DNA from: Nitrososphaerota archaeon
Lineage (GTDB): Archaea; Thermoproteota; Nitrososphaeria; Nitrososphaerales; Gagatemarchaeaceae
DNA: 35,562 nucleotides
Reading direction: 5' to 3'
Assembly (NCBI GenBank): GCA_028866945.1
Contig: JAGWHE010000009.1
Location: 1-35,562, forward strand
Below, piece after piece: positions 1-35,562 of the stretch. Numbering within the stretch: position 1 is the stretch's first letter; each line of letters opens with the position of its first letter. Under the pieces are notes generated by a model, which was not told the DNA's origin, did not search any database, and saw only the letters and a list, made by a program, of their open reading frames with translations. A program made the position numbers and the translations under genes.

Positions 1-192
1 GAAAGTCGGTCTTGGACACTTAAGCGTTCGACCGGAAGTTGCAGGCTCACAGCAAATCCAGCCAAAAGCAGCCATCGTCCCGAAGGACACGCTCGTACCA
101 GCAGACGGCAAGCGCCCCCCTGGCTGCACGGCAATCCCACCATCCCCCTACACCCTGTCTCATCCGGTGGCGTCTCAAGGTTGTAGGATGAG
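1..192. other. Unassigned window edge
   Basis: I recognise no gene here. On the plus strand, frame 1 is open from base 1 to a TAG at 184-186 but has no visible start and a composition (Ser, Arg, Pro rich) not typical of a real C-terminus. The minus strand is also open to the edge in one frame. The stretch could hold the end of a gene cut by the window or the 3' flank of the adjacent tRNA. Nothing resembling 5S, SRP or RNase P RNA was identified by eye. Confidence 0.2.
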
Positions 193-287
193 AGCCGGCG
201 GAGGGCTTTCCGCTTGCTTTCGCAAGTGTCGATCCCTCGACCTTTCGCTTACGAGGCGAACGCTCTACCAGGCTGAGCTACGCCGGC
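193..287 (-). tRNA. tRNA-Thr(CGT) with a 21-nt T-loop intron
   Basis: On the minus strand a complete cloverleaf can be drawn. The seven-base acceptor arms GCCGGCG and CGCCGGC pair fully. The D-stem is GCTC/GAGC. The anticodon stem TTCGC/GCGAA closes the loop CTCGTAA, giving anticodon CGT (Thr, codon ACG). The T-stem is GAGGG/CCCTC. The discriminator is U, as usual for archaeal tRNA-Thr, and no CCA is encoded. The T-stem encloses 28 nt instead of 7. The extra 21 nt contain a hairpin (CTTGC, GAAA loop, GCAAG), and removing them leaves loop ATCGAAG. This fits a non-canonical archaeal tRNA intron near position 58/59 cut by the splicing endonuclease. The exact splice sites are ambiguous by about one A. 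A TATA-like element lies about 30 bp upstream. Confidence 0.85.
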
Positions 288-312
288 ACGAATCTTACCC
301 GCGCCGCCGACT

Positions 313-350
313 CGTTAAAGGCTTGTTGGCCTGGCAACCCTTTTAGAATT
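313..350. promoter_or_regulatory. Divergent tRNA promoter region
   Basis: Two AT-rich boxes sit about 30 bp from the two divergent tRNA 5' ends. The minus-strand reading of 313-321 (CCTTTAACG) serves tRNA-Thr, and 341-350 (TTTTAGAATT) serves tRNA-Leu. The spacing fits archaeal TATA boxes. It is assigned by position and composition only. Confidence 0.45.
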
Positions 351-374
351 CCCGAAGGCGGCCTGGCTCCAAGT

Positions 375-462
375 GCGGGGGTCGCCCAGCATGGTCAACG
401 GCGTGGGACTGAGGCTCCCATCCCTTAGGGGTTCGAGGGTTCAAATCCCTCCCCCCGCACCA
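375..462 (+). tRNA. tRNA-Leu(GAG)
   Basis: The acceptor arms GCGGGGG (375-381) and CCCCCGC (452-458) pair perfectly. The anticodon stem TGGGA/TCCCA closes loop CTGAGGC, giving anticodon GAG (Leu, CUC/CUU). A long variable arm (type II tRNA) precedes the T-arm GAGGG-TTCAAAT-CCCTC, as expected for Leu. The discriminator is A459 and is followed directly by CCA (460-462), so CCA may be encoded or be chance. No intron is seen. The gene ends 20 bp from the stop of the convergent SDR gene. Confidence 0.92.
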
Positions 463-481
463 TCAATTCTCTTCACGTCTT

Positions 482-1303
482 TCAGCGGTACTGCGACCTG
501 CCCTGATTATCGCCTTCGGTTCCCTGGCGCCGCTTCGCCAGATTCTCCTCGAAAGCTCCGACATCCTTGAAGTAAGATTCGACGAGTCCGATCGACGAGG
601 GACTGGTGTATGCCTCGGCCACGGGGCGGTCAATGACCTCGACGATCTTCGACGCGACCTCGTCCGCCGACTCGACTCTGGTGGTCCCCAGGTATCCTCC
701 CGCCCTGACCTTGAGCCCCGGCCCTGCCACTTCATGATAGGGAGTGTCGACGATCCCTGGCATCACGACGGAAACACGAATACGCGGATAGCTCGCTCCG
801 AGATCCATCCTGAGGTTCGCGCTCAGGACGTTCACGGCGCTCTTGCATGCGCTGTAGATGGAGCGATACGGAATGAGAGGCACCCTACCAAGGAAGGACG
901 ACACGTTGACTATGTGCCCCTCGCCTCTGGCCTTGAAGTGGGGGAGGATCGACTGGACCCCATAGAGGACCGACATGACCACGACGTCGAAGATCATTCT
1001 GGCGTCTTCGTCCGTGATGGCTTCCGTGTTCCGCGTGATGCTGCTGCCCGCGTTGTTGACCCAGACATCGACCCGGCCGAATTTCTTGATTGCTTCATCC
1101 CTCAGGCGTTCCACTTCGGCCCTCTTGGTCACATCCGTGACGACGGCCAGCGCATCGGGTCCTGACTCGGCTGCGACCTTCCTCAGCAGCTCCCCTCTCC
1201 GTGCTCCCAGCACCACGCGCTCTCCCCTCTTCCCCAGTTGGCGTGCAAGCGCTGCTCCTATGCCGCTGCTCGCGCCAGTGATCACCACGACTCTGTCGGC
1301 CAA
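482..1303 (-). CDS. Short-chain dehydrogenase/reductase
   Basis: This 273-residue protein is a classical SDR, an NAD(P)(H)-dependent cytosolic oxidoreductase with a Rossmann fold. Visible landmarks are the cofactor glycine motif TGASSGIG (residues 9-16), NNAG (83-86), the catalytic Ser in NVSSF (about 135) and the YSACK catalytic Tyr/Lys pair (150/154). Arg36 after the second beta strand hints at NADP preference. The C-terminal tail after about residue 240 is polar and probably disordered. The start is TTG at 1303; a TATA-like CTTATGAC lies about 30 bp upstream, consistent with leaderless transcription. The substrate cannot be told from sequence and the neighbours (tRNA-Leu, cupredoxin) give no pathway. 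Confidence 0.88.
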   Translation of the reverse strand: MADRVVVITGASSGIGAALARQLGKRGERVVLGARRGELLRKVAAESGPDALAVVTDVTKRAEVERLRDEAIKKFGRVDVWVNNAGSSITRNTEAITDEDARMIFDVVVMSVLYGVQSILPHFKARGEGHIVNVSSFLGRVPLIPYRSIYSACKSAVNVLSANLRMDLGASYPRIRVSVVMPGIVDTPYHEVAGPGLKVRAGGYLGTTRVESADEVASKIVEVIDRPVAEAYTSPSSIGLVESYFKDVGAFEENLAKRRQGTEGDNQGRSQYR

Positions 1304-1419
1304 GCCCAGGGGGCCGTCTGCTGCCTTTCAGTCATAAGGTATTCGTCTTCTCGTCACGATGTCCACATTGGTGCACGGCAGCAGGCTTTATTGATGGGTG
1401 CGGGAACGAGACTCCAGCT

Positions 1420-2070
1420 TTGTCTGATTCAAGTACGACAAGGGTGGCGGTGGCTGTCCTTGTCACTGCGCTTTGCGTGGCAGGCCTTGCCACGGCCCTC
1501 GTTCAGGTGACCTTCGCCCAGTCGACCGTCAACGTGGTGATTGACAACTTCTCGTTCGCACCCCAAGACATCACCGTGGTCATCGGGGTGAACAACACAG
1601 TGACCTGGACCAACGCCCAATCAGGCGTGCCACACACGGTCACCGCAAACGACGGGACGTGGGGTTCGGCCCAGCTATCGACCGGCCAGACATACACCCA
1701 CACCTTCACGACGGCGGGCACCTTCGGCTATCACTGCAGCATCCACTCGTACATGACAGGCAACGTAATCGTCGTCGGCTCCGGAGCCACATCTACTACT
1801 ACGACGACTACGACCACCACGACAACTGCCCCGACCACTACGACGACCACGACTGCGGCCACGACAACTGCCCCGACCACCACTGGTGCGACGACCTCGT
1901 CGACCGCAACGTCTTCTCCCACGACGAGTTCAGCAGGCGGGATCCCCGAGTTCCCCTACAGCGTCGCAGCGGTCACAGCCATTTCCGCCCTGCTTGCGGT
2001 GTCCTACTTCCTTGCAAGACGGTCCGTCAAGCCAGGGACTCGTCCTGGCGCTTCTCCTCCGCTGAACTAG
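1420..2070 (+). CDS. Cell-surface cupredoxin (plastocyanin-like) with Thr-rich stalk
   Basis: This 216-residue blue-copper protein probably carries electrons outside the membrane. It has an N-terminal signal or anchor helix (about residues 8-33, ending TFAQ) and a cupredoxin domain (about 36-119). His72, Cys106, His109 and Met112 match the type 1 copper ligand set (CSIHSYM). A stalk of almost only Thr, Ala, Pro and Ser follows (about 122-172). A C-terminal PEF motif, hydrophobic helix and Arg pair (about 174-200) resemble the PEFG-CTERM/archaeosortase sorting signal common in Nitrososphaeria. Start TTG 1420 is about 30 bp from TTTATT at 1387. Several N-x-S/T sequons are present. The last 4 bp overlap the convergent phosphatase gene. 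Many thaumarchaeal cupredoxins exist; the redox partner is unknown, though a Rieske operon lies 4 kb away. Confidence 0.87.
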   Translation: MSDSSTTRVAVAVLVTALCVAGLATALVQVTFAQSTVNVVIDNFSFAPQDITVVIGVNNTVTWTNAQSGVPHTVTANDGTWGSAQLSTGQTYTHTFTTAGTFGYHCSIHSYMTGNVIVVGSGATSTTTTTTTTTTTAPTTTTTTTAATTTAPTTTGATTSSTATSSPTTSSAGGIPEFPYSVAAVTAISALLAVSYFLARRSVKPGTRPGASPPLN

Positions 2071-2576
2071 CGGTCGTCCCGATCCGGTTTGCGCTTTGCC
2101 GCGAAGTCATAGACCGCCGCTTCCTGCCTGGTCTCTACGAACTCGGGCTTCAGCGCCCTCAGCTTTGCGATAGCCTGGGATGCACTCATCCCCTTCACGA
2201 TGAGGTAGGCTGAAAGCACGCACCCGGTCCTCCCCTCACCGGCGAGGCAGTGCACCGCGACCCCCTTCCCGGCTTTGACTTCTCCCTCAACGAACTTTGC
2301 CCCTTCTTCCATGGACGCCATGTCGGGCGGCTCGTGGTCTTGCATGGGGACGTGGCCGACGTTCAGGCCCAGCCCTCTCGTCCATCCACTCGGCAGGGGT
2401 TCCTCGGTCAGGCTCAGGATGCTCTTGATCCCTTTCCTAGCGAGCCACTCCACCTGGGATCGAGACGCGGGATATCCTGTTCCAGCGAGCAGACGGTCCT
2501 CTATCCAAACGAAACCGGTGGGCTCGTCTTCCACCTTCGCCCGTATCCTCCTCAGGAGCTTCCCGCCTGTCCCCAA
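2067..2576 (-). CDS. Dual-specificity/tyrosine protein phosphatase
   Basis: This 169-residue protein is an archaeal-type cysteine phosphatase that removes phosphate from Tyr or Ser/Thr of proteins through a phosphocysteine intermediate. The P-loop HCLAGEGRTG (residues 109-118) supplies nucleophile Cys110 and phosphate-binding Arg116. Asp80 in the PMQDHEPP loop is the likely general acid. A family-typical WIEDRLLAGTGYP segment is near the N-terminus. The length fits the small DSP family. The start is TTG at 2576 with an AT-rich patch about 30 bp upstream. A Rio1 kinase is encoded elsewhere in the window, but no partnership is implied. The target is unknown. Confidence 0.88.
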   Translation of the reverse strand: MGTGGKLLRRIRAKVEDEPTGFVWIEDRLLAGTGYPASRSQVEWLARKGIKSILSLTEEPLPSGWTRGLGLNVGHVPMQDHEPPDMASMEEGAKFVEGEVKAGKGVAVHCLAGEGRTGCVLSAYLIVKGMSASQAIAKLRALKPEFVETRQEAAVYDFAAKRKPDRDDR

Positions 2577-2617
2577 GCAGAGTCAGCCGGTATCGGGATT
2601 TGTGGGGTTTAGAATCT

Positions 2618-2911
2618 TTAGGCCACGAGGACTTCGAGGCGCCCGTACTTCCCGACGTTGAGGCGGAGCTCCCCGCGGAAGCTGTTGGTGTATCCGTTGG
2701 TCACCCTGACCTTGGACCCCACCTTCACCTGGTCTATCTGGTCGTCCCACAGAGAGAGCTTGATCTGGCCGCTGTCGTCCTTTAGCTGGCAGTCGGCTAC
2801 CCTCGCCTCGCCCCCTGTTCTCAGATTGACCGTCCGCGGCTCCTGTATCTCTACAATCTCGCCTTCGGCGTCAACCCTCCGCATGCCGTCTCTCAGATCG
2901 CGTACGTTCAT
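2618..2911 (-). CDS. Single-stranded DNA-binding protein (OB fold)
   Basis: This 97-residue protein is a single OB fold of the archaeal SSB/RPA-like group. It starts MNVRDLRDGMRRV and contains ADCQLKDDSGQIKLSLWDD, the strand-turn pattern of crenarchaeal and thaumarchaeal SSBs, followed by VKVGSKVRVTNGYT. It would coat single-stranded DNA in replication and repair. It lacks the long acidic C-terminal tail of some SSBs, so partner recruitment may differ. ATG 2911 has an AT-rich TATA-like box (minus-strand GTTAAATAAT, 2935-2944) at the right distance for a leaderless mRNA. The gene lies 41 bp downstream of nothing related and is probably monocistronic. Confidence 0.85.
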   Translation of the reverse strand: MNVRDLRDGMRRVDAEGEIVEIQEPRTVNLRTGGEARVADCQLKDDSGQIKLSLWDDQIDQVKVGSKVRVTNGYTNSFRGELRLNVGKYGRLEVLVA

Positions 2912-3007
2912 ACGAAGGCTGGTCGCCGGATGGCATTATTTAACATTGAAGCGCTGAGACAAGGTCTGGAAATCGTTTAATCAGAAAGGATTCACTGGCA
3001 GCCATCA

Positions 3008-4042
3008 TTGGTACCATGGCCGGTCCAGGGCGGCCTGCTCCTCCTCGCTTTCCTGGCCCCGTTCGCCCTTCTCATGCTAGCGTTTCCGGCCTTCCTCAGG
3101 TACCTCACCCGGATCAGCTTCGTGTCCGAGGACGCCCACAAGAAGCCCCCCTCCAAGGTCCCTGAGCCGGCAGGGCCCCTCCTCTTCGTATCGATTCTGG
3201 TGGGCGAACTGATCGTCGCCGCGGGGTATGGGTCGGCCGTCCCGCTGGCCGTCATCACCGGCGCGGGGATCGCCTTCGCAGTGGGGCTTGCGGACGACAT
3301 CTACGTCCTGGGTGGGAAGACGAAGCCCCTCCTGCTCCTCCTCGCCGGCCTGGGCTTCGTCGCCTTCGTGGCACTCACCCCGGACCTCTACCGCCCAGTG
3401 CTGACCTTCCCTCTGCTCGGGGACACCAGCCCTCACTTCATCATCTATACGGCCCTGGCCATCATCGCCTTTCCAGTCGTCACAAACGCCTTCAACATGA
3501 TGGACGCCTTTAACGGCGAGATATCCTGGTTCACCCTGCTGACTTCGCTTGCCCTGACGGTCGGCGCCGTCCTTCATGAGTTCGCAACATCGGCGTTCTC
3601 CGTGGCCAGGGTGGCGTCTGTCCTCCCACTCGTCGCCGTGTCCGCAGGCTTCCTGCTCTACAACAGGTATCCTGCGAGGGCCTTCGACGGCGACAGCGGG
3701 AGCCTGATGTTCGGGGCTATGTTCGCAGGCCTCGCAATCAGCTGCGGCGTGGAGGTGGCGGCAATGATAGCCATAGTTCCTGCGATACTGAACTCGTTCT
3801 ACACGCTGTCGAGCGTCAGGGGGTTCGTGGAGCGCCGGAAGATGTCGTCCAGGCCCACATTCATCGGGGAAGACGGCCTTCTCCACGCATCCACCGAGAA
3901 GGCCGCCCCGAACACGCTCGTGCGCCTGGTGCTGCTCGCTTCGCCCCTCTCGGAGAAAGACCTGGTGAAGAGCATCGTCGCTCTGGTGGCCGTGGCCTGT
4001 GCCTTCTCAGTCGCGATCTCATTCCTGACCTGGGTGTTCTAA
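3008..4042 (+). CDS. Polyprenyl-phosphate GlcNAc-1-phosphate transferase-like (GPT/MraY family)
   Basis: This 344-residue polytopic membrane protein (about 10 helices) belongs to glycosyltransferase family 4. Members move a sugar-1-phosphate from a UDP-sugar to a polyprenyl phosphate, the first step of lipid-linked glycan assembly. Hallmarks are DAHKKPPSKVPEPAG (residues 42-56), the Asp pair in GLADD (93-97), NAFNMMDAFNG (160-170) and a later FDGDSG loop. Archaeal AglH and eukaryotic Alg7 are relatives that start N-glycosylation. The start is TTG at 3008. One base separates its stop from the next small membrane gene, so the two are probably co-transcribed. It converges on two UDP-sugar modification genes. 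The exact sugar is inferred from the family, not shown. Confidence 0.85.
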   Translation: MVPWPVQGGLLLLAFLAPFALLMLAFPAFLRYLTRISFVSEDAHKKPPSKVPEPAGPLLFVSILVGELIVAAGYGSAVPLAVITGAGIAFAVGLADDIYVLGGKTKPLLLLLAGLGFVAFVALTPDLYRPVLTFPLLGDTSPHFIIYTALAIIAFPVVTNAFNMMDAFNGEISWFTLLTSLALTVGAVLHEFATSAFSVARVASVLPLVAVSAGFLLYNRYPARAFDGDSGSLMFGAMFAGLAISCGVEVAAMIAIVPAILNSFYTLSSVRGFVERRKMSSRPTFIGEDGLLHASTEKAAPNTLVRLVLLASPLSEKDLVKSIVALVAVACAFSVAISFLTWVF

Positions 4043-4043
4043 C

Positions 4044-4295
4044 ATGAAACTCCTCCCTCTCTTCTTCATCGAGCTGGTGGCCTTCCTCCTCATCATCGCA
4101 GAGACCTACGTCTTCTTCATCTTCGTGGTTCCGCTAGGCCCAATCCCACACACCCTCACCGAATACACTTCCTTCGCACTGCTCAATGTCGTACTGATTT
4201 TGGCCCTGGGCGGCGTCTGGTTCCTCGTGCTCGACGAACTGACTAATCTGTACGTCAGGTCTAGGATTGGGAGTTCTCCCAGGCCTTCATCTTAG
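4044..4295 (+). CDS. Small two-helix membrane protein
   Basis: This 83-residue protein is not recognised. It has two hydrophobic helices (about residues 3-30 and 43-65) joined by a short Pro-containing loop, and a basic, Ser-rich C-terminus likely in the cytoplasm. It starts with ATG one base after the stop of the GPT-family transferase, so it is very probably co-translated and may be an accessory subunit of that enzyme. Eukaryotic GlcNAc-1-P transferase and GlcNAc transferase use small partners, but no homology to Alg14 or similar proteins is seen. Its last 35 bp overlap the 3' end of the convergent acetyltransferase gene. Confidence 0.7.
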   Translation: MKLLPLFFIELVAFLLIIAETYVFFIFVVPLGPIPHTLTEYTSFALLNVVLILALGGVWFLVLDELTNLYVRSRIGSSPRPSS

Positions 4296-4746
4296 CGTCG
4301 AACTCTCTCCTCGTGTAGACGACCCTCGCCGGGACTCCCATGACGACCTTGCCTGCAGGCACGTCCTTGGTGACAACGGCGCCCATCGCCACCACGGCCC
4401 CCTTCCCCACGGTTACGCCTGCTTTGATGACCGCCCGGGCGCCTACCACCGCGTTGTCCTCTATCGTGACTCCGATCATCTTCTTGCTCGGAGGGTAGGG
4501 GTCGTTGGTGAGCACCGCTGCCGGCCCTATGAACACGTTCTTTCCAATCCTGCTCAGAGGAGGGATGTAGACGCTCCCTTCGATCATCGTGCCGCTCCCT
4601 ATCTTGACGTTGTAGTCGACGTGCGCCAGCGAGCCGATCTTGACGTTGTCGCCGATGATGGTGTTGGCGCCCACGTAAGCGAAGTGCCAAACCCTGACGT
4701 TCTTGCCAATCTTGGCGTCGGGGGAGACGAAGTTGGTGACCTTCAT
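4261..4746 (-). CDS. Hexapeptide-repeat sugar N-acetyltransferase (WlbB/WbpD-like)
   Basis: This 161-residue protein is a left-handed beta-helix acyltransferase. The repeating [IV]-G-x-x hexapeptides run from about residue 7 to 140 (for example AKIGKNVRVW, NTIIGDNVKIG, VVGARAVIKAGVTVG). The order of motifs, with NDPYPPSK in the loop and PAGKVVMGVPARVV at the end, matches WlbB/WbpD. Those enzymes acetylate UDP-2-acetamido-3-amino-2,3-dideoxy-glucuronate using acetyl-CoA. It lies 4 bp after the Gfo/Idh/MocA dehydrogenase gene, as wlbB follows wlbA in many glycan clusters. The aminotransferase step (WlbC/WbpE) is not in the window, so the product sugar remains inference. Confidence 0.85.
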   Translation of the reverse strand: MKVTNFVSPDAKIGKNVRVWHFAYVGANTIIGDNVKIGSLAHVDYNVKIGSGTMIEGSVYIPPLSRIGKNVFIGPAAVLTNDPYPPSKKMIGVTIEDNAVVGARAVIKAGVTVGKGAVVAMGAVVTKDVPAGKVVMGVPARVVYTRREFDAKMKAWENSQS

Positions 4747-4750
4747 AGTC

Positions 4751-5689
4751 TCACCCGAGGTACACCGGAGTCCCCGACGAGCTGGAAGCCAGCACCGCTT
4801 CGGCGGTCCTCAGGACGTTGAGGCCGTCCTTCCCCGTGACCAGGGGCTGCCTCTTCTCCCGTATCGCATCGGCGAACCCCTTGAGCTCGAGCATGAGCGG
4901 CTCCTGGACGGGCCTGGTGGGGACGGTCGTCGTCGACCCCTCGTGGATGCTCGTCTGCTGGGTCACGAAGTCGACGTCCACCACCCCTCCTGAAAAGACG
5001 GCGCTCAGGGTCCTCACCCTGTTGGGGGTGATCCAGTTCGTCACCAGGAAGGCGGTCTTCTGACCAGAGAACCCCAGCAGGATGGTGGCGAAGTCCTCGT
5101 GCTCCAGTGGGACGTATGCCGCCCCGACCCTGGCGTAGACCACCTTGGGGACCTCCCCGAACAGCCAGCAGGCGGTGTCGATATCGTGCACCGAAGCGTC
5201 CTTGACGATCCCCACATCGCTTATGTTCTGACCGCGTCGGTTCTCCCTGTGGAACTCCAGGAGGATGGGTTCTCCCATCTTCCCCTCCGAGATCATCTGT
5301 TTCAGCGCCGTTATGGGGGGGTTGAACCTCTCGATGAACCCCACGGTGAGGAACCTGTTGGCATTCTTCGCCGCCTCAATAAGCAGCTCCCCATCCTTCA
5401 CCGACGTAGTCATAGGCTTCTCGACGAAGATGTGCACACCTGCCGCCAGTGCCTGCGTCGCCATCTTGAAGTGGGTCGACGCAGGGGTACAGATCGTCAC
5501 CGCGTCGAGCTTCTCCGCCTTCAACATGGCCTCCAGAGACGTGTACCCGGGGACATGGTACTTCTTTGAGAAGGAGTCGGCCCTCTCATGGTCCAGGTCG
5601 CAGACCGCCGCCAGGGTCTGGAGCTCGTTGAGCACGCGGACGTGGTTCTTCCCCCAGCCTCCGGTGCCGACCACCCCGATGCGGACCAT
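4751..5689 (-). CDS. Gfo/Idh/MocA-family sugar-nucleotide dehydrogenase (WlbA/WbpB-like)
   Basis: This protein of about 312 residues is an NAD(P)-dependent dehydrogenase of the Gfo/Idh/MocA family. It has a Rossmann N-terminus (GVVGTGGWGKNH), TICTPASTH, the conserved EKPM motif, and a C-terminal substrate domain with VHDIDTACWLFGE. Paired with the downstream acetyltransferase it most likely oxidises C3 of UDP-GlcNAc(A), as WlbA/WbpB do, to make 3-amino sugars for surface glycans. ATG 5689 is preferred over the TTG one codon upstream because it gives the family-typical MVRIGVVG start. The two genes form an operon reading toward the GPT-family gene. The substrate is inferred from neighbours. 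Confidence 0.84.
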   Translation of the reverse strand: MVRIGVVGTGGWGKNHVRVLNELQTLAAVCDLDHERADSFSKKYHVPGYTSLEAMLKAEKLDAVTICTPASTHFKMATQALAAGVHIFVEKPMTTSVKDGELLIEAAKNANRFLTVGFIERFNPPITALKQMISEGKMGEPILLEFHRENRRGQNISDVGIVKDASVHDIDTACWLFGEVPKVVYARVGAAYVPLEHEDFATILLGFSGQKTAFLVTNWITPNRVRTLSAVFSGGVVDVDFVTQQTSIHEGSTTTVPTRPVQEPLMLELKGFADAIREKRQPLVTGKDGLNVLRTAEAVLASSSSGTPVYLG

Positions 5690-5805
5690 CAAAATCTCGG
5701 TTGGAACGGTGCCGATATAGGGTTAATGTCACTCAAACGGGGCAGCGGAGGAGCTCGCGCGGCCGTGTTCCGGAAGCCCCTCTGCCTTACGAAGGGCCTT
5801 TTCAA

Positions 5806-5827
5806 GATTCTAGAATTATATAGAATC
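5806..5827 (+). promoter_or_regulatory. Inverted repeat around the TATA box of the Rieske operon
   Basis: GATTCTA (5806-5812) and TAGAATC (5821-5827) are perfect inverted copies separated by GAATTATA, which forms the TATA region. The element is centred about 30 bp upstream of ATG 5846, the expected TATA distance for a leaderless transcript. A dimeric repressor bound here would block TBP. No regulator gene is adjacent. Confidence 0.5.
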
Positions 5828-5845
5828 CAGCATTCCATATCTCAG

Positions 5846-6067
5846 ATGCACAAGCTCTCGCTGATGTCGCTGGTTGCCCTGATGGCGGTGGGAGGGATCC
5901 TCGCCCTCGCCGTCTTCGTGCACCCTGCGCTCCTGTCCTCTCCGGTGCAGTCTCAGTCTGGACCGAGTCCTCCATTGACGAACGGCGCGGGCTCGAACAG
6001 CACCCTGCTGACTCAGCCTCCCGTCTCACAGGGCGGGGGAGATGACGGCGGCTCCCTAGACACGTAG
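5846..6067 (+). CDS. Small N-anchored secreted protein, first gene of Rieske operon
   Basis: This 73-residue protein is not recognised. It has one N-terminal hydrophobic helix (about residues 5-27), then a Ser/Pro/Gly/Asn-rich, low-complexity tail ending in GGGDDGGSLDT, so it is probably anchored with the tail outside the cell. ATG 5846 is chosen because a TATA box lies about 28 bp upstream; longer reading through 5588 would cross the promoter. Three bases separate its stop from the GTG of the four-helix membrane protein, which makes it the leader gene of a three-gene redox operon. It has no Cys and only two His, so it is not an obvious electron carrier. A structural or assembly role is inference. 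Confidence 0.65.
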   Translation: MHKLSLMSLVALMAVGGILALAVFVHPALLSSPVQSQSGPSPPLTNGAGSNSTLLTQPPVSQGGGDDGGSLDT

Positions 6068-6070
6068 TCG

Positions 6071-6559
6071 GTGCCTGGCCTGTTGCCGCAGTCAATCTTC
6101 CTCGGAGACATCACTGGTTTCGCCGCCCTCGCGTTCGTCGGCCTCTCGGCCCTAATGATGGCCTTCAGGGCCAAGCTCCTGAAGCCGCTGGGCGGGGTCG
6201 GTCCTCTCAGGAACGCGCATGTAATAGTGGCCGTGGCCGCAATGGCCTCGCTCGCCCTCCACATCGGAATCCTGTTCAACCTCCCCCTCACGCTGCCGCT
6301 GGACTTGGGGTACGCGGCCTTCGCACTCGGGATCGTCCTGTGGGCGACTGGGGTCGGCTTCCTCGAGCGCAACAAGGATTCCTTCACACTCCACGGCTCG
6401 TTGGCGGTCGCCGTTGCGGCCCTCGTGATAGCACACGCTGCGTCGTCCGGGGCAAACTTCCCCTACTATGTCGCGGTACCGGCATTGTTGACGGCCGGGG
6501 CGATTGCGCTGGTCAGCGGGGCGTATAACCTGAGGAAGCTCCGCCCGAGGCAAGGGTGA
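6071..6559 (+). CDS. Four-helix membrane protein with two His-x13-His pairs (putative diheme cytochrome b)
   Basis: This 162-residue integral membrane protein has about four to five helices. Its only histidines are His50, His64, His108 and His122. They form two H-x13-H pairs on two separate helices, the spacing that ligates two b hemes in cytochrome b (bc1/b6f) and in ferric-reductase-like domains. The next gene is a Rieske protein and overlaps this one by one base (TGATG). Together they resemble a stripped-down quinol or periplasmic oxidoreductase membrane core. Heme binding is inferred from residue spacing and context only. The canonical PEWY quinol motif of bc1 cytochrome b is not visible. 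The start is GTG at 6071, 3 bp after the preceding stop. Confidence 0.7.
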   Translation: MPGLLPQSIFLGDITGFAALAFVGLSALMMAFRAKLLKPLGGVGPLRNAHVIVAVAAMASLALHIGILFNLPLTLPLDLGYAAFALGIVLWATGVGFLERNKDSFTLHGSLAVAVAALVIAHAASSGANFPYYVAVPALLTAGAIALVSGAYNLRKLRPRQG

Positions 6560-7032
6560 TGGGCGTGGACAGGCGTGAGTTCATCAGAAGGGCGTCGATG
6601 ACCGCCGTGTTCGGGGCCATAGGGGCCCTCTCGTTCTTCGAGGCACTTACAAAGCTGGGCGGGCAGGCGGCGCCTAGCACCCTTCAGGTCACTACGTCCG
6701 GCGGGTCGCAGCTAGCGCCTGCTGGGTATCTCTACGTCGCCCCGCTGTCGGCCCTCGCTGGGAAGACCTCGGCTTACTTCAATCACCCCACCCACGGCTC
6801 CTCGATCCTCGTCAACTTCGGAGGGTCGTGGCGGGCGTTCAGCGCGGTCTGCACCCATGCCGGATGCGTGGTCGACTTCACCGGCTCGTCGATCTACTGC
6901 CCGTGTCACGCAGGGTACTTCAGCCCCTCGAACGGGAGCGTCCAGTCGGGCCCTCCGCCCACACCCCTGCCCGAGTTCGGGGTCACGGAGCAGGCTGGGG
7001 CCCTTTACGTCAGTCAGGCAGTGATCAACTAG
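6559..7032 (+). CDS. Rieske [2Fe-2S] protein with Tat signal
   Basis: This 157-residue protein has a twin-arginine-type N-terminus (RREFIRRAS) and a hydrophobic helix (about 14-30), so it is exported folded and probably stays anchored. The Rieske domain shows both cluster boxes, CTHAGC (98-103) and CPCHAGYF (114-121), giving two Cys and two His ligands plus the disulfide cysteines, and a GPPPTPLP tail loop. In box II the Ser and Tyr that raise the potential of bc1 Rieske proteins are Gly and Phe, so a lower midpoint potential is expected. It is the last gene of the operon with the putative diheme membrane protein. ATG 6559 overlaps the upstream TGA; a GTG one codon earlier is possible. Confidence 0.92.
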   Translation: MGVDRREFIRRASMTAVFGAIGALSFFEALTKLGGQAAPSTLQVTTSGGSQLAPAGYLYVAPLSALAGKTSAYFNHPTHGSSILVNFGGSWRAFSAVCTHAGCVVDFTGSSIYCPCHAGYFSPSNGSVQSGPPPTPLPEFGVTEQAGALYVSQAVIN

Positions 7033-7039
7033 GGCCGGG

Positions 7040-8170
7040 TCAGTCTCTCCGCAGCGCTGGGGTGGCGGAGATCAGCGTGACCTCCGCGTTCCCGAGCCCC
7101 TTCTTCATGGCCCTGACCGAGTCCTGGTCTTCCTTCGAGCAGACGATTACCACGTTGTGCTTCAACGGGTCGAAGACCTCCGGCCCTCCCTTCCCCCTCG
7201 AACCCGACACGATGTCTACATCGGTCACGTAGTCCCGCAGCCTCTGCTGTATGCTTTCTGCGACCTGCAGCCGCTCGCCGCGCATCTCATACCTGTCGAG
7301 GCTCCAGAGAAGCGTTATCCTGGTCCTGCTGGCCTTCAACTGCTTCTCCTTCAGCACCTCCCTGGTCTCGTCAACCACGTATCTCACGTAGTTGTCGAAG
7401 CTCTTCAGCGTCGCGCCCGCGAGGTAGGCGATGGCCTCACCGGTATCTTCGCTTGCCTGGATCGCCTTCAGCTCGAACAGGTGCTTCGAGAACTCGTCAA
7501 GGTACACCTCCGACTTCCTCTGCAGCGTGACCCTTGCCTCGCGCGCCCTCCTCGCCATTTCTATCTCGGTGACGGACGCCACGGCCGCCTCCATGACCCC
7601 CGACGCGTATTCCAGTTCGGCCGAGAACACATTCTGGGAATTGGGCATGTACCCAAGTGCCTGAAGCGGACCCTTCTCCTGGAGCCCTGCGGCCGAGACC
7701 ACCGCCGGCTTCGGATCCCTGGGCCTGAGGGGCATGTAGGCGTAGGTCAGGGTCGAACCGACCTGCAGGCCCGTCTGCTTCTCCACTGCCATGATGTTCT
7801 CCGAGTTGCCACCCGGGGCCGTAGGGAGCGAGTTGACCAGGTTCACCCCCCTTGAGAGATATTTCGACAGGTCCCGCAACTTGGACCCCGCCTCGATCAG
7901 GGTCTCGTCCGAAGGTCTCCTGAGCTTGGGAGTGAAGAAGACCACCTGCGCATCTCCGAGCACCTGCTCCAGGGGCTTGAAGCTCAGCAGCGGCTCCTCG
8001 GACATCACCTCTTGGAGGTTGGGGTTCTTCTTCAGGAACCCTGGCTCGATGTCCATTGCCATCTGAAGAGTCTCGTCGATAATTGTCACCTGCGCGCGGT
8101 CGACAAGGTCGGCGGCCAGCTTGTAGGCCTCGCTCGTGAGCCCGTACATCGCGACCTTGATCTTTGGCAA
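7040..8170 (-). CDS. Degenerate UDP-glucose/GDP-mannose dehydrogenase-like protein
   Basis: This 376-residue protein has the outline of nucleotide-sugar dehydrogenases: an N-terminal Rossmann-like region (KVAMYGLTSEA), a VNSLPTAPGG segment in place of the usual STV.PGT, a central helical dimerisation-like region (about 185-290) and a C-terminal nucleotide-fold end (HNVVIVCSKED). The GxGxxG motif is absent and the only Cys is near residue 350, so the catalytic Cys of the GGxCxPKD motif is missing. It is probably not a normal UDP-sugar oxidase; a binding or regulatory role, or another chemistry, is possible. It starts at ATG 8170 with an AT-rich box (8198-8208) about 30 bp upstream. It is transcribed divergently from a DUF354 gene. 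The family assignment is moderate. Confidence 0.6.
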   Translation of the reverse strand: MPKIKVAMYGLTSEAYKLAADLVDRAQVTIIDETLQMAMDIEPGFLKKNPNLQEVMSEEPLLSFKPLEQVLGDAQVVFFTPKLRRPSDETLIEAGSKLRDLSKYLSRGVNLVNSLPTAPGGNSENIMAVEKQTGLQVGSTLTYAYMPLRPRDPKPAVVSAAGLQEKGPLQALGYMPNSQNVFSAELEYASGVMEAAVASVTEIEMARRAREARVTLQRKSEVYLDEFSKHLFELKAIQASEDTGEAIAYLAGATLKSFDNYVRYVVDETREVLKEKQLKASRTRITLLWSLDRYEMRGERLQVAESIQQRLRDYVTDVDIVSGSRGKGGPEVFDPLKHNVVIVCSKEDQDSVRAMKKGLGNAEVTLISATPALRRD

Positions 8171-8249
8171 AAGCTCCGCCTAACTCGCCGGCGGTTTAGT
8201 ATTATACTTTGAAAGGGGGCAAACGGATTAGTATCTAGGCGAAGCCGGA

Positions 8250-9320
8250 ATGCGCGAGGAGCTGGCGTTGCGCGCATGGTTTGACATCCTGACGCCGAAA
8301 CAGGTTCTCTTCTTCAAGCCGATAATCGACACCCTAAGGGGCTCGGGAGCCGACGTCCTGGCGACATCGCGCAGGTACCGCGAAGTCGGGCCCCTGGCTG
8401 AACGGGCGGGACTGAAGCTCGAGTACGTCGGTGACAGGGGGACACGAGGACAAGAGGACCAGTTGACAGCCGCCACCCGGCGCCAGGCAGAGTTGATCCC
8501 TCTGGTCAAGAGGTTCGACCCCCAGGTCGCTGTCTCGATCGCCTCCGCCGTGTGCGCCCGCATTGCCTTCGGTCTGGGAGTCAGGCACGTGGCCGTGAAC
8601 GACTCTCCTCACTCCGAGGTGGCGGGGAGGCTCTCCATCCCTCTGAGCCACCACCTCCTCTGCCCCTGGGTCATACCATACAGCGCCTGGGCGCCTTTCG
8701 GTATCCGCAGGGGCCAGATCACCACCTACCGGGCGCTCGACCCTGCCGCATGGCTCAAGCGGGAGCCGCTTCCCGGTCCGGTCCCAGATCTAGACCCAGG
8801 GAAGAAAACCATCACGGTTCGCGTCCAGGAGAGTGACGCTCCCTACTTGGCGAAGGCCGACATGACCTGGGTGGACAAAGTACTAGAGTCGCTTCTGGGC
8901 ACATTTCCCGACGCCAACAGGGTCGCCCTCTGCAGATACGACTACCAGGTCGAAGAAGTGAGGTCCAGGTTCGGGACGAAGTGGACCGTCCCCGCCGACG
9001 TCGTAAGCGGACACGACCTCCTCGCGGAGACCGACCTGTTTGTGGGAATGGGGGGTACCATGAACGCCGAGGCAGCGTTGATGGGGGTCCCGACTATCTC
9101 GGCCTTCCAGGGCTCTTTGTACACAGATCGATATCTCCAGTCAGTTGGGTTGCTCCGAAGGGCGCTGTCTGCCTCCGACCTCGCGGGCGAGGCGAAGCGG
9201 CTCACGGCTGACTCCTTTAGGAAGCAGTACGCCAAGAGGGCGAAGCGTGTCCTCGACTCGATGGAAGACCCCGTCCCCAAGATAGCCGCTCACATCGAGA
9301 AATCGGCCAATCAAGCCTAA
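8250..9320 (+). CDS. DUF354 family protein (GT-B-like fold)
   Basis: This 356-residue protein belongs to DUF354, seen from the N-terminal AWFDILTPKQVLFFKP signature and the C-terminal GMGGTMNAEAALMGVPTIS motif. That motif resembles the UDP-GlcNAc 2-epimerase/glycosyltransferase GT-B donor site. Members occur in archaeal and bacterial glycan clusters, but their activity has not been established as far as I know. ATG 8250 is given; TTG 8268, preceded by GAGGAG at 8256-8261, would give the shorter family-like start MRAWFD and is a real alternative. The divergent neighbour is a nucleotide-sugar-dehydrogenase-like protein, which supports a surface-sugar role. Confidence 0.82.
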   Translation: MREELALRAWFDILTPKQVLFFKPIIDTLRGSGADVLATSRRYREVGPLAERAGLKLEYVGDRGTRGQEDQLTAATRRQAELIPLVKRFDPQVAVSIASAVCARIAFGLGVRHVAVNDSPHSEVAGRLSIPLSHHLLCPWVIPYSAWAPFGIRRGQITTYRALDPAAWLKREPLPGPVPDLDPGKKTITVRVQESDAPYLAKADMTWVDKVLESLLGTFPDANRVALCRYDYQVEEVRSRFGTKWTVPADVVSGHDLLAETDLFVGMGGTMNAEAALMGVPTISAFQGSLYTDRYLQSVGLLRRALSASDLAGEAKRLTADSFRKQYAKRAKRVLDSMEDPVPKIAAHIEKSANQA

Positions 9321-9349
9321 ATCATCACCGCTCCGTGCTTCATCCTGCA

Positions 9350-9421
9350 GCCCGGTCGTCTAGTTGGTCAAGGATGCTGGCCTTTGGAGCCGGCGACCTA
9401 GGTTCGAATCCTAGCCGGGCT
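9350..9421 (+). tRNA. tRNA-Gln(TTG)
   Basis: The acceptor arms GCCCGGT and GCCGGGC pair with one G-U. The anticodon stem CTGGC/GCCGG closes CTTTGGA, giving anticodon TTG (Gln, CAA). The T-arm is CTAGG-TTCGAAT-CCTAG with the outer pair shared by layout. The discriminator is U73 and CCA is not encoded. There is no intron. The first pair is G1-C72, unlike the A1-U72 usual for archaeal tRNA-Gln. An AT-rich patch (CCTAAATC, 9316-9323) about 30 bp upstream could be the promoter; it overlaps the stop of the DUF354 gene. Confidence 0.88.
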
Positions 9422-9666
9422 ATCCACGTTTCCAGTCGATCGGCGAAACTAGTACCTCCAGGACAACCAATTGCAGCACAGTTACTTGCTGGGAGTTCTG
9501 TGGGTCACGCCGACCCTCCAGGTCGGGAACCCGACCACGGCGGCCGCGACCACAAGGACGCCCTTCCAGGTGGCAGGGGGCATCTCCGCTGGGCACGGCT
9601 CGGCCAATGACTGGAAGCCGATGGATTGCCTCGGATGGTCCCTGGCAGGCTCGCTCGGCCAGTGTG
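9422..9666. other. Intergenic stretch, no convincing gene
   Basis: This lies between tRNA-Gln and the ZIP transporter 3' end. On the minus strand an ATG-started frame of 33 codons (hydrophobic middle, ending RTPSK) and on the plus strand a longer frame into the transporter antisense are open. Neither has a ribosome site, a promoter or a family look. The region may carry the 3' untranslated region of the transporter. Confidence 0.3.
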
Positions 9667-10452
9667 CTACGCTCCGCCCAGCGACACTATCAGGTCTGTC
9701 AGGAATCCGACGCAGAGTCCCAAGAATATCCCATTCATCATCAGCCCGCTGCTGAATCGCCGCCTCCCGGTGTTGAACATCAGCATGGTGACATAGACCA
9801 GGGCCCCTCCGGCCAGAGAGAGGAAGAACACATACGCCAGCGGAGAGAAGAATGTGCTTCCCAGCAGCGTCCCGACGAGGGTGGGAGTCCCGCCGATGAA
9901 CAGCACCTTGGCCAGAAACGACGTCTTCGGCCTGGGGCTCAGCCCCGTCAAGGGCGCCGTGATTCCGAACCCCTCGGTGGCGTTGTGCGCGGCGAACCCC
10001 ACCACCAGCACAAGCCCGAGCCCGATGGCTCCGAACGCGAAGGACTGTCCGATGGCCAACCCCTCGCTCAGGTTGTGCGCTCCTATGCCGAGGGCTGTCA
10101 TGGTCGAGACCTTGCCCGGCTCGACCCCTTCCTGGCTCTTGCCTATGTACCTCCGCTCGTAGGCGACCAGACCGAGCAGTCCGAGGGTCAGTCCTCCGAA
10201 CATCAGAGCAAGGTTCGCGGCCGCGGTCTCGACCGAGCCCGTCCCTTGGAAGGCAGAAGTCGCGGTAGCGGTAGTAAGATCCCAGGCATGGCTGAAGACG
10301 TCGACGATCAGGAACATCAGGATCCCGACGGCGAACGCATTCAGGAACCCCCTCGTCCTGTCCCCCACCCCGAGTAATGCCACCGGTAGCCCGAGGAAGA
10401 TGGTGAACCCCGCCAGGCTCCCCAAGAGGGTCAGCTCGATCAGGTCGACCAA
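9667..10452 (-). CDS. ZIP-family metal transporter
   Basis: This is a polytopic membrane protein of 261 residues with about eight helices. It is a ZIP (Zrt/Irt-like) transporter that moves Zn2+, Fe2+ or Mn2+ into the cytoplasm. The metal-site helices carry HNLSEGLAIG and HNATEGFGI, the paired HNxxEG motifs of the family. The loop between the early helices is short and not His-rich. I choose TTG 10452 (MVDLIELTLL), because the longer frame to 10533 would run through an AT-rich palindrome that is the likely TATA/operator, about 30-40 bp upstream. Alternative starts are ATG 10497 and TTG 10533. Regulation by a metal sensor is suggested by the palindrome. The metal is not determined. Confidence 0.87.
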   Translation of the reverse strand: MVDLIELTLLGSLAGFTIFLGLPVALLGVGDRTRGFLNAFAVGILMFLIVDVFSHAWDLTTATATSAFQGTGSVETAAANLALMFGGLTLGLLGLVAYERRYIGKSQEGVEPGKVSTMTALGIGAHNLSEGLAIGQSFAFGAIGLGLVLVVGFAAHNATEGFGITAPLTGLSPRPKTSFLAKVLFIGGTPTLVGTLLGSTFFSPLAYVFFLSLAGGALVYVTMLMFNTGRRRFSSGLMMNGIFLGLCVGFLTDLIVSLGGA

Positions 10453-10477
10453 GGTGCAGGACTTCTGGCCTGCGGCA

Positions 10478-10491
10478 ATAACATATGTTAT
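10478..10491. promoter_or_regulatory. 14-bp palindromic operator candidate in ZIP promoter
   Basis: ATAACATATGTTAT is a perfect 14-bp dyad. It includes or abuts the TATA-like sequence of the ZIP gene (minus-strand TTATAACATATG). Its position relative to TTG 10452 suits a repressor that masks the TATA box, as DtxR/MntR-type archaeal metal regulators do. The regulator itself is not in the window. The radical SAM gene starts about 75 bp away on the other strand and could share it. Confidence 0.5.
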
Positions 10492-10566
10492 AACCATTGC
10501 CTGGCGATTCTCAAAACAGAGGGGCGCCTGCAATCCTTAATGGTCGGCCGAGCTTCTTCTCATGCA

Positions 10567-11658
10567 ATGTCCCAGGGAACCAGGCTCACGGAGCCGGTGG
10601 GCAAGGCCGCGGAGCTGTTCCGCAACCTGCCGAACGGCAAGGTGCAGTGCACCGCCTGCGCCCGGCTCTGCCAGGTCGGCGAGGGGCAGGTCGGCCTCTG
10701 CGGCGTCCGAGGGGTCGTGGGGGGGAAGCTCTACCTGCTGGTTTACGGCAGGGTGATGGCAGGTCACATCGACCCCATCGAAAAGAAGCCCGTGGTCCAC
10801 TATCGGCCAGGCTCGAAGATCTTCTCGCTCGCGACTTCGGGGTGCAACTGGCTCTGCCGCTACTGCCAGAACTACGACATCAGCCAGCGAAGGAAGATCG
10901 AAGGGGTCGAGGCTGCGCCGGGAGACATGGTCGACCAGGCTCTTGCCCACGGGTGCGAAGGGGTCGCCTACACCTACAACCAGCCGACCATCTTCATGGA
11001 ATACGCCCGTGACGTCGGGAGACTGGCGCGGTCGAAGGGCCTCTTCAACATCTTCGTCTCCAACGGGTACGACACACCAGAGACCGTTGCCATGATGGAT
11101 GACTTCCTCGACTGCATAACCGTGGACTTCAAAGGGAGCGGCGAGACGCAGTTCGTCAGGAGCTACATCGGCATTCCCGACGCGGACCCCATCTACCAGA
11201 CGCTACTGGAGATCAAACGCCGGGGGAAGGTACACGTCGAAATCACCGACCTGATTGTCCCCAGGGCCGGAGAGTCGCTCGAGGCTGCGTCCAAAATGTG
11301 TCGCTGGGTATACGACAACCTCGGCCCCGACACCCCCGTCCACTTTTTGAGATTCCACCCCGACTACAAGATGATGGACTTCCCGTGGACCCCAGTTGCG
11401 ACCCTTGAGAAGCACGTCAAAGTTGGAAGGGACGCGGGGCTGAACTACGTCTACATCGGCAACGTCCCTGGGCACCCCGACGAGAGCACCTACTGCCCGG
11501 GGTGCAAAGGGGTCCTGATCAAGAGATACGGGTACGAGATCCTGGAGTACAACCTGGACGAGAAGAACAGGTGCAGGTTCTGCGGCCACGCCACCCCAAT
11601 AGTAGGGCCCCTGAGCAGGTCCTTCGCCGAGGACAGGTTCGTCTCGGTGATCAGCTAG
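10567..11658 (+). CDS. amrS: AmmeMemoRadiSam system radical SAM enzyme
   Basis: This protein of about 363 residues is the radical SAM member of the AmmeMemoRadiSam set (AMMECR1, Memo, radical SAM), related to pyruvate-formate-lyase activases. The SAM/[4Fe-4S] motif is CNWLCRYCQN (C-x3-C-x2-C). An N-terminal Cys cluster (CTACARLCQ, then GLCGVRG) and a C-terminal four-Cys cluster (YCPGCKG and CRFCGH) probably bind metal. YTYNQPTIF and FVSNGYDTPE are family segments. ATG 10567 is preferred over ATG 10540, since a TTAA-containing box at 10534-10542 would be the TATA about 28 bp upstream. The other two system genes are not in this window. The substrate of the family is not settled. Its stop overlaps the convergent trxB by 8 bp. 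Confidence 0.9.
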   Translation: MSQGTRLTEPVGKAAELFRNLPNGKVQCTACARLCQVGEGQVGLCGVRGVVGGKLYLLVYGRVMAGHIDPIEKKPVVHYRPGSKIFSLATSGCNWLCRYCQNYDISQRRKIEGVEAAPGDMVDQALAHGCEGVAYTYNQPTIFMEYARDVGRLARSKGLFNIFVSNGYDTPETVAMMDDFLDCITVDFKGSGETQFVRSYIGIPDADPIYQTLLEIKRRGKVHVEITDLIVPRAGESLEAASKMCRWVYDNLGPDTPVHFLRFHPDYKMMDFPWTPVATLEKHVKVGRDAGLNYVYIGNVPGHPDESTYCPGCKGVLIKRYGYEILEYNLDEKNRCRFCGHATPIVGPLSRSFAEDRFVSVIS

Positions 11659-12595
11659 CCACGGTGACTTCGAGCTTCCGCTTTACGAACTTCTCCGCGT
11701 CGAGGAGGGCCTTGCACCCGTCGGCGGCTGCGGTGATCGCCTGCCTGTAGCGGAAGTCGTGGACGTCGCCGGCGACGAACACGCCGGGGACGCTGCTCTC
11801 GGTGCCGTTATGGATCGCCACATACCCCTTCGCGTCCAGTTCCACCTGCCCCCTGAAGATCTCGGTGTTGGGGTCGTACCCGATGGCGACGAACAGCCCG
11901 TCCACTTCGAGCTCGCCCTCCCTCCCCGACTTCAGGTTCCTGACCTTGACCCCCCGTACCTTCGCCTCCCCCAGGACGTCGGTCACGGCGCTGTCCCAGA
12001 CGAAGCTGATCTTCGGGTTGTTGAGGGCCTCCTTCTTCATGGCCGCGCTCGCCCTGAGCTCGCTCCTCCTGTGGATCACCTGGACCGAAGTGGCGAACTT
12101 GGTCAGAAAAGTCGCCTCTTCCATTGCCGTGTCCCCTCCGCCGACCACGGCGACCTTCTTCCCCCTGAAGAAGAAGGCGTCACAGACCGCGCAGTTCGAG
12201 ACCCCCTTCCCCATCAGCCTCATCTCTGACTGCAGATCGAGCCTCCTTGGATTCGCCCCGGTCGCGATTATCACCGAAAGGGCCTTGGTGACCCCCCCGG
12301 CTGTGTGAATCTCTAATGGGTACGACTTGAAGTTGACCTTCACCACGTCGTCCTGGACCAGCCTTGCCCCGAGCCTCTCCGCCTGGCTCTTCATCCTGGA
12401 AATCAGGTCCGGACCGAGCACCGGGTCGGGGAACCCGGGGAAGTTCTCCACCTCGCTGGTCAGCATCAGCTGGCCCCCGTACTTCGTCCCCATGAAGACC
12501 AGCGGCTCGAGGTCCGCCCTGCAGCCGTAGATGGCTGCGGTCAGCCCAGCGGGACCCGACCCTATTATCACAAGCTTCTCTGTCCTCTCACTCAT
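11651..12595 (-). CDS. trxB: Thioredoxin reductase
   Basis: This 314-residue flavoprotein transfers electrons from NAD(P)H through FAD and a redox disulfide to thioredoxin. It shows the FAD motif GSGPAGLTAA near residue 12, ATGANPRRL, the active-site CAVCDA, the second dinucleotide motif GGGDTAMEEA, and the FAD-ribityl motif FVAGDV near the C-terminus. HRRSELRA suggests an NADPH-type pocket. I choose ATG 12595 because the longer ATG at 12625 overlaps a TATA-like ATTTATG; initiation about 26 bp downstream fits leaderless translation. No thioredoxin gene is adjacent. Confidence 0.93.
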   Translation of the reverse strand: MSERTEKLVIIGSGPAGLTAAIYGCRADLEPLVFMGTKYGGQLMLTSEVENFPGFPDPVLGPDLISRMKSQAERLGARLVQDDVVKVNFKSYPLEIHTAGGVTKALSVIIATGANPRRLDLQSEMRLMGKGVSNCAVCDAFFFRGKKVAVVGGGDTAMEEATFLTKFATSVQVIHRRSELRASAAMKKEALNNPKISFVWDSAVTDVLGEAKVRGVKVRNLKSGREGELEVDGLFVAIGYDPNTEIFRGQVELDAKGYVAIHNGTESSVPGVFVAGDVHDFRYRQAITAAADGCKALLDAEKFVKRKLEVTVAS

Positions 12596-12649
12596 GGCTG
12601 GGCTTACTCCGTCCTTCCGATTCATAAATCTGCCCCCGGTCTGGGCCGG

Positions 12650-14335
12650 CTACAGCAGTTTCGCTTCTCTTTGGACGGTGTGGAGCTCGTCTGAAAGCTG
12701 GTTGAGGGCCTTCTCCAGCCTCCTGGTGTACTGGGGGAGCAGCCTGTCGAAGACCTCCTTCCTCATCTGCTTGAGATAGTATTGCTGGTACAGGTTCAGC
12801 TTGTCCTTGGCCGCCCTGTCCACTTCACGCTCGGTCACCTGTATCTGGTTGACCACCTCGAAGAACTTCTGGCTGGTCGACTTTTGCTTGACTTCGTTGA
12901 GCCTCGCGAGCGCCTTGCTCCGGAAGACGTCAAGCCTCCCGCGCACTTCGTCGAAGTATGCCTTGTCGAACTCGTTCGGGTCCTTCCCTTCGATCTCCTG
13001 CCACAGCCCGTTGATGAGGTCGGTCTTCTCGTCGAAGGCGTTGATCATGCTGGACGCCTGTTCTGACGAAGACTCCGCTGACTCCTCGCCCTCGCCTCCC
13101 TCCGATTCCACGGAAGTTGTCCTCGCGACGAAGAGGCCGATCAGCAGCAGGACAAACACCACCGAAGCGACCGGTATCCCGCCCTCGATGAATAGCCCTG
13201 GAGAAAGGCTGTAGGCGAAGGACGTGGTGCCGGTCTGCCAGGGGGTCACAGACGACAACCTTGTGGGGGCGCCCTGCACTGCCTTCGCTCCCTGACGCAG
13301 CGTGAGAGTGATGTTGTAGGAGCCGACGAAGGCGCTCACAGGTGGGGAGTCGGGTATGTTCACCGAGACCTGCCCCCCCGAGACGGTGAAGTACTTTGAC
13401 GACAGCGGGTACTGGTAAGTGAGGGTGAAGACAGACCCCGGCTGGATGCCGTCGCTCGGGTACCCTATCACCAAGGGGGGTCCCAGTTGCAGCGCTCCGC
13501 CGACCAGCGTAGCGGTGAACGGCGAGAGGAGGACCGGCTCTGTCGCCGTCGCCGTGATGATCGTGATCTTGCTGGTGGGGAGGTTCAGCAGCGAGAAGTA
13601 GATCTGCAGGAGCGGCGTGGTTCCGAGGTTCTTGAACTGGATCTCGTCGGTGACCACCGGGGTCCCGTTCGCCGCAGCGGATATCGTCCTCTGAGCGGAA
13701 AAGACGCGCAGCGGATTGAAGTCCTGGACCGTCGACTGCAGGATCGCCCTCACGGACGTCACGGCCGAGGGAGTGACGTTGGTGGCAGTCGCAGAGTAGG
13801 TGTTGTTGCTGCCGGTCAGGGTCGCAGTCAGGCCCTGGGGGCTCGATTTGAACGAAGTCGACGTAGGCATCCTCACGACGTTCACTATCCTTGCCACCGG
13901 CACGCTGATGGAAGGAGAGGAAAGGGTAAGCACCTCCAGACTCCCGTTCTTGGCCGTCGATACCACGTTGTTGAGCAGGGCGCTCAATACGAACGTCACG
14001 TTGGCCCCGGCCTGGATCGACTGGCTGCCCGTCACCGTGAACGGCCCTCCCGTGGACGGAGGCGACCCGACCGAGAAGCCCGGCGTAACCGACGCGGCAA
14101 CCACGTCAGACGAAAGGTTCCCGAACCCTATTGTGACGCTGGGCACTTGTATGGCCACGGTGCCGTTGTTGGCGATGTTGACTGTCTCATTGACGGTGGC
14201 GTACCCGTACCGGTTCAGCGTGTAGAGGCTCCTCACGTGGAACTGAGGCGCCCCCTGGGCGTCCGCCATCCCCAGGGAAGGCAGGAACGCCAGGACGAGC
14301 AGGAACAAAAGGGCCGCCGTCACCAAACGCTTCAA
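12650..14335 (-). CDS. Large secreted-domain membrane protein with ribophorin I-like topology
   Basis: This 561-residue protein is not confidently recognised. It has a signal peptide (1-27), a beta-rich, sequon-rich extracytoplasmic region (about 30-385), one transmembrane helix (386-405), an acidic Ser/Glu linker, and a cytoplasmic all-helical, coiled-coil domain (about 428-561). The outer part seems to hold two similar beta domains: 35-156, beginning YTLNRYGYATVNETVNIANNG, and about 208-345. This layout and the lengths of each part closely match eukaryotic ribophorin I (Ost1), whose second domain has a similar G-x3-V-x-E-x-V-x-I/L-x3-G segment. An oligosaccharyltransferase accessory role is therefore a hypothesis. 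The start is TTG 14335 with AT-rich CTTAAAATAAG about 30 bp upstream. It is divergent from gcvPA. Confidence 0.75.
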   Translation of the reverse strand: MKRLVTAALLFLLVLAFLPSLGMADAQGAPQFHVRSLYTLNRYGYATVNETVNIANNGTVAIQVPSVTIGFGNLSSDVVAASVTPGFSVGSPPSTGGPFTVTGSQSIQAGANVTFVLSALLNNVVSTAKNGSLEVLTLSSPSISVPVARIVNVVRMPTSTSFKSSPQGLTATLTGSNNTYSATATNVTPSAVTSVRAILQSTVQDFNPLRVFSAQRTISAAANGTPVVTDEIQFKNLGTTPLLQIYFSLLNLPTSKITIITATATEPVLLSPFTATLVGGALQLGPPLVIGYPSDGIQPGSVFTLTYQYPLSSKYFTVSGGQVSVNIPDSPPVSAFVGSYNITLTLRQGAKAVQGAPTRLSSVTPWQTGTTSFAYSLSPGLFIEGGIPVASVVFVLLLIGLFVARTTSVESEGGEGEESAESSSEQASSMINAFDEKTDLINGLWQEIEGKDPNEFDKAYFDEVRGRLDVFRSKALARLNEVKQKSTSQKFFEVVNQIQVTEREVDRAAKDKLNLYQQYYLKQMRKEVFDRLLPQYTRRLEKALNQLSDELHTVQREAKLL

Positions 14336-14392
14336 GGGAGTTGGCCCCTCGCCGCTACGTTCTTATTTTAAGCGTTTTTCGGCGAAAGGGAA

Positions 14393-15781
14393 ATGCGAGA
14401 CGCTCCTAGGCGTCATCCGCTCCTCCCGAACCTCGACGAGGCGCTCGTGGCCAAGATGCTCGAGAAGGCCGGAGCCGAATCCATAGACGAACTCTTCTCG
14501 GACATCCCCCAGGACGTGAGGCTCGGCCGGAAGCTAAGGCTCCCCGAAGGCGCATCCGAGTACGAAGTCAGGCGCGAGGTCCAGGCTCGGCTCGCCCAGA
14601 ACAGGACGCCCCCCGGAACCCTCTGCTTCCTGGGCGGGGGGGTCTGGCCCCACTACGTCCCTGCCGCGGTCGAGTCGATCACCTCCAGGCAGGAGTTCTA
14701 CACGGCATACACACCCTACCAGGCCGAGATCAGCCAGGGGATGCTGCAGTCGCTCTTCGAGTATCAGAGCCTGATGTGCGACCTCCTGGGGATGGAGGCA
14801 TGCAACAGCTCTCTGTACGACTGGGCCTCCGCCGCGGGCGAGGCCGTCAGGATGGCTGGCAGGGTCACGGGGAGGAAGAGGGTCCTGCTTGCGGGGAGCT
14901 CGGGGCTCCAGAGGAGGTCGGTGATCAGGACCTACACCGAGCCAATGGGGCTGAAACTGGAGACCGTGGCCTTCGACCGGACCAGAGGCACCCTTGACCT
15001 CGACGACCTGGAGCAGAAGCTCGGCGAAGACGTCGCGTGCCTCTACGTCGAGAATCCGAACTACTTCGGGGTGATTGAAGACGGGATAGCCGAGCTGGTC
15101 GCGAAGGCGCGGTCCGCCGGGGCCCTTTCAATCGTGGGGGTGGACCCCATCTCCCTTTCACTCGTGAAGGAACCGGGAGCCTACGGCGCAGACATCGTCG
15201 TCGGCGAGGGGCAGCCCCTGGGGATCGCCATGAACTACGGAGGCCCTCACCTCGGAATATTCGCCGTCAGGGACATCAAGTTAGCCCGGAGCATGCCGGG
15301 GAGGCTAATCGGTCTCACCACTTCGGCTTCGGACCCCACGAGGAAGGCCTTCGCCATGGTACTGCAGGCCAGAGAGCAGCACATCCGCAGGGAGGCTGCC
15401 ACCTCCAACGTCTGCACCAACCAGTCCCTCATGGCCCTGGCTGCGGCGAGCTACCTCTCCCTGCTGGGGAAGGAGGGGTTCCGGTCACTTGGAGAGACAG
15501 TCATCTCGAACTCCCACTATGCGGCGAAGCGCCTTTCACAGATCAGGGGGGTCACGTCTCCACACTTCAGGGGGGCCTACTTCAAGGAGTTCGTGGTCTC
15601 ATACAAGAAGGCGAAAGCAGAGGCGGTGTTCAGGCGCCTCGCACGGAAGGGGGTGCTGGCGGGTTACCCCGTGGCGAAGTCTTTCGGCCTCGGCTCCGAG
15701 GCCGGTACCTTCTGCGTGACCGAGGTCCACAGCCGGGACGACATCGAAAGGCTCGGGGCCGCATTGGAGGAGGCTCTGTAG
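14393..15781 (+). CDS. gcvPA: Glycine dehydrogenase (decarboxylating) subunit 1
   Basis: This 462-residue protein is the N-terminal-half type subunit of the split P-protein. With subunit 2 it decarboxylates glycine using PLP and loads the aminomethyl group on lipoylated H-protein. Family features are the RHPLLPNLDEALVAKML start, FLGGGVWPHYVPA, YTPYQAEISQGMLQ, and NYGGPHLG near residue 281. ATG 14393 follows an AT-rich TTCTTATTTTAAG at 14360-14372, about 27 bp upstream, fitting a leaderless start. The subunit 2 gene follows after one base. The length is typical. Confidence 0.96.
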   Translation: MRDAPRRHPLLPNLDEALVAKMLEKAGAESIDELFSDIPQDVRLGRKLRLPEGASEYEVRREVQARLAQNRTPPGTLCFLGGGVWPHYVPAAVESITSRQEFYTAYTPYQAEISQGMLQSLFEYQSLMCDLLGMEACNSSLYDWASAAGEAVRMAGRVTGRKRVLLAGSSGLQRRSVIRTYTEPMGLKLETVAFDRTRGTLDLDDLEQKLGEDVACLYVENPNYFGVIEDGIAELVAKARSAGALSIVGVDPISLSLVKEPGAYGADIVVGEGQPLGIAMNYGGPHLGIFAVRDIKLARSMPGRLIGLTTSASDPTRKAFAMVLQAREQHIRREAATSNVCTNQSLMALAAASYLSLLGKEGFRSLGETVISNSHYAAKRLSQIRGVTSPHFRGAYFKEFVVSYKKAKAEAVFRRLARKGVLAGYPVAKSFGLGSEAGTFCVTEVHSRDDIERLGAALEEAL

Positions 15782-15782
15782 C

Positions 15783-17258
15783 TTGAAGAGGTTCACCCAG
15801 GCTGCCTGGGACGAGCCGCTCATCAACGAGCTGAGCAGGCCGGGACGGGTCGGGAACCTTGTCCCGACTGACAGACAGATCAAGTCCCGGTTCAAGGACC
15901 CGGCTTCGCTGGTCCCGCCTTCCCTCAGAAGAGACTCCGTGAACCTCCCCGAGCTCTCCGAGCTCCAGGTACTCAGGCACTTCAACAGGCTCTCTCAGAT
16001 GAACTTCTCCGTCGAGCTCGGGATGTATCCTCTCGGGAGTTGCACGATGAAGTACAACCCCAAGGTCTCGGAGATGATAGCCGGCTCCGACGGGATGAAA
16101 CATGCCCACCCCCTCCAGCCGGCGGAGACAGCCCAGGGGCTCCTCTCCATCTTCTACGAGCTCGAGCGCTACCTCAGTGAGATCACCGGGATGAGCCGAT
16201 TCTCCCTATCGACCGCCGCCGGAGCCCAGGGGGAACTCGCCGGGGTCCTGATGATCAGAAAGTACCTGATGGACCACGGCGGCGCCGGGAGGGATGAGAT
16301 ACTCGTCCCCGACTCGGCCCACGGCACTAACCCTGCGAGCGCAGCCATGGCCGGGTTCAAGGTGGTCAAGGTCCCCTCCGACGAGGACGGGCAGGTGAGG
16401 GCCAAGTCGGTGGCGGAGCTCTGCTCCGAGAAGACCGCGGGGATGATGTTCACGGTCCCGAACACACTCGGCCTCTTCGAGGGCGAGGTGGCCGAGGTCA
16501 GCTCCGCTGTCCACCGGGCGGGGGGGCTGATGTACTACGACGGCGCCAACATGAACGCCCTCCTGGGCAGGGCCCGCCCCGGAGACATGGGGTTCGACGT
16601 GGTTCACCTCAACCTCCACAAGACCTTCGCCACCCCCCATGGAGGCGGCGGTCCTGGCGCCGGGCCTGTGGGGGTCACCAGGAAGCTGGCCGAGTACCTG
16701 CCGGTCCCTGTGGTGTCAAAGGGGAAGACAGGCTATTCTCTCGACTACGACCTGAAGCATTCGATCGGGCCTCTGAAGGGGTTCGTGGGGAACTCCGCGG
16801 TCCTCCTCCGGGCCTACATCTACATCCGCCTCCTCGGCGCGTCGGGCCTCGCCGATGTGTCTTCACTCGCGGTCCTCGCCGCCAACTACCTGTGGAAGAG
16901 CCTCGACCCGGACGCCTTCCCCGCCTCCCATGGGAAGGGGATGCGCAGAAAACACGAGGCGGTGGTCTCCGTGAAGAGCGAACTCCCTGGCGCGGCCATG
17001 TCCGTGGCCAAGGCCGTCCTCGATTACGGCATGCACGCCCCCACCGTCTACTTCCCCCTGATAGTACACGAAGCCCTGATGATAGAACCCACAGAGTCGG
17101 AACCTCTCGAGATGCTTGACGAGTACGCCGCAGCGCTCAACGAGATCTACGGCAAGCTGAAGGACGGGAATCTCGGCGAGGTCCCCAGAAACACCAGCGT
17201 GGGGAAGGTGGACGAAGTGAAGGCTTCGCACCCGATGACCCTGAGGGTGCACTGGTGA
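15783..17258 (+). CDS. gcvPB: Glycine dehydrogenase (decarboxylating) subunit 2
   Basis: This 491-residue catalytic subunit carries the PLP lysine in NLHKTFATPHGGGGPG (about residues 277-292), together with GMYPLGSCTMKYNPK, and STAAGAQGELAG. It works with GcvPA in the glycine cleavage system, feeding one-carbon units and CO2/NH3, or running in reverse to make glycine. It starts at TTG one base after the gcvPA stop, so the subunits are translationally coupled. The H-protein, T-protein and lipoamide dehydrogenase genes are not in the window and must be elsewhere if the system is complete. Confidence 0.96.
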   Translation: MKRFTQAAWDEPLINELSRPGRVGNLVPTDRQIKSRFKDPASLVPPSLRRDSVNLPELSELQVLRHFNRLSQMNFSVELGMYPLGSCTMKYNPKVSEMIAGSDGMKHAHPLQPAETAQGLLSIFYELERYLSEITGMSRFSLSTAAGAQGELAGVLMIRKYLMDHGGAGRDEILVPDSAHGTNPASAAMAGFKVVKVPSDEDGQVRAKSVAELCSEKTAGMMFTVPNTLGLFEGEVAEVSSAVHRAGGLMYYDGANMNALLGRARPGDMGFDVVHLNLHKTFATPHGGGGPGAGPVGVTRKLAEYLPVPVVSKGKTGYSLDYDLKHSIGPLKGFVGNSAVLLRAYIYIRLLGASGLADVSSLAVLAANYLWKSLDPDAFPASHGKGMRRKHEAVVSVKSELPGAAMSVAKAVLDYGMHAPTVYFPLIVHEALMIEPTESEPLEMLDEYAAALNEIYGKLKDGNLGEVPRNTSVGKVDEVKASHPMTLRVHW

Positions 17259-17291
17259 GCCCAAAAGTCATATAGGCTCCGAAACTCCGAG

Positions 17292-17615
17292 TTGCTCCCA
17301 TTGCCAAGCGAGCTCTCAAAGCGCGTCGCCGAGAGGCTGAACAGCATCGTAGACGAGGAGACCAACAGGAAGTTCGGAGAACTGAACATAGTGACCGAAG
17401 TCTCTGAGACAACGACGGGTGCGATTAGGATCAGATTCCAGCCGCTCGCTGCATACAGTCCTAATGCCGTCGACACCGGGAGGGCCATCAGGGGCGCGGC
17501 GCTGGCCGTTGACGGCGTGCTGAGCGTCAGGGTAGACTGCTCAGGGCACATGATGGACGACCTGGTGAACCGACTGGTCAACCAGGAAGACATGGTGCCG
17601 AAGCTCATCAAGTGA
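17292..17615 (+). CDS. MIP18/DUF59-like iron-sulfur assembly family protein
   Basis: This 107-residue protein resembles the MIP18 (DUF59) fold. A helix with IVDEET is followed by strands FGELNIVTEVSETTTGAIRIRFQP, then a helix ending in DGVLSVRVDCSGH. In MIP18 proteins the segment after the strands usually has a conserved CP that helps Fe-S cluster transfer; here the aligned position reads YSPNAV, so Ser replaces Cys. A canonical SufT/Cia2 role is therefore uncertain. A TATA-like TCATATAG at 17267-17274 sits about 25 bp upstream of TTG 17292; TTG 17301 is an alternative start. It lies 34 bp after gcvPB but seems to have its own promoter. Confidence 0.6.
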   Translation: MLPLPSELSKRVAERLNSIVDEETNRKFGELNIVTEVSETTTGAIRIRFQPLAAYSPNAVDTGRAIRGAALAVDGVLSVRVDCSGHMMDDLVNRLVNQEDMVPKLIK

Positions 17616-17707
17616 GCTCGACATATCAATCGAATCCGGGTAAACAAAAACTACTTCGTCGTCAACAATATTCAGTGGTGGGTTTGTTTATGCGCAGTGT
17701 CAGCTAG

Positions 17708-18745
17708 GTGTGCGCCCCAGAATTGACTGTCAATAATCAAGTGACTGCCGTAGGGATAGGAAGCGCGGGGGTCAAGATCGTCTCTCTGTTGAGCCGAAGG
17801 TCCCTGCTCATCGACAGGTACGTATACGTATCCTGCGACGACGGTGACTTCTCCACCGTCGACTCGAAGGACACCATCTTGGTCGACTCCCCGATAGACC
17901 AGAAGCTTACCCCGGCATCGGTGCGAGGGCTCGCGCTGGGTTCCACGAGCAGGGTCCGGGACGCATTGGAAGGTTCCGACGTGGTCTTCATCGTCGCCGG
18001 TCTCGGAGGCGCGACGGGGAGCGGTCTGGCTCCAATGGTCGCTTCAATCGCCCAGGGTTGCGGGTCGACAGCGGTGGGGGTGGCTGTGATGCCATTCGAG
18101 TTCGAGAAGAAGATGAAGTTCTACGCCGGGGTGTCGCTGCGGCGCTTCCGCTCCGCCTCAAAGGGGGTCGTAGTCGTCGACAATGACACTCTCATGAGGT
18201 CCTCGCCCGAAGACACGACTCTGGCGAACCTCTACGACACGGCAAACAAGGCGGTCGTGAAAGCCCTTGGCTCCCTCCTCTCCAAGGCGACGGAGAACAC
18301 AAAGCCCCTGGGGCTCAACAAGCTCCTCGGCGCGGTCGTCCAGGACGGGTATTCCCTCCTGGGGGTCTCCAGCAGCGGGGCGGCTGACAAGGCCGAGGAC
18401 GCACTGGCAGGCGCCGTGGTGTCCATCGGCAAGCTCGCAGAAGCCAGGGAGGCGGGGCACGCGGTGGTCAGTCTCAACGCCGACGAGAGTCTTTCAGCCC
18501 AGGAGGTGGGCCTGGCGGTAGGGCGACTGGGCTCGATCATGGACAACAAGAGCATCGACGTGGAGTACGCCGTGGACTACACCGGTGCGGCTCAGCTCCA
18601 GGTCAGCCTGCTCGCATCCGGCTTCAAGTCGACGAAGTACGACGACTATGACCCTCTGGCCAAGGTCCTGGGCGACAGATGCCTGGACGACGAGATGGAC
18701 ATGGCCCTCCCCGGAGGGCTCGAGGCGCTGCCGTCCTTCGACTGA
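17708..18745 (+). CDS. Divergent FtsZ/tubulin-family protein
   Basis: This 345-residue protein belongs to the tubulin/FtsZ superfamily. The signature GGATGSG (100-106) in VAGLGGATGSGLAP binds GTP phosphates. VAVMPFEFE (126-133), VVVVDNDTLM and the helix-7 ANKAVVKAL follow in FtsZ order. The T7 synergy loop, NxDxxD in active FtsZ, aligns with PLGLNKLL here, so both acidic residues that trigger GTP hydrolysis are absent. The N-terminal GGGGxN loop is reduced to GIGSAG. It may bind nucleotide but hydrolyse it poorly. Divergent FtsZ copies are known in Thaumarchaeota, which divide with Cdv/ESCRT. The C-terminal tail is acidic. The start is GTG 17708 with TTTATG about 20 bp upstream; TTG 17723 is an alternative. 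Confidence 0.82.
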   Translation: MCAPELTVNNQVTAVGIGSAGVKIVSLLSRRSLLIDRYVYVSCDDGDFSTVDSKDTILVDSPIDQKLTPASVRGLALGSTSRVRDALEGSDVVFIVAGLGGATGSGLAPMVASIAQGCGSTAVGVAVMPFEFEKKMKFYAGVSLRRFRSASKGVVVVDNDTLMRSSPEDTTLANLYDTANKAVVKALGSLLSKATENTKPLGLNKLLGAVVQDGYSLLGVSSSGAADKAEDALAGAVVSIGKLAEAREAGHAVVSLNADESLSAQEVGLAVGRLGSIMDNKSIDVEYAVDYTGAAQLQVSLLASGFKSTKYDDYDPLAKVLGDRCLDDEMDMALPGGLEALPSFD

Positions 18746-18751
18746 GCCAGC

Positions 18752-20458
18752 CTATCTCTTCGCGAAGTAGTCGCTCACGGGCTTGCTCTTGGTGGCCAGG
18801 GACTTCGCACGCTCTATCTGAGCGTCTTCCAGCTTCCTGAAAGGAACTTCAGGTTTCCCATTCAGCCTGATCGTCTCCCGAATCTTCCCTAGGGCTTCGG
18901 CGCTCGGGGACGGCGACCCGAGCCCCGCGAGTATCTTCTCAGAAGACTTGGGGAGGAAGGGGTCAATCAGCATGGCGACCGACTCGCAGATCGACAGGCA
19001 CGTGTGTATGACCTCTTCGCACTCTCCCCGGTCATCCTTAACGAGCTTCCAAGGCTGCTTCCGCTGAAAGAACTCGTTTCCCAGGTCGGCGATGGAGAGC
19101 ACCCTTGCCAGCGCGTCCCTGAACCTCACTTCGTCAAGGAGCTTCCCTACCTCGTCGGCGAGCACACTGACCTTGGCCAACAGTTCTTCTTCCTCCTTGG
19201 TCCTCCTATGCGAGGTGACCTCCCCCCCAAAGTTGTTCCATGCGAACGTCGTGGTCCGGTGGATGAAGTTGCCTATGTTGGCCACGAGCTCATTATTCAC
19301 CTTGCTCTTGAAGTCCTCCCACTTGAACTCGGTGTCCCTCGTCTCCGGGATTATGCTGATGAGGTAGTACCGCCAGATGTCGGGGTCCAGCCCGGCCTCC
19401 GGGACCCTCTCGCAGAATATCCCCCAGTTGCGGCTCTTGGATATCTTGTCCCCTTCATAGTTGCAGAACTGGAGCCCGACGACGTCGTAGGGGAGGTTCA
19501 GCCCGCCATGTGCGAAGAGCATCCCTGGCCAGAAGATGGTGTGGAACGGGATGTTGTCCTTCCCCAGAAAGTTGTAGATCTCCGCGCCCTCGTCGAGCCA
19601 GAACTTCTTCCAATACTCCGGCTTGCCGTTCGCTTCCGCCCACTCCTTGGTGGCGGAGACGTAGCCGATGGGCGCGTCGAACCACACGTAGAACACCTTG
19701 TCGCCGTAGTCCTTCAAGGGGACCGGCACCCCCCACCTGAGGTCCCTTGTTATCGAGCGCTTCTTGAGGCCCTCCTTCAGCCACCCCAGCGCAAGAGACG
19801 TGACCTGTTCTTTCCACTCCTTCTTCGTCCCTATCCACTGCTCCAGCTTCCCCTGGACCTTTCCCAGCTCCAGGAACAGCTGCCTGCTGTCTCGCCAGAC
19901 CGGGATGCTGCCGTCGATCTTGCACCTTGGGTTCACGAGCTGAATCGGGTCGAGGAGCGTGGAGCACCGCTCGCACTGGTCCCCCCTGGCGAACTCGTAC
20001 CCACATACAGGGCAGGTCCCCTGCACGTATCTGTCGGGGAGGAAGATCTTGTCCTTCTCGCAGAACGGGAGGCGCAGCTCCCCTTCGCTTACGAAGCCCT
20101 TCTTGTAGATCTCGAGAAAGAACTCCTGCGTCGTCTTATGGTGGATGGGGGTTGACGTCCGGGTGAAGTTGTCGTAGGAGATGCAGAACCACGAGTAGAT
20201 GTCCCTGTGGACTTGGTAGAGGGCGTCGGTGAGCTCCCTCGGGGTTATCCCCAGCTCCAGGGCGGCGACTTCGGTCGGCGTCCCGTTCTCATCCGTCGCT
20301 CCCACGAAGAGGGTCTCGTACCCCCTGAGCCTGCAGTGCCTCGCGAATATGTCGGCCGGGAGATGGGATCCCACTATGTTCCCAACGTGCGGGACCGCGT
20401 TCGTGTACGGGAGGGCGCATAGGACGAGCACGCGCCTTCGCTTCGTTGTCCTTTCCAC
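18752..20458 (-). CDS. metG: Methionyl-tRNA synthetase
   Basis: This 568-residue class I synthetase charges initiator and elongator tRNA-Met. The HIGH-box equivalent is HVGN (24-27) and the KMSKS-box equivalent is KISKS (about 335), the usual archaeal variants. A zinc knuckle CPVCGYEF...CERC sits at about 150-170, and an anticodon-binding helical domain occupies the C-terminal third. There is no EMAP/Trbp111 tRNA-binding extension, so that may be a separate protein. The start is GTG 20458 with a TATA box (GTTTATAC, 20485-20492) about 30 bp upstream, showing its own leaderless transcript even though it follows the ahcY operon in the same direction. Confidence 0.96.
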   Translation of the reverse strand: MERTTKRRRVLVLCALPYTNAVPHVGNIVGSHLPADIFARHCRLRGYETLFVGATDENGTPTEVAALELGITPRELTDALYQVHRDIYSWFCISYDNFTRTSTPIHHKTTQEFFLEIYKKGFVSEGELRLPFCEKDKIFLPDRYVQGTCPVCGYEFARGDQCERCSTLLDPIQLVNPRCKIDGSIPVWRDSRQLFLELGKVQGKLEQWIGTKKEWKEQVTSLALGWLKEGLKKRSITRDLRWGVPVPLKDYGDKVFYVWFDAPIGYVSATKEWAEANGKPEYWKKFWLDEGAEIYNFLGKDNIPFHTIFWPGMLFAHGGLNLPYDVVGLQFCNYEGDKISKSRNWGIFCERVPEAGLDPDIWRYYLISIIPETRDTEFKWEDFKSKVNNELVANIGNFIHRTTTFAWNNFGGEVTSHRRTKEEEELLAKVSVLADEVGKLLDEVRFRDALARVLSIADLGNEFFQRKQPWKLVKDDRGECEEVIHTCLSICESVAMLIDPFLPKSSEKILAGLGSPSPSAEALGKIRETIRLNGKPEVPFRKLEDAQIERAKSLATKSKPVSDYFAKR

Positions 20459-20498
20459 GGCTGGTTCCGACCCAGCCCCTTTCAGTATAAACCTTGGC

Positions 20499-21731
20499 TC
20501 AGATTTCCCAGCTTTTGGCGTACTCCCTCTGTTCTCTGGTCTGGGCGCCGATTGAGATGCCCATGGACTTCAGGGCCGCCCTGGCGACCTCGTCCTCCAG
20601 CTCTGCAGGGACGCCGTACACCCGTTTCTGCATCTTGTCATGCTCTCCGTGGATGCGGATCGCGGCCATCATCTGGTTGGCGAAGGACATCTGCATCACC
20701 TCCGGAGGGTGACCTTCGGCTGCCACGAGGTTCGCGATCCTCCCCTTCCCGACCAGGTACACCCTCTTCCCTGACGGGAGGGTGATCTCGTCAACATTCG
20801 GCCTGACCTCCTTCACCCCTTTCGCCTTCGACATCATGGTTTTCACGTCGATCTCGACGTCGAAATGCCCGGCGTTGGAGAGTATCGCTCCCTCCTTCAT
20901 CTTCTCGACCGCGGAGTAGGGAATCACATGCTTCTGTCCCGTGGTCGTTACGAAGAGCTGTCCCTCGCGGGCGGCTGCGTCGATGTCCGAGACGTCGAAC
21001 CCGTCCAGGTGGGCTTCCAGCGCCTTCACGGGGTCCACTTCCACCACGGTGACCCTTGCCCCCATCCCCCGGGCCCTCATCGCAACCCCCTTCCCCACCC
21101 ATCCATAGCCGACTACCACGGCCTTGACGCCGGCGAGCAGGAGGGCGGTCGCCCTCATGATGCCGTCCAGGGTGCTCTGCCCCGTCCCATACCTGTTGTC
21201 GAACATGAACTTGGTCTTCGCGTCGTTCACCGCGATGACCGGGTAGGCCAGCTTCCCCTCGGCTTCCATCGCCTTCAGCCTCATGACTCCGGTCGTCGTC
21301 TCTTCCGACCCCCCGACGATCCCCTTGGCCTTCTCCACATGCGCCGCGACGTGTAGGTCCGCCCCATCGTCAATGAGCTGTTCTGGCCGAGCCCCCAACA
21401 CCTGTCCGATGCACCAGTTGTAGTCCTTCGGCGACTGGCCCCTCCATGCCCATACGTCGGTTCGGGTCGAGAGGTACGCCGCTATGTCGTCCTGGGTGGA
21501 AAGCGGGTTGGCTCCGGCGAGCTTGACGTCGGCGCCCGCCGTCAGCAGGGCGTCGATTAGGACAGAGGTTTCCTTCGTAACGTGTAGGCAGACCCCGACC
21601 TTGACCCCCTCGAGCGGCCTGGACTTGCCATATTTCTCTGCCAGGTTGGTGAGCGCCCCCATGTGCGCCTTCGCCCACAGGAAGTTCCTCTCCCCGTCCC
21701 GGCTCAGCTTTGCATCCGCTACCTTTGTCAT
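20499..21731 (-). CDS. ahcY: Adenosylhomocysteinase
   Basis: This 410-residue enzyme hydrolyses S-adenosylhomocysteine to adenosine and homocysteine, relieving product inhibition of methyltransferases. It shows the NAD motif GYGWVGKG, SNAGHFDVEID, and FDNRYGTGQSTLDGIMRAT of the substrate/NAD interface. It lacks the Lys-Tyr C-terminal tail of bacterial and eukaryotic enzymes, like other archaeal members, some of which prefer S-inosylhomocysteine. Its ATG overlaps the stop of the upstream phosphorylase (ATGA, 21728-21731), so it is the last gene of the salvage operon. Confidence 0.95.
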   Translation of the reverse strand: MTKVADAKLSRDGERNFLWAKAHMGALTNLAEKYGKSRPLEGVKVGVCLHVTKETSVLIDALLTAGADVKLAGANPLSTQDDIAAYLSTRTDVWAWRGQSPKDYNWCIGQVLGARPEQLIDDGADLHVAAHVEKAKGIVGGSEETTTGVMRLKAMEAEGKLAYPVIAVNDAKTKFMFDNRYGTGQSTLDGIMRATALLLAGVKAVVVGYGWVGKGVAMRARGMGARVTVVEVDPVKALEAHLDGFDVSDIDAAAREGQLFVTTTGQKHVIPYSAVEKMKEGAILSNAGHFDVEIDVKTMMSKAKGVKEVRPNVDEITLPSGKRVYLVGKGRIANLVAAEGHPPEVMQMSFANQMMAAIRIHGEHDKMQKRVYGVPAELEDEVARAALKSMGISIGAQTREQREYAKSWEI

Positions 21732-22465
21732 CTCTTCTCTCCCCGCAGCCCTGCGACGGTGGCCTCTATCAACTGTCTGACCGTACTCCCCGACCTCTTC
21801 ATCACCTTAAGGACCTCTCCATGGCTCACCTTCGCCTGCATCCCTGCCGCCCAGTTGGTCGCTATCACGACCGACGCGTATCCGATCCCCTTCTCATTGG
21901 CCAGGACCACTTCGGGGACCCCGGTCATCCCTACCACATCCCCACCGAGTATCTTGTACATCTTGATCTCAGCCGCTGTCTCGAACCTCGGCCCCTCTGC
22001 GCACACGTAGACGAGGTGCTGGTGGAGTTCCAGGCCCATCCTCCTCGCCGCCACGCTCAGCTCCAGGTTGATGTGCCTGCTGTATGGATACGTCATGTCC
22101 GTGTGCACTACCTTGTCCTCGAAGAATGTCGTCTGCCTGCGCTTCGTGAAGTCGAGGAACTGCTCGATAAGGCCGACCGCCCCCACCCTGAACCCCTGGT
22201 TCATCGACCCGACGGCGCTGGTGGCGATAACCTCCTCGACCCCGAGTTGCTCGAAGGCTGCGATGTTTGCCCTGTAGTTGATGCCGTGGGGCGGAGCCTT
22301 GTGCGCGGCCCCGTGCCTCGCTATGATGACATACCCTGCCTCAGGGTGGGGATAGACCACCGCCGTGCCGAAGCGGGTCCTGACCGTCTTGGGTCCGCTG
22401 AGCTCGAAGTGCTCCGTGACGCCGGTGCCGGTGATCACCCCGATGGGGGGCCTGTCCCTAGTCAT
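21728..22465 (-). CDS. Purine nucleoside phosphorylase paralogue, probably methylthioinosine-type
   Basis: This protein of about 245 residues belongs to the PNP/MTAP family, which splits purine nucleosides with phosphate. The N-terminal GVITGTG phosphate loop, ATSAVGSMNQG, and the MTGVPEVVLANE motif identify it. In the base-recognition loop it reads TNWAAG, where adenine-specific MTAP has TDYDxx; Asn there is typical of 6-oxopurine phosphorylases. I infer a substrate such as methylthioinosine or inosine rather than methylthioadenosine. ATG 22465 is chosen (MTRDRPPIGV); it overlaps the apt stop by 8 bp. It sits between apt and ahcY in the salvage operon. A deaminase that would supply the inosine-type substrate is not in the window. 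Confidence 0.83.
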   Translation of the reverse strand: MTRDRPPIGVITGTGVTEHFELSGPKTVRTRFGTAVVYPHPEAGYVIIARHGAAHKAPPHGINYRANIAAFEQLGVEEVIATSAVGSMNQGFRVGAVGLIEQFLDFTKRRQTTFFEDKVVHTDMTYPYSRHINLELSVAARRMGLELHQHLVYVCAEGPRFETAAEIKMYKILGGDVVGMTGVPEVVLANEKGIGYASVVIATNWAAGMQAKVSHGEVLKVMKRSGSTVRQLIEATVAGLRGEKR

Positions 22466-22988
22466 ACTTCGCAAGGGAATAGACGTCGTAGCCTGCCAGC
22501 TTGCGCCTTCCATTGAGAGACTTCAGCTCCGTGACGAACGCGAAACCCACGACCTTGCCGCCGAGCCTCTCCACGAGTGTGGCCGCCGCCTTCGAGGTCC
22601 CACCCGTCGCCAGGAGGTCGTCCACCACGAGCACTCTGTCTCCCTTGGAGATGGAGTCAGAGTGCATCTCCAGCCCCTGCCTCCCGTATTCCAACTCGTA
22701 GTTCACGCTGACCTTTTTCGCCGGGAGCTTCCCTACCTTCCTCGCAGGGACGAACCCCAAGCCGAGCCTGTCGGCGAGGGGCGCCCCCACTATGAACCCC
22801 CGGGCCTCTATGCCCACCACCTTGTCGAGCTTCGCGCCCTTCCACTTCTTCTCCAGCGCGTCGGCGACCCTCCTGTTCAGCTTCCCGTTCCTCCAGAGAG
22901 TTGTGAGGTCCTTGAATGGGATGCCCTTCTTCGGGTAGTCAGGTATGGTCCTGATCGACTTTCTAACGTCGGCTTCGAGGCTCCCCAC
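22458..22988 (-). CDS. apt: Adenine phosphoribosyltransferase
   Basis: This 176-residue enzyme converts adenine and PRPP to AMP, recycling adenine freed by the neighbouring phosphorylase. The PRPP-binding loop VLVVDDLLATGGTS is intact, and PDYPKKGIPFKDLT and GIEARGFIVGAPLA are diagnostic for Apt. GTG 22988 is chosen because it overlaps the preceding mtnP stop (TAGTG) and gives a normal-length N-terminus; reading further to 23027 would extend into the mtnP coding region. It is the second gene in the operon mtnP-apt-phosphorylase-ahcY. Confidence 0.94.
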   Translation of the reverse strand: MGSLEADVRKSIRTIPDYPKKGIPFKDLTTLWRNGKLNRRVADALEKKWKGAKLDKVVGIEARGFIVGAPLADRLGLGFVPARKVGKLPAKKVSVNYELEYGRQGLEMHSDSISKGDRVLVVDDLLATGGTSKAAATLVERLGGKVVGFAFVTELKSLNGRRKLAGYDVYSLAKYD

Positions 22989-23794
22989 TACGCTGTCAGC
23001 CTCGCATGTTCCAGCGCCGATCCGCACCCGCAGGTGCGGTCCGCCGGGAGGCGCTTGACGAGCTGCTCGATCAACTTCCTCAGGTTCTCCAGGTTCCTGT
23101 TGAACACCTTGATGACCTCTTCATGCGAGACGGCCTTCACCGTGGGATCCCCCTCCAGCCCCGCATCGTAGTCTGTGACCAGCGAGATGTTGAGGAAGCA
23201 CATCTCCTGCTCTCTGGCAAGGACGACCTCCGGGTACTGGGTCATGTTGATCACATCCCATCCCTGCCTCGAGAAGAACCTGCTCTCGGCTTTGGTGGAG
23301 AACCTAGGTCCCTGGATTACCACCACGGTCCCTGCTGCGTGGAACTTCAGCCCGAGCATCTGCGCTGCCTCCACCGCCGTCCTCCTCATCTGGGGGCAGT
23401 ACGGCGAGGCGGTGCTGACATGGGTGGTGAGCGGCCCGTCGTAGAACGTGTCCTTCCTCCCCGTAGTGAAGTTCACGAACTGGTCGCAGAAGACGAGGTC
23501 CCCGGGCCCCACCTCGCTCTTCAGGCTCCCCACCGCGTTGGGGGCGATTATCCGGCCCACTCCGAGCTTCTTGAACGCGAACAGGTTGGCCCTGTATGGC
23601 ACCATGTGAGGAGGGAACTCGTGGTGGACCCCATGCCGCGGCAGGAACGCCACCTTCTTCCCTTCAACCTCGGAGAGCGTGACCTTCGCGCTGGGCTTGC
23701 CGTAGGGGGTCGCCACCGACACCCCGCGCGCCCCTTTCGCAAACTTGTAGAATCCAGAGCCGCCAAAGACGCCGAACTCCGCCCTCGGCTTCAC
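22988..23794 (-). CDS. mtnP: S-methyl-5'-thioadenosine phosphorylase
   Basis: This 268-residue enzyme cleaves methylthioadenosine, the by-product of polyamine synthesis, to adenine and methylthioribose-1-phosphate. It shows the phosphate loop FGGSGFY, PNAVGSLKSEVGPGD, MTQYPEVVLARE, and the adenine-specific TDYDAG with two Asp for N6/N7 contacts. A C-terminal CGCG pair resembles the Cys pair that forms stabilising disulfides in some archaeal MTAPs. The start is GTG 23794 with a TATA-like GATTAAATC (about 23817-23825) at leaderless distance. It is the first gene of the operon and supplies adenine for apt. Confidence 0.92.
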   Translation of the reverse strand: MKPRAEFGVFGGSGFYKFAKGARGVSVATPYGKPSAKVTLSEVEGKKVAFLPRHGVHHEFPPHMVPYRANLFAFKKLGVGRIIAPNAVGSLKSEVGPGDLVFCDQFVNFTTGRKDTFYDGPLTTHVSTASPYCPQMRRTAVEAAQMLGLKFHAAGTVVVIQGPRFSTKAESRFFSRQGWDVINMTQYPEVVLAREQEMCFLNISLVTDYDAGLEGDPTVKAVSHEEVIKVFNRNLENLRKLIEQLVKRLPADRTCGCGSALEHARLTA

Positions 23795-23893
23795 AGCCCG
23801 CCTCCCGGCGTTTCCGATTTAATCTTTTGACTTCACGCGAACCTTCCCGCCCTGCCAGAAGACTTGAAATACCAAGAACGGCGGATTCGTCCG

Positions 23894-24310
23894 ATGCCCC
23901 ATTCATACGAGGAGCTGCTCTCCAGGGCCAGGTCAGGGCTGGACAAAGACGCCAAAAAATCCGGAGCCCTCAGGCTGGAGCTACCAGAGCCGGACGTAAT
24001 CTGGGTCGGTAACAAGACCATCTTCCGGAACTACGCAGAGTTCCCCAAGCTCCTCAGGCGTGACTCGGCCCGGGTCCTGATGTACCTTGCCAAGGAGCTC
24101 GCGACCGCAGCCTCTCTCGACGGCGAAAGGGCGATCTTCATCGGCCGCAAAGACAAGGACTCCTTCGCGCAGCTCCTCCAGAGATACCTCAAGGAGGGCG
24201 TCGTCTGCCCGGTCTGCGGGAGCCCCGACACCCATCTCGAGAAGGACAAGCGCATGTGGTTCATGGTGTGCGAGGCCTGCGGGGCAAGGTCAGTGGCCAA
24301 GGTGGCATGA
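23894..24310 (+). CDS. Translation initiation factor aIF2, beta subunit
   Basis: This 138-residue protein is the beta subunit of the aIF2 heterotrimer that brings initiator tRNA to the ribosome. It has an N-terminal helix (SYEELLSRA), the central alpha-beta domain with TIFRNYAEF and DSFAQLLQRYLKEGVVCP, and a C-terminal zinc ribbon with C-x2-C pairs (CPVCG and CEACG). ATG 23894 is preferred over TTG/ATG-like earlier codons since an AT-rich box (TTGAAATACC, about 23862-23871) lies about 27 bp upstream. Its stop overlaps the ATG of the DUF424 gene. Divergent from mtnP. Confidence 0.95.
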   Translation: MPHSYEELLSRARSGLDKDAKKSGALRLELPEPDVIWVGNKTIFRNYAEFPKLLRRDSARVLMYLAKELATAASLDGERAIFIGRKDKDSFAQLLQRYLKEGVVCPVCGSPDTHLEKDKRMWFMVCEACGARSVAKVA

Positions 24311-24624
24311 CCCCCGACGGGAGGGGGTTCTCGGTAAGGACTGCCGAGTACAAGGGGACCATCCTTGTGAACATGTGCGACGAAGAGCTGGTGGGGAGGA
24401 CGGTGGAGGAGGGCGCCCTGAAGGTGCACCTCTCGAAGGAATTCTATTCGGGGGAGGTCGTCGACAAGGGGGAGGCTCTCAGGCTCATCCGCACCTGCTC
24501 GGTCATCAACCTCGCGGGGACGAGGTCGGTATCCCTGGCTGTGGAGAACAAGATGGGTGCACCCGAGGCGGTGCGGGAAATAGACGAGGTTCCCTTCCTC
24601 ATGATCTACAAATTCGCGCGTTAG
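24307..24624 (+). CDS. DUF424 family protein
   Basis: This 105-residue protein is an archaeal DUF424 member, recognised from [23 protein letters not shown] and [17 protein letters not shown]. Function is not established; the family is strongly linked to aIF2-beta genes, which supports a translation-related role. ATG 24307 overlaps the aIF2-beta stop (ATGA), so it is translationally coupled. Longer reading to 24256 is rejected because it lies inside the aIF2-beta zinc ribbon. Its last 4 bp overlap the convergent dnaJ stop. Confidence 0.9.
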
Positions 24625-25679
24625 GCCTCGAACTTCTTCAGCATCTCCTTCTGGGCGCCTGAAAGGTGCCTGGGAACCTCCACGTTAACGATGACGTACT
24701 GGCTCCCCTTCCCCCTTCCTCCGACCTTTGGGAGGCCCCTGTCCTTTATGGTGAACCTCTCCCCCGGCTGAGTGCCGCTGGGGATTTGAAGCACCGCGTC
24801 GCCGTAGAGGGTGGGGACCTTGACCTCGGTCCCGAGCATCGCCTGGATCGCATTGATCTTTATGGTGAAGTAGACGTCGCTGTTCTCTCTCACAAAGGTC
24901 TTGTGCGGCCTCACGTTCACGACGATGTAGAGGTCGCCCGGCGGGGCCCCTGACTCTCCCGCGTCTCCCTCACCCCTGAGCCGAAGCGTATGGCCGTCTT
25001 CCAGTCCGCCGGGCACCACGAGGCTGATCCTCCGCTTCCGCTCCATGACCCCTCTCCCCTTACAGTCAGCGCAGGGCGAGTCGATGGTGAATCCCCTCCC
25101 CCGGCACCTATCGCAAGCCATGACCCTGACAAGCCGGGCGAACCCCGCAGACTGGACCTTCTGGACCTGTCCGGTCCCTCCACAGGCCCCGCAGGTCCTA
25201 GGCGAAGTGCCGGGCTTGGCTCCGCTCCCGCCGCAGTTGGAGCACATCTCTGTCCTCGGGATTTCGATCTCCCTGGTCGAGTCGGACACAAGCTCCTCGA
25301 GGTTCAGTTGGAGGTGGTACGTGAGGTCCTCTCCCCTGCCCGGCCTGCCGCCTCCTCCGAAGAACTGCGAGAAGATGTCGTCGAACCCGAACCCCATCCC
25401 TCGGAAGAACTCGCCGAAGTTGACCCCGCGGAAGATGTCTTCCTGACTGTAACGCTGGTAGACCCCCTCCCTGCCGAACGAGTCGTACTGCCTCCGCTTC
25501 TCGTCGTCCGAGAGCACCGCGTAGGCCTCCGAGATCTCCTTGAACCGTTCTTCCGCCTCGGGGGACTTGTTCCTGTCCGGGTGGAACTGGAGCGCCAGCT
25601 TCCTGTAGGCGTCCTTGATCTGGTCCTTGGCGGCTCCCTTCGGCACGCCGAGTACTTCGTAGTAGTCTTTGGCAGCCAA
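24621..25679 (-). CDS. dnaJ: Chaperone DnaJ (type I Hsp40)
   Basis: This 352-residue co-chaperone stimulates DnaK ATPase and delivers unfolded clients. The J domain (1-70) has the HPD triad (LQFHPDRN). A Gly/Phe-rich linker follows, then the zinc domain with four C-x2-C-x-G-x-G repeats ([32 protein letters not shown]) and the client-binding C-terminal domains. All elements of a type I bacterial DnaJ are present. The start is TTG 25679, 11 bp after the dnaK stop, so it is the third gene of grpE-dnaK-dnaJ. Such operons in archaea are generally seen as bacterial acquisitions. Confidence 0.95.
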
Positions 25680-25690
25680 CCTGAGCGTCC

Positions 25691-27535
25691 CTACTTGCCT
25701 TCAGACACCTTGTAGTCGGCGTCGCTCACGTTCTGGGCCCCCTGCTGCGGGCCTGGCTCTGCCTGCTGGCTCCGGGCCTGCTGCTGGTAGACCGACGCCC
25801 CTACCTCCTGGAGGACCTTCTTCAGCGCCTCGTTCTTCTCTCTGATCTGGGCGGTGTCCTGGCCCCCTATCGCCTTCCGGAGCTCGGAGGCCGCCGCGTC
25901 GATCCGGCCGAGGTTCGCCTTGTCGACTTTCCCCTCGAGGTCGCGCTTTGTCTTCTCGGTCGTGTAGAGGACCGAGTCAGCTTCATTCCTCAGCTCCGCT
26001 TCATCTCTCTTCTTCTTGTCCTGGTCGGAGAAAGACTCCGCTTCCTTGACTAGCCTCTCCTTCTCATCCTTGGAGAGCTTCGTCGACGCGGAGATGGTGA
26101 TCTTGTTCTCCTTGCCGGTTCCTAAGTCCTTGGCTCCGACGGTCAGTATACCGTTGGCGTCGATGTCGAAGGTCACTTCGATCTGTGGGACTCCCCTGGG
26201 CGCCGGCGGGATGCCTGCCAGGTTGAACATGCCGAGGGACACGTTGTCTGCTGCCATGCTCCTCTCCCCCTGCACCACGTGAATGGTCACCGCCGTCTGG
26301 AAGTCTGCCGCGGTGGTGAACGTCTTGCTCCGCTTCGTGGGGATCGTGGCGTTCTTCTCGATGAGGTGCTCCGTTATCCCCCCCAGCGTCTCGACTCCAA
26401 GTGAGAGAGGGGTCACGTCGAGCAGGAGGATGTCCTTGATCTCCCCCGCCAGCACCGCGCCCTGTATGGCCGCCCCGATGGCGACCGCTTCCATCGGGTC
26501 AACCCCTCTTTCCGCGGGTTTACCGGCGACGTCCTCGACGAACTTCCTAACCAGCGGCATCCTCGTCATCCCTCCTATGAGGATCACCTTGTCCACCTGT
26601 TCGGGTGAAAGCTTCGCGTCGTTCATCACCCTCCGTATGGTCTGCTCCGTCTTCGCAACTATGGGCCGCGACACCTCTTCCAGTTTCGTCCTAGTCAGGG
26701 TGTAGTGGAGGTTCTTCGGCCCAGTCGCGTCGCTGGCGATGAACGGCAGGTCCACGTCGGTGGAGGTCAGGTTCGAGAGCTGGATCTTAGCCTGCTCCGC
26801 CGCTTCCTTGAGCCTGGCCATGGCCGTCCTGTCCGAACTCAGGTCCAGACCCGTCTTCGAGCGGAAATCGTCCAGGAGCACCTGGATCACCGCCTTGTCT
26901 ATGTCCGTGCCCCCGGTCTGCGTGTCCCCTGACGTGGCCAGCACCTGGAACACCCCCTTCCCGAATTCCATGATGGTGGCGTCGTGGGTGCCGCCTCCGA
27001 AGCTGAAGACCAGTATCTTCATCTCCTTCTCAGACTTGTCCAGCCCGTAGGCGAGAGATGCGGCGGTCGGTTCGTTGATTATCCTCACGACTTCCAGGCC
27101 GGCTATCTCTCCCGCATCCTTGGTCGACTGGCGCTGGTTGTCGTTGAAGTGGGCGGGGACCGTGATGACGGTCTTCTTCACCGGATAGCCGAGGAACACC
27201 TCGGCGTCGTGCTTGATCTTCTGAAGGATGTACGAGCTGAGCTGTTCGGGGGAGTAGTCCTTTCCAGTAATGCTGACGCGGTAGTCGGTGCCCATCTTCC
27301 TCTTGATCTCGAAGACCGTCCCGTCTGGGTTGGTGACAACCTGCCTCCTCGCGGGCTCTCCCACCAGGAGCTGACCGTCCTTGGTGAACGCCACCACTGA
27401 AGGGAACATCTTCCCCGCCGGGGTCGCTCCCTCGGCGCTTGGGACGACCACAGGCCTTCCTGCCTCCACCACGGCTGCGGCCGAGTTGGTGGTGCCGAGG
27501 TCTATCCCTATGATCTTCTCTCTTGCGCTACTCAC
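25691..27535 (-). CDS. dnaK: Chaperone DnaK (Hsp70)
   Basis: This 614-residue Hsp70 has an ATPase domain (1-375), the linker [13 protein letters not shown] (about 367-379) and a substrate domain, ending in a Gln-rich tail. Phosphate-1 GIDLGTTNS (10-18), the catalytic Lys region IKRKMG and INEPTAAS are intact. In phosphate-2 the usual DLGGGT reads SFGGGT (178-183): Ser178 replaces the Asp that helps position Mg and the nucleophile in Hsp70. HDATIMEFG follows. GGDDFD reads GGTDID. These changes may slow or alter ATP hydrolysis. GTG 27535 overlaps the grpE stop by 8 bp. It folds nascent and stressed proteins with DnaJ and GrpE. Confidence 0.96.
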
Positions 27536-28076
27536 TGACCTTCGCCTCTCCAGTGGCCGCTATTGACGCCAATTCAACTTTTACCATGCTGGGCCTGAGG
27601 ACCTGACCCCTGAACAAGAAGCCCGGCCTCACTTCCTCGACCACCATGTCGGTCCCCCTGGCGTTTCCCTGAGACTTTGCGACCGCTTCGTGCACCGCAG
27701 GGTCGAAGGGCCTCCCTACCGCCTCTATCTTCTCGACCCCCACGGCCCTGAGCGTAGAGAGCAGGTTCCGCTGAACCATGCCTATCCCCTCCATCAAGTC
27801 TGCCCGCTCAGCGCCTTTCTCCGCATGTCTCACTGCGAGGTCCAGCTCGTCCTGGACCACGAGGAGCCTGCTGATGAGCGACCTCGCCGCAGACTCGCCG
27901 GCTTCCTTCAGCTCCCTGTCCGTCCTCTTCCTGTAGTTCTCCAGGTCGGCCTGGGCGTACTTCAGTCGCGTAAGCAGCTCTGCGTTCCTCTCCTTCTCGT
28001 TCTTGAGCTCCCGCTCCAGCTCTCCGAGCGTCGCTTGTTCCTCATCCTGAACTCCTTCATCTTTCGATTCTGACAT
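27528..28076 (-). CDS. grpE: Nucleotide exchange factor GrpE
   Basis: This protein of about 182 residues exchanges ADP for ATP on DnaK. A long N-terminal coiled coil ([18 protein letters not shown] onward) leads to [16 protein letters not shown] and the C-terminal beta domain with [13 protein letters not shown] and [23 protein letters not shown], all family hallmarks. ATG 28076 is chosen; longer frames to 28139 would start inside the TATA region (TAAAATTTATACATATG, about 28118-28136). It is the first gene of the chaperone operon, divergent from rio1. Confidence 0.94.
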
Positions 28077-28153
28077 GTGAGACCAGCCGTTCCCGCAGGA
28101 ATATCCCGCGCCTTCGCTCATATGTATAAATTTTAACAACTCCTGGCTAGCGC
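28077..28153. promoter_or_regulatory. Divergent promoter region of grpE and rio1
   Basis: This 77-bp gap holds a strongly AT-rich block (CATATGTATAAATTTTAAC, 28119-28137) in a GC-rich setting. Read on the minus strand it gives a TATA box for grpE; on the plus strand TATAAATTTT lies about 25 bp from GTG 28154, fitting leaderless transcription of rio1. One shared TBP site could serve both genes. Confidence 0.55.
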
Positions 28154-28927
28154 GTGGCCGAGTCAGACGAGACCAGCAAGATGAGAGAGCGCCTCCTGCG
28201 CTTCGAGCGGGAGAGCAGGTACCTCAGGAAGGACTCGGATGAAAGGAAGGTCCTGGAGGAGGTGTTCGACAGGTCGACCCAGCTGGCCATCGAGGAGCTT
28301 ATCGCGAGGAAGGACCTGAGCGAGCTGTACGGGGTCGTCAGCGCGGGGAAGGAGGCCCGGGTCTATCGAGGTGAGGACAGGGCAAAGGACCCAGTTGCAG
28401 TCAAGATCTACCTCGTCTCAGCCTCGGACTTCCGGAAGCGCATGAGCTACATAGCCGGGGACAGGAGGTTCGGTAAGCTCCCGTCAGGCTCCAGGGACAC
28501 GATCTACCTCTGGACGCGGAAGGAGTTCAAGAACCTCCAGCTCGCAGACACCGCAGGGATCAGGGTGCCCAAACCACGCGCGTTCCTGAAGAACATCCTG
28601 ATCATGGAGTACGTCGGGGTCCCCCCGCAGCCAGCCCCAACCTTCGCCGAGTCCGAGGTGGACGAGGCCGACTACAAGTGGACCTTCGAGACCATCGGTA
28701 CGCTGTGGAGGAAGGCTAAGATGGTCCACGCCGACTTCTCAGAGTTCAACGTCTTCAAGACCCCCGAGGGTGACGTGCTCTTCGACATGGGGTCGGCCGT
28801 CCTCGCTACCCACCCCCAGGCCGTGCAATTCCTCAAGAGGGACGTCTCGAACATGGTCAGGTTCTTTAGGAAGCGCGGAATCTCGGGGAAGAGCCCCGAA
28901 GAGTGGGCAGAGGAGATTACCAGATGA
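28154..28927 (+). CDS. Rio1 family serine kinase/ATPase
   Basis: This 257-residue protein is a RIO kinase of the Rio1 group, acting in late maturation of the small ribosomal subunit. It shows the P-loop SAGKEARVY (63-71; usual STGKEA), catalytic Lys84, hinge MEYVG, the catalytic loop HADFSEFN (192-199) with Asp194 and Asn199, and metal-binding Asp211 in FDMGSAV. An N-terminal helical region (about 1-50) is typical of Rio1 rather than the winged helix of Rio2. The start is GTG. Its stop overlaps the ATG of the KH protein (ATGA), the archaeal Rio1-Dim2 pairing. Confidence 0.95.
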   Translation: MAESDETSKMRERLLRFERESRYLRKDSDERKVLEEVFDRSTQLAIEELIARKDLSELYGVVSAGKEARVYRGEDRAKDPVAVKIYLVSASDFRKRMSYIAGDRRFGKLPSGSRDTIYLWTRKEFKNLQLADTAGIRVPKPRAFLKNILIMEYVGVPPQPAPTFAESEVDEADYKWTFETIGTLWRKAKMVHADFSEFNVFKTPEGDVLFDMGSAVLATHPQAVQFLKRDVSNMVRFFRKRGISGKSPEEWAEEITR

Positions 28928-29523
28928 GCTTCGAGCAGGTCGTGCGGATTCCGGTCGAAAGGGTCGGCGCAGTGATCGGGAAGGAAGGGGCCACCAAGAG
29001 GTTCCTCGAAGGAGAGCTCGGGGTGAAGCTCTCCATCGACAGCCGGGAGGGCCTGGTGACCGTGAAGGCCGAGTCAGCCGTAAAGATCGACCCGTTCTCC
29101 GCAACCCGGGTGATCGAAGCCATCGGGAGGGGCTTCGCTCCGCAGAAGGCGAGGAGGCTGCTTGACGAGGGGACTGCGCTTGAGGTAATCGATCTGCGCG
29201 ACTACGCCGGCCACAGCGTCAACTCCCTGGAGAGGATCCGCGGGAGGGTCATCGGGCTGAAGGGCAAGTCGAGGAGGGTCATAGAAGAGCTCACTGGGTG
29301 CCACCTATCGGTCTACGGGAGGACAGTGGCCATCATCGGGGAGGCAGCAGAGGTCCAGCTGGCCTCCGACGCAGTCAGATCTTTGGCGACGGGGAGCCAG
29401 CACAAGACGGTATACAACACGCTGCAGAAGGCGCGGACCAAGAGGAAGATGGAGCGGATGTTCCTGTGGGAAGGGACGTCCCTGGAGACGATCGAAGAGA
29501 AACTCCGGAAACTCGAACATTAG
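28924..29523 (+). CDS. KH-domain protein, Dim2/Pno1-like
   Basis: This 199-residue protein has two KH domains, with GxxG loops at VIGKEGA (about 17-23) and VIGLKGKSRR (about 112-121), matching archaeal Dim2 (eukaryotic Pno1). It binds the 3' region of precursor 16S rRNA and can also contact aIF2-alpha in other archaea. ATG 28924 overlaps the rio1 stop, so the two ribosome-biogenesis proteins are translationally coupled. The C-terminal helix is basic (KARTKRKMERM). Confidence 0.93.
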   Translation: MSFEQVVRIPVERVGAVIGKEGATKRFLEGELGVKLSIDSREGLVTVKAESAVKIDPFSATRVIEAIGRGFAPQKARRLLDEGTALEVIDLRDYAGHSVNSLERIRGRVIGLKGKSRRVIEELTGCHLSVYGRTVAIIGEAAEVQLASDAVRSLATGSQHKTVYNTLQKARTKRKMERMFLWEGTSLETIEEKLRKLEH

Positions 29524-29576
29524 CATATATCCGGTTTACGTCAGTACCTGCGGGGCGGGCACTGGTTCCGGCAAAG

Positions 29577-29636
29577 ATGGAAATAGTCCTATTGGTATGC
29601 ATTCCAACGGAAGTAGACACGAAGGAGATGGCCTAG
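29577..29636 (+). CDS. Possible 19-codon mini-ORF upstream of topoisomerase VI B
   Basis: ATG 29577 opens a 19-codon frame (MEIVLLVCIPTEVDTKEMA) ending at TAG 29634-29636, one base before the proposed CTG start of topoisomerase VI B. A TATA-like CATATAT lies at 29524-29530. The ribosome-site-like AAGGAG for the next gene is inside its end. It could be a leader peptide that brings ribosomes to the weak CTG start, or chance; no family is recognised. Confidence 0.3.
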   Translation: MEIVLLVCIPTEVDTKEMA

Positions 29637-29637
29637 C

Positions 29638-31263
29638 CTGAGCAGCAGAGCGACGTTTGCAGAGATTTCACCGTCCGAATTCTTCTACCGCAACCGAGAC
29701 CTCGCAGGCTTCACCAACCCTGCGCGGGCGCTCTACATGGCGGTAAGAGAGCTTGTCGAGAACTCCTTCGACGCGGCTGAGCTGGCGGGCATAAACCCTG
29801 AGGTCTACGTCAGGATAATGGCGGAGAACCCCAACCCTGAAATCCCCGAGCCCAAGCCCTACCGCCTGACGGTCGTTGACAACGGGCCCGGAGTGGCGCC
29901 GCAGCACGTCCCCAGCGCCTTCGGGAAGGTGTTCTACGGCTCGAAGTACGTCCTGAGGCAATCGAGAGGGATGTTCGGGCTTGGCGGCACCATGGCCATA
30001 CTGTACGGCCAGATCACCACCAACCGCCCCGTGACGATAGTCTCCTCCCCGGACGGGAAGAGGAAGTACGGGTTCCAGATGATGATCGACATCAGCGAGA
30101 ACAGGCCGATGGTCCTGAAGCGCTTCAACAGCGACGCCGACGGGACTACGGGGACCAGGGTGGACATGATCCTCGAGGGGGATTACCTCCGCTCGTCACA
30201 GAAGATCGGGGACTACTTCAAGCAGACCGCCATGGTTGCGAGCTACGCCAACATCACCTTCGTCGACCCCCAGGGACAGGTCACCTTCTACGAGAGGGCG
30301 ACCACCTCCATGCCACCGGCTCCGAAGGAGACCCTCCCGCACCCCTACGGCGTCGACGTGGAGGCCCTCAAACGGATAATCAAACTTTCGGAGGAGCACG
30401 ACATGAAGACGTTCATGGTCACCCACTTCCACAGGGTGGGGGACAAGATCGCCACCAAGTTCCTCGAATTCGCGGGGATCAGCCCGAGGCTCCCGCCCAA
30501 GCGGCTGAACACGAACCAGATCGTCGCGATAGTGGACGCGCTCCAGCGGTTCCCCGACTTCCTCCAGCCCGACGCAGCCGTGCTCTCCCCCATCGGCGAG
30601 GAGATCCTGCTCACTGGGATCAACAAGGAGCTCCAGCCCGAGTTCTCGACGGTGGTCATGAGGCCGCCATCCTCCTACTCGGGGTTCCCTTTCCTCGTAG
30701 AGGTGGGGGTCGCCTACGGCGGCAAGGTCCTCCAGCCCGGGGTCAAGCTGTTCAGGTTCGCCAACAGAATCCCGCTGCTCTATGACGAAAGCTCCGACGT
30801 CAGCTTCGAGGTACTCAACGAGGAGGTAGACTGGCGCAGGTATCACGTCCCCCAGGACGCCCCGGTGGGGGTGATCACCCACATCGCGAGCACCAGGATC
30901 CCCTACAAGACGGTTGGGAAGGAGTACATCGCCGACAGACCAGAGATCCAGCGGGAGATCAGGAACGCCGTGAGGGAGGCGCTGAGGCGCCTCGGCATCT
31001 TCCTGTCGAAGAAGGGGAGCATGGAGGCGGTCCAGCGGAAGATGAACATCTACGGGAAGTACCTGCCTCTCATCGCCCAGTTCTCGACCGAGCTGGCGGG
31101 GAAGACGAGCCCGCCGGACTACAAGAGGCTGATCGGCGAGGGCGGGATGGTAGTTGAAGAAAACGAGGCGGCAGCTGCCGAGTCGGAAGCCGCCGGAGGA
31201 GTGGAGAATGCCAGCAAAGAAGAAGGCGACCAAGAAACAATCGACAAGTACGGCGGAAGCTAG
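29638..31263 (+). CDS. top6B: DNA topoisomerase VI subunit B (CTG start)
   Basis: This 541-residue GHKL-ATPase subunit clamps DNA and couples ATP to strand passage by the A2B2 type IIB topoisomerase. It shows the N-box RELVENSFDA, G1 box VVDNGPGV, G2 box GMFGLGGTMA, the central H2TH-like region and the transducer domain with RFANRIPLLYDE. An ATG at 29737 would remove family-conserved FAEISPSEFFYRN and LAGFTNPARALY. The frame upstream has no ATG, GTG or TTG before the stop at 29614, but CTG 29638 lies 10 bp after GGAG and aligns with the usual start (MSxxxxFxxxSPxEFF). A polar acidic tail (about 500-541) overlaps the A-subunit start. Confidence 0.93.
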   Translation: MSSRATFAEISPSEFFYRNRDLAGFTNPARALYMAVRELVENSFDAAELAGINPEVYVRIMAENPNPEIPEPKPYRLTVVDNGPGVAPQHVPSAFGKVFYGSKYVLRQSRGMFGLGGTMAILYGQITTNRPVTIVSSPDGKRKYGFQMMIDISENRPMVLKRFNSDADGTTGTRVDMILEGDYLRSSQKIGDYFKQTAMVASYANITFVDPQGQVTFYERATTSMPPAPKETLPHPYGVDVEALKRIIKLSEEHDMKTFMVTHFHRVGDKIATKFLEFAGISPRLPPKRLNTNQIVAIVDALQRFPDFLQPDAAVLSPIGEEILLTGINKELQPEFSTVVMRPPSSYSGFPFLVEVGVAYGGKVLQPGVKLFRFANRIPLLYDESSDVSFEVLNEEVDWRRYHVPQDAPVGVITHIASTRIPYKTVGKEYIADRPEIQREIRNAVREALRRLGIFLSKKGSMEAVQRKMNIYGKYLPLIAQFSTELAGKTSPPDYKRLIGEGGMVVEENEAAAAESEAAGGVENASKEEGDQETIDKYGGS

Positions 31264-32323
31264 GCAGAGCACCGTCCAGGGGCTACTGAAGGACCTCGGC
31301 GGGAGCATCTATGGTGACCTGGACGACGGGCGCTTCCCCAGCCTCACGCTGGCCAGCAGGTCGGTCCGCAACATAGTCTACGACAAGAAGCTCCAACAGT
31401 TCGTCCTTGGCCCGACCACCGTGAAGAAGTCGTCGGGGAACATCAAACACATCCGTCCGTTCACGCAGCTGGTTTGGCTAGCTTATTTCGCAAAGAAGCT
31501 GGTTGAAGAGAAGCGGACCTCGACCCTGAGAGACGTCTTCTACTCCGCCCAGGCCTTCAACGTCGAGTTCCAGGACCAGGCCGAGTCGGACGAACTGATC
31601 ACCGACCTGGAGGTGCTGATGCAGATGGCCCGCGAAGGGATGAACATCTACCCGGAGGAGAGGAGCGCTATCTTCGGGGACATGAAAATCGAGTACACCG
31701 TCCCTGGATATGAAGGGAAGCTCGCAGACCTCTCAGCCAACCCGGATGGAGTCATGATTGGGCCCGCGCTCACCACAGCCGAGTTCAGGGACACGGACGC
31801 CGAGATGGTCCTTGCGATCGAGAAGGGCGGCCTCTTCACCAGGTTCATAGAAGAGAGGGTCCATCAGAAGTACAAGGCGATATTGATCAACACGGCGGGC
31901 CAGCCCCCTAGGTCCACCCGGTACCTGATTCGCCGCCTCAACCAGGAGCTCGGACTGCCGGTGGGGATACTCTGTGACGCCGATCCCTGGGGAGCGCACA
32001 TAGCCATGGTCATCAAGAGCGGGAGCGCGAACGCGGCCCACCTCAGAGAGTTGACCACCCCCAACGCCGTCTGGCTGGGGGTCTATGCCAGCGACATCCA
32101 GAAGTACAAGCTCCCTTCGGACAAGCTCACCGAGGTCGACATCAAGAGGCTCTACGAGCTGAAGGCGGACCCCCGCTACACGGAGAGGATGTGGCACGAA
32201 GAGCTCGAGACCTTCCTGAAGTACAAGCGGAAGAGCGAGCAGGAGGCCTTCGCCAGGTACGGGCTCAGCTACATCGTGGACACCTACCTGCCTGAAAAGC
32301 TCCAGTTGATGAAGAGCTCCTAG
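31208..32323 (+). CDS. top6A: DNA topoisomerase VI subunit A (Spo11-like)
   Basis: This 371-residue catalytic subunit cuts DNA through a tyrosine. The 5Y-CAP domain carries LRDVFYSAQ with nucleophile Tyr112, as in Spo11 (RDIFY), and the Toprim domain has the Glu of AIEKGG and the metal motif CDADPWG. An N-terminal Lys-rich tail (about 1-20) precedes the folded part. ATG 31208 is chosen: GGAGGAG lies 6-10 bp upstream, and the TTG at 31154 would give an unusual basic extension. It overlaps the B gene by 56 bp, as expected for co-produced subunits. Confidence 0.95.
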   Translation: MPAKKKATKKQSTSTAEARQSTVQGLLKDLGGSIYGDLDDGRFPSLTLASRSVRNIVYDKKLQQFVLGPTTVKKSSGNIKHIRPFTQLVWLAYFAKKLVEEKRTSTLRDVFYSAQAFNVEFQDQAESDELITDLEVLMQMAREGMNIYPEERSAIFGDMKIEYTVPGYEGKLADLSANPDGVMIGPALTTAEFRDTDAEMVLAIEKGGLFTRFIEERVHQKYKAILINTAGQPPRSTRYLIRRLNQELGLPVGILCDADPWGAHIAMVIKSGSANAAHLRELTTPNAVWLGVYASDIQKYKLPSDKLTEVDIKRLYELKADPRYTERMWHEELETFLKYKRKSEQEAFARYGLSYIVDTYLPEKLQLMKSS

Positions 32324-32378
32324 GCTACACGGCGGCTAACTGCTAAATACCCTGACCAGTCTGCCCGAAAAGACAGCC

Positions 32379-32588
32379 TTGACGTTCACAGCGCAGCAGT
32401 CCAGGGTCGACGCCCTCGTCAGGCTCCTGGGCCTCATCGTGCTGGCCTTCGGCCTCCTGATGCTCTACTACACCTATGCGAACGCCGGCGCGGTGGGCAT
32501 CGCGCCCGAGATAGTCACGGTGAACTACTCGCTGGGGCTGCTCCTCTCCGTCGTAGGGCTCTTCGCCACTTTCTCGAAGTTCAAGTGA
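32379..32588 (+). CDS. Small two-helix membrane protein
   Basis: This 69-residue protein is not recognised. It has two hydrophobic helices (about 14-32 and 45-64) joined by a short loop and a basic end (FSKFK). It starts at TTG 32379, with TAAATA at 32344-32349 about 30 bp upstream. Its stop overlaps the GTG of the inositol phosphate synthase gene (GTGA), so the two are translationally coupled. A link to inositol lipid synthesis at the membrane is a guess from position. Confidence 0.65.
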   Translation: MTFTAQQSRVDALVRLLGLIVLAFGLLMLYYTYANAGAVGIAPEIVTVNYSLGLLLSVVGLFATFSKFK

Positions 32589-33634
32589 CCGGTTTGCCAA
32601 TCAAGATAGCGGTGGCCGGGGTCGGCAACTGCGCCTCGGTGTTCGTGCAGGGGATCAGATTCTATTCTGGCGACGAGCGCAAGGGCCTATGGCACCCCAA
32701 CATAGCCGGCTTCAAGGCCAAGGACGTCCAGGTCGTCGCTGCCTTTGACATCGACGCCGGGAAGGTCGGCCTCGAGCTGTCCAAGGCGGTGTTCGCGCCT
32801 CCGAACGTCGCAAGGCGCTACCTGTCGCTGCCAAGGTCCAAGGTCATCGTAGAGCCCGGCATCACGCGGTCAGACGTCGCGCCGCACCTTAGCGGGGCCA
32901 GGCTGGAGAGGTCCAGCTCTGAGGAAGTGTCAAAGAAGCTCGAAGCCGCCGGGGCAGACTTGCTGGTGAACCTGATCTCCTCCGGCTCAAGCGCGTCGTC
33001 GGAGGAGTACGCCCGGGCGGCCCTGAAGGCGGGGATCGGGTTCATCAACTGCACGCCCGCCCTTGTCCTCAGGAACAACAAGCTCGTCGCCGACTTCCAG
33101 AAGGCAAAGCTTCCGCTCATCGGGGACGACCTCATGAGCCAATTCGGAGGGACCGTCTTCCACAAAGGGCTCCTTGGGCTGCTCGTCAAGAGGGGGGTCA
33201 AGGTCTCGAAGAGCTATCAGCTTGACGTGGGCGGCGGGTCAGAGACCGAGAACACCATCAACGAAGAGATCAAGATGGCGAAGAGGGCGGTGAAGACGGA
33301 CTCGGTGGCCACCGAGGTCCCCTACAAGTTCGAGACCATAGCCGGCACAACCGACTTCGTCGACTACATGGGCAACGACAGGACAAGCTACTTCTGGTTC
33401 GAGGGGAACTCCTTCCTCGACAGCGGCATCTCTGTCGACGTGTACCTGAGATCTTCAGACGGTGCAAACGCAGGGAACGTCCTCCTCGACGTGGTCAGGG
33501 CCACATACCGGTCCATGAAGGTAGGGAAGCTGGGGACCATGGGTGAAATCTGCGCCTACGGCTTCAAGTCTCCGCCCAAGCCTGCACCCTTCGAAGGGGC
33601 CTACACCAAGTTCGCCGCGCTCTACGTCCGCTGA
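32585..33634 (+). CDS. ino1: Myo-inositol-1-phosphate synthase
   Basis: This 349-residue enzyme converts glucose-6-phosphate to inositol-1-phosphate with bound NAD, feeding archaeal inositol phospholipids (archaetidylinositol) and possibly compatible solutes. It shows the NAD loop GVGNCASVF (about 12-20), NCTPA, GDDLMSQFGGT and the substrate-site segment KSYQLDVGGGSETENT with the family Lys residues. The length matches the short archaeal/actinobacterial form. GTG 32585 overlaps the preceding small membrane gene. The phosphatase and lipid synthase are not in this window. Confidence 0.93.
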   Translation: MTGLPIKIAVAGVGNCASVFVQGIRFYSGDERKGLWHPNIAGFKAKDVQVVAAFDIDAGKVGLELSKAVFAPPNVARRYLSLPRSKVIVEPGITRSDVAPHLSGARLERSSSEEVSKKLEAAGADLLVNLISSGSSASSEEYARAALKAGIGFINCTPALVLRNNKLVADFQKAKLPLIGDDLMSQFGGTVFHKGLLGLLVKRGVKVSKSYQLDVGGGSETENTINEEIKMAKRAVKTDSVATEVPYKFETIAGTTDFVDYMGNDRTSYFWFEGNSFLDSGISVDVYLRSSDGANAGNVLLDVVRATYRSMKVGKLGTMGEICAYGFKSPPKPAPFEGAYTKFAALYVR

Positions 33635-33778
33635 GCAGCCCCTACCTTCGCATCCTGAGAGCGTGGGGTCCTCGGTCGTTGCAGACGCTCAGGGAACAAG
33701 ACCGAAGCCAGACCAGGCGCAGCGTCTACAGCCATCGAAAGGTTTGAAACGTCGAATGTCTCTCCCGGGGCCTGCAAG

Positions 33779-34210
33779 TTGAAGCTGGAGAAGGTCGGCA
33801 GGCTCGAGCTGATGTACACCGATGTCGACGAAGAGCTCCCATATCAGGACGGGGGCCAAGTCTATGGGATTCTCACAGGAAAGCTCGAAGCGGGTGAGCT
33901 GGAAGGGACGCTTCACACGACCAATCTGGCCCGCCAGCGCCCGGACGGAGGGTTCACTCCTACCCTGCGAGGGCTCTTAACCACATCCCAGGGTGCAAAA
34001 CTGTTCTTCACCATGGACGGACTCTCCCTACGGGACCCCAAAGCCAATCCTCCAAAGCGCCAGGTAGTCGCTGGAATCACGCTCTGGACAGCCGACCCCC
34101 GATTCAGGAGTTGGAATGACGCCTACCTTGTTGCAGAGCTAGAGGGTAGGGCGGTGGGCAGCACGTGGGGGGTGGTCGGCAACCTGTACCAGTGTATCCC
34201 GGAACTGTGA
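33779..34210 (+). CDS. DUF3237-like beta-barrel protein
   Basis: This 143-residue protein has the layout of DUF3237, a small beta-barrel family of unknown function: GGQVYGILTGKLEAGELEGTLH, then RPDGGFTPTLRGLLTT, and a C-terminal DPRFRSWNDAYLVAELEG. It has no signal peptide or membrane helix, so it is cytosolic. The start is TTG at 33779. The match is by segment pattern, so moderate. A 144-bp gap separates it from ino1, and no operon partner is obvious. Confidence 0.6.
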   Translation: MKLEKVGRLELMYTDVDEELPYQDGGQVYGILTGKLEAGELEGTLHTTNLARQRPDGGFTPTLRGLLTTSQGAKLFFTMDGLSLRDPKANPPKRQVVAGITLWTADPRFRSWNDAYLVAELEGRAVGSTWGVVGNLYQCIPEL

Positions 34211-34286
34211 AAGCCGGGTCGTCTCCGTCGCCTATTGGATCTGCCTGACCGTGCTTTCTCCTCTGCAAGCAGACCAAACCGCCAGT

Positions 34287-34379
34287 GGCATCATGCCGTG
34301 ATTAATCAGACTCGAGACTATTCTACCAAACGGGGGTCAATTCTGGGCTAATTGACGAGCGGCGACGGTCGACGCCGCT
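34287..34379. repeat. Dyad-rich intergenic region with two back-to-back hairpins
   Basis: Four inverted repeats occur in 93 bp. They are GGCAT/ATGCC (34287-34297), TGATTAATCA (34299-34308), GTCAATT-loop-AATTGAC (34336-34356, perfect 7-bp stem, 7-nt loop) and AGCGGCG-loop-CGCCGCT (34358-34379, perfect 7-bp stem, 8-nt loop). The last two are separated by one base. They could be a structured 3' end of the DUF3237-like gene, a small RNA, or regulator sites. No T-run follows that would make a standard terminator. Confidence 0.5.
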
Positions 34380-34468
34380 TGGTATACTGGGCTGGGACTT
34401 GCCTCGGATTCCTGGCTCGGCTACTCACCATCTTTAAGTAAAACGCGCAAGAATCTCACGTGTCTTAG

Positions 34469-35562
34469 TTGCGATATAGACCATGGATGTCCATCCTGGT
34501 TCTCATCCTTCTGATTTCACCTTTGTTCGCGCTCCGAGTATCTGCTCAACCCTTACAAGGAAACTGGGTTGTCTCGGGGGCACAGACGGTCCAGAACGAG
34601 TCGATTACTCTGGATGGGAACCTCACTGTGGAGAACGGCGGAAGCCTGACCCTTAGGAATGTCACACTGGTCGTGGATTCCTCCTACGACGATCAGTACG
34701 GTATACAAGTGCTCCAAGGCGGTTCGATGTTCATCTACAACAGCACCATCAAGCCGGGAGCCTCCTCAAAGCGGTTCACTTTCGTGGTCGAAGGGAACGA
34801 CTTCGTGATTGAGGGCACTTCACTACAAGGGGTCGGGCTCTGTGGCAGTAGCGACCAGTCATGTTATGGGACCGCAAACAACTCTCATTTCGAGAGAGTG
34901 GGCTTGGTCATATTCTCCTCCGGTGCTCAGGTCACTGGCGACACAATCTTCAGCTGCGGTATTGGACTTGTCCTATACGGCTCGAATGACATCATCCACG
35001 GGAATACAATTGGACCCAATGACGTTGGAGCAATCACTGACATGGGGTTGGACGAACAGATAACGGGAAACACAATTCTTCATGATGGGACCGCAAGCAC
35101 CTTCATCGTCTACGTGGCGGGCACTAACGGAAGCACCATTGCGGGAAACAGTTACCTCCAGGTATCAACCTCGTGGTCTACTTACAACGAAATCTACTTC
35201 GTTTTCCTAACGCAAAGTAACTATGACATCGTGGAAAACAACACTGTTAGTAGCGCAGTCTCGGCCCCGGGCTTGTTCCCTGTCGACGTTCAGGGCGGTT
35301 CAAATCTTAGAATAATCAACAACACTGAAACGCGGGCGGGAACCATCAGCCTGTACACCGGTGCAAACAACTTCGTTGAGTCAAACACAACCCCGGTCAT
35401 TTACTTGGATCACGAGTACAATAGTGTGGTTGTGAACAATACTCTTACCGGCCTTCAGGGACCTTACAACGTTGGAGGCTCAGCCTCCGACCTGCAAGAT
35501 ACAGTGTTAGGGATGACATATTCATCTGGCAACTACATTCTCAACAATCACATCGACTCTGA
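34469..35562 (+). CDS. Secreted right-handed beta-helix protein (3' truncated by window)
   Basis: The frame is open from TTG 34469 to the window end, at least 364 residues. The N-terminus is basic (MRYRPW) with a hydrophobic signal helix ending in VSAQ. The rest shows parallel beta-helix repeats such as NDIIHGNTIG, EQITGNTILHDG, STIAGNSYL and YDIVENNTV, as in NosD/pectate-lyase-like surface proteins, and many N-x-S/T sequons. Start choice: CTTTAAGTAAA (34432-34442) is a TATA box about 30 bp upstream, and TTG gives the basic signal-peptide end; ATG 34487 is an alternative. Codon and base use is visibly less GC-rich than the neighbours, hinting at transfer or a fast-evolving surface protein. 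Binding target unknown. Confidence 0.85.
   Translation, partial: MRYRPWMSILVLILLISPLFALRVSAQPLQGNWVVSGAQTVQNESITLDGNLTVENGGSLTLRNVTLVVDSSYDDQYGIQVLQGGSMFIYNSTIKPGASSKRFTFVVEGNDFVIEGTSLQGVGLCGSSDQSCYGTANNSHFERVGLVIFSSGAQVTGDTIFSCGIGLVLYGSNDIIHGNTIGPNDVGAITDMGLDEQITGNTILHDGTASTFIVYVAGTNGSTIAGNSYLQVSTSWSTYNEIYFVFLTQSNYDIVENNTVSSAVSAPGLFPVDVQGGSNLRIINNTETRAGTISLYTGANNFVESNTTPVIYLDHEYNSVVVNNTLTGLQGPYNVGGSASDLQDTVLGMTYSSGNYILNNHIDS

Follow-up and report, generated by a model that had tools for sequence, protein, structure and literature searches.

Three adjoining genes in a 35,562-nucleotide (nt) stretch of Nitrososphaerota DNA (the window; contig C15 of a 1.27-Mb assembly) probably encode a minimal diheme transmembrane electron conduit, which would carry electrons from a donor on the n-side of the membrane to an external Rieske protein, with no Q-cycle. 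We infer haem binding, complex formation, the direction of electron flow and the partners from the observations described below. One part of the interpretation in an earlier note on this DNA, a putative diheme b protein linked to a Tat-type Rieske protein and a small membrane protein, is upheld: the histidines and the gene trio are conserved and the His-bearing helices are predicted to be parallel.

The genes follow each other on one strand in the order small gene, membrane-protein gene, Rieske gene (Table 1). The three-gene operon had been placed at 5806-7032; the trio is present there, but position 5806 is not a gene start, the first ATG being at 5846. The small gene's stop and the membrane-protein start are separated by 3 nt, and the described one-base overlap exists, with the Rieske ATG at 6559 sharing one base with the stop codon TGA (6557-6559) of the membrane-protein gene. 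Archaeal leaderless promoters are expected to have a TATA-like box ~26 nt ahead of the start codon. Because such a box precedes the ATG at 5846 by this distance, the sequence suggests a leaderless trio transcript that begins at the small gene. In several further trio loci, L039 and L041 among them, a similar A/T-rich element stands equally far ahead of the small gene. Measured against three relatives of the same genus, all three genes are under purifying selection (dN/dS about 0.14-0.39). In the window (6065-6071) and in L041 (L041:5190-5196), the small and the four-His genes are in frame, with only TAG TCG between them. Since they are out of frame in the remaining loci, the shared frame probably arose by chance or is left over from fission or fusion. 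Downstream, a conserved 376-amino-acid (aa) protein without a Pfam match is encoded at 7040-8170 on the minus strand; in the closest relatives of the window, its gene and the Rieske gene converge.

Table 1. Features of the trio locus, numbered by window position.
Feature	Positions	Strand	Remarks
TATA-like box TTATATAG	5816..5823	+	~26 nt 5' of ATG 5846; read from sequence
Small subunit, 73 aa: single helix at the N-terminus (N-in by charge), LLTxPP motif within a Ser/Pro-rich tail, Gly/Asp-rich C-terminus	5846..6067	+	Homologous to helix 1 of six-helix relatives
Five-helix membrane protein, 162 aa, putative diheme b, ferric-reductase-like orientation	6071..6559	+	GTG start
First His pair: H50 (codon 6218-6220), H64 (codon 6260-6262)	6218..6262	+	Second helix; invariant in 22/22 homologues
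Second His pair: H108 (codon 6392-6394), H122 (codon 6434-6436)	6392..6436	+	Fourth helix; invariant in 22/22 homologues
Tat-type Rieske [2Fe-2S] protein, 157 aa	6559..7032	+	ATG start; bc/b6f-type boxes, Pro loop GPPPTPL, without potential-raising Ser/Tyr
Cluster-binding boxes CTHAGC...CPCH	6850..6909	+	ATG numbering: C98, H100, C114, H117; disulfide Cys C103, C116

A search of 101 relatives found homologues of the 162-aa protein in 21 genomes, and 18 of the 46 genomes of the window's family carry one. Ten loci were recovered by a contig search with a profile made from an 11-row alignment. The four-His family looks narrow, since a phylum-wide sample of 398 genomes yielded, besides the genome of the window, a single marginal match. 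The trio itself proved conserved: the order small gene, 162-aa-like gene, Rieske gene is kept in 12 loci with differing flanking genes between clades. These 12 loci fall in the Gagatemarchaeaceae and a neighbouring family (acid-environment Nitrososphaerota). Parts of the trio are rearranged in L047; no small gene is recognisable in L073 and L078, where the large protein and a Rieske protein are present, and the large protein stands alone in L025/L085. Relatives with named records are mostly Nitrososphaerota metagenome-assembled genomes (MAGs). AcS1-27 (L018/L045) and SubAcS15-15 (L020/L048), which are classed in one family with the window's assembly, have been described as Candidatus Gagatemarchaeaceae, thaumarchaeotal Group I.1c, from acid soils (PMC10640624). 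The window thus presumably belongs to this family of archaea, which are relatives of ammonia oxidisers. The record of L047 (PNBD01000007.1) is titled Deltaproteobacteria; its gene content is like that of Gagatemarchaeaceae loci, and it is probably a misnamed or mixed MAG. In L047, L073, L078 and L086 (e.g., L086:3147-3901), genes for a winged-helix regulator and a small three-helix protein adjoin the four-His/Rieske genes, and this pair resembles haloarchaeal regulator/membrane pairs.

The translated 162-aa protein contains exactly four histidines (50, 64, 108 and 122), which form two H-x13-H pairs as the earlier note had described. All four are invariant in the 22 aligned homologues, whose identity to the window protein is 30-69%. 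Only eight columns are invariant (H50, H64, P72, G80, Y81, G94, H108 and H122), and because half of them are these histidines, the pattern is beyond chance; by simple counting, four given columns of 162 fall within those eight with a probability of ~2.5e-6. R33, R47, W91, an FLER stretch and D103 are additionally invariant in the Rieske-linked subset.

According to the helix boundaries of an AlphaFold model (pLDDT 72.2, alignment of 10 rows; boundaries usable, packing and His geometry not), the His pairs lie on two helices, 43-68 and 105-125, with one helix (75-101) between them. In each of the 22 homologues, 4-11 Lys/Arg residues are found in loop 1, loop 3 and the C-terminus together, and 0 or 1 in the N-terminus, loop 2 and loop 4. 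As Lys and Arg are nearly confined to loops 1 and 3 and the C-terminus, helices 2 and 4, which bear the histidines, are both predicted to run from inside to outside, with the N-terminus outside and, in either pair, the first His on the cytoplasmic side. The His helices are thus parallel by charge distribution, and sharing of two haems between them is feasible. A model of the small and large proteins as one read-through chain, for which the intervening TAG was translated as Gln purely for modelling, reached pLDDT 65.3 with 10 rows. When both models were compared with the PDB by Foldseek, no match fell below E 0.4 (STEAP2, at E 0.58, is not significant), and a profile search of the PDB with the four-His family gave no real match.

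Membership in the cytochrome b or ferric-reductase-like (FRD) families, also raised in the earlier note, was not borne out at the level of curated models, since the window protein stayed below every cut-off. PF01794 matched only 2 of the 22 members, at about E 0.05, the window protein not being above the cut-off. PF01292 and DUF4405 (PF14358) each gave weak matches to 9 of the 22 over the first two helices, below curated cut-offs. PF00033 and PF13631 were not among the matches of any of the 22 members at E 0.1. Profile-profile comparison (hhalign) gave E 0.003 for DUF4405, 0.013 for cytochrome b helices A-B, with the histidines in register, and 0.014 for MsrQ-type FRD; the range for cytochrome b, FRD and DUF4405 was 0.003-0.016, as against ~0.1 or worse for five unrelated membrane-family controls. 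Because the scores to FRD and cytochrome b are weak and similar, sequence alone does not separate the two for this protein. Its anatomy places it in the wide group of two-haem cytochromes; no described family could be shown. We favour the ferric-reductase branch because of orientation and helix count. All 22 homologues share the in-to-out orientation of the His helices of FRDs (NOX/STEAP/MsrQ), in which His-101/209 are cytoplasm-proximal and His-115/222 surface-proximal (PMC3591440). Five helices are present in the window protein and six in seven relatives, and the small subunit apparently supplies the sixth. Thus, where the earlier note had offered a bc1-like or a reductase complex, the ferric-reductase-like alternative is the better one, although no family cut-off was reached.

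The "small anchored third subunit" of the earlier note is indeed a small one-helix membrane protein of the trio, but it is better read as a split-off helix. Seven homologues without an adjacent Rieske gene (8-10 kb inspected) have six helices, with an extra N-terminal helix in the same chain. In 12 loci, the homologues linked to a Rieske gene have five helices, and a small gene stands separately. A helix-1 profile made from the six-helix proteins was run on the called proteins of the retrieved loci, less the four-His proteins. Its top matches were small subunits (L047, 8.6e-7; L046, 1.4e-5; L072, 2.5e-4; L048, 4.4e-4), and those of the window's clade scored lower. In the reciprocal search, a small-subunit profile found a six-helix protein at 2.8e-4, the next non-member being at 0.67. 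The summed helix-1 score of 13 small subunits was 149, compared to a maximum of 53 among 400 residue-shuffled sets. The window's small subunit alone scored 5.6 bits, a value reached by 28 of 400 shuffles; the match is weak for the window's clade and rests on deeper members. The small gene occurs precisely where helix 1 is missing, except for three five-helix proteins (L073, L078 and L085). Given the helix-1 homology and this distribution, the small subunit most likely corresponds to the first helix, now detached, of a ferric-reductase-like domain of six helices; its added external tail is Ser/Pro-rich and ends in clusters of Asp/Gly or His. The six-helix forms constitute one clade; the tree is unrooted, so it does not give the order of fission and fusion. 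A six-helix Rieske-free paralogue is encoded near a cupin gene in three genomes (L077:4322-4726, L079:6131-6541 and L083:3382-3774).

The third protein was correctly recognised as a Tat-type Rieske protein: its start, with DRREFIRR, is Tat-like, and the boxes CTHAGC and CPCH are present. It matched PF00355 at E 1e-9 and TIGR01416 at E 7e-8, the latter under the equivalog cut-off, and its best PDB match was a b6f-annotated iron-sulfur subunit (E 2e-14). Both disulfide cysteines and the Pro loop are retained, which makes it bc/b6f-type in these features. Two and four positions after the last His ligand, all 15 trio-type Rieske proteins have G/A and F. The same positions are S and Y in the two Rieske proteins of contigs C52 and C61 of the same genome, each of which is encoded beside a canonical cytochrome b gene. 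In the yeast Rieske protein, loss of the Ser and Tyr hydrogen bonds lowered the potential by about 130 and 65 mV; such loss does not always lower it, as Kustd1480 shows (PMC12954380). The trio Rieske is predicted to be of a lower-potential type.

Other Rieske genes occur in the same genome and loci. PF00355 has eight matches in the 1.27-Mb genome (G000), on contigs C15, C26, C43 (two), C46, C52, C61 and C72. Those on C26 and C46 have a CVHLWC-type box I as in C61, but no adjoining cytochrome b gene was found. A second Rieske protein, fused to an N-terminal multi-helix domain without a Pfam match, is encoded adjacent to the trio at L045:5330-6379, L046:1340-2338 and L047:6465-7466; in L047 the second fused Rieske gene is directly 3' of the four-His gene. 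Another L047 Rieske protein (L047:8958-9593) keeps the four ligands and has lost both disulfide cysteines together (CTHRPY/CPLH). A membrane-anchored cupredoxin is encoded near the trio, not in the same operon, at window positions 1444-2070 (+), L039:1326-1961 and L047:10424-11497. The window cupredoxin is a candidate redox partner of the trio Rieske.

In the conduit that we propose, the small subunit (helix 1) and the 162-aa protein (helices 2-6) would make up one ferric-reductase-like diheme b domain of six helices. H50 and H108 would ligate the haem on the cytoplasmic side, and H64 and H122 the outside haem. The Rieske protein, Tat-exported and signal-anchored, would dock outside, where electrons would pass between it and the outer haem. 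Most likely, they would come from an n-side donor (menaquinol or a flavin reductase, probably quinol), reach the Rieske protein via the inner and outer haems, and go on from there to an extracytoplasmic acceptor, e.g., a cupredoxin or a metal. Such a conduit would function without a Qo site, subunit IV or a Q-cycle, and it would feed its external Rieske protein much as MsrQ feeds MsrP.

Electrons could also flow inward, although we consider this rather unlikely: an outside donor, either Fe(II) or a metalloprotein such as a cupredoxin, would reduce the Rieske protein, and the haems would pass the electrons to quinone, a reverse flow suited to acidic, iron-rich sites. Relatives of the window include MAGs from YF1 and acid-soil data sets, haem-copper oxidase genes are present in the same assembly, and the cupredoxin gene lies ~4 kb upstream of the trio in the window and near it in L039 and L047. 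However, this gene is outside the operon, a Rieske protein of the predicted lower potential is less suited to oxidising Fe(II) at low pH, and characterised FRD-type proteins carry electrons outward (PMC3591440, PMC5676040).

Quite unlikely is an extracytoplasmic metal or stress reductase, in which the conduit would deliver electrons to Fe(III) or Cu(II) that the small subunit binds with its Asp/His-rich tail, the Rieske protein being a relay. FRDs commonly reduce metals (PMC3591440), and the tail is Asp/Gly-rich, with HHHH in several deeper members. In the window, however, it reads GGGDDGGSLDT and has no His; it evolves faster than the helix (dN/dS 0.31-0.45 vs. 0.14-0.35), and the operon contains no metal transporter.

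That the trio is a stripped-down bc1/b6f complex, with quinol oxidation at a p-side site beside the Rieske protein and recycling of one electron via the two haems, is very unlikely. The reading has in its favour the two H-x13-H pairs, as in cytochrome b, the weak profile match to helices A-B with the correct His register, and the bc/b6f-type Rieske protein with its Pro loop. Yet the His helices of cytochrome b in bc1 run in the reverse orientation to those of FRDs, each pair having its first His outside and the loop that follows helix B being cytoplasmic, and the orientation of the four-His proteins is opposite to cytochrome b in all 22 homologues. The 162 aa contain no PEWY motif, as noted before, the C-terminal domain is absent, and the trio Rieske lacks the Ser and Tyr. 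In addition, the genome has two full cytochrome b genes elsewhere, each with a Rieske protein of the high-potential type; a search of this genome for PF00033 and PF13631 found them only on contigs C52 and C61. The term "bc1-like" was therefore dropped, and a canonical bc1 was rejected on the basis of the orientation and of these separate genes. Likewise very unlikely is a reading without any redox complex, in which the four-His protein would be a haem-binding sensor or an assembly factor merely co-transcribed with an independent Rieske gene: the two haems are themselves predicted from sequence, and the six-helix paralogues and one five-helix homologue (L025) have no Rieske gene, but the trio order is kept in ~12 loci despite diverse flanking genes, and all five-helix members save one adjoin a Rieske gene.

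If the proposed conduit exists, Rieske proteins were paired with two-haem membrane domains twice, with cytochrome b and with an inverted ferric-reductase-like domain, and the second pairing would be a natural test of which bc1 parts are required for Rieske chemistry. It would also mean an undescribed electron-transfer branch in abundant acid-soil archaea, the respiration of which is known from genomes only; the main text of the Gagatemarchaeaceae genome paper does not mention Rieske proteins (PMC10640624). The split helix would be a clean case of a membrane haem domain that tolerates fission. More tentatively, and with considerable doubt, the trio may define a new class of respiratory oxidoreductases, acting on quinol (or metal), in Nitrososphaerota that do not oxidise ammonia: a Rieske/diheme-b enzyme independent of bc1, its first helix split off, whose FRD scaffold convergently acquired a bc-type Rieske partner.

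Two elements of the proposal are already known, the FRD-Rieske linkage from bacterial architecture M4, which is a precedent for an added Rieske domain (PMC3591440), and a conduit with a Tat-exported partner from MsrPQ. The combination of a separate helix 1, four histidines in the short form and a stand-alone bc-type archaeal Rieske protein was not found described in the literature searched. The trio resembles the FRD superfamily (PF01794: NOX, FRE, STEAP and YedZ/MsrQ; PMC3591440) in having a basic loop ahead of each His helix and a C-terminus predicted to be cytoplasmic; if the small subunit supplies helix 1, it would also share the six helices, with the His pairs on the third and fifth. It differs in its separately encoded helix 1 and in the short form that retains all four histidines, a FAD/NADPH domain is missing and the PF01794 model does not recognise the 162-aa protein; its second His pair is spaced x13, compared to x12 in NOX2. 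Cytochrome bc1/b6f has in common with the trio two H-x13-H helices and a bc/b6f-type Rieske protein with disulfide cysteines and Pro loop. In contrast to it, the trio has the inverted orientation and no Qo motif, subunit IV or cytochrome c1/f, and its Rieske protein is without the potential-raising Ser/Tyr. DUF4405 (PF14358) and Ni_hydr_CYTB (PF01292) show weak profile similarity across the first two helices, whereas in the standalone DUF4405 proteins compared, basic residues follow the His helix, corresponding to the opposite orientation. In MsrPQ (YedYZ), as in the trio, a membrane b-type conduit adjoins a Tat-exported redox partner, but this partner is a molybdoprotein instead of a Rieske protein, and MsrQ has Arg in place of the first His, as do the Nitrososphaerota FRDs compared.
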